DNA from: Candidatus Equimonas faecalis
GTDB taxonomy: Bacteria; Bacteroidota; Bacteroidia; Bacteroidales; Bacteroidaceae
Direction: 5' to 3'
Assembly (NCBI GenBank): GCA_018066245.1
Contig: JAGHRT010000025.1
Location: forward strand, 1-52,204
Length of the DNA: 52,204 nt
The position numbers and the translations under genes are program-made. The notes below the pieces were generated by a model. The model was given only the letters and a program-made list of their open reading frames with translations. It had not been told where the DNA came from and searched no databases. Of this stretch, positions 1 through 52,204 are shown piece by piece. Within the stretch, counting starts at the first letter, position 1. Every line of letters begins with the position of its first letter.

Positions 1-270
1 GTTCAAAGTGCAAAATCTGAGATCCAAAGTGCAATTACAAGTGAAGAGCCACCTCTGAAGTGCAAAAATTGCACTTTGGAAGAAGCCGCAGTATTGCGTA
101 TAGTGCAAAAGAATCCTACTGTTACCCAGAAGGAAATTGCTGCAGAAATAGGCAGATCGGAGAGAACAGTCAAGACGATTACCGTTAATCTGCAGGAGAA
201 AGATATTCTGCAAAGAGTAAACGGCAAGCGTAATGGTCGTTGGGAGATTACGGATGAAAGAGAATCATAG
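1..270 (+). CDS. 3' end of an HTH protein (RecG-like/AlbA_2-type regulator C-terminus), partial
   Basis: The frame is open from base 1 to a stop at 268-270, so this is the C-terminal 89 residues of a longer gene. It contains a winged-helix HTH of the form VTQKEIAAEIGRSERTVKTI followed by a short wing ending GRWEI. That arrangement is typical of the C-terminal HTH in proteins with an AlbA_2/Schlafen-type ATP-binding domain, often annotated as putative RecG-like transcriptional regulators in Bacteroidales. The N-terminal domain is outside the window, so the family assignment is inference. A TTG at 76 could act as an internal start but the open upstream frame argues against it. Confidence 0.6.
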   Translation, partial: VQSAKSEIQSAITSEEPPLKCKNCTLEEAAVLRIVQKNPTVTQKEIAAEIGRSERTVKTITVNLQEKDILQRVNGKRNGRWEITDERES

Positions 271-340
271 TTGGTATAGCATTCGGCTATTTCTGCTATG
301 TTTTTAACAAGACAAATGAGTGGGAGACATCATTACTGAT

Positions 341-376
341 GCACCCACTCATTATTATATATACGCATACGCGCAC
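341..376. repeat. AT/alternating purine-pyrimidine tract, first copy
   Basis: The tract runs ACTCATTATTATATATACG and then an alternating CGCACGCG stretch. A near copy is at 1133-1163. Both lie in non-coding DNA flanking the relaxase-like remnant. They may be related intergenic elements; function unknown. Confidence 0.4.
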
Positions 377-384
377 GCGAGAGA

Positions 385-933
385 CTAATATCCTTTGCTC
401 TTTAGGAGTTTGTTGCCAGGATAGTGCTTGGCATGAGCATACTGCATGGCTCGCCATGCCCAATGGAGATAATCTTCGTCCTTTTCTCGCCAGGGCATGC
501 CGCTTGTTGTTCCGCCACCGCCAGAGGTCTGAGCCACGCTGGTTGCGCCATTGATGCCAGCCAAGAACACTTGCATGCCTGTCTTCAAGACATCGTTCCA
601 ACGCAAGAAATTGCGATCGTCAACGAGGGTGTCTTCTGCCAGAGCGTTAGCATCACGCGACTCACGACAAATCCTTGCTGCATCAGTCAACACCTGATTC
701 AGAATGAAAGCCTTGAGCATGATGGAAACATGGTGATTGAGATAGTTCGTTATCAACTTGTCCGACTCGATAGCATCATTCTTGTAGTGTTGCACGCATG
801 TCGCAAAAACGCCGTAAAAAAAGGAATAATCAGCACATAATAAACATGAGCCTATAAATGCAAATAGCGTGTAACTCATTGAGCTACACGCTATTTGATA
901 GTGTTTTGTTATGTCTTTACTTATCGGTCTCAT
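385..933 (-). pseudogene. Relaxase C-terminus-like fragment
   Basis: The last 60 or so residues resemble the C-terminus of the intact relaxase at 13,538-14,785. Both have an LKT/IKT segment, then GATxxA, a GGGG run, a W-R or GWGR segment, an acidic patch and a W-A-R/W-R-A motif. The N-terminal relaxase domain with its Tyr and His motifs is absent, and the first residues (MSYTLFAF) are encoded by the hairpin at 862-896. The simplest reading is a leftover 3' end of a second relaxase gene fused by chance to upstream sequence. It could instead be a small free-standing protein. The true start is unclear; an internal Met at 879 is possible. Confidence 0.5.
862..896. repeat. Perfect 12-bp hairpin, candidate element end
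   Basis: Arms AAATAGCGTGTA (862-873) and TACACGCTATTT (885-896) are perfectly complementary around an 11-base loop. The core GTAACT-NNN-TGAGCTACACG recurs in the hairpin at 19,385-19,417, beside dnaK. It is either a terminator or one end (att) of the mobile element; there is no clear T tract on either side. Confidence 0.5.
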
Positions 934-1363
934 TTGACTTCTTTAAATATAAACAGTATTGTGTATCAGTGATTTACAAACACGCGTGAACGTTTTGGAA
1001 ATCTATTAAGGGCAGTTAAGGCAAACAAAAATAGGAAACAATAAGACGATTAGTATATTCAGCAGAAGGTATATAGATTTGTTTATTGTTATCTATAGAT
1101 AGCAAATTTGAAAATCTTGTTTGGTCAGATTACTCATTATAATATATACGCACACGCACGATACATTGCATCACAAAAACAAAGTACCACAAAAATGCTG
1201 GATGAAATAGCACAAGAATAACGAATAATGCTAAAAAAGGTTGTCGAAATGCACCTTTTTATGTATCATATGACTATTGTTTGATGGAAATTTTGTAACT
1301 TTGCACCCGATAAAGGTTAATGGCATAAACCTTTTAATGTAAATTCTTGCAAAAACCGTATAT
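934..1363. other. Intergenic region before the Fic gene
   Basis: No convincing gene is seen in these 430 bases. They hold the 12-base palindrome TATCTATAGATA near 1090, the second copy of the AT/CGCACG tract near 1133-1163, and the Fic promoter element at 1296-1303. Confidence 0.6.
1296..1303 (+). promoter_or_regulatory. Bacteroidota -7 promoter element for the Fic gene
   Basis: TAACTTTG matches the TAnnTTTG consensus of the Bacteroidota primary sigma factor. No good TTTG is seen about 20 bases upstream (a TTG at 1277-1279 is too close), so the promoter is only half supported. Transcription would start near 1309, about 55 bases before the ATG. Confidence 0.55.
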
Positions 1364-2431
1364 ATGAAAAGTATAGAAGAAGTAATGAACGAATGGAATG
1401 CTTTGCTGCCCTTGTCTGATAGAGACAGAGAGATGCTGAGCCGTCGATTCACTATTGATTTCAACTACAACAGCAACCACATTGAGGGTAATACACTGAC
1501 TTATGGACAGACAGAGATATTGCTCATGTTCGGAAAGATTGTTGGCGAGGCTGATGTTCGTGATGTACACGAAATGACTGCCAGCAATGTTGGTCTAAAA
1601 ATGATGAAGGAGGAGGCTCTACTTAAAGAGACTCCTTTGACACAGCATTTTATACGAACATTACATAAGACCCTCTTGCGTGAGGATTACACAGTATATC
1701 GCACACTGCCTGGAGGTGTTCAGACGAGCTACGTCATTCATGCTGGGCAATACAAAACTCGTCCAAATTCCGTCATTACCCGTTATGGAGACCGATTCGA
1801 GTATGCTACGCCCGAAGAGACTCCTGCTTTGATGAGCGATTTGGTAGATTGGTACAACGATGCAGAAAGATCGGGAAAGTTTACTCCAATAGAACTTGCT
1901 GCAATATTCCACTATAGGTACATTCGTATTCATCCATTTGAAGATGGTAACGGACGTATAGCCCGATTGATGGTTAACTACATCCTCACTCGCCATGATT
2001 ATCCTATGATTGTGGTGCGTAGCCGCAAGAAAAAAGAATATTTAGAGGCATTGCATCGTACAGACCTGACTGTCGGTGCAGCACCTTCACTTGGTGCACA
2101 TGCCTCAAAACGTGACATCCAACAGTTTCTTACTTACTTTACCAACCTCTTTATTGACGAAGTGTCTTACGACATCCAGTTCCTGACAGAGCGTGGAGAT
2201 AACGTATGGTGGTTTGACGGCGAACGTGTAAAATTCCGTAGTGCCACCACCAGTATAATACTGAATCGCATGTATGAGCAACCCAACAGTACTATCCCAC
2301 AATTGGCAGAAGCTGCAGGTATCAGTCTTACAGCGGTAAACAAGCAGTTGCGACTCCTTACAGACAAAGGCTATATAGCTCGTACAGAGAAAGATAATTC
2401 TTGGAGGCTAATTATCACCCCATCAGTATAA
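1364..2431 (+). CDS. Fic family protein (class II, likely AMP transferase)
   Basis: The 355-residue protein carries the full Fic motif HPFEDGNGR at residues 190-198, with the catalytic His at 190. Fic enzymes usually transfer AMP from ATP onto a Ser, Thr or Tyr of a target protein. An N-terminal S37-N-H-I-E41-G matches the (S/T)xxxE(G/N) inhibitory motif, which places it in class II, where the inhibitory helix precedes the Fic fold in the same chain. The last 60 residues form a winged HTH (about 290-350), a common architecture for chromosomal and mobile-element Fic proteins. It stands alone with its own -7 element and no antitoxin gene beside it, as expected for a self-inhibited Fic. The target is unknown. 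Confidence 0.92.
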   Translation: MKSIEEVMNEWNALLPLSDRDREMLSRRFTIDFNYNSNHIEGNTLTYGQTEILLMFGKIVGEADVRDVHEMTASNVGLKMMKEEALLKETPLTQHFIRTLHKTLLREDYTVYRTLPGGVQTSYVIHAGQYKTRPNSVITRYGDRFEYATPEETPALMSDLVDWYNDAERSGKFTPIELAAIFHYRYIRIHPFEDGNGRIARLMVNYILTRHDYPMIVVRSRKKKEYLEALHRTDLTVGAAPSLGAHASKRDIQQFLTYFTNLFIDEVSYDIQFLTERGDNVWWFDGERVKFRSATTSIILNRMYEQPNSTIPQLAEAAGISLTAVNKQLRLLTDKGYIARTEKDNSWRLIITPSV

Positions 2432-2453
2432 AACACAAATCACGTATAAACGT

Positions 2454-3707
2454 ATGATTCAAGGAAATACTTGGTACGACTACTTAAACGAACTGAAGCG
2501 TTTCTTGTGTGACGTTGCAAAGTCACGGTGGGCAAGGTATTTGTTCTACCCATTAGGTGTGTTTGTCGCCATCATGTACATGACAAGTCAGGCAGGAGCA
2601 CACCCATATTCGTTCTTTAGTTATGTATGCGATTTTGCAGGTTGTATTGCAGTCATCATATTATGTACTATGACTGTTCTATCTTGCATCTTCACCGCTG
2701 ACTATCCATATGATAGACTAAGGAGAAGAAACAAAGAGAGGGATAACCAGCGAATAATTACAGCATTTCGGAAAGAGTATGATAAAGAGACGGAGCTGCG
2801 CATACAAAGAGATAACGAGTTAGTACGCCGACAGGTTATCGTAGAATGCCACAAGCAACAGAAGGCTCAACTGGACGAGATCCGCACGAAGCAGAAAGAA
2901 GAACTGGATAATCTGCAAAGTGAGATAAACCAGAAAAAGAAGGAATTGGAATTCTGTAAAAGCCGATACGAGCAGGATTATCAAAATCTTGAGAATGTCC
3001 ACAAAAAATCGGAGGATGAAATCGTCAGATTAACACAATACATTACGGAGAAAGAGAAAAGTATCGGAGACCTTCAAACTCGACTCGTTGAATCGCAAAG
3101 CTCCTACAACATTCAGATTGAAGAACTTAAAGCTCGACAGGCTGAAGAATTGGAGCAGTTTAAACAGAAAGCTATTGATGAACTCCGCAGTGATGGATTC
3201 AGTTTGTTCAAAAAGGCGACAGAGGCGTTAGAAGAATCACGTGAAAGAATCTTACGCGAAAACTCAGAAAGAGTGAAAGTCGTAACAACATATGCTGTGA
3301 TGGAACTCACCCAATTCGGATTCTCCCCAGAATCATACGCATTCATTCAGCACAAGGTTTGCACCTTTGCCGAAACTGGAGGTAAGTTCGACAAGTCAGA
3401 ACAAAGCATGATCGTGAATCCATTCAAGGATGAGGTTGCCAGAAAATATGGCCGTAAGAAGAAGATAAACAAAACAGGCAATGTTCTTACGACGCTGGAT
3501 ATTGCACACTACACTCGCAACATAGCTATTTATCTTGATTTTAGACTCGAAGATGTTGCCCGATTTACAGTATATTTGTTCAAAGAGTGGTACCCAGATG
3601 GAGATTTCCTGAGTATTACAAAAGCTGCTGCGAAGTTACCCGATAGTGGATTAATCAAAATTCACGAAGATTTGGAGGGGTATATAGCGGAGCAAGGATG
3701 GGGGTAG
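2454..3707 (+). CDS. Membrane-anchored coiled-coil protein, unknown function
   Basis: This is a 417-residue protein with two predicted membrane segments near the N-terminus (about residues 28-45 and 58-82). A long charged, Gln/Glu/Lys-rich coiled coil covers roughly residues 90-290, and the globular C-terminal part is about 300-417. The coiled coil faces the cytoplasm if the second helix exits inward. It begins 22 bases after the Fic stop, so the two may be cotranscribed. I do not recognise the family. The layout (membrane anchor, coiled coil, small folded end) resembles structural or sensor proteins on mobile islands, but no function can be assigned. The stop at 3705-3707 is in the same frame as the recombinase fragment that follows. 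Confidence 0.7.
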   Translation: MIQGNTWYDYLNELKRFLCDVAKSRWARYLFYPLGVFVAIMYMTSQAGAHPYSFFSYVCDFAGCIAVIILCTMTVLSCIFTADYPYDRLRRRNKERDNQRIITAFRKEYDKETELRIQRDNELVRRQVIVECHKQQKAQLDEIRTKQKEELDNLQSEINQKKKELEFCKSRYEQDYQNLENVHKKSEDEIVRLTQYITEKEKSIGDLQTRLVESQSSYNIQIEELKARQAEELEQFKQKAIDELRSDGFSLFKKATEALEESRERILRENSERVKVVTTYAVMELTQFGFSPESYAFIQHKVCTFAETGGKFDKSEQSMIVNPFKDEVARKYGRKKKINKTGNVLTTLDIAHYTRNIAIYLDFRLEDVARFTVYLFKEWYPDGDFLSITKAAAKLPDSGLIKIHEDLEGYIAEQGWG

Positions 3708-3719
3708 AAAAATTCGCAA

Positions 3720-4061
3720 ATGCCATGGGAACTGATGCGAGACGTAACTTTTATGCATCTTGACAAGGAGGACAAGCCATCTTTGCTTGCCCCTGTCATG
3801 ATAGCAATCCTTTCTACCTGTGCTCAGTTGGAACATGATAACATCTCATTTCGACTGAACTCAGAAAGAAAGCAGTATGTAGAGAAAGGCGGTAAACTCG
3901 GCAGACCTACAGGTTCCACCAAGTCCCAGGATAAAAAGAGGGAAGAATATAGAGAGGTTATCAACCTCTTGAATAAGGGGTATGCCATCCGTGATGTTGC
4001 AAAACTCACAGGAAAAGGAATCAGCACTGTTCAAAGAGTCAAGAAGGAATTTGTGGCTTGA
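3720..4061 (+). pseudogene. C-terminal fragment of a serine recombinase (resolvase/invertase type)
   Basis: The 113 residues match the second half of Bacteroidales serine recombinases: the end of the catalytic domain (LAPVMIAILSTCAQLEHDNI), the linker GGKLGRPTGS, and a C-terminal HTH (YAIRDVAKLTGKGISTVQRV). The catalytic N-terminus with the nucleophilic serine and key arginines is missing, so it cannot recombine DNA. It sits in the same frame as the preceding gene, separated by its TAG and four codons, which suggests a deletion joined an unrelated gene to a recombinase tail. If translated it might still bind DNA through the HTH. Confidence 0.75.
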
Positions 4062-4179
4062 CGCACGAAACCTTGGAATGGAGCCGTGAAACACAGCCTC
4101 ATAATAAAGTGGTCAAGGGTATAGCGACGTGCTATGCCCTTTGTCATAAGCCGGGGTGGTGTTTCATACCTGTGTTTTT

Positions 4180-4250
4180 ACCAGATTCGTGAAACGCTAA
4201 TGTGGTTTCAAAACCAGATTGTCGAAATAACAATGAGGTTTCCAAACCAG
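4180..4250. repeat. Two imperfect 33-bp tandem repeats
   Basis: Unit 1 (4180-4212) and unit 2 (4213-4245) each begin ACCAGATT, continue with a GAAA-containing segment, and end GGTTTC-AA. A third ACCAG starts at 4246. They lie in the gap between the recombinase fragment and the convergent DnaE-like pair. They might be old recombinase or replication-protein sites. Confidence 0.55.
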
Positions 4251-4308
4251 TACCCTGATTCGGGGTTGCGATTTGCGATGACTGATGTCTCCTAAGAACA
4301 GCCTCCTA

Positions 4309-4896
4309 TTAGTTATAGAGTTTCATTCTTAATCTTTCAAAATCTTCTGTCATATGCGCCTTTATGTATGCTAGTTTGTAACAGATCATTGCTCTGTTTC
4401 GAAAGAATTTTCTATTCGAAAGGGAATGTTGGCGCAATTCTATCTCGTGTAGAACAATCTTTATAGCCGAACTATATCGTTCTTTCTCTTCATCTGAAAG
4501 TGAATCAATGTAGGCAAGGATTTCTTCCTTCTGTTCTTTCCAGAGTAACATTCCATGTGTATCACTGAGGATTTCCTTTACTCTCTCCATTTCTGTGAAC
4601 CTTGGATATGTAAATGGTTGTATCTTCTGAATCTTCAGGTATGTATAGATATACGGATTAACTGCCAACCCATGGCTTAGTGCGATTGTTGCAGTCAATT
4701 CATCCATATTCTTTGGTTTAATTTGTCGAAGGTCGTACTTGTCCCATTCGGATTCCATCATGAAGATGCCGTCTGTATCTGCTCGTTGAAACAACTCAAA
4801 TGTTGAAGAATCCTCGAGAGGAAGATTGTTTGCATCAAACTTATCAGCAATGAAGGCAAACATTTGCTTAGCCTTTTCTTCTGTCATTCTTTTCAT
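4309..4896 (-). CDS. DnaE (DNA polymerase III alpha) fingers-like protein lacking catalytic parts
   Basis: The 195 residues align by eye to one segment of bacterial DnaE. FELFQRADTDGIFMMES matches the DnaE LFxxGDTxGVFQxES motif; LRQIKPKNMDELTATIAL matches LKPxxxEDLIAxxAL; ILSDTHGMLLWKEQ matches ILxDTYGIxVYQEQ; and YKLAYIKAH matches YQTAYLKAHYP, in the same order and similar spacing. This covers the fingers and following region only. The PHP domain, the palm aspartates, the clamp-binding and OB domains are absent, so it should not polymerise DNA. It overlaps the upstream partner by four bases (ATGA), so the two are translationally coupled. Its role might be binding a replisome partner or DNA; this is inference. 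Confidence 0.7.
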   Translation of the reverse strand: MKRMTEEKAKQMFAFIADKFDANNLPLEDSSTFELFQRADTDGIFMMESEWDKYDLRQIKPKNMDELTATIALSHGLAVNPYIYTYLKIQKIQPFTYPRFTEMERVKEILSDTHGMLLWKEQKEEILAYIDSLSDEEKERYSSAIKIVLHEIELRQHSLSNRKFFRNRAMICYKLAYIKAHMTEDFERLRMKLYN

Positions 4897-5393
4897 GCGC
4901 GTGTTCTATCTATGATTATATACAACTTACTGAACTTTACTATTGGGCGACCGAGGTATGTTGATATGTTATAGCCATTTGTCTTTGCCCAATCGACAAT
5001 TTGGTTCCGGTATTCTTCTGGATAATAGATTGTCAGTATTTTTTGTTCAATCATCTCGCTCCATGTAAGAGGAAGGCCAATCTTATTGATGTCTTCAACC
5101 TGTGCTATTCCAAGAGCAACAGCAGTAGGACTTTTAACGAAATCTCCTTTTTCTGGTGTTGGAGTCACCACAAAAGACTGTTTAACGCCATCAACAAGCG
5201 ATTTGATTGCCAAGAGTTCCTGGGCAAGTTCAAGTTCTGCAATGAAGTCCACCTCTGCATCAATAAGGTGGTTAAACATGTCATCTTCGTGACCGAGTTG
5301 TTTCAGTCCCCAGTGTGCCTGAAAGCGGAGGGTCTCAACGGCACTCTTCTTTGCATGTGCCTCTGCCTTCTTCTGATTCTTTTTCTTTGTCAT
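4893..5393 (-). CDS. Unknown partner of the DnaE-like protein (possible remnant palm region)
   Basis: The 166-residue protein has a Lys-rich N-terminus and a central acidic helical stretch. The C-terminal part, VALGIAQVEDINKIGL then YRNQIVDWAKTNGY, faintly resembles the DnaE palm region (ALGIxxVxPI, later RDxVIxYVxxxYG), but without the PDIDxDF catalytic motif. With the next gene it could represent a DnaE core split in two and stripped of its active site; the similarity here is weak. The two genes form an operon, divergent from the WYL regulator, with 156 bases between starts that must hold both promoters. It could also be an unrelated small protein. Confidence 0.5.
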   Translation of the reverse strand: MTKKKNQKKAEAHAKKSAVETLRFQAHWGLKQLGHEDDMFNHLIDAEVDFIAELELAQELLAIKSLVDGVKQSFVVTPTPEKGDFVKSPTAVALGIAQVEDINKIGLPLTWSEMIEQKILTIYYPEEYRNQIVDWAKTNGYNISTYLGRPIVKFSKLYIIIDRTRA

Positions 5394-5501
5394 ACTTTGT
5401 TTGATTTTGTACGTTACTATTACATAATACGATGAAAAATCTTCAAAATCGGTAATTTTACCACCTTCTCTGCAAAATTTCCGCAGAACAAACGCAATTT
5501 C

Positions 5502-5533
5502 TTCGTGATTTTGCCGTTATTTTGATAAATTTG
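5502..5533 (+). promoter_or_regulatory. Promoter of the WYL regulator gene
   Basis: TTCG (5502-5505), 20 bases, then TAAATTTG (5526-5533) is close to the Bacteroidota TTTG-N20-TAnnTTTG promoter. The start site would be near 5540, leaving a leader of about 10 bases before the ATG at 5550. Confidence 0.55.
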
Positions 5534-5549
5534 CAGAAATTTTTGAATC

Positions 5550-6473
5550 ATGATCAGTAAAACTTATCTCAGATACATTTGGCTACTTGACACTATAAAG
5601 CGTTCAAAATATCCTCTCACATTCGAGGATATTGTTAAGATATGGGAGGGGTCTCCTTATGCCTATATGGGTGGTTTGCCAATTCGCACCTTCCACGAAC
5701 ATCGCAAAGGCATCGAGGAAATGTTTGGAGTTATCATTGAATGCGATAAATCCAAGGGTTACATATATTATATAAAGAATCCAGAAATCCTAATTCAGAA
5801 TCCTTATGCACAACTTTTATTGCGTAAGTATAGTGTTCCACAGGATTTCTCTACTTTTAACATGATGCGTGACCGTATTTTGTTGGAAGAGATACCTCAT
5901 GGTACTGGTTACTTCGACTCCGTTGTTGAGTCTATGAGAACTAATACAGAACTTGTGATTGACTATCAACGTTATGAGGGACAACGAGAAACACTTACGA
6001 TGCAACCTTATTCTATGAAGGTGTACAACAGAAGATGGTATGTACTTGGCTATATTAAAGAAAAGGAATCTATCAGGCATTTGGCATTGGAAAGGTTTCT
6101 TGACCTTCATACAACGACTAACAAGTTTGAATTTCCAAAGGACTTCATCCCTAGAAAATACTATGACAATGTTGTAGGTATTTATGTGAATGAAGATCTC
6201 CCAGTCGTTAATCTGAAGATAAGGGTGTATGGTGTACAGATGGAATACATGAGAATGTTACCACTCCATAAGTCACAAAGCGAAGTAAAGTCACGCTACG
6301 GTGAGTTCGCTGAGTTTACCTACAGAGTCTGTCTAACACCAGAGTTAAAGTCAAAGATACTGGCAATGGGACCGAACGTCGAGGTGTTGGAACCACTGGA
6401 ATATCGTGAAGAGATAATGTCGCAAATTAGTGCTTCTCTTGGTAGATATATGAAAAAAAATCAAGAATTCTAA
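5550..6473 (+). CDS. WYL domain transcriptional regulator
   Basis: The 307-residue protein has an N-terminal winged-HTH-like region (about 1-75) and a central WYL domain whose namesake motif is W163-Y164-V165-L166 in RRWYVLGY, followed by the expected conserved region ending in LALERFLDL. A C-terminal WCX-like region (about 215-300) follows. WYL proteins sense nucleic-acid or nucleotide ligands through the WYL fold and often repress defence operons (BrxR and CapW are characterised examples). Here it lies directly upstream of the sigma factor and nuclease operon, 100 bases away on the same strand, and divergent from the DnaE-like pair, so it could control either. The regulatory role is inferred from context. 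Confidence 0.88.
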   Translation: MISKTYLRYIWLLDTIKRSKYPLTFEDIVKIWEGSPYAYMGGLPIRTFHEHRKGIEEMFGVIIECDKSKGYIYYIKNPEILIQNPYAQLLLRKYSVPQDFSTFNMMRDRILLEEIPHGTGYFDSVVESMRTNTELVIDYQRYEGQRETLTMQPYSMKVYNRRWYVLGYIKEKESIRHLALERFLDLHTTTNKFEFPKDFIPRKYYDNVVGIYVNEDLPVVNLKIRVYGVQMEYMRMLPLHKSQSEVKSRYGEFAEFTYRVCLTPELKSKILAMGPNVEVLEPLEYREEIMSQISASLGRYMKKNQEF

Positions 6474-6515
6474 TGATGTTCTGCGGAGTTTATGCACACA
6501 ATGCTCCCAAAACAC

Positions 6516-6560
6516 CCAATTTCACCCATTTTCATTCGTATATATAATAGAGACACATAA
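6516..6560 (+). promoter_or_regulatory. Possible promoter of the sigma factor/nuclease operon
   Basis: A TTCG near 6535 followed after about 19 bases by TAATTTCG (one mismatch from TAnnTTTG) precedes the sigma gene at 6574. It is weaker than consensus, as might suit a regulated promoter. Confidence 0.35.
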
Positions 6561-6573
6561 TTTCGATAGTACA

Positions 6574-7146
6574 ATGAATAAGAAAATTACAAACCGCGTC
6601 AGTCAGTCTTTGGATTCATATCTGGTAGAAGTAAATAAGCATCCACTTCAAACAGTAGAGGAGCAAACTGAGCTCGCTCATCGCATTAAAGAAGGTGATA
6701 AAGAAGCCCTCGCTCAACTCATTACCGGCAACCTCCGTTTTGTAGTAAGCGTAGCAAAGCAATACCAGAATAGAGGCAAGTCAATGGAAGCACTTATTGA
6801 GGCTGGTAACAAAGGGCTAGAACTTGCGGCTAAAAAGTTTAATCCACAGCGGGGTTTCAAATTCATTGCTTACGCAGTTTGGTCCATCAGGGCGAGCATC
6901 CTTGCATTCCTTGAAACTTCAACGAATAGCATCAATCTGTCAGAACTCACTGTAGAAGAGAAACGAGAATTGGTTTCAAAAATGACCAACGAGCGTGACA
7001 AGGAGATACTTACCAGATGGTTTGGTCTTGTTGACTCGCCAGAGTCACTTGATGAAATCGGACAAAGCAAGAATCTAACAACAAGAAGAGTAGAACAACT
7101 GAAAGCCAGGGCTATTGCAAAACTAGTAGAGAATGGCAAAAAATAA
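6574..7146 (+). CDS. Short RpoD-like sigma-70 factor without region 3
   Basis: The 190 residues begin with a region 1.2-like helix pair (LDSYLVEVNKHPL). An almost canonical region 2 follows: NLRFVVSVAKQYQNRG, then RGFKFIAYAVWSIRASI, the -10 recognition and melting helices. A shortened linker lacks region 3, and the protein ends with region 4 (SLDEIGQSKNLTTRRVEQLKARAIAKL). Housekeeping Bacteroidota RpoD is about 290 residues with region 3. The short form suggests an alternative factor that directs core RNA polymerase to a limited set of promoters, perhaps those of this operon. Its stop overlaps the next start by 14 bases, so it is cotranscribed with the downstream genes. Sigma genes inside candidate defence operons are uncommon. 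Confidence 0.85.
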   Translation: MNKKITNRVSQSLDSYLVEVNKHPLQTVEEQTELAHRIKEGDKEALAQLITGNLRFVVSVAKQYQNRGKSMEALIEAGNKGLELAAKKFNPQRGFKFIAYAVWSIRASILAFLETSTNSINLSELTVEEKRELVSKMTNERDKEILTRWFGLVDSPESLDEIGQSKNLTTRRVEQLKARAIAKLVENGKK

Positions 7147-7348
7147 CACCGAGTGTCAGCAACGCCTATGGATATTGGACGATTATCAGTCAATCATTGA
7201 AGATCCCGAATCCTATGGGTACCCCAATATAGCGGAACACATGAGCGAGGTCATTGCTGACATCAAAGAAGACATTGAGCAAGTCTTTGAATGTCATATT
7301 GATACAGAAAAGATTAAAAATATTCTACACAACTATAATAATGAGTAA
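7133..7348 (+). CDS. Small acidic protein, unknown
   Basis: This 71-residue acidic protein (many Asp/Glu, helical) overlaps the sigma gene by 14 bases and ends in an overlap with the following nuclease-like gene (start at 7341). The tight nesting strongly implies translation and a role with one of its neighbours. It could be an anti-sigma-like partner or an inhibitor of the adjacent nuclease; neither is supported by a motif. Confidence 0.65.
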   Translation: MAKNNTECQQRLWILDDYQSIIEDPESYGYPNIAEHMSEVIADIKEDIEQVFECHIDTEKIKNILHNYNNE

Positions 7349-8255
7349 GACAACGATTATGGAATTATTGCAGAAGGTAAAACCTAATGCAGACATACCG
7401 TCACAATACGAGTATATTTATGATAGCAAAAAGAAAGATTTAACTCTCCGTGTCAAAATTAAGGGGCTAAAATCAAATATGCAGGATGACGAGGCTGCTT
7501 TTGAAAGTTGGGCTATAGCTCTAAAGTACTACCTTAAGGATACAATCGACACCGTTACAATAGATTGGGAACGAGACTTTGTTAAGGGTGAAGAAGGCTA
7601 TTTGCATTATAACAGGTTTGTTTATAGATTATTAAAGTTTGTACAAACATACTCTTGGGCTAAATCGGCTAAAAGCATTCCAACAATTCCTTCGCAACTA
7701 TATTGCAATATTGGAAGAACTGTAGCAGCTGATAAATCAAAGCATATTAAAAACTCAGAAGGTTGGTTAGAATGCCAATACGTTGATGATCATTCTAGTG
7801 AATACGATGTAATGAATCATCAGTTCCCTGTTGGTCTTTTTGATGGAAAAGTTAGTGGTACGACGCATTATACCACAGGTCAAAAAAGTGCTATTGACAT
7901 TTGGGCAATAAAAGGTAGTTGTTTAAGCATTTTTGAACTGAAGAAAGCTGACAACAAACCTTTAGGAATAATCTCTGAACTTATGTTCTATACAAATGTA
8001 TTGGATGATATATTGTCTCATCGTATAATGTATGAAGCTAACGAAAATACCAAATATGCTATAAGAAATAATATTAGAGGATTCAAAAATTTTTTTGAAG
8101 CATATTCTTCTGGAATTATCAATCATATCGATTCTGTCTTTCTTGCAGATAATCTTCATACTCTCCTTACAGATGAGCTTATATGTTTTATAAATGATTC
8201 GCCTAGATGGAAATATAAAAAAATTACATTTAGAAAGTTAGCTGTGAGCAAATAA
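7341..8255 (+). CDS. PD-(D/E)XK nuclease-like protein
   Basis: I chose the ATG at 7341, overlapping the previous stop, over an upstream in-frame start at 7254 that would lie inside the previous gene. The 304-residue protein has the core D186-x12-E199-L-K201, in SAIDIWAIKG then IFELKK, the arrangement of PD-(D/E)XK nucleases (beta strand with Asp, next strand with ExK). Upstream conserved-looking segments (EGWLECQYVDD, QFPVGLF) may form the rest of the fold. It probably cuts or binds DNA or RNA. The family name is not recognised. Codon use is as AT-rich as the surrounding island. Confidence 0.65.
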   Translation: MSKTTIMELLQKVKPNADIPSQYEYIYDSKKKDLTLRVKIKGLKSNMQDDEAAFESWAIALKYYLKDTIDTVTIDWERDFVKGEEGYLHYNRFVYRLLKFVQTYSWAKSAKSIPTIPSQLYCNIGRTVAADKSKHIKNSEGWLECQYVDDHSSEYDVMNHQFPVGLFDGKVSGTTHYTTGQKSAIDIWAIKGSCLSIFELKKADNKPLGIISELMFYTNVLDDILSHRIMYEANENTKYAIRNNIRGFKNFFEAYSSGIINHIDSVFLADNLHTLLTDELICFINDSPRWKYKKITFRKLAVSK

Positions 8256-8286
8256 TTAAATGTTATATTTTTATTAACATACCAGT

Positions 8287-8616
8287 ATGAACCTAGTAAC
8301 CACATGCATAGGTGATCTTCCAGAAGAGTTGCGAGAAGTAGCCATAAACGAGCAAAGAGAACGTCGCAAAAAAGGTAATATCTATTACCCGTTCCTGTCT
8401 GATGAGTGCGTAGAATCATTGAAAGATGAGGTTATGCTCACAATCTGGCCAATGGAGAACGGTTTTATTTTCATGATGGATGACCGCCATAAATTTATCG
8501 AAGTACCAGATTCTGAATGCCCATTATCAGCCAAAAGAGCCAAATGGTATCTGGAACACATGCAACCTTGGACAAAAGAGGTAGAAGACATGTGGTTTGA
8601 GACAGTAGCTGACTAA
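8287..8616 (+). CDS. Small protein, unknown
   Basis: A 109-residue protein of mixed charge, rich in Glu and Trp toward the C-terminus (WYLEHMQPWTKEVEDMWF), with no membrane segment or recognised motif. It is 31 bases after the nuclease-like gene and 15 bases before the MBL-fold gene, so it belongs to the same transcript. Function cannot be assigned. Confidence 0.65.
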   Translation: MNLVTTCIGDLPEELREVAINEQRERRKKGNIYYPFLSDECVESLKDEVMLTIWPMENGFIFMMDDRHKFIEVPDSECPLSAKRAKWYLEHMQPWTKEVEDMWFETVAD

Positions 8617-8631
8617 ATAACAATTTGCAGC

Positions 8632-9891
8632 ATGAATATAAAAATACATAGAGGACTCGACCAAATCGGCGGTTGTATTACGGAGATTTCAACGGAAACC
8701 TCCCGAGTTTTTATCGACTTCGGTCAAAATCTGCCTGGTGATGGTGAGCCAACAACTCCCGAAGAGGATATGAAGTTGGTAAACTCAATCATAGACCAAA
8801 ATATGAAGGAACATCAAGCGGTGTTCTATACACATGCTCATGAAGATCATGTCGGACTCTTCCAATACATTCCACTTGACCAGTATATTGGAGAGGGAAG
8901 TAAGGATTTATTGCTGATAAAATATAGAACTCTGGTCGAAGCACATGAGAAAGCAAAAGAAGATTATTACAAGACAAGGTACGTGGAGAATCTTCATAAG
9001 GAAGCGATGCTTGAAATGAATATTGTTCACGCACAAACTCTTGTAGAAGAGCTGGAGAAGTTTAGAACATGGAAACGAGCGAACCCAAAGGAAGTGCCAA
9101 CCACTATAGCCATTGGCGACATCAAGATAACCCCCTTCTTCAACTGCCATAGCATCTATGACTCCCACATGTTTCTTATCGAAGCAGAGGGCAAGCGTAT
9201 CTGGCACATGGGCGACTACCGCGAACATGGCTATATGGGTAAAGGTTTGATACCAACGCTAAAGAAATATGCCACAGACATCGATGTGCTTATTACAGAG
9301 GGTACGATGCTCAAACGTAAAGACAAGTGCATCCATGAGCATATTGTGTCGTACAAGATGCAGAATGTGATGAAAGCCTTCAAATACGTCTTCGTCCTTG
9401 CATCTGCAACTGACATAGAGAGACTAGCAGCCATCAAGCAGGCTTCAATTGATGCAGCCAAAACCCTCTGCATCTGGTCTTTGTTTATTAAGAGAACGAT
9501 GGAGTATTTCACAGAGCGAGAATCAAAGCAATCAAAGGGTTTGTTCTCTTTTGATCCTTTATTCTACAATGACCGTATGCTCAGAAAACTTAAGCAGACA
9601 GGTATGACAATGGTAGTCGGCACGTCTATGATGGATCGACTCAAGGGTTTACTTGATAAGCTACCACAGGAGGAGACTCTTCTCATTTATTCATCATGGG
9701 ATGGTTATTACAAAGATCCTGAGCAGGTGAAGGTCAATCCAAAGTACAAGCAGTTCCGCGAAATGTTCCACAATGTTGTGGACATACACACCTCTGGTCA
9801 TGCAGACCGCCAGACAATCGAGAAAGTAATCAAAACAGTTAATCCGAAGGAAATTATCTGCATCCACAAAGAGGCAGATGCAAATTTATAG
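8632..9891 (+). CDS. Metallo-beta-lactamase-fold protein, beta-CASP/RNase J-like
   Basis: The 419 residues contain the metal-binding signature H68-A-H70-E-D72-H73 (THAHEDHVG), a further ligand near H173 (NCHSIYDSH) and D195 (HMGDYREHG). Near the C-terminus HTSGHAD (H390) and ICIH (H412) are the beta-CASP motifs B and C. Beta-CASP enzymes are two-zinc nucleases acting on RNA (RNase J, CPSF-73) or DNA. The protein is shorter than RNase J (about 550) and lacks its C-terminal domain. A charged helical insertion (about residues 95-150) follows the HxHxDH motif. Within this operon it would be an RNA or DNA processing effector; its substrate is unknown. Confidence 0.85.
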   Translation: MNIKIHRGLDQIGGCITEISTETSRVFIDFGQNLPGDGEPTTPEEDMKLVNSIIDQNMKEHQAVFYTHAHEDHVGLFQYIPLDQYIGEGSKDLLLIKYRTLVEAHEKAKEDYYKTRYVENLHKEAMLEMNIVHAQTLVEELEKFRTWKRANPKEVPTTIAIGDIKITPFFNCHSIYDSHMFLIEAEGKRIWHMGDYREHGYMGKGLIPTLKKYATDIDVLITEGTMLKRKDKCIHEHIVSYKMQNVMKAFKYVFVLASATDIERLAAIKQASIDAAKTLCIWSLFIKRTMEYFTERESKQSKGLFSFDPLFYNDRMLRKLKQTGMTMVVGTSMMDRLKGLLDKLPQEETLLIYSSWDGYYKDPEQVKVNPKYKQFREMFHNVVDIHTSGHADRQTIEKVIKTVNPKEIICIHKEADANL

Positions 9892-9899
9892 TAAAACAG

Positions 9900-10736
9900 A
9901 TGAATTATAAGGAATTTAATCAGCTTGTAATAAACAACATGCCAGAGAATCCAATTCCTGGTTTGTGGCAACAAAAAGGACAACCAAGAACTCATATTCT
10001 TGGGAATCCTTCAACTTCTGAGCAAAAAGCAGAGTTGATAAATAAATACTCACTTCTGCCAAATGTCCCATCAATTGATTGTAATACAATACATCTTCAT
10101 CAGTATGCACATCATTTGAATTCGTCACAGATTATGTGCTATAATTTCTTCCGTCCTTTGATTGAAAGCTATGATGGGAAAATGTATAAACCTAAGGATT
10201 CTTTATTGAATCTAATAGGAATGGAAATCGATCAAGAAATAGAACCTCATGGAGCCGTGTGCAATTTTGAGTATATTGACGATTCTGCAGAAAACACAAA
10301 CTTTGATTTTTATTTCAAAAAGGAAGACGTAGAAGTGTTCTTTGAAATTAAATACACTGAGAGGGAATTTTCCAAAAAATCCTCAGCTAAAGACCCTCAT
10401 GCCCAATATGAATCGATATATAAGCCTATGATTGAAAATACCAAAGAACTTTTTATTGGTGAAACAATCAGTGAGCAGGACTTTAATAATGAGTATTATC
10501 AGTTAGCTAGAAACTCTATACGAGCAACTTCCGCTGATAAGCATGTGTTCTTTGTATGCCCAAAGGAACACGAAGAACTAATCAATCAATTTGTTGAATT
10601 TTCAGATAAATACCTAACAGAAAAGGGAAAAGAACGTATTAAACTCATTACGTGGGAAGATCTTGTACAGGATGCTTATCGTTTGGGTATAAACGTGAAC
10701 GAGTTTGCTAATCGCTATCTTGCTTTTATGCCATGA
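9900..10736 (+). CDS. Putative restriction endonuclease, PGN_0703-like PD-(D/E)XK
   Basis: The 278-residue protein has the nuclease core D136-x12-E149-I-K151 (NFDFYF then FFEIKYTE), with an acidic residue in CNFEYI (E124) upstream as in type II-like restriction folds. The segment LHQYAHHLNSSQIMCYNFFRPL is characteristic, as I recall, of the PGN_0703 family of putative restriction endonucleases in Bacteroidales. No methyltransferase is visible nearby, so a classical restriction-modification role is unlikely. It begins 8 bases after the MBL-fold gene and ends overlapping the next start by four bases. Confidence 0.75.
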   Translation: MNYKEFNQLVINNMPENPIPGLWQQKGQPRTHILGNPSTSEQKAELINKYSLLPNVPSIDCNTIHLHQYAHHLNSSQIMCYNFFRPLIESYDGKMYKPKDSLLNLIGMEIDQEIEPHGAVCNFEYIDDSAENTNFDFYFKKEDVEVFFEIKYTEREFSKKSSAKDPHAQYESIYKPMIENTKELFIGETISEQDFNNEYYQLARNSIRATSADKHVFFVCPKEHEELINQFVEFSDKYLTEKGKERIKLITWEDLVQDAYRLGINVNEFANRYLAFMP

Positions 10737-11344
10737 ATACAATTAAATACATAGAAGAGCAGATACTGCTATATTCCGATTCTACCAAGGAAAAGGATAT
10801 GGTTCGAATTCAGACGTATCTTGAACTACGCAAGAAGTTGCTGGACGAAGAGTTTATCAATCATCTTGATGAGTACCTATCAGAGTTGGCTGATTTTAAC
10901 GAACGTATGAAGACAGCCTTGCGAACATTATGGGAAGATGCTCAAAAGTGTTTCGATATATCTAAGAGCATGGATGGTTTTGACATTGAAATTCGTGCGT
11001 ATCTGGAACTTGATGTAAAGGAAGATGACAACGAGAAAAACTGGTTCGAGATATACTGTTTGCTCTCTGACCCTTCCTACAATCCCGGGTATCATAGCGG
11101 AGTATGTCTTTCACCCATTATCCTGAAGTCATCCCACAAACCGTTGTTGGCATCGTTCGATGAATTTATTGGCAACGATGGTCAATCATGGAATGAAGGG
11201 TTATCTGATAGTCTTACTAAAGACATTCCGCTTACTATAATGTTCCATCACTTATTTGACCATACATATTGGTCCCTTTTTGACATGGTAAAGATACAAC
11301 ATTTTAACGCTGTTATGAACACCACTTATGAAAAAATAATATAA
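10733..11344 (+). CDS. Unknown protein coupled to the nuclease gene
   Basis: The 203 residues are acidic and helical at the N-terminus (about 1-80) with a compact, hydrophobic C-terminal half. The ATG overlaps the nuclease stop (ATGA at 10,733-10,736), indicating translational coupling and perhaps a partner or inhibitor of that nuclease. No known motif, signal peptide or membrane segment is seen. Confidence 0.65.
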   Translation: MNTIKYIEEQILLYSDSTKEKDMVRIQTYLELRKKLLDEEFINHLDEYLSELADFNERMKTALRTLWEDAQKCFDISKSMDGFDIEIRAYLELDVKEDDNEKNWFEIYCLLSDPSYNPGYHSGVCLSPIILKSSHKPLLASFDEFIGNDGQSWNEGLSDSLTKDIPLTIMFHHLFDHTYWSLFDMVKIQHFNAVMNTTYEKII

Positions 11345-11367
11345 TCAACTACATAAATCAAGAAATT

Positions 11368-12306
11368 ATGAGAATAAAAATTGTTTCGATGCTTGTATTG
11401 CTCTCATGCTCAGTTGCAAACGCGCAATCTTTAGTAAACGAAGTCTTTAAGACGATTGTTCCTGAGACAGAAAGAGCATATTACAACTTTCTGTCTATTG
11501 ACGAACAAAGTAAAATCTTAGCTTACGGTAATGGCGTAAGCAAGGTGTATGACGAAAAATGGAACGTTCTGGAGAGTCATGATGCAGGACAAGAAGAACT
11601 CAATACTGGTTATTTTTATTTATCTCGCAGCTATCAATATGATAGTAACAAAAAAACATACACTACAACCGCATGGGAAAAATCAGACTATCCCAATAAA
11701 TCTGCGAAATATTCATATAATATTTGGACTGATAATTATAACAAATTCTATAATGGAGAGGTTAAAACTTTATATTATCTAAGGGGTGTGGATCAACAGT
11801 TTCTTAGATCTCACTCTGTTTCGACTTTTAGTGATAGCTATACAGGTATAGCAGGACAATTAAGTCGAGTAAGTCATCAATATACTGCCTTAACAACAGA
11901 ATTCAATTTGGTTGATTGGGATGGTAATATTTTGTGCAGAATTGATCCGCCATATTACATAAGTAGTGGTTATTGCCAAGCAATAGATGTTAAAGATAAG
12001 ACATATTTAATTGTGACAGCATACTACATGTATCCAAAGAATGTTATTAAAGATTGTGACACCTATAGTACTGTAGAATATGAATTGTCTTCAAAGGAGG
12101 TAGAGCCTGGCTACTATCATTATTTTGTGTATGAGTATGATAGTAAAGCAAATGCTATACAAATGATAAAGACAGATAAGTCATTGGCTAATAGAAGAGA
12201 AGTTGCTCGTTATGACGTGAATGGGGTAAAACTTCAAAGCCCACAAAAAGGAGTTAACATTATACTATATTCCGATGGCACATCAAATAAGGTGATCGAA
12301 CAGTAA
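11368..12306 (+). CDS. Secreted protein, unknown
   Basis: The 312-residue protein starts with a signal peptide (MRIKIVSMLVLLSCSVANAQ, cleaved before or near QS), so it is exported to the periplasm. The remainder is rich in Tyr, Ser and Asp (for example YHYFVYEYD) and looks beta-rich, possibly a propeller-like fold. An exported protein among cytoplasmic nuclease-type genes is unexpected. It is 24 bases after the preceding gene and its stop directly abuts the next ATG at 12,307. No family is recognised. Confidence 0.7.
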   Translation: MRIKIVSMLVLLSCSVANAQSLVNEVFKTIVPETERAYYNFLSIDEQSKILAYGNGVSKVYDEKWNVLESHDAGQEELNTGYFYLSRSYQYDSNKKTYTTTAWEKSDYPNKSAKYSYNIWTDNYNKFYNGEVKTLYYLRGVDQQFLRSHSVSTFSDSYTGIAGQLSRVSHQYTALTTEFNLVDWDGNILCRIDPPYYISSGYCQAIDVKDKTYLIVTAYYMYPKNVIKDCDTYSTVEYELSSKEVEPGYYHYFVYEYDSKANAIQMIKTDKSLANRREVARYDVNGVKLQSPQKGVNIILYSDGTSNKVIEQ

Positions 12307-12897
12307 ATGAATATTCTACAAATATCAGACACTCATAATAAACATCTGCAACTGACAAACCTGCCAGCTGCTGATGTTATTGTGCATTGTGGCGACTTTA
12401 CAGAACAAGGCACAGAGGATGAGGTTCTTGACTTCTTGAACTGGTTCATAGAATTGCCTTATAAGCACAAGATATTCATCACTGGTAATCATGATTTGTG
12501 TCTTTGGAATGCAGAGAATATTGAAGAACTTCCTGATAATGTTCATTTCCTTCAAGACAGAAGTTGCGAAATAGAGGGTATCAAATTCTTTGGATTGGCA
12601 TACAATCATTCTGAAAGGTTTATTCCAAGCGATACCGATGTCCTTATTACGCATGAACCACCTGTAATGATACTCGATGAATCGTCAGGAGTCCATTGGG
12701 GAAATGCACCTCTGAGAAATAGAGTGTTTGAAGTAAAGCCAAAGTATCATTTGTTTGGTCATGCACATGATGCTTTTGGCACAGAGAAAAATGATGGTAT
12801 TGTATTTTCAAATGGCGCATTGTTAGATGACAATTACAACATGCGTTATAACCCAAAGGTGTTTCTCTTGACATGTAAAATTATTGAAAGTGACTAA
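12307..12897 (+). CDS. Metallophosphoesterase (calcineurin-like)
   Basis: The 196 residues contain the complete metallophosphoesterase motif set: SDTHN near residue 7, VHCGDF, GNHDLC, THEPP and FGHAHD. These bind two metal ions and hydrolyse phosphomono- or diesters, including cyclic nucleotides and RNA ends. A chromosomal gene of the same subfamily is at 32,556-33,143; the two are colinear but clearly diverged, so the island copy is not a recent duplicate. It is the last gene of the plus-strand block, immediately after the secreted protein. The substrate is unknown. Confidence 0.9.
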   Translation: MNILQISDTHNKHLQLTNLPAADVIVHCGDFTEQGTEDEVLDFLNWFIELPYKHKIFITGNHDLCLWNAENIEELPDNVHFLQDRSCEIEGIKFFGLAYNHSERFIPSDTDVLITHEPPVMILDESSGVHWGNAPLRNRVFEVKPKYHLFGHAHDAFGTEKNDGIVFSNGALLDDNYNMRYNPKVFLLTCKIIESD

Positions 12898-12915
12898 TTT
12901 GTATGGTACAATAAA

Positions 12916-12943
12916 ACAGCCCTGTCCTCACGGATGGGGCTGT
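12916..12943. terminator. Hairpin between the convergent cargo and mob operons
   Basis: ACAGCCC (12,916-12,922) pairs with GGGCTGT (12,937-12,943). Read on the minus strand the hairpin is followed by a TTTTATT run, fitting a terminator for the mob operon. The plus-strand cargo block may also end here. Confidence 0.65.
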
Positions 12944-12980
12944 CTCGTAATCCAAAATAACAACTGACTCAACTAATGCT

Positions 12981-13520
12981 TTATAGCCAACCAAACTTAA
13001 TCACATAGCAAATGAGCAAAATGGAAGAGCATAATGCAATCTCCATGATGGCGATAAATAGCCAAAAGTAGATGTTAAAGGTCTTCTTGTCAACGAATAT
13101 GCCTCTGTAGCTATTCATCGCATTCTCAACCTTGTTACCCAAGGCTTTAAGGCTATTATCGACCTTTGCTTCATGGTTCTTGATGAGCAGATTTTCATTC
13201 TCGATAAGCTTCTGGTGAGCAGCCTCCAGATAACTCTTGCTCTCGTCCGTAAAGTCAACCTTTACAGGAGTCTGATGAGCACGAGTGATAGCATTGCAGA
13301 TGCCATCGACAGCATTGTCAACACTATCTTTGGCCGCATTGAAAGATGCTAAAAGCACAGGAACCTCTAAACTGGCAAGTTTTACATTGTCAGTACAGGT
13401 AATCAGGTGAGTAACCGCCAATCTGAGCGTTTTCAACTGTTCGTCAAAGTTGGAAATTTCCTCTTTGACTTCCTGCTTCTGCTCGATCTTGGCAACAAGT
13501 TTTGTAATATCCTTCGCCAT
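12981..13520 (-). CDS. Membrane-anchored coiled-coil protein of the mob operon
   Basis: The 179-residue protein has charged helices over most of its length and a single C-terminal membrane segment (about residues 150-174). That gives a tail-anchored, cytoplasm-facing protein. It follows the relaxase by 17 bases in the same operon, a position often held by small unknown proteins in Bacteroidales mobilizable elements. It may tether the relaxosome to the membrane or a coupling protein; this is inference from position. Confidence 0.7.
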   Translation of the reverse strand: MAKDITKLVAKIEQKQEVKEEISNFDEQLKTLRLAVTHLITCTDNVKLASLEVPVLLASFNAAKDSVDNAVDGICNAITRAHQTPVKVDFTDESKSYLEAAHQKLIENENLLIKNHEAKVDNSLKALGNKVENAMNSYRGIFVDKKTFNIYFWLFIAIMEIALCSSILLICYVIKFGWL

Positions 13521-13537
13521 AACTTACAATTTTAGGT

Positions 13538-14785
13538 TTAACGTTTGAGTTTAACAACAGGCTTACAGAGCCAGCTCGCTTTCTTTGCACAGCGACGAGC
13601 CCAGTCATCGTCTTTCTCGTTCTTGTCACGTCCCCAACCACTGCCAGGACTGCCACCGCCACCACATGATTCGGCAATTCGGGTTGCACCATCGACATAA
13701 CCAGCGAACAGCAGGATGGCAGTCTTGATGCAATTTTCAAGAGCCTCGGTACTATCATTGACAGGTTCAACAGCATCTTTGATGACATTGTAGATGTGGT
13801 CAGATACATAGGTCTTTTGCTCTTTGCCGTTGTTGTCCCAAAGAACGTAAGCACGTGTTTCCTTAGTGCCAGAAGACTGGCTTGAAACCTGAGTGGATGC
13901 GCCTTGCACTCTTGCGCTTTGCCCTGGTGCAACTGGTTTTGATACTGGCTTTGCCATGCCCATGCCAGTGTCTGTACTGCCAACCGTCACCTGAGTAGCC
14001 TTGTGGAATTTCAACCAAGTGCCTCTCAGATTCTTCAGCATAAGGTCACGACCTACACCAAGCATAGAAGACTTGTAACGAGAGTTACCCCTCATGATGG
14101 TGTACCCATGCTTAACTCCGTCTTTGTCCTCCTGAACCTTCACGTCATAACCAAGTGCCTTGATTCTGTCAACATAGTCGTTCCAAGAGTAAGCTCGCAT
14201 TTCTGAAAGCACCTTGTAACACGCATCCGTAATCTCTTTGACATTCGCCTTGTGAATATCCTCTGGCAACTCCCAACCCTCTTCAACATTGATGGTGTGG
14301 GCAGCCATTGTGCAACGATTACCGATAAAACGGTTTGTCATCAGATTGCCGTCAAGGTCAATGCGATTGATCAGAATATGAAGGTGAGGAATGCCAGACT
14401 TTGAATCGTGATGGACACACGCAAACAACTGTGCTCGACTTAGGTCAATGGCAGGTACCTTCTTTCCTTTCTTGCCTGACTTCTGTGATGCCTTAACCAA
14501 CTCATCAAGGAATCGGATGGCATACCTTCTCCAATCCTCAGATGTCCAGTCCTTTGACTCTTCAAGGGATGGGGAAACCTCTATACGGAAGATAGGCTTA
14601 TCGACAGGCTTCTTGCGGAACTTTGGTGCATACTTCATCTGGATGACTTGCATCTCATTCCACATGCCCAAGGGTGGTAGACCTTCAGACAGATTCTTGG
14701 TGTAAACGATGTCTGCTCTGTTGTGCCTGGTACAGTACTCAGTCATCCGAGCACCATGTTCGATAGGTGTACATTCAGCGACCAT
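13538..14785 (-). CDS. Relaxase (MobA/MobP-like)
   Basis: Relaxases nick the element at oriT and lead the cut strand into a recipient. I chose the Met at 14,785 (MVAECTPIEHG), which overlaps the end of mobC, over a longer reading frame lying entirely inside mobC. The 415-residue protein has a candidate catalytic Tyr near residue 17 (RMTEYC). The metal-binding histidine motif is HHDSKSGIPHLHI (residues 125-137). A GGGG-rich basic tail follows a variable linker, and a similar tail occurs in the fragment at 385-933. It lies next to mobC and the oriT-like repeat, as usual for small Bacteroidales mobilizable elements. Confidence 0.88.
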   Translation of the reverse strand: MVAECTPIEHGARMTEYCTRHNRADIVYTKNLSEGLPPLGMWNEMQVIQMKYAPKFRKKPVDKPIFRIEVSPSLEESKDWTSEDWRRYAIRFLDELVKASQKSGKKGKKVPAIDLSRAQLFACVHHDSKSGIPHLHILINRIDLDGNLMTNRFIGNRCTMAAHTINVEEGWELPEDIHKANVKEITDACYKVLSEMRAYSWNDYVDRIKALGYDVKVQEDKDGVKHGYTIMRGNSRYKSSMLGVGRDLMLKNLRGTWLKFHKATQVTVGSTDTGMGMAKPVSKPVAPGQSARVQGASTQVSSQSSGTKETRAYVLWDNNGKEQKTYVSDHIYNVIKDAVEPVNDSTEALENCIKTAILLFAGYVDGATRIAESCGGGGSPGSGWGRDKNEKDDDWARRCAKKASWLCKPVVKLKR

Positions 14786-15182
14786 GAGTCTGCAGATACT
14801 TGAAGTGATCCTGAATATCTCCCCAGCGACGAATGAGATATGTAGTAGCCTCAATCCAGTTGTTCATGAACTCAGCGTCGTGGAAGTAGTTATGCAGCTC
14901 CTCCTGAGTCTTTCCACCGAGTGCATTGTGGATATGAACAAGCTCGCTGCGGGCATCCCCAAGAGAGATAAGAGCCTTAGTCTGTTCATCGTTCATAAGC
15001 TGATAAAGCATTATTTCAAGCGACTTGTCATGAATATACTGGCTCTTCTTGATTCCAGCCTTAGTAGACTCTTCAAGAATCGTTGCGTAATCCTCAGGTG
15101 AGTAGCACACCGTGATACGTGGGTTGCGTACTTTCTTCTTTTTCTTAGCAACCTTTGCTTCTGGTTTTACATTTGAATCCAT
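14775..15182 (-). CDS. MobC-like relaxosome accessory protein
   Basis: About 135 residues: a basic N-terminus (AKKKKKVRN) followed by a ribbon-helix-helix-like segment (PRITVCYSPEDYATILEES) and helices, as in plasmid MobC proteins that bind oriT and help the relaxase open the DNA. The frame extends five codons further to 15,197; I prefer the Met at 15,182. It overlaps the relaxase start by 11 bases and lies directly downstream of the oriT-like repeat. Confidence 0.75.
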   Translation of the reverse strand: MDSNVKPEAKVAKKKKKVRNPRITVCYSPEDYATILEESTKAGIKKSQYIHDKSLEIMLYQLMNDEQTKALISLGDARSELVHIHNALGGKTQEELHNYFHDAEFMNNWIEATTYLIRRWGDIQDHFKYLQTHGR

Positions 15183-15197
15183 AGTTGTATAAATCAT

Positions 15198-15503
15198 TTA
15201 AATTAAGTTTATAAGAGGGAATGAAAGACAATGCGAGCTTGCGAGTATTGCAAGAAGTCAGCAGGTCGAAACACTGGGGGACCCCCTGGTGTGTCGGACA
15301 ATGACACTTCTTGTTTAGCTGACTACACTTTTACTATGCCCTTCGGGTCGTTTTGCAAGACTACGCAAGGTAATCTGGGTAACGTCTTCAAGCTTGTCTA
15401 GACCTTACTTAGGAGTGCCATTTTCAAGCATCTCATTGTTGCTTCATCGGTGTCAGATGACGCCCTATTTTGGGGCCTCATAATTTTGACACATCCTGGT
15501 TGC
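15198..15503. other. Intergenic region containing the probable oriT
   Basis: No gene is seen in these 306 bases. The region has strong inverted repeats on its mobC-proximal side (15,251-15,324) and lies between the replication-type genes and mobC. Confidence 0.6.
15251..15324. other. Candidate origin of transfer (oriT)
   Basis: The centre is a near-perfect inverted repeat. The left arm 15,266-15,280 ends in five G and the right arm 15,282-15,298 begins with five C, around one A. Outside it CAAGAAGT (15,251-15,258) pairs with ACTTCTTG (15,306-15,313), and AGTCAGC with GCTGACT. Nested repeats next to mobC and the relaxase are typical of oriT, but the nick site cannot be read directly. Confidence 0.6.
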
Positions 15504-16148
15504 CTAACTGCATTCAGGAAGTAAGCCTTCTTCCTTCATTTTAAGATACTCATCATAAGTAATCGCGTTCTTGCGGTCTTCTTCCATCTCACGCATCCTG
15601 ACTTCCTGGTCGCGTCTATCATATGCTCTACTACGTTCTACAAGAAATTGTTTCAAGCTTGTAAGGACAACCTGAGGATCAAAGTAACTATAGAAACGTT
15701 CATATTGAGTCGCCTTGAAACGCGCGAAGAATAGCATCAGTTCGTCGGTTTTCAGCCAATGATAGTATGTCGCAATCAATTGGGAAAGTTCAAAAAGTTG
15801 TTCTTCAGATACCTTTTCTTTTAGTCCGCAATAGTTGCTCACACTCGTGAGTTGAGGAACCAACCATAGCTCTGCAGCTCTACTTCCATAGGCTAATTTG
15901 AGCAATGAAAGTGTTGGCGAATCACCGAAATAGCATTTGTCAGGGGAATGGCAAAGTTCCATCTGGATACTGGGATTGTGAGACAACAGAAAATCATCTA
16001 TTGTAGCATCTTTAGATTGTAGTATCTGTATCTTATTCTTCACTAATGGGCTGATTTTCGGCAAAAAGTCTTTGCATGACACCGATTGCAGCATTGGTAG
16101 TGTCCCGTTTGTCTTCATAAGTTGTAATGTCTTTGATATGTGTTCCAT
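15504..16148 (-). CDS. Replication-type protein of mobilizable elements, unknown (DUF6633-like)
   Basis: A 214-residue, helix-rich protein with a charged C-terminus (DQEVRMREMEEDRK), no membrane segments and no catalytic motif I recognise. By position (between the oriT region and a DUF6291-like gene) it matches the small proteins that accompany NBU-like elements, sometimes annotated DUF6633. The long frame overlaps the upstream gene by 116 bases; internal Met codons at 16,118 or 16,094 would reduce this. The start is therefore unsure. Confidence 0.6.
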   Translation of the reverse strand: MEHISKTLQLMKTNGTLPMLQSVSCKDFLPKISPLVKNKIQILQSKDATIDDFLLSHNPSIQMELCHSPDKCYFGDSPTLSLLKLAYGSRAAELWLVPQLTSVSNYCGLKEKVSEEQLFELSQLIATYYHWLKTDELMLFFARFKATQYERFYSYFDPQVVLTSLKQFLVERSRAYDRRDQEVRMREMEEDRKNAITYDEYLKMKEEGLLPECS

Positions 16149-16800
16149 TTGCTTCTAATCTTATTGGTTCATTGATCCAAGTTCTTAGTGTGATGAAGTT
16201 CTCGAAGTTCTTTCTGTACTGTTGTGTTCTTATCTGCACATAACTGCCAATGTATTCGTAGCATTGCTTGCGATCTTCTTCCGTAAGAGCATTCCACATG
16301 GAACGAAGTTTTACTTGATCACCAACAGGTTTGTCATATAATGCCCAAACCTTTTCAAAGGGATAATCTGTCTTAACTACCACAACAATTGGGGCAGAGT
16401 CCCCCTTGATAATTTGTTCGTTAGAACGATTATCATTACTATTGCTGTTATTCTTACTATTTGTATTACTCTTACTTAGGCAACCATTTGCTTGCGGTGG
16501 TTTGCCATCGCATGCGTTCGTTAGCGCTCTTGCTTCGTAGCGCTTGCGAGCATTCTCTGCATTCTTCTCACATTTTGTGATGTATGCTTCCGTATCGCGA
16601 TCTATCTGTGCTGCAAACATCATGAAGAGCGCCTTGATGCCTTCTTCTTCTAGTTCTGGTAATATGCCTGTGTTGGCATATTCCAGAATTGATTTGAAGA
16701 TTCGACCTGCACTCGCATCGCTCAAACAGTTGATTGCAGCCATATTGTCCAAGTACAAGATGATGCTCTTTATCTTTTTCTTGTCTTTCTCTACTGTCAT
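16033..16800 (-). CDS. DUF6291-like protein, possible replication initiator or primase partner
   Basis: The chosen Met at 16,800 begins MTVEKDKKKIKSIILY, 14 bases after the upstream gene; an upstream Met at 16,836 would overlap that gene. The N-terminal 90 residues (an ILYLDNMAAINCLSD segment followed by a helical acidic region) look like the DUF6291 domain found in replication modules. A low-complexity Asn/Ser linker (KSNTNSKNNSNSNDN) and a second folded region with WxLYDKPVGD follow, resembling the DnaD/phage replication-initiator layout. Function is inferred. Confidence 0.65.
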   Translation of the reverse strand: MTVEKDKKKIKSIILYLDNMAAINCLSDASAGRIFKSILEYANTGILPELEEEGIKALFMMFAAQIDRDTEAYITKCEKNAENARKRYEARALTNACDGKPPQANGCLSKSNTNSKNNSNSNDNRSNEQIIKGDSAPIVVVVKTDYPFEKVWALYDKPVGDQVKLRSMWNALTEEDRKQCYEYIGSYVQIRTQQYRKNFENFITLRTWINEPIRLEANGTHIKDITTYEDKRDTTNAAIGVMQRLFAENQPISEE

Positions 16801-16813
16801 AGTCGTATCTTTT

Positions 16814-17179
16814 CTATCCTCTTTTACTATTAACATAAGCCAGTGCCTCTTCCTCTATCATATAGTCAGTCTTGCGACCTCTTGTCAGGATCCATTCATC
16901 AATCTCTGATTTCAGGAAGAGATTCTGTTTACCCTTATCACCTTGTTTATGATAAGGTATAACGCCAGTGCTGCACCAACCGTAGATGGTCTGAATAGAA
17001 GGATAGCTTGGCAAATAGTCATGAAGACCTTTCACGTCGAACCATATAGATTCTTCGTGAGATGGCTTGGAAAGACTATCAATCTTTGTCTCGAGAGAGT
17101 CAATCTTTTGCTGGAGTGCCAATATCATCATTGGCATGTCCTCAAATGTAGGTTTACTATTCATATTATAATTTTGCAT
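16814..17179 (-). CDS. Excisionase-like HTH protein
   Basis: The 121 residues have a short N-terminal coiled coil (LQQKIDSLETKIDSL) and a MerR/excisionase-like HTH (WFDVKGLHDYLPSYPSIQTIYGWCSTGVIPYHKQG, shown here as the region about residues 46-80), followed by the FLKSEIDEWI helix typical of the HTH_17 group. Such proteins bind att DNA and promote excision or regulate the element. It is the first gene of the rep-mob block and lies downstream of the integrase. Confidence 0.75.
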   Translation of the reverse strand: MQNYNMNSKPTFEDMPMMILALQQKIDSLETKIDSLSKPSHEESIWFDVKGLHDYLPSYPSIQTIYGWCSTGVIPYHKQGDKGKQNLFLKSEIDEWILTRGRKTDYMIEEEALAYVNSKRG

Positions 17180-17365
17180 TAAATGTTGTCTTCAGCGATA
17201 TGCATGAAGAAACATTCCCGGGAATGCGACGGCAAAATTACAATGTTTTTTATCGACGATTCAATGCGATAATTCTCCCATTTAGTCGCAATAAAAATAG
17301 TTCAAAAAAGTATAGTTTTTCTTATCTTGGTTAGCAAAATTCGTTGTTTTTCAACATAAACAAAT

Positions 17366-17400
17366 AAAAAAAGCCACCCACGATGTTACCCGTAGATGGC
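17366..17400 (-). terminator. Terminator after the integrase gene
   Basis: On the minus strand GCCATCTAC (17,400-17,392) pairs with GTGGGTGGC (17,381-17,373), using two G-U pairs, around a 10-base loop, and is followed by seven T. This is a good intrinsic terminator about 35 bases past the integrase stop. Confidence 0.8.
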
Positions 17401-17433
17401 GCTGTTGGTATAAGTCCTGTGTAATGATTATAT

Positions 17434-18693
17434 CTATGTCGTAAAATCAGTAGCAATTACTATGGTGTCCGCTGCTTGCTCTTTCTTTTCGTCAACAATC
17501 TTCGCGTAGATTTGAGTTGTAGTAACCTTAGTATGTCCGAGCATCTTGCTAACTGTGTAGATGTCCGTTCCGTTTGTAAGCTGTAGCGTTGCGTAAGTAT
17601 GACGGAAGCAGTGGAAAGTGATATGCTTGGTAATGCCTGCAGCTTTTATCCATCGTTCCAATGGCTTGTTAATCCAAGATGGGTCTTGCAGTCCTTCAAA
17701 CACCAAACGGTCTGGCTCTCCTCTTTCTCCGCAAAGCTGATATGCTTGATCTGATATTGGCATATATTGCACTCCTTTTGTCTTCTGCTGAGTGAACAAG
17801 ATGCGGTAGTGCTCGCCATCCTTGATTATCTCTTTCCATTTCAACTTCTGTATATCACTATGGCGCATACCAGTTAATGCAGAGAAAAGCGACGCTCTTT
17901 TCATAATTGGTCTGTCGCAAGGAGTGGCTGCCAGTGTGTTGAGTTCGTCGATAGTTAAGTACTCGCGTTGTTTGTCTGAATAGGCGATGTTCTTTGCTTT
18001 AGCTGCAATATCAACAGTAAGGTACCCGTCAATGAATGCCTGATGCAGTCCGGCTTTGAATATAGAGAAATATGTAGAAGCAGTGTTGCGTGTGATTGTT
18101 CCTTTCTTTGAACCTCCTTGTGGAGCGTTGATGAGGAAGTTCTTGTAATCTTCCATCAGGTTCATGTCAATAGTAGAAAAGGTCATAGGCTTGCCCTCAG
18201 TGAACATCTTCATGAGCGCAACCTCACGATCCCAGTTGACACGGATAGATTTTGAACTGTTCTGATGACGCTTATCCCTCAAGTCTTCAAAGTACTTGAT
18301 AAAGTCACATTTTGATCTTTCGTTCTGAGCCGCTTGTTCTGCTTCTGTTTCCGTGTATAGCGATTGGTTATCGTATTCATGCTGACGTATGTCTCGAACC
18401 TTATCTGCAAAAATACACGCCTCTTGATCAATGGTGGATCTACATTGGATGATTCCATTGACATCACGCTTAGGTCTATAGTAAGCCTTACCATCAGCAA
18501 GTGTACGTCCCGAACTGTTCTTGTCCCAGATTGGAGTCGTAACAAAACGTCCCAGTGGTTCATGCTTTCTCATTGGTTTCTCTCGTCCTGGGACAAAGAC
18601 AGGAAAACTCTCAATGATTAGAGACCACTGCTCTTTGTATTCGGATTTTCGGAGTATTACTTTGAATACTGTGCGTTTCATCGGAGTCTTCAT
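17434..18693 (-). CDS. Tyrosine recombinase/integrase
   Basis: The 419-residue protein has an arm-binding N-terminal domain, a core-binding SAM-like domain (about 135-230) and a catalytic domain. The Arg box is TGMRHSD, a Lys lies in QQKTKG, then HCFRH, LGH and the nucleophile Tyr in TQIYAKI. It is the length of Bacteroidales element integrases (about 400-420). It overlaps the upstream HTH gene by four bases, so the two are cotranscribed from near the right end of the element. It would integrate and, with the excisionase-like protein, excise the island. Confidence 0.95.
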   Translation of the reverse strand: MKTPMKRTVFKVILRKSEYKEQWSLIIESFPVFVPGREKPMRKHEPLGRFVTTPIWDKNSSGRTLADGKAYYRPKRDVNGIIQCRSTIDQEACIFADKVRDIRQHEYDNQSLYTETEAEQAAQNERSKCDFIKYFEDLRDKRHQNSSKSIRVNWDREVALMKMFTEGKPMTFSTIDMNLMEDYKNFLINAPQGGSKKGTITRNTASTYFSIFKAGLHQAFIDGYLTVDIAAKAKNIAYSDKQREYLTIDELNTLAATPCDRPIMKRASLFSALTGMRHSDIQKLKWKEIIKDGEHYRILFTQQKTKGVQYMPISDQAYQLCGERGEPDRLVFEGLQDPSWINKPLERWIKAAGITKHITFHCFRHTYATLQLTNGTDIYTVSKMLGHTKVTTTQIYAKIVDEKKEQAADTIVIATDFTT

Positions 18694-19253
18694 AGTTTGA
18701 TGGATTTGTAGAGTTTGTCAATTTCTGATTTTGGAGCATAAACGAAGTTACCAATCTGTCGAGTAGGGATGGAGAACTTACGGATGTGTGTCCACACCGA
18801 GGTATCGTGGATCCTGTACTTCTTGGAGATTTCACCAATCGTGTAACAATTCTCGGGTTCCAGATTGTATGTCTTAGGGATTGGCTTTTGTGCAGCCTTC
18901 TTGACTTTTTTCCTTCGTTGGTACCGTTGTTCCAAATCGGCACGATTCAATCTGAGTTGTTTCGTGCCAAGATTAACGGATGGTATCTTGCCCTTACGAA
19001 TCTCTCGATAGAGGGTGTCACGTTCAACACAGTAAACGGCGACAGCCTCTTGAACCGAAAGATATTCTCGGATGTCAGGAATCTCTTTTGCCAACTCTTC
19101 GTATTTGGCTTCTTTTGCCTCTCTGTCTTTCTTCCTCTTGTAAGCAACATCGGAACATTGCTTCGAGCAATACACAGCATCGATGGTGCGAATCTGGAAA
19201 ATCGCTCCACAGATAGGACATTTCCTTCGAATCTCGTATTTTGCCTGTGCCAT
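18690..19253 (-). CDS. Zinc-ribbon and double HTH DNA-binding protein upstream of int
   Basis: The 187-residue protein starts with a four-cysteine zinc ribbon (CPIC near residue 15 and CSKQC near 33). It has an excisionase-type HTH (YLSVQEAVAVYCVERDTLYR) and a second HTH (YTIGEISKKYRIHDTSVWTH). Proteins of this design sit directly before the integrase in many Bacteroidales elements and probably act in excision or integrase control. The overlap with int (ATGA) implies coupled translation. Confidence 0.8.
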   Translation of the reverse strand: MAQAKYEIRRKCPICGAIFQIRTIDAVYCSKQCSDVAYKRKKDREAKEAKYEELAKEIPDIREYLSVQEAVAVYCVERDTLYREIRKGKIPSVNLGTKQLRLNRADLEQRYQRRKKVKKAAQKPIPKTYNLEPENCYTIGEISKKYRIHDTSVWTHIRKFSIPTRQIGNFVYAPKSEIDKLYKSIKL

Positions 19254-19384
19254 ATAAATATATAATAAGGTGTATCTGTCTTTTGTTGAACATCACCGAC
19301 TAAAGTGTCGCGTGAACGATTTGGTGCAAAATTACGATAAAAATCCGAAAACAAGCCAAGAATTACAAAAATTAACACAAAGAA

Positions 19385-19417
19385 AAATCCGCGTAACTAT
19401 GTGAGCTACACGGATTT
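19385..19417. terminator. Hairpin downstream of dnaK, also candidate element end
   Basis: AAATCCG-C-GTA pairs with TAC-A-CGGATTT with one mismatch. On the minus strand it is followed by TTTTTCTTT, so it can serve as the dnaK terminator. It shares the core GTAACT-NNN-TGAGCTACACG with the hairpin at 862-896, with only the three middle bases differing, which makes it a candidate attachment site as well. Confidence 0.6.
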
Positions 19418-19448
19418 CCTATTTTTGTTTATCGTTTGTTTATCAAAC

Positions 19449-21398
19449 TTACTTCACCTCCTCGAAGTCGGCATCCTGGACGTTGTTGTCGTTGGCGCCT
19501 TGACCGGGCTGCTGACCGCCGGGCTGACCACCCTGGAAGCCTGCGCCGCCCTGAAAACCTGCGCCGGCATCGGGGCCGGGCTGCTGGGCGCCTGCCTGTT
19601 GGTACATCTGCTGTGAGGCGGCCTGCATGACGTTGTTGAGCTCGTTGATGGCGGCATCAATCTGGACGATGTCCTGGGCCTTGTGGGCGGCACGGAGTTT
19701 CTCTACGGCTGCCTCGATGGCGGGCTTCTGGTCGGCGGGAATCTTGTCGCCATTCTCCTTCAGGAAGTTCTCCGTCTGGAAGACCATGGAGTCGGCCTGG
19801 TTGATCTTGGCGATGCGTTCGGCTTCCTTCTTGTCGGCTTCGGCATTGGCTTCGGCCTCGGCCTTCATGCGGTCGATTTCTTCCTGTGAGAGGCCGCTGG
19901 AGGCTTCGATGCGGATGCTCTGCTCTTTGCCCGTGGCCTTGTCCTTGGCGCTTACGGAGAGGATGCCGTTGGCGTCGATGTCGAAGGTTACCTCAATCTG
20001 GGGCACACCGCGACGGGCGGGGGCGATACCGGCGAGGTTGAAGCGGCCGATGCTCTTGTTCTGGGCGGCAAGGGTGCGCTCGCCCTGAAGGACGTGGATG
20101 GTGACTTCGGGCTGGTTGTCCTCGGCCGTGGAGAATACCTGCGACTTCTTGCAGGGGATGGTGCTGTTGGCATCGATGAGTTTGGTCATCACGCCGCCGA
20201 GGGTTTCGATACCCATGGAGAGGGGAGTGACGTCGAGGAGGACGACATCGCCCACGCCGGCTTCCTTGTTGAGGATGGCGCCCTGGATGCTGGCACCTAC
20301 GGCTACTACCTCATCGGGGTTGACGCCCTTGCTGGGAGCCTTGCCGAAGAAGTCCTGCACGAGCTGCTGGACGGCGGGGATGCGGCTGGAACCGCCCACG
20401 AGGATGACTTCGTCGATCTCGCTGGTGCTGCAACCGGCGTCGCGGAGGGCGTTCTCGCAGGGGATGCGGCAGGCCTGGATGAGGCCGTGGGCGAGTTGCT
20501 CGAACTTGCTGCGGGTGAGGGTCTTCACGAGGTGCTTGGGCACACCGCCTACGGGCATGATGTAGGGGAGGTTGATTTCGGAGGAGGTGGTGCTGGAGAG
20601 TTCAATCTTGGCCTTCTCGGCGGCTTCCTTGAGGCGCTGCATGGCCATGGGGTCGGCAGAGAGGTCGGCGCCTTCGTCGTTCTTGAATTCCTGCACGAGC
20701 CAGTCGATGATGACCTGGTCGAAGTCGTCGCCGCCGAGGTGGGTGTCGCCGTTGGTGGAGAGCACCTCAAAGACGCCGCCGCCGAACTCGAGGATGGAGA
20801 TATCGAAGGTACCGCCGCCGAGGTCGAAGACGGCAATCTTCATATCCTTGTTGGCCTTGTCGATGCCATAGGCGAGGGCTGCGGCCGTGGGTTCGTTGAC
20901 GATACGCTTCACTTCAAGACCGGCAATCTGACCGGCCTCCTTGGTGGCCTGGCGCTGGGAGTCGGAGAAGTAGGCGGGCACGGTAATAACGGCTTCCTTG
21001 ACCTCCTGGCCGAGATAGTCCTCGGCGGTCTTCTTCATCTTCTGGAGAATCTGTGCGGAGATTTCCTGGGGGGTGTACTGACGGCCGTCGATGCTGACGC
21101 GGGGCGTGTTGTTGTCGCCACGCACGACATCATAGGGCATGCGGGAGATTTCCTTCTGCACCTGGTCGTAGGTCTCGCCCATGAAGCGCTTGATGGAGTA
21201 GATGGTCTTCTTGGGGTTGGTGATGGCCTGACGCTTGGCGGGGTCGCCCACCTTGCGCTCGCCACCTTCCACGAAGGCTACGATGGAAGGCGTGGTGCGC
21301 TTGCCTTCGGAGTTAGTGATGACTACGGGCTCGTTGCCCTCGAATACGCTGACACAAGAGTTGGTCGTGCCAAGGTCGATACCAATGATTTTTGACAT
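19449..21398 (-). CDS. dnaK: Chaperone DnaK (Hsp70)
   Basis: The 649-residue protein is a canonical DnaK. It starts [15 protein letters not shown], with the phosphate loops, the DLGGGTFD motif, GGSSRIP, and the interdomain [17 protein letters not shown] leading into the substrate-binding domain. A C-terminal lid ends in a Gly/Gln-rich tail and a final acidic DADFEEVK. It folds nascent and stress-damaged proteins using ATP with DnaJ and GrpE, which are not in the window. I chose 21,398 because the long upstream extension of the frame has no Hsp70 similarity. It is the first core gene after the island. Confidence 0.98.
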
Positions 21399-21690
21399 AG
21401 TTGTATTTGTTTTAATTGTTTGATTTGTTTGTTCCGTTTGATAGGGTAGGGCTGTTTTGTCGTGCGCCCTTCCCTTGTGCGGCTGAACTGCATTTAACTG
21501 TATGCAAAGAGTGTGCCAACTCGCGGGACGCTGGCAGAAAAATGGCTGCCAACCTGCCATTCTGTCAGTAGGACAGGTGCTGCGTGGCTTGTGTGAGGGG
21601 ATTGGATAGGGCGGAGGAAGGGTAGGGCGGGGCGGGAAGTGATGGGAGGCAGAGGAGTATTGGCGCTTGTCGCTGGGGAAGGTTGAAGTA

Positions 21691-21773
21691 TCCTATGGAG
21701 TAGCGTGTCCTACTGTATAGAGTAGCGTTTCCTACTGTATGGAGTAGTATTTCCTACTGTATAGGGTAGTAAT
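21691..21773. repeat. 22-bp tandem repeat array, about three and a half units
   Basis: Units at 21,708-21,729, 21,730-21,751 and 21,752-21,772 share TCCTACTGTAT, then (A/G)G(A/G)GTAG and two to four bases. A shorter diverged unit begins at 21,691. Related sequence occurs near 39,614-39,660 and 51,845-51,882. Confidence 0.75.
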
Positions 21774-21915
21774 CCTGCCTTGCAGAGGAGCAAATCCTGT
21801 GCTTGGTGAGAGGTCTTTCTGGTTGTGCGGCACTCCTTATTTATATATATAAGGGGGTGGCGGAGTGCTTCCGGAGACATGGCGGGCGGAGGAGTGGGCA
21901 AAATTGGCCTTAAAA

Positions 21916-21947
21916 TTTGGCACACTCAAAATAATGTTGTAATTTTG
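21916..21947 (+). promoter_or_regulatory. Promoter of the korAB operon
   Basis: TTTG (21,916-21,919), exactly 20 bases, then TAATTTTG (21,940-21,947): a full Bacteroidota housekeeping promoter. The start site would be near 21,953, about 20 bases before the ATG at 21,973. Confidence 0.85.
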
Positions 21948-21972
21948 CAACAAATTAAGGTGCAAACTGCAC

Positions 21973-23883
21973 ATGCCAATGACTCAACAACCCTTAAATC
22001 CCAACCTTTCAAGCTTGGCTTACGACTCAAATACCATGGCAGACCAAATTGAAGTCCCGGAGATAGACACCGTGGTGGTGCGCTTCTCGGGCGACTCGGG
22101 CGACGGCATGCAACTGGCCGGTAACATTTTTTCAACCGTATCTGCAACTGCTGGCAATAGCATCAGCACTTTCCCCGACTATCCGGCTGACATCCGAGCT
22201 CCGCAAGGCTCCTTGACGGGCGTGAGTGGCTTTCAGGTGCATGTGGGGGCTGACATCGTCTATACCCCCGGCGACGAATGCGACGTGCTGGTGTGCATGA
22301 ACGCGGCGGCCCTCAAGACACAGTACGTCCATGCCAAGCCCAATGCCACCATCATTATAGACACCGATTCCTTCGGCCCCCGCGACTTGGAAAAAGCCGC
22401 CTTCAAGACCCCCGACTATCTGGAGGAGATGGGGATAGACCCCGACCGCGTGATTGCCTGCACGCTCACCACGATGGTGAAACATTGCCTGGAGGACACG
22501 GGTATGGACAATAAGTCCATCCTGAAGTGCCGGAACATGTTTGCCCTCGGCCTTGTGTGCTGGCTGTTTGACCGCGACCTGAACGTGGTGTTCAACTACC
22601 TCCACGAAAAGTTCGCCAAGAAGCCCGCCGTGGCCGAAGCCAACATTCGCGTTGTGCAGGCCGGCTACGACTATGGCCACAACACCCATTGCTCGGCCAA
22701 TAATGTGCATCGCATCGAAAGCAAGCACAAAGTGCCTGGCCGCTATATGGACATCACGGGCAACAAGGCCACGGCCTACGGCTTTATAGCCGCAGCCGAG
22801 AAAGCCGGCTTGAAACTCTATCTCGGCTCCTATCCCATCACCCCCGCCACCGATGTGCTGCACGAACTGGCCAAGCACAAGAGCCTGGGCGTTACGACCG
22901 TGCAATGTGAGGACGAGATAGCCGGCTGTGCCAGTGCAGTAGGAGCCAGTTTCGCAGGAGCCCTCGGCATCACCTCCACTTCGGGGCCCGGCCTCTGCTT
23001 GAAGAGCGAAGCCATCAATCTGGCCGTCATGATGGAGCTTCCCCTCGTGGTTCTCGACGTACAGCGCGGTGGCCCTGCCACGGGCCTGCCCACCAAGAGT
23101 GAGCAGGGCGACCTGCTGCAGGCACTGTTTGGCCGCAACGGCGAAAGCCCTCTTCCCGTGTTGGCCGCCACCAGCCCATCCGACTGCTTTGATGCGGCCT
23201 ATGAAGCCTGCAAGATGGCCGTGGAGCACATGACCCCCGTCATCCTCCTTACCGACGGCTTCGTGGCCAACGGTTCAGGGGCTTTCCGCTTGCCCGATCT
23301 CAGTCAATATCCCGACATCCGTCCGCCCTATGTGCCCGAAGAACTGCGCGGCCAGTGGACACCCTACATGCGCACCGCCGACGGCTCGCGCTATTGGGCC
23401 GTGCCCGGACGCGAGGGCTTTGCCCACATCCTCGGCGGCTTGGAGAAGGACAGCCGGACGGGCGTGATTTCCACCGACCCCGAAAACCATCAGCTCATGA
23501 CCAACCTCAGGGCGCAGAAGGTGGCCGGCATTCCTGTGCCGGACCTTGAAGTGCAGGGCGACAAGGACGATGCCGAACTCCTCATCGTGGGCTTCGGCGG
23601 CACATTCGGCCATCTGCACGAAGCCATGGACATACTGCGGGCAGAAGGCCGCAAGGTGGCTCTGGCTCATTTCCGCCATATCAATCCCTTGCCCAGGAAT
23701 ACGGCTGAAGTCCTGCTGCGCTACCCCAAAGTGGTGGTGGCCGAACAGAACATGGGCCAGCTCGCCGCCTGGCTCCGCATGAAGGTGGACGGTTTCTGCC
23801 CCGTGCAGTATAATGAGGTCAAAGGACAACCGCTCAAGGTGGCAGGCATGGTGGCTTCTTTTGCTGCCATCCTCAATAATTGA
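21973..23883 (+). CDS. korA: 2-oxoglutarate:ferredoxin oxidoreductase, alpha (gamma-alpha fusion) subunit
   Basis: With KorB this enzyme converts 2-oxoglutarate, CoA and oxidised ferredoxin to succinyl-CoA and CO2, or the reverse. The 636-residue chain has an N-terminal gamma-type domain (VVRFSGDSGDGMQLAGNIF, FPDYPADIRAPQGS) and then the alpha pyrimidine-binding domain (LGSYPITPATDVLHELAKH, TTVQCEDEIAGCASAVGASFAG, TSTSGPGLCLKSEA). The fusion is normal for Bacteroidales. The first ATG gives a 21-residue extension before MADQIEV (22,036), which is an alternative start. It heads an operon with korB and a CoA-transferase. Confidence 0.93.
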   Translation: MPMTQQPLNPNLSSLAYDSNTMADQIEVPEIDTVVVRFSGDSGDGMQLAGNIFSTVSATAGNSISTFPDYPADIRAPQGSLTGVSGFQVHVGADIVYTPGDECDVLVCMNAAALKTQYVHAKPNATIIIDTDSFGPRDLEKAAFKTPDYLEEMGIDPDRVIACTLTTMVKHCLEDTGMDNKSILKCRNMFALGLVCWLFDRDLNVVFNYLHEKFAKKPAVAEANIRVVQAGYDYGHNTHCSANNVHRIESKHKVPGRYMDITGNKATAYGFIAAAEKAGLKLYLGSYPITPATDVLHELAKHKSLGVTTVQCEDEIAGCASAVGASFAGALGITSTSGPGLCLKSEAINLAVMMELPLVVLDVQRGGPATGLPTKSEQGDLLQALFGRNGESPLPVLAATSPSDCFDAAYEACKMAVEHMTPVILLTDGFVANGSGAFRLPDLSQYPDIRPPYVPEELRGQWTPYMRTADGSRYWAVPGREGFAHILGGLEKDSRTGVISTDPENHQLMTNLRAQKVAGIPVPDLEVQGDKDDAELLIVGFGGTFGHLHEAMDILRAEGRKVALAHFRHINPLPRNTAEVLLRYPKVVVAEQNMGQLAAWLRMKVDGFCPVQYNEVKGQPLKVAGMVASFAAILNN

Positions 23884-23912
23884 CCTGCCCAACCTGAAAA
23901 AAGTGAAAAGCC

Positions 23913-24917
23913 ATGGAATACACGCACAATGATTATAAAAAAGGTCAGCCGCGCTGGTGCCCCGGATGCGGCGACCACTTCTTCCTCAACTCCCTCCATA
24001 AAGCCTTGGCCGAGATGGGGGTGGCTCCCCACAATATAGCCGTAATCAGCGGTATAGGCTGCTCAAGCCGCTTGCCCCACTATATGGCCACCTACGGTAT
24101 GAACACCATTCACGGGCGTGCCGCAGCCATAGCCACAGGCGTAAAGCTGGCCAATCCCGACCTTACGGTGTGGCAAATCAGCGGCGACGGCGACGGCCTT
24201 GCCATAGGCGGCAACCACTTCATTCACGTGAACCGCCGCAACGTAAACCTCAACATGGTCATCCTCAACAACCGCATCTACGGCTTGACGAAGGGCCAGT
24301 ACAGCCCCACCTCGCCGCGCGGCTTCGTGTCCAAGTCCAGCCCTTACGGCACGGTGGAGGAGCCCTTCCGTCCCGCCGAACTCTGCCTGGGGTCGCGCGG
24401 CCAGTTCTTCGCCCGCACCGTGGCCACCGACGTGCCCCATACCGTCGAGGTGTTGAAAGCCGCACAGGCTCACAAGGGAACAAGCGTAACGGAGGTTCTC
24501 CAAAACTGCGTCATCTTCAACGGTAGCGCCTACGATGCCGTGCTCCAGAAGGAAGGCCGCGAAAAGAACGCCATCTACGTGCGCCACGGCGAGAAGCTCG
24601 TGTTTGGGCCAAACCGCGAGTATGGCCTCGTGCAGCAGGGCTTCGGCCTCCGTATTGTGGAAATCGGCAAGAACGGCTACACGCTGGACGACGTACTGGT
24701 ACACGATGCCCATTGCGAAGACGGCACCCTTCAGCTTAAACTGGCACTCATGGGCAACGGCGACGGCTTCCCCGTGGCTCTCGGCGTGATTCGCGACGTG
24801 CAGATGCCCACCTACGACGAGGCCGTGGCCGATCAGATTGAGGAGGTGAAGGCCAAGAAGCCCTACCATAATTTTCAGGAACTGTTGGAAACCAACGACA
24901 TTTGGGAAGTGAAATAA
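23913..24917 (+). CDS. korB: 2-oxoglutarate:ferredoxin oxidoreductase, beta subunit
   Basis: The 334-residue protein is the thiamine diphosphate-binding subunit. WCPGCGDHFFLNSL and ISGIGCSSRLPHYM mark the cofactor region, TIHGRAAAIATGVKLANPDL follows, and GDGDGLAIGGNH with ILNNRIYGLTKGQ forms the ThDP/Mg motif. It pairs with KorA 29 bases upstream. Related 2-oxoacid specificities (such as 2-oxoisovalerate) cannot be ruled out from sequence, but the gene arrangement and the downstream CoA-transferase fit 2-oxoglutarate. Confidence 0.92.
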   Translation: MEYTHNDYKKGQPRWCPGCGDHFFLNSLHKALAEMGVAPHNIAVISGIGCSSRLPHYMATYGMNTIHGRAAAIATGVKLANPDLTVWQISGDGDGLAIGGNHFIHVNRRNVNLNMVILNNRIYGLTKGQYSPTSPRGFVSKSSPYGTVEEPFRPAELCLGSRGQFFARTVATDVPHTVEVLKAAQAHKGTSVTEVLQNCVIFNGSAYDAVLQKEGREKNAIYVRHGEKLVFGPNREYGLVQQGFGLRIVEIGKNGYTLDDVLVHDAHCEDGTLQLKLALMGNGDGFPVALGVIRDVQMPTYDEAVADQIEEVKAKKPYHNFQELLETNDIWEVK

Positions 24918-24931
24918 AAAAGAAGAACAAT

Positions 24932-26437
24932 ATGTACACACGACTTACTGCCGCGCAGGCCGCGGCCATGATTGACAATGATGCCAATGTCGCTTTCAGC
25001 GGCTTCACGCCCAACGGCATCCCCAAGGACATCATCCGCGAAGTACGCAAACGAGCCGAAATTCTCCACGCCCAGGGCGAGCCGTACAAGATAGGCATCA
25101 TCACGGGTGCCTCCGGCTGCCAGAGCCTTGAGGGCGATATGGCTGTGGCGCAAGCCATCAAGTTTCGCGGACCATTCTCCACCAACAAGGACTTTCGCAT
25201 CCACACCAACCTTGGCGAGATTGACTACGAGGACATGCACCTCGGGCATGTGGCCGAGCGCCTTCGCCGTGGCTATTACGGCGAAATAGATTGGGCCATT
25301 CTGGAGTGTAGCGAAATAGAGGAAGGTCCCGACGAATGTCGAGCCTATCTTACCACGGCGGGCGGCATCGTGCCTACCATCGTGCGGCTGGCCAAGCGCA
25401 TATTCATAGAGCTCAATACGTTCCATTCGCCCAATTCCAAGCACCTGCACGACGTGTATGAGTGTAAGGAGTATCCTCATCGCGAACCCATACCCCTCCT
25501 TAGCGTGGGTGGGCGCATAGGCGTGAACTATGTGAGCATAGACCCACGGAAGATTGTGGCCGTGGTGGAGACCCATACGCCCGAAGAGGCACGCGGCTTC
25601 AAAGACCCCGACGAAGCCCTCTGCACGATTGGCCAAAACGTGGTGGACTTCTTTATCAGCGACATGAAAGCCGGCCACATTCCCTCCTGCATGTTTCCCA
25701 TACAGAGCGGCGTGGGCACTACGGGCAACGCCGTGATGAAGGCCATCGGGCAATGTGAGGGGCACCTCCCGCCACTGGAGGTCTATTCGGAAGTGGTGCA
25801 GGATGCCGTGGTGGAACTCATCGCCCAAGGAAAAATAAGCCAAGCCTCCTGTGCAGCCATGACGTGTACGAATGAATGTATTCAGGACGTGTACGCCAAC
25901 ATGGACTTCTATCGTCACCATCTCGTCCTGCGCCCCAGCGAACTCGCCAACGCCCCCGAACTCATTCGCCGCTTCGGCGTGATAGCCATGAATACGGCTC
26001 TGGAGTGCGACCTCTACGGCCACGAAAATTCCAGCCATGTGTGCGGTTCCGCCTTGATGAACGGCATCGGCGGCTCCTGCGACTACGAGCGCAACGGCTC
26101 CATTTCCATCTTCTACACGCCCTCCGTGGCAAAGGGCGGCAAAATTTCCGCCATCGTGCCCATGTGCTGCCATGTCGATAGCACCGAGCACGACGTGGAC
26201 CTCGTCATTACGGAGCAGGGCATTGCCGACTTGCGCGGCAAGGGCCCCCTGCGGCGTGCCGAGGAAATCATCAACAACTGCGCACACCCCGACTACCGTC
26301 CCCTGCTCCGCGAATACTTGCGGCTGGCTCCCATGGGCCATGAGCCCCAGCACATGCGCATCGCCCTCGCCTTCCACGACACCTATCTGAACAAGGGCGA
26401 CATGCGCCTGACGGACTTCGGTGAATACTTGAAGTAG
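24932..26437 (+). CDS. Acetyl-CoA hydrolase/transferase family, probable succinyl-CoA:acetate CoA-transferase
   Basis: The 501-residue protein matches the AarC/ScpC-type CoA-transferases along its length. Matching segments include SGFTPNGIPKDI near the N-terminus, ITGASGCQSLEGD, IPIQSGVGTTGNAVMKAIG-type sequence (here FPIQSGVGTTGNAV), a SEVVQD stretch, MNGIGGSCDYERN, KGGKISAIVPM and EQGIADLRG, ending CAHPDYRP. These enzymes swap CoA between succinyl-CoA and acetate (or split acetyl-CoA). I chose the ATG at 24,932, 15 bases after the korB stop; an upstream GTG start would overlap korB. Co-transcription with korAB suggests it uses the succinyl-CoA they make. Confidence 0.88.
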   Translation: MYTRLTAAQAAAMIDNDANVAFSGFTPNGIPKDIIREVRKRAEILHAQGEPYKIGIITGASGCQSLEGDMAVAQAIKFRGPFSTNKDFRIHTNLGEIDYEDMHLGHVAERLRRGYYGEIDWAILECSEIEEGPDECRAYLTTAGGIVPTIVRLAKRIFIELNTFHSPNSKHLHDVYECKEYPHREPIPLLSVGGRIGVNYVSIDPRKIVAVVETHTPEEARGFKDPDEALCTIGQNVVDFFISDMKAGHIPSCMFPIQSGVGTTGNAVMKAIGQCEGHLPPLEVYSEVVQDAVVELIAQGKISQASCAAMTCTNECIQDVYANMDFYRHHLVLRPSELANAPELIRRFGVIAMNTALECDLYGHENSSHVCGSALMNGIGGSCDYERNGSISIFYTPSVAKGGKISAIVPMCCHVDSTEHDVDLVITEQGIADLRGKGPLRRAEEIINNCAHPDYRPLLREYLRLAPMGHEPQHMRIALAFHDTYLNKGDMRLTDFGEYLK

Positions 26438-26515
26438 GGCTGCGCCTGTATGCATAGCGAAGAATAATGCCGCTAAAAGGCCAACGTTGCGGCTTCCTTA
26501 GTGAGCCGTCAAACA

Positions 26516-26600
26516 AGTCCGCCGATAGTTTTTTCTGTCGGCGGACTTTTTTTTCCTATCGGTGGACTTTTTTTCCCTATCGGTGGGCTTTTTTTTCTGC
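26516..26600 (+). terminator. korAB operon terminator with three successive 3' arms
   Basis: AGTCCGCCGA (26,516-26,525) pairs perfectly with TCGGCGGACT (26,538-26,547), followed by eight T. Two more copies of the right arm follow, CTATCGGTGGACT near 26,556 and CTATCGGTGGGCT near 26,578, each also followed by a run of T. Each could pair with the same left arm extended to 26,528. Confidence 0.85.
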
Positions 26601-26760
26601 CAGTAGGAGGACGGGATGTCCTCCATAGGGCGGCACTTCTTGCTCCTCCGTGTGTTCGCTCCGGCATAAGGTTAAGGGTTGTTTATGTAAGTCAAGGTTG
26701 GCAATTCCGTGCAAAAATCCGTTCTTTCCTCCCTTTGCACACAAAAAACAGCAAGAAAAG

Positions 26761-26792
26761 TTTGGCTGTGTGAAAAATTAGCTGTACTTTTG
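26761..26792 (+). promoter_or_regulatory. Promoter of the tRNA cluster
   Basis: TTTG (26,761-26,764), 20 bases, TACTTTTG (26,785-26,792): a full Bacteroidota promoter about 50 bases before the first tRNA. Confidence 0.85.
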
Positions 26793-26843
26793 CACTCGCA
26801 ATTCAGCGGAATTGCCGATGCAGAACATTTCTGCGGGGTAAAG

Positions 26844-26916
26844 GCGGAAATAGCTCAGTTGGTAGAGCACAACCTTGCCAAGGTTGGGGTCGCGAGTTCG
26901 AGTCTCGTTTTCCGCT
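26844..26916 (+). tRNA. tRNA-Gly (GCC)
   Basis: The 73-base cloverleaf has acceptor GCGGAAA paired with TTTCCGC, a D arm AGCTCAGTTGGTAGAGC, anticodon loop CTTGCCAAG with anticodon GCC, and T arm GAGTTCGAGTCTC. CCA is not encoded. An identical copy is at 27,321-27,393 and a broken one at 27,215. Confidence 0.95.
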
Positions 26917-26963
26917 CACATATTGAAATACACAAGAGATAGTGCGAAAGTTCTCTCAAACAG

Positions 26964-27045
26964 GCCCAAGTGGCGGAATTGGTAGACGCGCACGTTTCAG
27001 GTGCGTGTGCCGCGAGGCGTGCAGGTTCGAGTCCTGTTTTGGGCA
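26964..27045 (+). tRNA. tRNA-Leu (CAG)
   Basis: A class II tRNA with acceptor GCCCAAG paired with TTTGGGC (one G-T), the D-arm segment GGCGGAATTGGTAGAC typical of tRNA-Leu, anticodon loop TTCAGGT (CAG), a short variable arm (GTGCCGCGAGGCG) and T arm CAGGTTCGAGTCCTG. CCA is not encoded in full. Confidence 0.93.
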
Positions 27046-27095
27046 CCTTATTCGGAAGAACTTTCAACTGCTCTTGTAAACCCAAAAGTAATACT

Positions 27096-27179
27096 GGAGA
27101 GGTGGCGGAATCGGTAGACGCGCTACTTTGAGGGGGTAGTGTCACTTACGACGTGGGAGTTCGAGTCTCCTCCTCTTCA
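27096..27179 (+). tRNA. tRNA-Leu (GAG)
   Basis: Acceptor GGAGAGG pairs with CCTCTTC (one G-T). The D arm GGCGGAATCGGTAGAC, anticodon loop TTGAGGG (GAG), a variable arm and T arm GGAGTTCGAGTCTCC complete a class II tRNA-Leu. Confidence 0.93.
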
Positions 27180-27214
27180 CTTACTTGCGGAACACCACGG
27201 TGGACCGCAAATCA

Positions 27215-27290
27215 GCGGAAATAGCTCAGTTGGTGGAGCACAACCTTGCCCAAAGATTAAAACGGGGGCAACCCCAACCTTGGCAAGGGC
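27215..27290 (+). pseudogene. Broken tRNA-Gly copy with inverted anticodon segment
   Basis: 27,215-27,250 repeats the 5' half of tRNA-Gly (GCC) with one change (TGGTGGAGC). It breaks at the anticodon. After about 20 unrelated bases, 27,272-27,288 is the inverse complement of the tRNA's anticodon 3' arm and adjoining sequence (CCCCAACCTTGGCAAGG). There is no T arm or 3' acceptor strand, so it cannot make a tRNA. Confidence 0.8.
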
Positions 27291-27320
27291 TCTGACAGAC
27301 AAAGTATTGACGCACAACCA

Positions 27321-27393
27321 GCGGAAATAGCTCAGTTGGTAGAGCACAACCTTGCCAAGGTTGGGGTCGCGAGTTCGAGTCTCGTTTTCCGCT
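27321..27393 (+). tRNA. tRNA-Gly (GCC), second copy
   Basis: Identical over its 73 bases to the first tRNA-Gly copy at 26,844, including acceptor GCGGAAA, anticodon GCC and T arm. It ends the tRNA cluster. Confidence 0.95.
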
Positions 27394-27462
27394 CACAAAG
27401 AGCTTCAAACCGCAAGGGTTGAGGCTCCTTTTCATTTGTTGCAACTTATTATTTTTATCAAC

Positions 27463-28002
27463 ATGAATCTTTACGTAAGGTATTTTAACGAGGAAACGCT
27501 ATGCCACAACATGGAGGAAACGCAGGATTTCCTGGAAAGTCTTGGAGACTTTGAAGTGACCCCCAAGATGTTGAACGACATCGTAGATTACGTCAATGGC
27601 GATATGCCCTATCCCAGACACTATAAAGTGAATGGCCGTAACTATTTCATTCTGATACGAACACCGCTCGACAGCCTGGCCGAATTTCACGCCAACAGCA
27701 AGGAAGTGCGCCCCGTGGTGCAGACGCAGAAAGAGGTGTCCAAGTATGACGAAGAGCAGGAAGGCTGGTATCAATGTACCAAACTGTTCAAGCGTGTGCT
27801 ACCCCATACGGAAGACAATCCCCGCTGCGTAATTGTGGACTCCACGATTGAAATCTTGGTGTACGGTTCCACGCCTCGCGATTGCCATGAGAAAATCATC
27901 AGCTATCTGCGCAGCCGTGAGGACATAGACCCTCGCAGCCAGTATCCCGCCCTGAAAGAGGCAACCTTTGCTTATGAATACAAAGGAAAACAGCTCAACT
28001 GA
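27463..28002 (+). CDS. Unknown cytoplasmic protein next to tRNA genes
   Basis: The frame extends upstream into the tRNA, so I chose the ATG at 27,463 (MNLYVRYFNEETLC), giving 179 residues. The protein is acidic, without signal or membrane segment, with an N-terminal helical half and a C-terminal region containing RCVIVDSTIEILVYGSTPRDC. It resembles small hypothetical proteins that are common in Bacteroidales; no function is known to me. It is 31 bases before trxB and probably cotranscribed with it. Confidence 0.75.
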   Translation: MNLYVRYFNEETLCHNMEETQDFLESLGDFEVTPKMLNDIVDYVNGDMPYPRHYKVNGRNYFILIRTPLDSLAEFHANSKEVRPVVQTQKEVSKYDEEQEGWYQCTKLFKRVLPHTEDNPRCVIVDSTIEILVYGSTPRDCHEKIISYLRSREDIDPRSQYPALKEATFAYEYKGKQLN

Positions 28003-28033
28003 TAACAACAAGTAAACACACATATTTATTATT

Positions 28034-28966
28034 ATGGACAATACTGTAAAGATACTCATTCTCGGTTCCGGTCCTGCCGGCTATACGGCTGCCATCTATG
28101 CAGGACGCGCAGGCATGAATCCCGTGGTCTATGAAGGCTTGCAGCCCGGAGGCCAACTGACCACGACCACCGAGATAGAAAACTTCCCCGGCTATCCCGA
28201 AGGCGTGGATGCCAATGAGATGATGGAGCAGTTCCGCCAGCAGGCCGAGCGCTTCGGCACGGAGGTGCGCAGTGCCATCTGCACGAAGGCTGACCTCTCT
28301 CAGCGTCCGTTCCGCCTGACTTTCGACGACGGTACGGAAGTATTGGCCGAAACACTCATCATTGCCACCGGAGCAAGCGCCAAATACTTGGGTTTGAGCG
28401 ATGAAGAAAAGTATCGCGGCCAGGGCGTGAGTGCCTGTGCCACTTGCGACGGCTTCTTCTATCGTAAGAAGACCGTGGCCGTGGTAGGTGGTGGCGACAC
28501 GGCCTGTGAGGAGGCCTCCTATTTGGCCGGCCTTGCTTCAAAGGTCTATATGATTGTACGCCGCGACCAGTTGCGAGCTTCCGAGGTCATGCAGCAACGC
28601 GTGAAGGAGAACGAAAAAATAGAAATCCTGTGGAACACGCAGACGCTTGGCCTCTTTGGCGAGGACGGCGTAGAAGGTGCCCATCTTGTGCGCAACCTCG
28701 GCACGGATAAGGAGGAAAAGTTCGACATCCAGATTGACGGCTTCTTCCTGGCGATAGGCCATCGCCCCAACAGCCTGCTGTTTAAGGACTATCTCAACCT
28801 TGACGAAACGGGCTATATCATGACGGAGGGGCAGACACCTTGCACCAACGTGCCAGGCGTGTTTGCTGCAGGCGACGTGGCAGACCCGCTCTATCGTCAG
28901 GCCATCACGGCGGCTGCAAGCGGTTGCAAGGCCGCCATAGAGGCTAAGAAGTTCTTGGAACAATAA
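28034..28966 (+). CDS. trxB: Thioredoxin-disulfide reductase
   Basis: The 310-residue flavoprotein reduces thioredoxin with NADPH. The FAD loop is GSGPAGYTAAIYAG near residue 10. The redox-active pair is in SACATCDGFF, the NADPH-binding loop is GGGDTACEEA, and the C-terminal FAD motif is GVFAAGDVAD. The length is typical of low-molecular-weight TrxB (about 310-320). It sits in the cytoplasm and supports ribonucleotide reductase and protein thiol repair. Confidence 0.97.
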   Translation: MDNTVKILILGSGPAGYTAAIYAGRAGMNPVVYEGLQPGGQLTTTTEIENFPGYPEGVDANEMMEQFRQQAERFGTEVRSAICTKADLSQRPFRLTFDDGTEVLAETLIIATGASAKYLGLSDEEKYRGQGVSACATCDGFFYRKKTVAVVGGGDTACEEASYLAGLASKVYMIVRRDQLRASEVMQQRVKENEKIEILWNTQTLGLFGEDGVEGAHLVRNLGTDKEEKFDIQIDGFFLAIGHRPNSLLFKDYLNLDETGYIMTEGQTPCTNVPGVFAAGDVADPLYRQAITAAASGCKAAIEAKKFLEQ

Positions 28967-28994
28967 ACGGCTAACGCCCCAGCTGCATTCTTCT

Positions 28995-30290
28995 ATGAAA
29001 AGAGCAATCCTTTCCCTCCTACTCCTTTTCCCCCTTGTGGCCATCGCCAGGTACTATCCTTCTGCCGAGGTACAGAAGAGTCGTGATGACTTCGCCTCCG
29101 ACCGCTTCGGCATCTTCCTGCATTGGGGCCTGTACAGCACCTTTGCGCAGGGCGAGTGGTTCATGCAGAACGAGGACATCGACCGAAACGAATATGCCAA
29201 GGCCGCCCAAGCCTTCTATCCCCACAACTTCAATGCGCGGGCATGGGTGAAGGCCATCAAGGCCGCAGGTGCTAAATACATCACTTTTACCAGCCGCCAT
29301 CACGAAGGCTTTTCCATGTGGGCCACACGGCAGAGTGACTACAACATCATGAACACGCCTTACGGAAAGGATATAGTCAAGCAGCTGGCCGAAGCCTGCC
29401 AGAAAGAAGGCATAGCCCTCCACCTCTACTACAGCCACATTGACTGGACGCGCGAGGACTACCCCATGGGACGAACCGGCTTGAAAACTGGCAAGAATCC
29501 CAAGAAGGCCGATTGGAAAAGCTACTACAGCTTCATGAACGCCCAGATCAGGGAACTCCTTACAAACTATGGCCCCATTCGCTGCATCTGGTTTGACGGC
29601 TGGTGGGATCACGATTCCGATCCCGCCCCTTTCAACTGGCAGTTGGAAGAGCAGTATGCTCTCATCCATTCTTTACAGCCAGGTTGTTTGGTGGCTAACA
29701 ACCACCACCAGCCACCTTTTGAAGGCGAGGATATTCAGATTTTTGAACGCGACGTGCCTGGCGAGAACAGTGCAGAGTGGAACACCTCTACCATTAGCCG
29801 CCTTCCTCTGGAAACCTGCCAGACCATGAACGGCGTGTGGGGTTACAAAGTCAAAGATCAGAACTACAAAACAGCCGAAGAACTTATTCGCCTTCTTGTG
29901 CGTACAAGCGGAAAAGGTGCCAACCTACTCCTTAATATAGGGCCTCAGCCCGACGGTTCGCTCCCGCACGCGGCTTTGGCCCGACTACAGGACATGGGTA
30001 AATGGTTGGGACGTTACGGCCAGACCATTTATGCTACGCAGGCCGGCCCTGTGCAGAGTGGGGCTGATTACGCCACCACCCGTAAAGGCAAGACTCTCTG
30101 GCTCCATGTGCTGAACGCCGACCTCGACAAGGTGCAGTTCAGCCTCGCAGGCGAAAAGGTAGCTAAAGTTACCGCATTTGGCAGCAAGAAGACCTTGAAA
30201 GGTTGGAAGCAGGATGGCGACCAGTTCCAGTTCCGCTTCGCCACCGATCGAAGCCTACCTGACAATATCTATGAGATTACTCTGCGTTAG
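28995..30290 (+). CDS. Exported alpha-L-fucosidase (GH29)
   Basis: The 431-residue protein starts with a signal peptide (MKRAILSLLLLFPLVAIA). GH29 motifs follow: FGIFLHWGLYST, YITFTSRHHEGFSMW, LYYSHIDW and RCIWFDGWWDHD, in which the first Asp is the expected catalytic nucleophile; GANLLLNIGPQPDG comes near the C-terminal end of the barrel. It releases L-fucose from glycans such as mucin or plant material in the periplasm or at the surface. Its stop overlaps the next gene by 20 bases, suggesting cotranscription with the Plug-like gene, although the functions differ. Confidence 0.93.
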   Translation: MKRAILSLLLLFPLVAIARYYPSAEVQKSRDDFASDRFGIFLHWGLYSTFAQGEWFMQNEDIDRNEYAKAAQAFYPHNFNARAWVKAIKAAGAKYITFTSRHHEGFSMWATRQSDYNIMNTPYGKDIVKQLAEACQKEGIALHLYYSHIDWTREDYPMGRTGLKTGKNPKKADWKSYYSFMNAQIRELLTNYGPIRCIWFDGWWDHDSDPAPFNWQLEEQYALIHSLQPGCLVANNHHQPPFEGEDIQIFERDVPGENSAEWNTSTISRLPLETCQTMNGVWGYKVKDQNYKTAEELIRLLVRTSGKGANLLLNIGPQPDGSLPHAALARLQDMGKWLGRYGQTIYATQAGPVQSGADYATTRKGKTLWLHVLNADLDKVQFSLAGEKVAKVTAFGSKKTLKGWKQDGDQFQFRFATDRSLPDNIYEITLR

Positions 30291-31512
30291 TTTTTTGGCT
30301 CTCATTCCGTTTGGGACGTGGGCACAAAAGACGTTGAGCCGGCATCCCGACATCAAAACCGTGCAGGTGCTTCTGAACGGTGAGGCCGGACGCTTCCCCG
30401 TCATGCAGATGGGGAGCGATGATTGTGTGGAAGTGTCGTTTGACCATCTTACCCATGAGTATGAGCGCTTTGAGTACCGCCTCGTACATTGCGACCGCGA
30501 CTGGCAACCTGATGGTATGCCCCTTGGCGACTATGCCGACTATACACAGGAAAGCATACCTATTGCTGACTACGCCTATAGTTTCAACACTACGCAACTC
30601 TATACTCACTACACTTTCAACCTGCCGTCAGATAACCTTCGTCCGCTGGTTTCCGGTAATTACCGCATCGACATAGCCCGAGACGGCGACTACGAAGAGG
30701 GGTTGATGGCTACGGCCTGCTTCATGATGGCCGAAAACGCGGCCAAGGTTTCTCTCAATGTAACTGACAATACCGAAGTCGATTGGAAGCAAACCCACCA
30801 GCAGGTGCAACTGGACGTAGATTACAGCCCCTTACAGCCTACGCCCTTCAATCCCAAAGAAGAAATAACGACCATTGTCCTCCAAAACCAACGATGGGAC
30901 AATGCCCGCCGGGCCATCCTGCCCGAGCAAACGGCTGGCAATCACATGCTGTGGACACACAGCCGAGAGCTTGTGTTTAAAGCCGGCAACGAATATCGCC
31001 GCTTTGAAAACACTACCACGCACCATGCTGCCATGGGGATGGAATCCCTCCGGTGGTACGACCCCTACTATCATGCCCAGCTCCGCTTGGCTGAACCCCG
31101 CCGTCACTACGTCTATGACCACGACCAGAACGGTCTTAGTCTTGTTCGCACCATCGACGGCTACGATTCCGATACAGAGGCCGACTATATGTATGTTCAT
31201 TTTGAACTTCAGATGCCTCCCCTCCCCGAGGGGCAACACGTCTATGTACAGAGCCACTGGAGCGGCGACAGCCTCACTCCTGCTAACGAACTTTATTACA
31301 ATGCCTCACGCGGCATCTATGAGCGGGCCATACTCTTGAAGCAGGGCTACTACGACTTCCAATACCTTGTAACTGACTCTCCATCCCATCCAGGCCGTAC
31401 CGCTCCCGTGGAAGGAGACTTTTTCCAGACGGAAAACCAGTATTCCGTCCTTGTCTATTACCGCAACCCCTTTGATCGTTTTGACCGATTAATCGGAGCA
31501 GGAGGTATATAA
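30271..31512 (+). CDS. DUF5103 protein, type IX secretion Plug-like
   Basis: The ATG at 30,271 starts a signal peptide (MRLLCVSFLALIPFGTWAQ), whereas a longer frame has no such start. The 413-residue protein has the DUF5103 features DDCVEVSFDHLTHEYERFEY (near residue 57), YRLVHCDRDWQPDGM, SGNYRIDIARDGDYE and a C-terminal domain with YPLLVYYR-like sequence (here YSVLVYYRNPFDRFDRL). In Flavobacterium the Plug protein seals the periplasmic side of the SprA translocon of the type IX system. Presence of a type IX tail at the window end fits this. No other T9SS genes are near. Confidence 0.85.
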   Translation: MRLLCVSFLALIPFGTWAQKTLSRHPDIKTVQVLLNGEAGRFPVMQMGSDDCVEVSFDHLTHEYERFEYRLVHCDRDWQPDGMPLGDYADYTQESIPIADYAYSFNTTQLYTHYTFNLPSDNLRPLVSGNYRIDIARDGDYEEGLMATACFMMAENAAKVSLNVTDNTEVDWKQTHQQVQLDVDYSPLQPTPFNPKEEITTIVLQNQRWDNARRAILPEQTAGNHMLWTHSRELVFKAGNEYRRFENTTTHHAAMGMESLRWYDPYYHAQLRLAEPRRHYVYDHDQNGLSLVRTIDGYDSDTEADYMYVHFELQMPPLPEGQHVYVQSHWSGDSLTPANELYYNASRGIYERAILLKQGYYDFQYLVTDSPSHPGRTAPVEGDFFQTENQYSVLVYYRNPFDRFDRLIGAGGI

Positions 31513-31606
31513 AACTCCTGCACGAAGTGATGGCACTCCGTGCTTGTTGTGAGTAACAATACTAATCGGACTTGTTCTCCACAGTGAAGCTAAAAGAAGG
31601 AAGGCC

Positions 31607-32476
31607 TTAGCGTCTTGCATTCAGCATAGCTTTGAGACGTTGGCGCAAGGCGTTTAGCGTGGCAGGTGGTGTGTCATCCCAAGTAGCGGCTATGCTGTTA
31701 ATTTGCGACAAAGCGATGCGTTCCTGAATGGAAAGAGCCTGTGCGTCGTAGATGGCGCGAGAAGGAGAGAGTTGGAAATAATAGACACATACGCTATCAG
31801 CTGGCTGCCGGCGATCAGAGGCAAAGCAGCCTATGCCCGTCTCCTCGTCAATCGCATACATATAGTCGTTAGCCGTAGAGTTGAAGGGCAGGCCAATTTC
31901 CTCGGGTTGGTAAAAAGGCTGATGGCAACTGGCACGTTGTGTCATGTATATGTCGAGATCGCCACCTTCTCCCTGCTGTGCGAAATAGAGGGTAAGGCCG
32001 TCAGGCATCATGAAGGGAGTATCTTGCAGGAGACTGTCGCTGACGGAGGAGGGGAGAAATGTTTCGGGATCTGTCCATTGGCCTTGAATGAGGATGCTAT
32101 GGGTGAGGACGGTGTGGGTGCTGTCGGTTGTGGTGCTTTGGAAGCGTTCATCGCCGAGGCTGACCGTGTGGGCAATGCGCCGCTTGGCATCCCACGCCAG
32201 CGTACCAGAACTCGGGGACAGGGGAATGGCCTGAAGGAGTGCGGCTTTACTGATAACAAGCGAGTCGAAAATAAGAACCTTCTCCATACCGAGAAGCCGT
32301 TGTTCTTCTTCAGGGCTGAGTTGTGGCTGGGCAGGTTTTTCGGTTTGCATGGCTGCCTTGCGTTTTGTGGCCTTGCGACTACTCTGGGCGGATGCTGTGG
32401 TTGCTATAAGCAATGCAATCAGGAGGAAGCTAATCCTCTCTAAGGGATGGCGGTTGGAGAATAAGTTAAAGGGCAT
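31607..32476 (-). CDS. Exported PD40/beta-propeller-like protein
   Basis: I chose the Met at 32,476 (MPFNLFSN), which is followed by a membrane/signal segment (ISFLLIALLIATTASAQ); the frame begins slightly earlier at 32,509. The 289 residues contain WD40-like PD40 segments (TPFMMPDGLTLYFAQQGEGGDLDIYM and GIGCFASDRR, residues in the middle of the chain), as in TolB-like and OmpA-associated proteins. The N-terminal part after the signal is basic (RKATKRKAAM). The role is unknown; it is probably periplasmic. It is the last gene of the minus-strand run. Confidence 0.7.
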   Translation of the reverse strand: MPFNLFSNRHPLERISFLLIALLIATTASAQSSRKATKRKAAMQTEKPAQPQLSPEEEQRLLGMEKVLIFDSLVISKAALLQAIPLSPSSGTLAWDAKRRIAHTVSLGDERFQSTTTDSTHTVLTHSILIQGQWTDPETFLPSSVSDSLLQDTPFMMPDGLTLYFAQQGEGGDLDIYMTQRASCHQPFYQPEEIGLPFNSTANDYMYAIDEETGIGCFASDRRQPADSVCVYYFQLSPSRAIYDAQALSIQERIALSQINSIAATWDDTPPATLNALRQRLKAMLNARR

Positions 32477-32555
32477 AGAAAGAATAGGGTGAAGAATGAG
32501 CAATGACAAGTGAAGAGTGGTGGGCTTCTCACATGTATTTATATGTTAATTTCAA

Positions 32556-33143
32556 TTACAGGGGGGGTGCTACGAGATGGTAGCGGTTGTCAAGCACGGC
32601 CGCGTTGCTATAGGTGGTAGATCCGCAGATGCTGATTGAATGGGCGTTATGCTGGTGCCCAAACAGGTGGCACTTAAGCAGTGGCAGTCCTTCTGCCTTT
32701 TTTTGAAGTTCCTTGCTTCCACAATGGCGCCCGTTCCAAACGTCGCCTATCCCAAACGGTGGTTGATGGGTGATAAGGACCTGCGTATCAGCTGGTATGC
32801 CTGCTACCATTTTGGTAAGGCGGCCTGCACGTACGTCCTCCATGAACATCGGTACGCCAAAAAACCTTACGCCTTCCAACTCTATGCCGGAATTGCATAG
32901 GTAGTGGACATCCTCTGGCAGCCCCTCAATGTTTCCGGCTCCGTACATGCACATATCGTGGTTGCCGGATATGAATAGCTTGTGCCGACAGGGCAAATCG
33001 CAAAACCACTCTATAAAGTCGTAGGCTTCCTCTTCGCTGCCAGCAAAGGTGAAGTCGCCTGAATGTACGGCTATATCAGCCTGGGGCAATTCTGTCAGTT
33101 TGCGGTGCTGACCATGTGTGTCAGAGAGATGGAGGATGGTCAT
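32556..33143 (-). CDS. Metallophosphoesterase, chromosomal copy
   Basis: The 195 residues show the calcineurin-like motifs SDTHGQH, VHSGDF, GNHDMC, THQPP and FGHQHN. The protein is colinear with the island gene at 12,307-12,897, sharing the same size and the signature ITGNHD/ISGNHD, but differs through much of the sequence. The cellular substrate is not known for this subfamily; small phosphodiesters are plausible. It is 48 bases downstream of the aspartate kinase gene. Confidence 0.9.
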   Translation of the reverse strand: MTILHLSDTHGQHRKLTELPQADIAVHSGDFTFAGSEEEAYDFIEWFCDLPCRHKLFISGNHDMCMYGAGNIEGLPEDVHYLCNSGIELEGVRFFGVPMFMEDVRAGRLTKMVAGIPADTQVLITHQPPFGIGDVWNGRHCGSKELQKKAEGLPLLKCHLFGHQHNAHSISICGSTTYSNAAVLDNRYHLVAPPL

Positions 33144-33191
33144 TGCAGGAACCTTAGAACCTGTGCTGCAGGCGTGAAATCCAAATTTACC

Positions 33192-34505
33192 TCAGAACAA
33201 GTGCTTGGAGAGTTGCTGCAGGGCCCATTGTTTTTGCTCCATGCTGACCAGTACGCTGACATTGTGGTCGGAACCTCCATAGCAGACCATGCGGACGGGC
33301 TTCTCTTTCAAGGCATCCAATACTTGGGCGCAGTAGCCGTGCTGCTCGGCGGCCATATCGCCCACTACGCAGATGATGCACTGATTCGTATCGACTTGCA
33401 CGGTACCCAGTTTGCGAAGGTCGTTGAGGATAGGCTCAAGATAGGCGGTGTTGTCAATGGTGAGCGATACGCCTACTTCGGAGGTGGTTACCATATCGAT
33501 GGAGGTCTTGTGCTCATCGAACACCTGGAACAGTCGGGCCAGAAAACCGCTGGCCAGAAGCATACGGCTGCTGATGACTTTGATGGCTGTGATGTTGTCT
33601 TTGGCTGCGATGGCTTTCACGCCCACTTCGTGTAGCTCGTTGTTGATAAGCGTGCCCGGGGCTTCGGGGCACAGAGTGTTGAGGAGGCGTACGGGCACGT
33701 TGGCGTAGCGGGCGGGCTGGATGCAGGTGGGGTGGAGGATTTTTGCTCCGAAATAGGCCAGTTCGGCAGCTTCCTCAAAGCTGAGTTGGCGCACGGGACG
33801 GGTTCCTTCCACAAAGCGGGGGTCATTGTTGTGCATCCCGTCGATGTCTGTCCATATTTGTATTTCGTCGGCATGTAGGCAGGCACCGATGATGCTGGCC
33901 GTGTAGTCGGAACCGCCGCGTTGGAGGTTGGCCACATGCCCTTCGGCATCGAGGCAGATGAAGCCTTGCGTGATGTATATGTGGTGGTCGCCTGCTTGCT
34001 CCATGGCCTGTTTCAGGTTCTGTTTGATAGCGGAGAAATGGGGCTCGCCGTCTGAGCCGAGGAGCATGAAGTCGTAGGCGGAAAGTAACACGGCATCGTG
34101 GCCCTGCTCTTTCATATAGCCGTTTACCATGTTGGTGCTGAGAATTTCGCCCTGAGCCAGAATCTCACGCTCAATTTCGGGTGTGCAAGTCTGGGCGGTG
34201 CAGCTTCTCAGCCAGTCGAAGCGCTCGTTCAGTATGTCGGCCACGTCGTTGCGAATGGAGGTGTCGCAGATGAGTTCTTCCAGATGCCGGGCATACTCAA
34301 TGCGCATGTGCGTGAGTACATTGTGGGCACTCTCGGTATTATTCTTGTGAAGGTAGTCTGCAAATTCAACCAGTTTGTTAGTGGTGCCGCTCATGGCACT
34401 CAGTACAACGAATTGAGGGGCTTTGGTGGCAGTGATGAGGCTGACTACATGTTTCATCCGCTGGGCGGAACCTACGGATGTACCTCCGAATTTAAGGACT
34501 TTCAT
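33192..34505 (-). CDS. lysC: Aspartate kinase
   Basis: The 437-residue enzyme phosphorylates L-aspartate, the first step to lysine, threonine and methionine. It begins MKVLKFGGTSVGSAQRM (the kinase KFGGTSV motif), has LQRGGSDYTASIIGA and WTDIDGMHNNDPR (active-site motifs), and ends with two ACT-like segments (VISSRMLLASGFLARLF, TSEVGVSLTID, QCIICVVGD). The ACT region implies feedback inhibition by an amino acid. It lacks the homoserine dehydrogenase fusion seen in some Bacteroidales ThrA. Confidence 0.95.
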   Translation of the reverse strand: MKVLKFGGTSVGSAQRMKHVVSLITATKAPQFVVLSAMSGTTNKLVEFADYLHKNNTESAHNVLTHMRIEYARHLEELICDTSIRNDVADILNERFDWLRSCTAQTCTPEIEREILAQGEILSTNMVNGYMKEQGHDAVLLSAYDFMLLGSDGEPHFSAIKQNLKQAMEQAGDHHIYITQGFICLDAEGHVANLQRGGSDYTASIIGACLHADEIQIWTDIDGMHNNDPRFVEGTRPVRQLSFEEAAELAYFGAKILHPTCIQPARYANVPVRLLNTLCPEAPGTLINNELHEVGVKAIAAKDNITAIKVISSRMLLASGFLARLFQVFDEHKTSIDMVTTSEVGVSLTIDNTAYLEPILNDLRKLGTVQVDTNQCIICVVGDMAAEQHGYCAQVLDALKEKPVRMVCYGGSDHNVSVLVSMEQKQWALQQLSKHLF

Positions 34506-34529
34506 ATTTTTCTTATTATTACCGTTGAG

Positions 34530-35210
34530 TTAGGCGTTTTGAGCATTCAGATTTGTAAGGGTGCCGTCTTGGCAAAGGTAGGTTGTGGCGGGGTGGGCGT
34601 CGATGATGTGCTGGTTGTGCGTTACCATAATGACGGCAGTTCCTTTCTGCTTGAGGGAAAAAAGGATATTCATGATTTTCTCCACGTTTTCGGGGTCGAG
34701 ATTGCCTGTAGGTTCGTCGGCCAAGATGAGCTCGGGCGAGTTGAGTATGGCACGGGCTATTGCCACGCGCTGCTGCTCTCCGCCGCTCAGTTCATGGGGA
34801 AATTTGGGTAGCTTGTCGTGTAGTCCCACTTGTGTCATCACTTCGGCGATGCGTTCCCGACGTGCCTCCTTGTCCTTCCACCCTGTGGCTCGAAGCACAA
34901 ATTGCAGGTTGTCCTCCACTGTGCGGTCGCGCAGAAGTTTGAAGTCCTGAAACACGATGCCCAGTCTGCGGCGCAGTTCAGGCACTTGGCTTTGTTTCAG
35001 GTGCTTGAGGTCAAAACCTAAGGCTTGTGCCGTTTCGCCCTTGGGCTTGAGTTCGCCGTCGATGGTGCGGAGTAGGGAAGTCTTTCCTGAGCCTACTTGT
35101 CCGATGATATATGCAAATTCTCCCGGGCCCATGGTAAAGTTCACTTGGCTTAGAATCTCGGTTCCCTTGCTTGGGCTGATGCTGACGTTCTGAAAATCGA
35201 CTAATGGCAT
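34530..35210 (-). CDS. ftsE: ABC ATPase, FtsE-like
   Basis: The 226-residue ATPase has Walker [10 protein letters not shown], signature [14 protein letters not shown], Walker [13 protein letters not shown] and the switch His in VMVTHNQ-like sequence (IMVTHNQH). FtsE with membrane partner FtsX regulates cell-wall hydrolases during division. FtsX is not in the window, so the symbol rests on sequence pattern alone; a lipoprotein-exporter (LolD-type) ATPase is the main alternative. It is 24 bases upstream of lysC on the same strand. Confidence 0.8.
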
Positions 35211-35456
35211 GATGGGTAAAGGATAAACAATTGCTTGGCAAATTTACGAAAATGCTGAGGATTGGCCAAGGGAGCGGAGGCTTTTTTGCATAATTCGGCA
35301 GAAAAGTCTGCGGGAAGGAAGGCGGAAATGGCGGAATGGGCGGCAGAATGCTACGCCTTTGGATGTGAGGCCGTCATCTTGCGGGTCGGTTTGTAACCAA
35401 AGGGGGGCAACAGGACTTCTGGAGGGCCTGCTTACTGTGGGGTGGAGTAGTGGGGC

Positions 35457-37400
35457 TTATTCTTCGAGGGCTTTACATTCTCTAAGCCAGAGTTCGGCAG
35501 AGGCGTCGGAGGGCATGTGCCAGTCGGAACGGGGAGAAAGCGAGCAACTGCCCACTTTGGGGCCGTCGGGCAGGCAGGAGCGTTTGAACTGCTGCTGGAA
35601 AAAACGGCGGTAGAAGGTCGTTAGCCATTGGCGTATGGTGTCGGGTGTGAAACTGCCCTCAAAGGTCTGACAGGCCAGCCAGTAGATTTTGCGGGGGCGG
35701 AAACCGTGGCGCAGCACGTGGAAGAGGAAAAAGTCGTGGAGTTCATAAGGCCCCACGAGGTCTTCGGTCTTTTGTTGGATGGTGCCGTCGGAATTGGCGG
35801 GAATCAGTTCTGGGCTGATGGGCGTGGCTACGATGTCGAGTAGCACTTCCTTGGTGAAGCTGTCCACAAGGTTATTGGCCATCCATGCTACGAGATGGCG
35901 GATGAGTGTTTTGGGCACGCCGGCGTTCACGCCGTACATGGACATGTGGTCGCCGTTGTAGGTGGCCCAGCCGAGGGCGAGTTCGGAGAGATCGCCTGTG
36001 CCCACCACGAGGCCGCCCATCTGGTTGGCGGCATCCATGAGCACTTGCGTGCGCTCGCGGGCTTGCGCGTTTTCGTAAGTGGTGTCGTGGTTGTCGGGGT
36101 CATGGCCAATGTCCTTGAAGTGCAGGCTGCAGGCTTCGGCAATACTGATTTCGCGCACGCTGATGCCGAGGTTTTTCATCAGTCGCACGGCATTGTTGTA
36201 GGTTCGGTCGGTCGTGCCGAATCCCGGCATGGTAATGCCCACGATGCCTTTGTGGTCGAGGCCGAGACGGTCGAAAGCATGAATGGTTACGAGGAGGGCC
36301 AGCGTGCTGTCCAGGCCTCCGCTGATACCTATTACCGCCGTCTTGGCGTGGGTGTGGGCCAAGCGTTTGGCCAGGCCTTCACTTTGTATGAACAGTATTT
36401 CCTCGCAACGCTTCTCCAGGGCTGCTCCTTCGGGCACGAAGGGATGGGCCTTGATGGGGCGGGTAAGTCGGAAGTCGCTGTCGTCTTGCTCGATGTAGGG
36501 CAGGGATACCGTGGTGCAGGCCTGTGTGTGTGTGGCCCAGGGGCAGGCTTCGTCTGAAAGGCGGTGGGCACGCCGTTCCCCTTGCAGGAGCTCCACGTCG
36601 ATTTCGCTGACGATGACCTGCTCCTTCATACTGAACAGTTTGCTGACGGCCAGCAGGTTGCCGTTTTCGGCGATGTAGGCGTGGCCGGCAAAGACGGTGT
36701 CCTGTGTGCTTTCGCCGTAGCCGCAACTGGCATAGACATAGCCGCAATGGCAGCGAAGGCTCTGGCAACGGATGCTTTGACGGAGATAGAAGCCCTGACC
36801 TATGGTTTCGGCTGTGGCTGAGAGGTTGAATATGATGTCGGCTCCCGCAGCAGTCAGGGCCGTGCTGGGCGGAATGGGCGTGCCGAGGTCGTGGCCTAAT
36901 TCTATGCCGAAGCTGAACTGTTCGCCCTTGAAGATGAGTTGCGGGCTGAATGGTACTTCCTGCCCGCACAATGTCAGGGACTGATTGGCACGAAGGTGGG
37001 CGGCAGGGCTGAACCAGCGTGTGCCGTCGCCGGTCTTATGGTTGGAAGTATAGGTTTTGGGCACAAGTCCCAGCAATTTGCCGCCTTGGATAACGGCTGC
37101 ACAGTCAAAGAGTTGTCCGTCGAAGGCCACGGGCAGGCCGACCAGGGTAATGACGTTGAGATTGCGGCTGAACTCTACCAGCCGGAGCATGGCGCTCTCA
37201 GCTTCCTCGATGAGGAGATGCTGGAAGAAAATGTCTTGGCAGGTATAGCCCGTGAGGCTCAACTCGGGGAAGCACAGCACTTCCACGCCTTGGGCGTTGG
37301 CCGTCAGCATAATCTGCTGAATCTGTTCGGCGTTGGCCTTGCAGTCGGCCACTTCCACGTGGGGGATGGCCGCTGCCACTCTTACAAATCCGTGTTTCAT
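35457..37400 (-). CDS. nadE: Glutamine-dependent NAD+ synthetase
   Basis: The 647-residue enzyme makes NAD+ from nicotinate adenine dinucleotide. The N-terminal nitrilase-type glutaminase domain (CFPELSLTGYTCQDIFFQ near residue 43) supplies ammonia. The C-terminal synthetase has the PP-loop ISGGLDSTLALLVTIHAFDR, then GFGTTDRTYNNAVRLM and GTGDLSELALGWATYNGDHM. The length is typical of two-domain NadE (about 640-680). It is 24 bases downstream of the FHA gene. The 246 bases between its 3' end and the ftsE-like start show no gene. Confidence 0.96.
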   Translation of the reverse strand: MKHGFVRVAAAIPHVEVADCKANAEQIQQIMLTANAQGVEVLCFPELSLTGYTCQDIFFQHLLIEEAESAMLRLVEFSRNLNVITLVGLPVAFDGQLFDCAAVIQGGKLLGLVPKTYTSNHKTGDGTRWFSPAAHLRANQSLTLCGQEVPFSPQLIFKGEQFSFGIELGHDLGTPIPPSTALTAAGADIIFNLSATAETIGQGFYLRQSIRCQSLRCHCGYVYASCGYGESTQDTVFAGHAYIAENGNLLAVSKLFSMKEQVIVSEIDVELLQGERRAHRLSDEACPWATHTQACTTVSLPYIEQDDSDFRLTRPIKAHPFVPEGAALEKRCEEILFIQSEGLAKRLAHTHAKTAVIGISGGLDSTLALLVTIHAFDRLGLDHKGIVGITMPGFGTTDRTYNNAVRLMKNLGISVREISIAEACSLHFKDIGHDPDNHDTTYENAQARERTQVLMDAANQMGGLVVGTGDLSELALGWATYNGDHMSMYGVNAGVPKTLIRHLVAWMANNLVDSFTKEVLLDIVATPISPELIPANSDGTIQQKTEDLVGPYELHDFFLFHVLRHGFRPRKIYWLACQTFEGSFTPDTIRQWLTTFYRRFFQQQFKRSCLPDGPKVGSCSLSPRSDWHMPSDASAELWLRECKALEE

Positions 37401-37424
37401 TGCAACTTGGTAATACGATGGGTT

Positions 37425-37931
37425 TCAGTCCTCGGCTTTAACGATGAGCGAGGTGGCTCCGATGGTAATCACGTCGCCGTCTTGCAGCGTAACGCGCTCC
37501 TTGAGGCGGAGCAGGTGGTCGCCGATGAAGGTGCCCGTATTGCTGGGCGCGTCGCGCAGCGTGAGGGTGGGTGAGCCTCCCCGCAGGGCTACGTTGATGA
37601 TGCAGTGGGTGGTGTCCACGCTGGGGTCCACCGTCTTGAAAGCCGCGTTGGCGTTGGTGCCCGGCACGTGCCTGCCAATGACGTTGTCGCCTTCGTAGAG
37701 GGGGATTTCCTGCTTCAGGTGGAAAGCATTCTCTATGACGATGACGGCGGCATAGGCTTGGCGGTCAGGTTCCTCGGCTTCGTCGGTTTCGGAACTGGCT
37801 GCGGGTTTGATGCGCAGGCGGAACTGCTTGCGGCAGGCGGGGCACTCGAACACGAGTGTGCGTCCGGGCGTGTATTGTTCGTTGTCGAACAGTATGGATT
37901 CGTCGCACTTGGGACAATGTATGCGCTTCAT
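37425..37931 (-). CDS. Zinc-ribbon and FHA domain protein
   Basis: The 168 residues start with a zinc ribbon (IHCPKCDESI, then ECPACRKQFRL), a linker rich in Glu, and a C-terminal FHA domain (NVIGRHVPGTNA, DTTHCIINV, NTGTFIGDHLLRLKERVTLQDGD). FHA domains bind phosphothreonine peptides, so this protein probably reads Ser/Thr kinase signalling. It lies between the HU/SPOR gene and nadE; the partner kinase is not in the window. Confidence 0.85.
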   Translation of the reverse strand: MKRIHCPKCDESILFDNEQYTPGRTLVFECPACRKQFRLRIKPAASSETDEAEEPDRQAYAAVIVIENAFHLKQEIPLYEGDNVIGRHVPGTNANAAFKTVDPSVDTTHCIINVALRGGSPTLTLRDAPSNTGTFIGDHLLRLKERVTLQDGDVITIGATSLIVKAED

Positions 37932-38035
37932 AGGCGTGTGAAAAAGGGGCTAAAAGCAACGGCTCCCCTGATTCCGTGGCAGAATCGGGGGAGCCGGCCC
38001 CGAGATTCATAGCCAAGGGGCTGTTGGGGGGCGGT

Positions 38036-39058
38036 TTAGAGTTTCAGCAGCCAGCAGTCGGCAAACTGTTCGTCGTTGTTGAGGATGCGGATGTAGTTGC
38101 GGCCTTCCTCTTCGGTGGCGAAGTGGCCCACTACCACGCGGCGCATTGTGCCGGTGTCCATGATGCGGGCGGAGGTCATGCCTTTGGCTTGCAGTTTCTT
38201 GACGTATTCTTCGGCGTATGCCCTGCTCACGGCTGAGGCCAGTACGACCGCGTACTTGTCGGCGGCAACCGGCTGGGGAGCAGCCTTCTGTTCAATCTTC
38301 GGCGTGGCAGGCGCAGCCGTGGCGGGCGCGGCTTCGGCCTTCACTTCCTCGGGCATGGCGGGCTGCGGGGCAGGGGCTGTGGCGGAGGGTGTGCTGGCCG
38401 TCTGGTGCTTCACCACTACGCGTTTGTGTACCGTTACCTGCTTGTGTACCTGCGTGGGCACGACGCTGGCCATGCGCTCGGTCGTGTCAAGCGGGTTGCC
38501 CGTAGGTATGGCGAGGAAATAGAACAGGACGGCCAGTACCGCAGCTGCCACGTATTTGGCTGCGTTGCGGTTGATGCGTATGACGTAGTATTTGCTGTCG
38601 TCGTCCGTGTTCTGCGTTTTGAGGGTGGCCGGCTGGGCTTCCACCTTGCGTGCGAACACGCTGTCGAGGCCGTAGAGTTCAGGGGTCATGATGCCGTCTT
38701 CGCGGGGGGTGAAGTTGATGCCTCCTTCGCTATTGGCGGCCAGCGTGCCGATGCCAATCAGTTCCACGGAGCCATCTGTCTGGATGGTCTGTTTCAGGTT
38801 GTCCACATGCTCGTTCAGCAGGCGGCTTGCCTCGTAGTAGGAGAGGCCGTCGTGGCGCTGATAGCGTTCCATCAGGAGGCCGTCGTTGATGGACAGCAGG
38901 GCGTTGAATGTTACACGGCGCATGGGGGGATAGAAGCATCCCTCCTCCTCGTTGTAGTAAGCATCCTGATGCTGGGTAACGAAGCCGCCGAGGCCTGGTA
39001 TTACCACGCAGTTGTGCTTAACAAGCAAGGTTTCAATATGTTTCGCCAGTGTGAGCAT
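38036..39058 (-). CDS. HU-CCDC81/SPOR domain cell-envelope protein
   Basis: The 340-residue protein begins with the HU-like CCDC81-type domains of Bacteroidota (HIETLLVKHNCVVIPGLGGFVTQ and a second, RYQRHDGLSYYEASRLL). A membrane helix follows (about residue 170), then a Pro/Ala-rich periplasmic linker and a C-terminal SPOR domain (KYAVVLASAVSRAYAEEYV to RVVVGHFATEEEGRNYI). SPOR binds denuded peptidoglycan, so it is probably a division-site or wall-associated protein with a cytoplasmic DNA-binding-like head. It begins the minus-strand run. Confidence 0.88.
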   Translation of the reverse strand: MLTLAKHIETLLVKHNCVVIPGLGGFVTQHQDAYYNEEEGCFYPPMRRVTFNALLSINDGLLMERYQRHDGLSYYEASRLLNEHVDNLKQTIQTDGSVELIGIGTLAANSEGGINFTPREDGIMTPELYGLDSVFARKVEAQPATLKTQNTDDDSKYYVIRINRNAAKYVAAAVLAVLFYFLAIPTGNPLDTTERMASVVPTQVHKQVTVHKRVVVKHQTASTPSATAPAPQPAMPEEVKAEAAPATAAPATPKIEQKAAPQPVAADKYAVVLASAVSRAYAEEYVKKLQAKGMTSARIMDTGTMRRVVVGHFATEEEGRNYIRILNNDEQFADCWLLKL

Positions 39059-39613
39059 TGTTTTACTTTAAGTGGATTGGGTCTTTCTCCGCCTTGCGTT
39101 CAGCGCGAGGCTTGGGGAAAAGTGATTGCAAAGGTACTACTTTTTTTGAGAAGTAGCCCCCTGTCGTGCAGAAAAAATGATAGTTTTTTTAACTTTTCCC
39201 GCAATTTTTCATCTGCCAGCTGTCAAAAGTGCCATTCGGCGGATGAAATGACGCGGCGGGGCGGGGCGTGGAAAGCCCTTCTCTGATGCGTGAACCTCGC
39301 GCTCACGCACGCGTTCCTTATTATATAGTAGGGTAGGAGGGCGGTGGAGGAGATGCCGGAACAGGCGGCGTGCCCTGTGTTGCGGTTTGTCAAGTAAAAT
39401 ACAGAAAAGCGGTACGCGTGCGTGGCGTGTAGCCGATGGGGCTTATCTCCCCTCGTGAATACGCGATTCTCGGAAAAGTTGGGTTTGTGGTTGGTTTACA
39501 GGGTGTTGCCTGCAATGACAGTTGTTCGTGATAAAGAAATACTTGAAATTTGGCGTGTTTTCGTGCTGATTTATGTGCTGTTTGTGTGTGCTAATCTATA
39601 GGAAAGCGTGAAC

Positions 39614-39660
39614 TGTAGTAGGGAGTAGTGCGTCGTGCCGTAGGGAGTAGTGCGTACTGT
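39614..39660. repeat. Intergenic GTAGGGAGTAG repeat pair
   Basis: GTAGGGAGTAGTGCGT occurs twice in direct orientation with 7-10 bases between. It resembles the GTATGGAGTAG units upstream of korA and the GGGTAG palindrome near 51,845. Confidence 0.6.
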
Positions 39661-39866
39661 CAGCGGACTTGTGTGCGCAGGTCCTTGGCTGGGTCGCAGA
39701 AATCCTCCTTTAGGTGGTCTTATCCTGCTTTTCGATTTGTCAAGAATTATGCTTATTATTTCTCCGTAGCCGTATTTGCGGGCTTTCAGAGCGCCGCTTA
39801 GAGCCGTCGCTTGAGCCGTCGGCGTTGCCCTGCCGACGCGCCCTATTTCCTTTTTAGTGTGTGAAT

Positions 39867-39898
39867 TTTGGCCAATTCAGAATAAATCCGTAACTTTG
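39867..39898 (+). promoter_or_regulatory. Promoter of the glycosyltransferase-helicase operon
   Basis: TTTG (39,867-39,870), 20 bases, TAACTTTG (39,891-39,898): a full Bacteroidota promoter. It gives a leader of about 85 bases to the ATG at 39,988. Confidence 0.85.
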
Positions 39899-39987
39899 CC
39901 GTTCAAAGCAAAAGGCTGGCAGGCAGTAGCCCTGCACGGGGTGGCACGAGGCCGAAAGCCGCACCTGAGAACGCCTGCTGCGGACAG

Positions 39988-41169
39988 ATGAAAAAACACG
40001 CTATGAAGGAAGCGAACAACATACGGTGCAGGGTTCTGCTGGACTACCAGACGTTCCACATTCAGCGCTTCGGGGGCATTTCCCGCTATTTCCATGAAAT
40101 GGCTTCCCGAATGCGCCGCACGGAGTGTACGATAAGCATACTCCTGTCGATGAACCAGTACCTGCGGAGCAATCCCCGCGTTCACTTCCTGTATGTGCCC
40201 AAGCGTCTGTTCAAGGCGCTTGAGGGTCTTTTCCGAGCCATCAACCGGTGCGGGTCGCTGAGAAGGATAAAGGCGGGGCGTTTCGATGTGCTCCATCCGA
40301 CGTACTACGACCCCTATTTCCTCGATGCGCTGGGCGACAAGCCGTTTGTGCTTACCGTCCACGACATGACGCACGAGCGCTATCCCGAATACTTTGCGCC
40401 CAACGATAAGACGGCGCTCCACAAGCGGCTGCTGGCCGAAAGGGCCGCAAGGATAATTGCCATCAGCACGTGTACCAAGCGCGACATTATGCACTACCTG
40501 CATGTGCCGGAAGATAAGATAGACGTGATTTACCACGGCTTTGAGCCTCGTGCCGTGGCCGACGTGCCCGTTCCGGGCTTGCCGCCGAAATACATCCTCT
40601 ATGTGGGGGAACGGCGCGGCTACAAGAATTTCGGCACCTTCGCGGCTGCGTTTGCTCTCCTGCACAAGACGTGCCCCGACCTCCACGTTGTCCTGACCGG
40701 ACGCCCCGCCTCGAAAAGCGAGCAAAGGCTGTATGAGGAGCAGGGCATTGCAGATTGCGTCCACACGTTCACCGATGTGGACGACAATACCTTGGCCCTG
40801 CTGTTCCGCAAGGCCGAGGCCTTTGTCTATCCCTCCCTCTACGAAGGTTTCGGCATCCCCATTCTGGAAGCCTTTGCGCAGGATTGCCCCGTGGTGCTGA
40901 GCCGTGCGAGCTGCTTCCCGGAAGTGGCCGGCGACGCAGCGTTGTATTTCGACACCCTTTCGGCAGAATCGCTGGCCGAGGCGGTGGAGAAGGTCGTCGG
41001 CGACGCCAACCTGCGCAGGCGGCTGGTGGAGAAGGGGAGAATACGCCTGAAGGACTTTACTTGGGAAAAGACGGCGCAGCAGACGGAGGCCTGCTACATG
41101 AAGTGCCTGGCGGAAGCGCAGCAGGCCGAACTCCGTCGGAAGCCGCAAATACACAACGACAACTCTTAA
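39988..41169 (+). CDS. Glycosyltransferase family 4-like protein
   Basis: The 393-residue cytoplasmic protein has a GT-B fold. The donor-side motifs are LYVGERRGYKNF, an HVVLTGRPASK segment, and FVYPSLYEGFGIPILEAFAQ with the conserved Glu for nucleotide-sugar binding; CFPEVAGDAALYF follows. It transfers a sugar from a nucleotide donor, probably to a surface polysaccharide or lipid. Either Met at 39,988 or 40,003 may be used. It lies 7 bases before the helicase gene, so the two are cotranscribed. The acceptor is unknown. Confidence 0.9.
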   Translation: MKKHAMKEANNIRCRVLLDYQTFHIQRFGGISRYFHEMASRMRRTECTISILLSMNQYLRSNPRVHFLYVPKRLFKALEGLFRAINRCGSLRRIKAGRFDVLHPTYYDPYFLDALGDKPFVLTVHDMTHERYPEYFAPNDKTALHKRLLAERAARIIAISTCTKRDIMHYLHVPEDKIDVIYHGFEPRAVADVPVPGLPPKYILYVGERRGYKNFGTFAAAFALLHKTCPDLHVVLTGRPASKSEQRLYEEQGIADCVHTFTDVDDNTLALLFRKAEAFVYPSLYEGFGIPILEAFAQDCPVVLSRASCFPEVAGDAALYFDTLSAESLAEAVEKVVGDANLRRRLVEKGRIRLKDFTWEKTAQQTEACYMKCLAEAQQAELRRKPQIHNDNS

Positions 41170-41176
41170 ACTCAAT

Positions 41177-43552
41177 ATGCAACAACCATCCGATGACTTC
41201 TGGGCGCGGGAGCTTAACGAGCAGCAACTGGAAGCCGTTACCTACTGCAGCGGCCCTTCGCTGGTCATAGCTGGCGCAGGGTCGGGCAAGACGCGCGTGC
41301 TGACCTACAAAATCGCCTACCTGATGAGGGAAAGGCACGTCAGCCCGTATGAAATCCTCGCCCTGACCTTTACCAACAAGGCCGCCCGCGAGATGAACGA
41401 CCGCATCGCCCAGATTGTGGGGCAGGAGGATGTGCGGCAGCTGTGGAGCGGCACGTTCCACAGCATCTTTGCCCGCATTCTCAGGCGGGAGTGCGAGCGC
41501 ATAGGCTTTGCCCCCAACTTCACCATCTACGACGCTGCCGATTCCAAGTCGCTCATCAAACTTATCATCCGTGAACGCGGCCTCGACGAGAAGCTGTATA
41601 AGCCCGCCTTCGTGCAAAGCCGCATAAGCGAAGCCAAGAACCGCCTGATTTTTCCTGCCGACTATGCCGGTTCCTCCGACCTTATGAACCGCGACAAGGC
41701 CGCCAACGTGGGCGAACTCCATCGTATCTACGCCCTCTATACGGAGCGCCTGTACCAGGCCAACGCCATGGATTTCGACGACCTCCTCATGCACACCTTC
41801 CGCCTCTTCCGCGACAACGCCGACGTGCAGGAGCGCTACCGCAGCCGCTACCGCTTCATCCTCGTGGACGAGTATCAGGACACCAACTATGCCCAGCACC
41901 AAATCATCCGCCAGCTCACGCTGCCCGACAGCTGCATTTGCGTGGTGGGCGACGACGCGCAGAGCATCTATGCCTTCCGTGGGGCCAACATCGACAACAT
42001 CCTGAACTTCACGCGGCAGTACCCCACGGCCAAGACCATAAAGCTGGAGCGAAACTACCGCTCCACGCAAAACATAGTGAATGCGGCCAACAGCATCATC
42101 GGCCACAACCGCAACCAGATACCCAAGACCGTCTATAGCGAAAAGGAGCAGGGTGCGCCCCTCTGGGTGATGCCTTGCATGAGCGACCGCGAGGAGGCCG
42201 CCAAGGTGGTGGGCGAAATACGCCGCCTCTCCCGCTACGAGCATGTGGGCCTCGGCGAAATGGCTGTGCTCTACCGCCAAAATGCCCTGTCGCGCTCTTT
42301 CGAGGACGAACTGCGCAAGCAGGGCGTGCCCTACCGCATCTACGGCGGCCTGAGCTTCTACCAGCGCAAGGAAATCAAGGACGTGGTGGCTTACTTCCAC
42401 CTTCTCGTGAACGAACACGATGAGGAAGCCTTCCGCCGTGTGGTGAACTATCCCACGCGGGGCATAGGAAAGGGCACCGTGGAAGCCCTCATCGCCACCG
42501 CCCATGCCCACGGAGCTTCACTCTGGCAGGTGGCCACGGAGCCGGAGCGCTACCAGTTCAACGCTGGTCGCACGCAGGCCAAACTCACGCAGTTCTGCGG
42601 ATTGATAGCCGAACTGAAGGCCATGGCCGCCGTGCGATCCGCCTTTGAAGTGGCCAAGCAGGTGGTGGAACGCAGCGGCATAGCCGCCGATGTCCATGGA
42701 AGCACCGACCCCGAAGACCTCTCGCGCCAGGAGAACATTGACGAACTGTTGGGTTCCATACGCCAGCTGGAAGAGGATGCCCTTGAACAGAACGGCCGCC
42801 GCTTCGTGAGCATAGCCGAATACTTGCAGCAAATCAGCCTCCTTACCGATACCGATACGCAGGACGACGCCTCTGTGTCGCGCGTCTTGCTTATGACCAT
42901 CCATGCCGCCAAGGGCCTTGAGTTCAACACCGTGTTCGTGGTCGGCATGGAGGAGAGCGTGTTCCCTGGCAGTCAGTCGCTCTTCCCCAGGCAGATGGAG
43001 GAGGAACGCCGCCTGTTCTATGTGGCCGTAACCCGTGCCAAAGAGCGTTGCTTCCTGAGCTTCGCCAAGTCGCGCTTCCACTACGGCAGCATGGAATACT
43101 CCGAACCCAGCCGCTTCCTGCGCGACGTGGACGCGCAGTATCTTCAACTGAAAACCGCACAAGGGCGCAGCAGCGTTTCTTCCTTTTCAAAGGATAGAGG
43201 GCCTGCCGACCGTTCGGACGGAGCAAGGCCCTCTGCCGTCCGGCACACGGCTCCTCCTGCCGGTTTCCACGCCCTGTCTCCGTCTCCCTCCAAGGGGGAA
43301 GTGCCTAAGAACGATAGCCCATTCCGGGCGGAGCCCTCGCCCGGCGCAACCTCTTTCGGGGAAAGTCGGGTGGCGGGAGCCGTGGGGACAACTCCCTTTG
43401 CCGTGGGTCAGCGCGTACAGCACGACCGCTTCGGACGCGGCATTGTGAGCTGCGTGGAAGGCACTGGCACCGACTGCCGCGTAACGGTCGATTTCGAGGC
43501 CGTAGGCTCCAAGAAACTCCTTCTGAAATTCGCCCGCCTCACCTTGTTATGA
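41177..43552 (+). CDS. pcrA: UvrD/PcrA/Rep-type DNA helicase
   Basis: The 791-residue 3'-5' helicase has Q motif LNEQQLEAV, Walker A AGAGSGKTR, motif II VDEYQDTNYAQ, motif III GDDAQSIYAFRGA, motif IV YRSTQNI and motif VI VAVTRAKE. The C-terminal Tudor-like domain (VQHDRFGRGIVSC) binds RNA polymerase in PcrA/UvrD. The linker between the helicase core and Tudor domain (about residues 670-735) is low-complexity and contains an internal palindrome (43,196-43,234). It overlaps the GSCFA gene by four bases. UvrD and PcrA orthologues cannot be told apart with certainty. Confidence 0.92.
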   Translation: MQQPSDDFWARELNEQQLEAVTYCSGPSLVIAGAGSGKTRVLTYKIAYLMRERHVSPYEILALTFTNKAAREMNDRIAQIVGQEDVRQLWSGTFHSIFARILRRECERIGFAPNFTIYDAADSKSLIKLIIRERGLDEKLYKPAFVQSRISEAKNRLIFPADYAGSSDLMNRDKAANVGELHRIYALYTERLYQANAMDFDDLLMHTFRLFRDNADVQERYRSRYRFILVDEYQDTNYAQHQIIRQLTLPDSCICVVGDDAQSIYAFRGANIDNILNFTRQYPTAKTIKLERNYRSTQNIVNAANSIIGHNRNQIPKTVYSEKEQGAPLWVMPCMSDREEAAKVVGEIRRLSRYEHVGLGEMAVLYRQNALSRSFEDELRKQGVPYRIYGGLSFYQRKEIKDVVAYFHLLVNEHDEEAFRRVVNYPTRGIGKGTVEALIATAHAHGASLWQVATEPERYQFNAGRTQAKLTQFCGLIAELKAMAAVRSAFEVAKQVVERSGIAADVHGSTDPEDLSRQENIDELLGSIRQLEEDALEQNGRRFVSIAEYLQQISLLTDTDTQDDASVSRVLLMTIHAAKGLEFNTVFVVGMEESVFPGSQSLFPRQMEEERRLFYVAVTRAKERCFLSFAKSRFHYGSMEYSEPSRFLRDVDAQYLQLKTAQGRSSVSSFSKDRGPADRSDGARPSAVRHTAPPAGFHALSPSPSKGEVPKNDSPFRAEPSPGATSFGESRVAGAVGTTPFAVGQRVQHDRFGRGIVSCVEGTGTDCRVTVDFEAVGSKKLLLKFARLTLL
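43196..43234. repeat. Palindromic repeat inside the helicase linker
   Basis: AGAGGGCCT (43,196-43,204) and AGGCCCTCT (43,226-43,234) are perfect inverted 9-mers around a loop that contains a second small palindrome. They encode part of the low-complexity linker without breaking the frame. Confidence 0.6.
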
Positions 43553-44481
43553 GTTCGCCGTATATACCCGCTTCCAGAAGTTCGCTGTCCGACTATGCCG
43601 AGCAGCTCCTCACGCCTGTGGAACTGCCGCCTGACCCGCCGCAGCTGACCTCCAACGACCGCATCCTCCTCTTGGGGTCGTGCTTTGCCCAGGAAGTGGG
43701 CGAGCGCCTGAAGCCCCAGTTCCCCGAAGGACACGTGTGCGTCAATCCCCTCGGGCCGCTCTATGCGCCTCAGACGGTGGTTGCCGTGTTGCAAAGTTGG
43801 CTGAACGGCGAACAGCCGGCAGCCCCCTTTCGCGGACGCGACGGCCTGTGGCACTCCTGGCAGGCTTCGTCCGTGTGTTCCGCTCCCACGGAGGCAGAGT
43901 GCCGCCAGAAGTTGGCGGCGGCATGGGAGCAGGGTAGGGAAGCCCTTGCCCAAGCCACGCTCATCGTGCTGACCTTCGGCACCACCCGTGGCTATGCCTT
44001 GCGTTCCGGTATGAGCGGCTGGCCCGACGGCTTAGTGGCCAATTGCCACAAGGAGGTGGCCGACACCTTTGTGGAGCATACGCCTGAATTGCCCGCACTC
44101 GTGGCCCATTTGTCCGCCTTCTGCCGCCAACTCTCCATGCAGGGCAATCACCCTGCGCTCCTTCTCACGGTGAGCCCCTACCGCTATCGCAAATACGGCC
44201 TCCACCAGTCGCAACTGCAAAAGGCGCGGCTTCTCCTCCTGTGCGAAGAACTTTGCCACAAGGCAGGAGCGTCCTATTTCCCTTCCTACGAAATCCTCCT
44301 CGACGAGTTGCGCGACTATCGCTTCTATGCTCCCGATATGCTCCACCCGAGCAGTCAGGCCGTGGATATTATAGCCGAGCGCTTCCGCCGTTGGGCCTTC
44401 TCTCCCGCCCTCTTGGCTGAGGGCGACGCCCGCCTGCGAGCTTGGCGACAAGTTCAGCATCGTGCAATCGTGGAAAGGTGA
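43549..44481 (+). CDS. GSCFA domain protein
   Basis: The 310-residue protein carries the family signature LLLGSCFAQEVGERL and further GSCFA features (VCVNPLGPLYAPQTV, LTFGTTRGY, FPSYEILLDELRDYRFYAPDMLHPS), which resemble SGNH-type hydrolases. The biochemical activity is not known. It is translationally coupled to the helicase (ATGA overlap at 43,549-43,552). No signal peptide is seen. Confidence 0.88.
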   Translation: MSSPYIPASRSSLSDYAEQLLTPVELPPDPPQLTSNDRILLLGSCFAQEVGERLKPQFPEGHVCVNPLGPLYAPQTVVAVLQSWLNGEQPAAPFRGRDGLWHSWQASSVCSAPTEAECRQKLAAAWEQGREALAQATLIVLTFGTTRGYALRSGMSGWPDGLVANCHKEVADTFVEHTPELPALVAHLSAFCRQLSMQGNHPALLLTVSPYRYRKYGLHQSQLQKARLLLLCEELCHKAGASYFPSYEILLDELRDYRFYAPDMLHPSSQAVDIIAERFRRWAFSPALLAEGDARLRAWRQVQHRAIVER

Positions 44482-44492
44482 TTGGCAACGTT

Positions 44493-47624
<3,132 letters not shown>

Positions 47625-47649
47625 TAAGTAGGTGCGCAAAACTACTTGG

Positions 47650-47681
47650 GAAGCGGCATGACCACCGATGCGGGCGGCTTC
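47650..47681 (+). terminator. Possible terminator after the beta-galactosidase gene
   Basis: GAAGC (47,650) with inner GCAT pairs to ATGC and GCTTC (to 47,681), followed by a T-rich TTCTTAT. The stem is interrupted, so support is modest. Confidence 0.4.
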
Positions 47682-47820
47682 TTCTTATACATTATCAACT
47701 ATACATTATCCACTCAAAAAACAAATACCCCGCCGTCCTTCAGATGTATTTGCTCCTTCTATGCGAGGAGGGGTGCTGGAGTACCATAGGTGGCTCTGAC
47801 GGAGGAGGCACTTCTTTTTC

Positions 47821-49011
47821 ATGGAAAAACTCTGGAATAGCAACTACATAAAAGTAAACATAGCCAACTTCATGAGTAGCTTTTCCTTCATGGTGCTGGC
47901 TCCGCTCCTGCCGCTCTACCTGAGCGACACCTTTGGGGCGGACAAACACACCATAGGCGTGGTGCTGTCGGGCTACACCGTGGTGGCTTTGATTGCCCGG
48001 CTTTTTAGCGGCTACATTACGGATTCTTTCCCCCGCAAGCGTGTACTGCTCATCAGCTACGGGGTGTTTGCCCTTTTCTTTTCCTTCTACCTGGGGCTTG
48101 GCGCACTTCCCGCCACACTCGGCCTCACGCTCTTTACCATTGTACGTACTCTTCATGGCGGTCCCATGGGCCTTGCCACCACGGCCACGACCACGGCGGC
48201 TATTGACGTGCTTCCCTCCTCGCGTCGCGCCGAGGGCATAGGTTATTACGGCATCAGCAATAATCTGGGTACTGCCATTGCTCCCTTCGCCGGTCTTTAT
48301 GCCTACGACCTCACGCAGTCCTATACCGTACTCTTCGCTCTTGCCCTCGTGGCGGCTGTGGCGGGCTTTGTAGCCAACTCTACCGTCCACATCCCTGTAC
48401 GCGAAATCGCGCAGGGAAAGGCTCCCGTCAGTTTTGACCGCTTTATACTGACCGAAGCGTGGCGGCAGGGAGCGATGATGGCGTGTTTCGCTTTTTGCTA
48501 TGGCGTGGTGAGCACCTACCTCGCCATATACGGCAAGGAGGAACTCGGCATGACAACGGGTACGGGCGGCTTCTTCCTGCTGCTCTCAGCCGGCTTGATG
48601 ACTTCGCGCCTGTTTGGAGCCCGCTCCCTTCGCCAGGGACGTGTTACTCACAATGCCGGCAGAGGGATGCTCGTATCTCTTGTGGGCTACACTCTCTTTG
48701 CTGCCTGCCACAATCCCATAGGCTACTACGGCTGTGCCCTGCTTGTGGGCCTTGGCAATGGCCACATGTATCCGGCCACGCAGACCATGTTTGTCAATCT
48801 CGCGCCTAACAACAAACGCGGTACGGCCTCCAGCACATTCCTTACCAGTTGGGACATAGGCATGGGCATTGGCGTGATAGCGGGCGGCATACTGAGCGAA
48901 CACCTTGGCTATGGCGCAGCCTTCTGGTGTGCCGCTGCCGTCAATCTCTGCGGTGTCATGTTCTTCTTCCTTTCCGCCCGCCGTCATTTCAACAATAAAA
49001 AGCTCCGCTAA
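47821..49011 (+). CDS. MFS transporter
   Basis: The 396-residue protein has about 12 hydrophobic segments and a major-facilitator loop motif GYITDSFPRKRVLL between helices 2 and 3. It begins MEKLWNSNYIKVNIANFMSS, as in sugar or drug exporters of this group. The substrate cannot be read from sequence. It lies between a beta-galactosidase and an esterase-like hydrolase, so a sugar or aromatic product is plausible but unproven. Confidence 0.9.
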   Translation: MEKLWNSNYIKVNIANFMSSFSFMVLAPLLPLYLSDTFGADKHTIGVVLSGYTVVALIARLFSGYITDSFPRKRVLLISYGVFALFFSFYLGLGALPATLGLTLFTIVRTLHGGPMGLATTATTTAAIDVLPSSRRAEGIGYYGISNNLGTAIAPFAGLYAYDLTQSYTVLFALALVAAVAGFVANSTVHIPVREIAQGKAPVSFDRFILTEAWRQGAMMACFAFCYGVVSTYLAIYGKEELGMTTGTGGFFLLLSAGLMTSRLFGARSLRQGRVTHNAGRGMLVSLVGYTLFAACHNPIGYYGCALLVGLGNGHMYPATQTMFVNLAPNNKRGTASSTFLTSWDIGMGIGVIAGGILSEHLGYGAAFWCAAAVNLCGVMFFFLSARRHFNNKKLR

Positions 49012-49034
49012 CTACACACTATCAATTATAAATC

Positions 49035-50285
49035 ATGCGTAAGACTCTTCTTTTTTCGCTATTGGCAGCCTTATCTCTTCCTGTTGCTGCGCACTCCCTC
49101 AAACCCAAGCAAGTGGCCGATGCCCGCCAGCGCATCTGGACAGAGTGGCAACAACGCTACGACAGGCCATCGCGCCTGAACCTCCCTTATCAGGCTCTCA
49201 CCAATGCCTGGCACTTCACGTGGCAGCTTCCAGCCGAACTGGAGCCCAATGCCGAGTGGAACTACTACTGGGGACGCAAAGGTCAGGCGGAGGGTGCCAT
49301 GCCGCTCTATATATATCTTCATGGCTCTGGCCCCCGCGACATGGAATGGCAGACGGGCTACCGCCTCGCCCAATGGTTCGACGATGCCCCCTGCTACTAC
49401 TACATTCCTCAGATTCCGCAGGAAGGCCCGTGGTATCGCTGGTATCAGCGCAGCAAGCAATGGGCCTATGAGCAGCTGTTGCAATATGCGTTGGCATCCG
49501 ACTCCATCGACCCCGACCGTATCTATCTCTTCGGTATCTCCGAGGGAGGCTACGGCAGCCAGCGCCTTGCCTCGTTCTATGCCGACTATCTCGCTGCCGC
49601 AGGCCCCATGGCCGGTGGTGAACCCCTCAAAAACGCCCCCGCTGAGAATTGCAGCCACATTGGCTTCTCTCTCCTCACGGGAGCTCAGGACAAAGGCTTC
49701 TACCGCGACGAACTCACCTACTGGACGCAGCAGGCCTTCGATTCCCTGCAAGTGCGCAACCCCGGTCGCTACGCCCATCGCATCAATCTCATCCCCGGCC
49801 GTGGGCACAGCATCGACTACCGCCTCACCACACCCTGGCTCTCCCATTTTCGCCGCAACGCCCAACCCCGCACTTTCGATTGGGAGGACTTCGAGATGGA
49901 CGGCCGTCGCCGTGAGGGCTTCTACAATCTCCAGGTGCTCCGGCGTAGCGATGCCTACCGCCAGATGTACCGTATGGCCATCGACGGCCAAACCGTGCGT
50001 CTCACTGTGGAGGACATAGCCTATACCACCGCCCAGCTCGACTCCGTGTGGGGCATAGAGATGCGCTTTGCCCGCACCTTCACGCCCAGCACCACCGGTA
50101 AGGTGCGCCTCTATCTCAGCGAGGAACTCGTGGACCTCACGCAGCCCGTTACCGTCTATCTCAACGGCCGCAAAGCCTTCCACGGACGCCTCGACCTCGA
50201 TGAGCGCTGGCTCCACGAAAGCCTCAAACTCTTCGGCGACCCCCGCCGCATATTCCCCGCCGCCGTTGAGTTGGAGTTAAAGTAG
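49035..50285 (+). CDS. Exported alpha/beta hydrolase, esterase-like
   Basis: The 416-residue protein has a signal peptide (MRKTLLFSLLAALSLPVAAHS) and an alpha/beta-hydrolase core: an oxyanion-type LYIYLHGSGPRD, the nucleophile elbow GISEGGYGSQ (Gly-x-Ser-x-Gly) and a late His in GRGHSIDY. A C-terminal beta-rich domain (about 290-416) follows. It resembles PHB-depolymerase/feruloyl-esterase type enzymes and may remove acyl groups from polysaccharides. It is 23 bases downstream of the MFS gene. Confidence 0.8.
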   Translation: MRKTLLFSLLAALSLPVAAHSLKPKQVADARQRIWTEWQQRYDRPSRLNLPYQALTNAWHFTWQLPAELEPNAEWNYYWGRKGQAEGAMPLYIYLHGSGPRDMEWQTGYRLAQWFDDAPCYYYIPQIPQEGPWYRWYQRSKQWAYEQLLQYALASDSIDPDRIYLFGISEGGYGSQRLASFYADYLAAAGPMAGGEPLKNAPAENCSHIGFSLLTGAQDKGFYRDELTYWTQQAFDSLQVRNPGRYAHRINLIPGRGHSIDYRLTTPWLSHFRRNAQPRTFDWEDFEMDGRRREGFYNLQVLRRSDAYRQMYRMAIDGQTVRLTVEDIAYTTAQLDSVWGIEMRFARTFTPSTTGKVRLYLSEELVDLTQPVTVYLNGRKAFHGRLDLDERWLHESLKLFGDPRRIFPAAVELELK

Positions 50286-50373
50286 CAGCACCTCTATTTG
50301 CGGAACAAGCCATTAATGTTTAACGGTTTCTTGGCCTTGTTTATCTACATTAAACATTCAACATTCTACATTA

Positions 50374-51504
50374 ATGTATCCTCGCCTTCTCCTTCTTGAC
50401 GCCCTCCGTGGCGTAGCCGCTCTCATCGTCCTCTGGTATCATTGCTACGAGGGCTTCGGCTATGAGGTGGCAGCCGGCAGCGGCATCTACACCCAGCCCT
50501 GCGACCACGGCTATCTCGCCGTCGCTTTCTTCTTCCTCCTCTCCGGTTTCGTCATCGGCTATGCCTACGACCGGCGTTGGAAGAAAGGCCTCACCACCGG
50601 CCAGTTCGCGCTCCGCCGTCTCATACGCCTCCATCCCATGGTCATTGCCGGTGCCGTACTGGGCCTCATCACCTTCCTCATTCAGGGCGGAGTGGATTGG
50701 AGCGGCCATCACGCTTCGCCCGGCTGGATAACCCTCGCCTTCATGATGGCCCTCCTCCTCGTGCCCTGCTGGCCCGGCTTCGGAGCCGATGTTCGAGGCA
50801 ACGGCGAGATGTATCCCCTCAACGGCCCACACTGGAGCCTCTTCTTCGAGTACATCGGCAATGTGCTCTATGCCCTCCTCCTGCGTCGTCTCCCGACGGC
50901 CCTTCTCGCACTTCTCACCCTCGTCAGTGGCCTGGCACTCGCCTATTCCGTGCTCCGCCTCGGCTATCTTGGCGTGGGATGGAGCTTCATCGACGGCGGC
51001 TTCGGCTGGGGCATGACGCGAATGCTCTTCCCCTATTGCCTCGGTATGCTCATGGCACGCCTCTTTATGCGCCTCAATCCTCCCTCCGCCTCCCCCGGGA
51101 AAGTGCGGCTCACTTTCCTCATCACCGCCGCGGCCCTTCTGGTAACCCTTCCCGTACCCTTCGTCGGCTCTCCCCTGCAACCATGGCAGAACGGCCTCTA
51201 CATCATCGCCCTCCTCGTCATAGTCTTTCCTCTTGTCGTGTGGTTTGCCGCCCGGGCCGGTTCTTCCGACAGCAAGGTGGCTCGCTTCCTCGGCGACATC
51301 TCCTATCCTCTCTACACGGTACACTATCCCTTTATGTACCTCTTCTACGCCTATATAGGCTTTCCCCAGACCCACGGCACCATGGCCGACGTGTGGCCCG
51401 TCGCTCTCGCCCTCGTGGCTTTCAACATCCTCCTTGCCTGGCTCCTCATGAAGTTCTACGACCTCCCCGTGCGCCGTTGGCTCTCCCAAAAACTCCTCAG
51501 ATGA
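50374..51504 (+). CDS. Membrane acyltransferase (acyltransferase 3 family)
   Basis: The 376-residue protein has about ten hydrophobic helices and begins LLLLDALRGVAALIVLWYHCYEGFGY-type sequence (residues 5-30), in which the R and H are conserved in acyltransferase 3 proteins such as OafA. GYLAVAFFFLLSGFVIGYAYDRR follows. These transfer acetyl or other acyl groups to surface sugars. The start at 50,374 follows an AT-rich leader with repeated ACATTAA/ACATTC motifs. The acceptor is unknown. Confidence 0.9.
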   Translation: MYPRLLLLDALRGVAALIVLWYHCYEGFGYEVAAGSGIYTQPCDHGYLAVAFFFLLSGFVIGYAYDRRWKKGLTTGQFALRRLIRLHPMVIAGAVLGLITFLIQGGVDWSGHHASPGWITLAFMMALLLVPCWPGFGADVRGNGEMYPLNGPHWSLFFEYIGNVLYALLLRRLPTALLALLTLVSGLALAYSVLRLGYLGVGWSFIDGGFGWGMTRMLFPYCLGMLMARLFMRLNPPSASPGKVRLTFLITAAALLVTLPVPFVGSPLQPWQNGLYIIALLVIVFPLVVWFAARAGSSDSKVARFLGDISYPLYTVHYPFMYLFYAYIGFPQTHGTMADVWPVALALVAFNILLAWLLMKFYDLPVRRWLSQKLLR

Positions 51505-51569
51505 AACGCCTCCTGTCCTTCACGTTTGTGAACTCCGAACGCCCCTAATTATAATTATTGGTGTCCGGG

Positions 51570-51780
51570 AAAGCTTGCAAGTCCTGAAAGGACGGCATAA
51601 CGGAGGGCAGAGCGAGAGCCCTACCTCACTTTCGGCCTTTTTCTTTGGGAGCGCTGTAAGTGCAGCATATTTCAAGTAAAGTGGGAATTATATCGCACTT
51701 ACAGTGCTCCTGCATAGGGTTAAACACAAGAGATGGGGCTCGCGCCCTATCCTCCATTCTGTCGCACCTTCGGTGCTCCG
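51570..51780. repeat. Block of hairpin repeats of an interspersed family
   Basis: A series of hairpins: GTCC-TGAAA-GGAC near 51,580; GGGC..GCCC near 51,604-51,621; a 16-bp inverted repeat GGAGCGCTGTAAGTGC / GCACTTACAGTGCTCC with one mismatch (about 51,648-51,709); and GCACC-TTC-GGTGC near 51,765. The pattern resembles interspersed non-coding repeats in other Bacteroidota genomes, as far as I can recall. Confidence 0.65.
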
Positions 51781-51800
51781 GGAAAAACAATATAAAAAAA

Positions 51801-51882
51801 CCACTCCATACACTAAGACATTCCACTCCATACACTACGAAAAACTACCCTATAGGACAGGAAAAGCCATCCTATAGGGTAG
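51801..51882. repeat. Direct repeat pair and 13-bp palindrome
   Basis: CCACTCCATACACTA occurs at 51,801 and 51,823. CTACCCTATAGGA (51,845-51,857) and TCCTATAGGGTAG (51,870-51,882) form a perfect inverted repeat. The right arm is close to the last unit of the array upstream of korA. Confidence 0.75.
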
Positions 51883-51948
51883 TAATCGTTAGTTTGACTG
51901 AGCGTCAGGAATGCCCCTCCGCCACGTAGGAGCCGGAGGGGGCGAGGG

Positions 51949-52116
51949 CTAATCCTCGTTCCAGTTGTCCCAGCTTACGCCCTGCTGACGCGTGTAATCC
52001 GCGTCGTCGCCTATTTCGGGGTGTGTCGTCTCGTGCGTAATGGAGCCCGCGAGGAGGGTGGCCTCCACGCGCAGGGTCACGGAAGAGGCCGTGGGAATAA
52101 TATATGTACGTCTCAT
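51949..52116 (-). CDS. Small Prevotella-type peptide gene
   Basis: A 55-residue protein (MRRTYIIPTASSVTLRVEA, ending VSWDNWNED). The pattern, a basic start MK/RxTYxxP, a short hydrophobic centre and an acidic Trp-containing tail, is common to small hypothetical proteins in Prevotella. Its function is unknown to me. A hairpin at 51,914-51,941 follows its stop. It lies 25 bases downstream of the partial gene at the window end and could be cotranscribed with it. Confidence 0.6.
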   Translation of the reverse strand: MRRTYIIPTASSVTLRVEATLLAGSITHETTHPEIGDDADYTRQQGVSWDNWNED

Positions 52117-52141
52117 TGTTTTCTTAGGGAATTTAGGGGGA

Positions 52142-52204
52142 TTACTTCAGCACTTTCCTGCCGTTTTCTATCACTATGCCGCCACGGTTGTCCAGGGCAC
52201 GGCG
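52142..52204 (-). CDS. 3' end of an exported protein with type IX-like C-terminus, partial
   Basis: Only the last 20 codons are in the window. They end GGIVIENGRKVLK, which resembles the final strand of C-terminal sorting domains (GIYVVNGRKVxxK) of cargo of the type IX secretion system. The protein itself cannot be identified. Confidence 0.65.
   Translation of the reverse strand, partial: RRALDNRGGIVIENGRKVLK

What the first reader, a model, noticed from the sequence alone, without database searches (positions are those of the whole stretch)
5550..12897. Candidate undescribed defence-type operon: WYL regulator, dedicated sigma factor, two PD-(D/E)XK proteins, beta-CASP protein, phosphoesterase
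Ten plus-strand genes follow each other with small gaps or overlaps inside a mobile element's cargo: WYL, short sigma-70, 71-aa protein, PD-(D/E)XK protein, 109-aa protein, beta-CASP MBL, PGN_0703-like nuclease, coupled unknown, secreted protein, metallophosphoesterase. Seen directly: the motifs and spacing. Known: WYL proteins often repress defence operons. Inference: the set forms a nucleic-acid-targeting defence module. I recall no described system with this composition.
Basis: partly seen in the sequence, partly recalled or inferred. Interest (0 to 1): 0.82.

Follow-up and report, generated by a model that had tools for sequence, protein, structure and literature searches.

The report
Nuclease operon with dead-replicase look-alikes
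A mobile-element gene cluster couples two kinds of nuclease to broken copies of the cell's own DNA-copying enzyme and transcription-start factor, a pairing that recurs in unrelated bacteria and might let a cell notice when a virus takes over its machinery.

Summary
The ten-gene plus-strand block is real and is one instance of a recurring module. Its core is a beta-CASP metallo-beta-lactamase nuclease beside a gene that usually carries a PD-(D/E)XK pattern (51 of 75 loci). Partial replicase genes occur in 24 of 77 beta-CASP loci and 0 of 64 control RNase J loci. They are DnaE-like in 14 of 14 Bacteroidales-type loci and PolC-like in 9 of 9 loci of one Clostridial group; a Butyrivibrio plasmid has one of each. 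At least one catalytic Asp is lost in 25 of 27 palm fragments, in 0 of 11 housekeeping enzymes; sampled pairs show purifying selection. The "dedicated sigma factor" belongs to a set of mostly shortened RpoD-like proteins (12 of 43 Bacteroidales-type loci, 9 of them also with DnaE pieces). I propose an immunity module whose replicase and sigma look-alikes are baits or docking parts that license the nucleases. Anatomy and co-occurrence are well supported; mechanism and any anti-phage effect are untested. Nine paper searches found no description.

The parts
4309..4896 (-). Standalone DnaE fingers-like protein (195 aa)
   Evidence: PF17657 DNA_pol3_finger 1.2e-19; best PDB matches Pol III alpha, 2hpi 2.5e-12
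4893..5393 (-). Standalone DnaE palm-like protein (166 aa), catalytic Asp pair replaced (L, T)
   Evidence: No Pfam match on its own; its family profile hits Pol III alpha in the PDB (2.6e-7) and full-length DnaE in most of 151 genomes; relatives hit PF07733 (1.7e-6, 4.7e-4); AlphaFold model (pLDDT 68.9) has 7pu7 DnaE as top Foldseek match, E 7e-3 only; residues
5394..5549 (.). Divergent intergenic region between the DnaE-like pair and the WYL operon (promoters and operator expected here)
   Evidence: coordinates; only weak short repeats, none convincing
5550..6473 (+). WYL-WCX regulator (307 aa)
   Evidence: PF13280 2.9e-12, PF25583 3.5e-6; PADLOC WYL 9.5e-23
6574..7146 (+). Shortened RpoD-like protein: regions 1.2, 2 and 4, no region 3 (190 aa)
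7133..7348 (+). 71-aa protein of unknown function; a relative (57% over 47 residues) lies upstream of the PD-(D/E)XK gene in L008
7341..8255 (+). PD-(D/E)XK protein (304 aa)
   Evidence: invariant D186, E199-x-K201 in 11 sequences; a 68%-identical relative overlaps the beta-CASP gene by 4 bases in L104
8287..8616 (+). 109-aa protein of unknown function
   Evidence: no significant family
8632..9891 (+). beta-CASP metallo-beta-lactamase nuclease (419 aa), RNase J-like; core gene
   Evidence: RMMBL and Lactamase_B_2; H68-x-H70-x-D72-H73, H173, D195, H386, H390, H412 invariant in 26 sequences; best PDB profile matches 2az4 (EF2904) and RNase J1 3zq4
9900..10736 (+). second PD-(D/E)XK protein (REase-ARP family, 278 aa)
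   Evidence: PF22558 3.3e-38, PF20796 2.4e-9
10733..11344 (+). 203-aa protein coupled to the previous gene; unknown
   Evidence: 63.5% relative in L063 downstream of a sigma-like gene and a beta-CASP remnant; 9 of 151 genomes in all
11368..12306 (+). protein with an apparent signal peptide, unknown; probably accessory or passenger
   Evidence: sequence; no significant family
12307..12897 (+). calcineurin-like metallophosphoesterase, PADLOC PDC-S10
   Evidence: 9 of the 12 places with at least 59% identity lie beside a beta-CASP gene or remnant

Best explanation
The block is one copy of a widespread anti-invader (most likely anti-phage) module. Effectors: a PD-(D/E)XK nuclease and a beta-CASP nuclease, usually neighbours and often translationally coupled. 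A WYL regulator keeps the operon low (inferred from other WYL-controlled defence operons). Sensors: non-catalytic look-alikes of the host's replicative polymerase (palm and fingers of DnaE, or of PolC in Clostridia) and of sigma-70 region 2. When a phage protein that seizes or blocks the host replicase or RNA polymerase binds the look-alike instead, or when takeover releases the look-alike from its normal partner, the nucleases are freed to cut nucleic acid and stop the infection, probably at the cost of the cell. Shown: composition, co-occurrence, homology to DnaE/PolC/RpoD, loss of catalytic Asp, purifying selection on sampled pairs. Inferred: complex formation, bait function, nuclease targets, protection against phage.
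For: Partial replicase ORFs in 24 of 77 beta-CASP loci, 0 of 64 control RNase J loci, of which 2 hold full-length dnaE (Fisher 7e-8). In 151 genomes of the window's family, stand-alone DnaE pieces are in 13 genomes, 11 of them among the 27 with beta-CASP (Fisher 5e-8); 11 of 16 such places are on the beta-CASP contig, and three others still lie beside WYL, PD-(D/E)XK or sigma-like genes. The look-alike follows the replicase type: DnaE-like in 14 of 14 Bacteroidales-type loci, PolC-like in 9 of 9 loci of one Clostridial group, both on the Butyrivibrio plasmid. Both catalytic Asp lost in 21 of 27 palms and at least one in 25 of 27; kept in 11 of 11 housekeeping enzymes. dN/dS 0.09-0.23 for look-alike pairs that could be measured. 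RpoD-like proteins in 12 of 43 Bacteroidales-type loci, 9 with DnaE pieces too (Fisher 5e-4). PD-(D/E)XK pattern beside beta-CASP in 51 of 75 loci, background 35 of 510 ORFs. WYL and PDC-S10 in the operon. In one locus a DnaQ-like domain is fused to a PD-(D/E)XK-like stretch (L265:5252-6730; nuclease part by eye).
Against: 53 of 77 loci show no replicase piece within the held DNA (some contigs end nearby) and the four Alphaproteobacterial loci show none, so the look-alikes are accessory, not core. Two Clostridial ones (L255, L259) keep both catalytic Asp, and L255 is split into two frames. Some Bacteroidales palm regions score slightly better against a Clostridial DnaE than against the ten... 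Bacteroidales ones compared, so descent from the own host's gene is not shown. No interaction, nuclease or phage data. The RNase J controls come from other taxa and are not matched for mobile context; relatedness among loci was not corrected for.
Confidence: 0.4

Rival explanations
1. Docking adaptors: the sigma region 2 look-alike clamps the beta-CASP nuclease to RNA polymerase and the polymerase look-alike brings the PD-(D/E)XK nuclease to replication forks, so that transcripts and forks of invaders are attacked. The look-alikes aim the nucleases rather than sense phage proteins.
For: Shortened sigma proteins keep most of region 2, the part that binds core polymerase (recalled); beta-CASP RNases are known to act on transcription complexes (recalled: FttA; the profile also hits FttA 9bct).
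Against: Does not explain how invader and host are told apart; palm and fingers are not the parts of DnaE that hold the clamp or tau (recalled).
Confidence: 0.22
2. Dominant-negative effectors: the dead polymerase and shortened sigma are themselves the weapons, jamming host or phage replication and transcription, while the nucleases act separately.
For: Catalytically dead, promoter-residue-changed copies of essential proteins; some phages carry DnaE of their own.
Against: The fragments lack the parts by which DnaE joins the holoenzyme (recalled); many are only about 166-200 aa and strongly diverged.
Confidence: 0.13
3. One reading: the sigma-like protein is a working dedicated sigma that transcribes the operon, and the DnaE pieces are unrelated neighbours or regulators.
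For: The window protein keeps regions 1.2, 2 and 4; L106 (288 aa) and L044 (305 aa) are full-length RpoD-like.
Against: Region 3 absent from the shortened members; window residues changed at WWIRQ (to WSIRA) and in the region 4 recognition helix; L105, L006 and the window diverge most; some are 116-141 aa. DnaE pieces co-occur with the sigma proteins more than chance.
Confidence: 0.12
4. Defence-island hitch-hiking: nuclease pair, WYL, phosphoesterase and look-alikes are independent genes that gather on mobile elements without acting together.
For: Phosphoesterase relatives in 35 of 151 genomes and varied accessory genes; flanking genes show some known defence families (30 PADLOC families matched among 80 flanking proteins, 8 among 80 control proteins).
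Against: Repeated 4-base overlaps of PD-(D/E)XK and beta-CASP genes in distant phyla; replicase look-alikes essentially confined to these cassettes in 151 genomes.
Confidence: 0.08

Closest known systems
Type VII CRISPR-Cas (Cas14 beta-CASP effector), PMC10910872
   Same: A beta-CASP nuclease as the effector of a defence system; the A1 profile hits Cas14 structures.
   Different: No Cas5, Cas7 or Cas6 family among the ten genes; Cas14 model NF045584 21.4 bits against a cut-off of 800; no Cas10-like C-terminal extension in the 419-aa protein.
WYL-controlled defence operons such as BREX and CBASS (papers seen as a search listing)
   Same: A WYL regulator heads a probably toxic defence operon.
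   Different: No BREX or CBASS component among the ten genes in PADLOC.
MZA system (MzaA sigma-like protein)
   Same: A sigma-70-like protein in a defence operon; MzaA model matches the sigma region only (PADLOC 1.5e-19).
   Different: NCBIfam MzaA 88 bits against a cut-off of 800; no other Mza component found in the ten genes.
Metallophosphatase defence proteins DS-8 and DS-9 (DefensePredictor, PMC13092281) and PADLOC PDC-S10
   Same: A calcineurin-like metallophosphatase in phage defence; the window protein matches PDC-S10 at 6.8e-70.
   Different: DS-8 carries a NACHT-like domain and DS-9 a HAD partner; neither has the nuclease pair or look-alikes (passages).
C-family DNA polymerases DnaE1, DnaE2, DnaE3, PolC (census PMC12926913)
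   Same: The minus-strand genes are homologous to palm and fingers of this family.
   Different: Short, split, catalytic Asp lost; section 14 of the census lists four groups of C-family polymerases and mentions no such fragments.

Membership tests
beta-CASP / RNase J-like nucleases | MBL motif HxHxDH with further metal His/Asp, and C-terminal His motifs | tested here: met
   H68, H70, D72, H73, H173, D195, H386, H390, H412 invariant in 26 rows; PDB profile hits to RNase J
beta-CASP / RNase J-like nucleases | nuclease activity | not testable with these tools
   -
PD-(D/E)XK nucleases (gene 7341-8255) | D...(D/E)xK signature conserved in relatives | tested here: met
   D186 and E199-x-K201 invariant in 11 rows
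PD-(D/E)XK nucleases (gene 7341-8255) | core nuclease fold | tested here: inconclusive
   AlphaFold model pLDDT 38.7 with two sequences; no PDB profile hit
PD-(D/E)XK nucleases (gene 9900-10736) | family model | tested here: met
   PF22558 3.3e-38
C-family replicative DNA polymerase (genes 4309-5393) | homology of palm and fingers | tested here: met
C-family replicative DNA polymerase (genes 4309-5393) | catalytic Asp pair in the palm | tested here: not met
   L and T at these columns; kept in 11 of 11 housekeeping enzymes
sigma-70 factors (gene 6574-7146) | regions 2 and 4 | tested here: met
   PF04542, PF04545
sigma-70 factors (gene 6574-7146) | region 3 and conserved promoter-contact residues | tested here: not met
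   alignment with the same genome's RpoD; which residues contact promoters is recalled
Type VII CRISPR-Cas | Cas5 and Cas7 partners; Cas14 model | tested here: not met
MZA system | MzaA-E components | tested here: not met
PDC-S10 phage-defence candidate | PADLOC model | tested here: met
   6.8e-70 over residues 1-189
anti-phage defence systems in general | measured protection against phage | not testable with these tools
   -

The most novel reading that the evidence does not exclude
Bacteria carry an immune module with 'integrated decoys': non-catalytic copies of the cell's own replicase (DnaE in Bacteroidales, PolC and DnaE in Clostridia) and of sigma-70 region 2, kept by selection as baits for phage takeover proteins and wired to PD-(D/E)XK and beta-CASP nucleases. 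The bait would follow whichever replicase the lineage uses.
Probability: 0.35. Interest if true: 0.93.

Novelty: categorically new. Interest (0 to 1): 0.85.

Why it matters
If right, this would be a bacterial counterpart of the integrated-decoy logic known from plant immunity (recalled), directed at two central host enzymes that phages seize. It would predict that phages of Bacteroidales and Clostridia encode proteins that grip DnaE, PolC or sigma, and it supplies the genes with which to fish for them. Even without the bait idea, selection-kept, catalytically dead replicase fragments tied to a nuclease pair are an unexplained class of genes, annotated as hypothetical where I could see annotation.

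Tried and rejected
Considered and rejected: (1) DnaE pieces as debris of a decayed dnaE or of an element that inserts into dnaE: rejected because the pieces are stand-alone ORFs with own starts, sampled pairs have dN/dS 0.09-0.23 and they recur beside the same nuclease pair. Other pairs gave no usable value (two palm pairs saturated) or less clear ones (one beta-CASP pair with dS near 3; one PD-(D/E)XK pair 0.43 at dS 0.04). (2) Type VII CRISPR, MZA, BREX, CBASS: see membership test. (3) A WYL operator in 5394-5549: no convincing palindrome and nothing shared by eye with the second copy. (4) Phage origin: no beta-CASP match in 50,697 phage records, no DNA match of the block; plasmids gave 7 records.

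Led nowhere: AlphaFold of the PD-(D/E)XK protein (pLDDT 38.7); PDB profile search with it; the 109-aa, 203-aa and secreted proteins remain without a family. Flank scan for defence genes: 30 against 8 PADLOC families from 80 proteins each (80 of 288 and 80 of 318 eligible ORFs), suggestive only; the number of matching proteins is not given.

Rows dropped before counts: short-framed matches scoring like housekeeping DnaE (G039 twice, G100, G001, G138 twice, G040; frames of 252-882 aa) were taken as broken or contig-cut dnaE, not look-alikes; both lists were cut at the weak end, so weaker stand-alone pieces could be missed. In one search, 2 of 77 loci had no beta-CASP ORF and were left out; the pattern also hit a few non-nuclease ORFs, but I did not count those loci on that ground alone after reading them by eye. 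In one search, only the 24 of 238 genomes with E of 1e-40 or better were taken as family members, the rest being long RNase J-type frames or weak fragments. The 16-place and 13-genome tallies of stand-alone DnaE pieces were made by hand; the Fisher tests used hand-entered counts.
Full report
OBSERVATION. Family models support WYL, sigma regions 1.2/2/4, beta-CASP MBL, a REase-ARP PD-(D/E)XK protein and a metallophosphoesterase, the last also PADLOC's candidate PDC-S10 at 6.8e-70. The other PD-(D/E)XK protein is supported only by its conserved motif. The block sits in a mobilisable element with relaxase, a NikA-like protein and tyrosine integrase, next to dnaK.

SECOND COPY. The same genome has a second, partly decayed copy on contig C7: fingers and palm genes on one strand, then, divergently, a WYL start apparently fused to the end of a DUF6946-like (PD-(D/E)XK-like) gene, sigma-like gene, and beta-CASP overlapping it by 4 bases.

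THE NUCLEASE CORE. Beta-CASP relatives occur in 27 of 151 genomes of the window's family at E 0.001 (one, G068, only as a 40-residue remnant) and in 24 of 238 genomes of a Clostridial order at E 1e-40 or better, and on plasmids of Butyrivibrio, Prevotella, Sphingomonas, Rhizobium and Cereibacter. In 51 of 75 loci a neighbouring gene of 150-420 aa on the same strand carries a D-x(n)-[EQ]-x-K pattern, against 35 of 510 control ORFs. These neighbours fall into several mutually dissimilar sequence clusters, so the partner varies much more than the beta-CASP protein does. On the Cereibacter plasmid the order PD-(D/E)XK, beta-CASP, phosphoesterase with 4-base overlaps is the same as in Bacteroidales (the motif there read by eye). 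WYL relatives were found in 16 of 75 and phosphoesterase relatives in 11 of 75 loci, 0 of 64 controls for both; the search used the window's own proteins as single-sequence profiles and so undercounts (for example L261 has a Pfam WYL).

THE REPLICASE LOOK-ALIKES. Gene 4309-4896 is a DnaE fingers domain (PF17657 1.2e-19; PDB Pol III alpha 2.5e-12). Gene 4893-5393 has no match alone, but its family of nine rows (A2) finds Pol III alpha in the PDB (2.6e-7) and, in 148 of 151 genomes, DnaE; in nearly all listed rows that is the full-length housekeeping enzyme. Relatives that keep palm and fingers in one ORF hit PF07733 and PF17657 at 3e-21 to 4e-14 and Pol III alpha in the PDB at 7e-27. In the same 151 genomes such stand-alone pieces occur at 16 places in 13 genomes (13 palm; 3 palm-fingers); 11 of the 13 genomes are among the 27 with beta-CASP (Fisher 5e-8), and 11 of 16 places lie on the beta-CASP contig. 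Of the other five, L205 has a PD-(D/E)XK gene beside the palm gene, L206 a WYL gene, L207 WYL, a PD-(D/E)XK-like gene and a sigma-like gene; L209 and L208 show nothing more.

Over all loci, partial replicase ORFs (under 1000 aa) are in 24 of 77 beta-CASP loci and in 0 of 64 housekeeping RNase J loci from the same collection scan, of which 2 have full-length dnaE (Fisher 7e-8). By group: 14 of 43 Bacteroidales-type (window, 30 loci of its family, 11, of which one is labelled only 'uncultured bacterium', and one Prevotella plasmid), 10 of 30 Clostridial, 0 of 4 Alphaproteobacterial. The type follows the host: DnaE-like in all 14 (three, L006, L054 and L106, only through the palm-family profile), PolC-like in all 9 from the Clostridial order (L099 plus eight), judged by the better score; the palms of L268, L270, L271 and L273 score about equally with both, but their fingers match PolC only. 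L099's fragment is closest to the PolC of its own genome (93 against 70 bits for its DnaE). Clostridial genomes hold both DnaE and PolC, Bacteroidales ones DnaE only (also stated for Clostridia in PMC12926913, section 14). On the isolate plasmid pCY186 of Butyrivibrio proteoclasticus B316 the operon WYL, PD-(D/E)XK-like, beta-CASP is followed by an annotated DnaX with intact-looking motifs, a 480-aa DnaE-like protein (PF17657 4.7e-34, PF07733 2.2e-30), an AAA ATPase, a 332-aa PolC-like protein and a DnaA/Hda family protein.

ARE THEY DEAD? In an alignment with 11 housekeeping enzymes, all 11 keep the catalytic pair of Asp; of 27 palm fragments, 2 keep both (L255, L259), 25 have lost at least one and 21 both. 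The window's has L and T. The shortest palms align weakly, so single residues there are uncertain. Pairs close enough to measure give dN/dS 0.09 (palm), 0.14-0.19 (palm-fingers, dS above 1) and 0.20-0.23 (PolC-like), near the 0.10 of the beta-CASP partner. They are therefore kept as proteins but, in most cases, not as polymerases.

THE SIGMA LOOK-ALIKES. Sigma-like ORFs lie in 12 of 77 beta-CASP loci, all Bacteroidales-type, and in 4 of 64 controls (the four controls are 238-380 aa and were not studied). L044 (305 aa) and L106 (288 aa) are full-length RpoD-like and L044 may be the host's own gene; the other ten are 72-198 aa (L041 is cut by the contig end), without region 3 and several without region 1.2. 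The window protein has WSIRA where RpoD has WWVRQ, and a changed recognition helix; L006 and L105 differ there too, whereas L045, L056, L059 and L107 keep WWIRQ or WWVRQ. Nine of the 12 loci also have DnaE pieces (Fisher 5e-4). In L056 the order is palm, sigma, fingers; in L059 palm-fingers, sigma, palm, PD-(D/E)XK-like, beta-CASP.

MECHANISM. The parts read as effector (two nuclease families), regulator (WYL) and a set of non-catalytic copies of the two enzymes that phages most need to control. The most economical reading is that the copies are baits, or partners of phage or host factors, that set the nucleases free. The alternatives, docking adaptors and dominant-negative poisons, use the same facts; nothing here decides between them, hence 0.4. 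That the look-alike type matches the replicase type of the lineage fits all three. The look-alikes are absent from most loci seen, so they are an add-on to the nuclease pair; the pair may accept different sensors, as the fusion of a DnaQ-like domain with a PD-(D/E)XK-like stretch in L265 hints.

DEFENCE. Support is indirect: WYL and PDC-S10 models, patchy distribution on mobile elements and plasmids, restriction genes near some copies (McrC; N-6 methylase; DUF262 proteins), a modest surplus of PADLOC families in flanks. Passages of PMC13092281 report that metallophosphatases of other families are essential in two defence systems. No phage experiment exists for this module as far as my searches reach.

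LITERATURE. Nine answered searches gave no paper that describes this composition or dead C-family polymerase fragments in defence loci; the library lacks most subscription papers and holds no separate bioRxiv set. Seen: passages of PMC10910872, PMC13092281, PMC10924106, PMC9523054; abstract, outline, passages and section 14 of PMC12926913. Other papers were seen only as listings.

LIMITS. Most loci come from unnamed or metagenome-assembled genomes with short contigs; loci are not independent and duplicates remain; gene calls are longest-ORF calls; the RNase J control differs in taxonomy and context. The genome-level test within one family answers part of this.

Noticed in passing
window 32535-33143 (-): A second, weaker relative (47%) of the operon's metallophosphoesterase elsewhere in the window.
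   Followed up: no
L276 (pCY186 of Butyrivibrio proteoclasticus) 9504-10709 and 14800-15092: An intact-looking DnaX and a DnaA/Hda family gene follow the nuclease pair beside the dead DnaE- and PolC-like genes; they may be further replisome copies or plasmid replication genes.
   Followed up: partly
L265:5252-6730 (-): A DnaQ-like exonuclease domain (PF00929 3.2e-20) followed in the same protein by a PD-(D/E)XK-like stretch, directly upstream of beta-CASP; the exonuclease motif I looks altered by eye.
   Followed up: partly
L098 12271-13986, L099 7222-8808, L106 7322-8992, L255 2015-3436, L272 12431-14029: AAA+ ATPases of two types lie near the beta-CASP gene in several loci.
   Followed up: no
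L258_7, L260_12, L261_6, L262_9, L271_8, L252_13: A recurring small domain ('DRYxGYGSPEE') stands alone beside Clostridial beta-CASP genes or forms the N-terminus of the PolC-like proteins of L268, L271 and L273.
   Followed up: partly
L057 330-2174, L036 1168-3063, L109 3423-5273: Beta-CASP proteins of 614-631 aa with a C-terminal extension of about 200 aa of unknown nature.
   Followed up: no
window 1364-2431 (+): A Fic/DOC protein with a C-terminal winged helix (PF02661 2.7e-21) upstream of the module.
   Followed up: no
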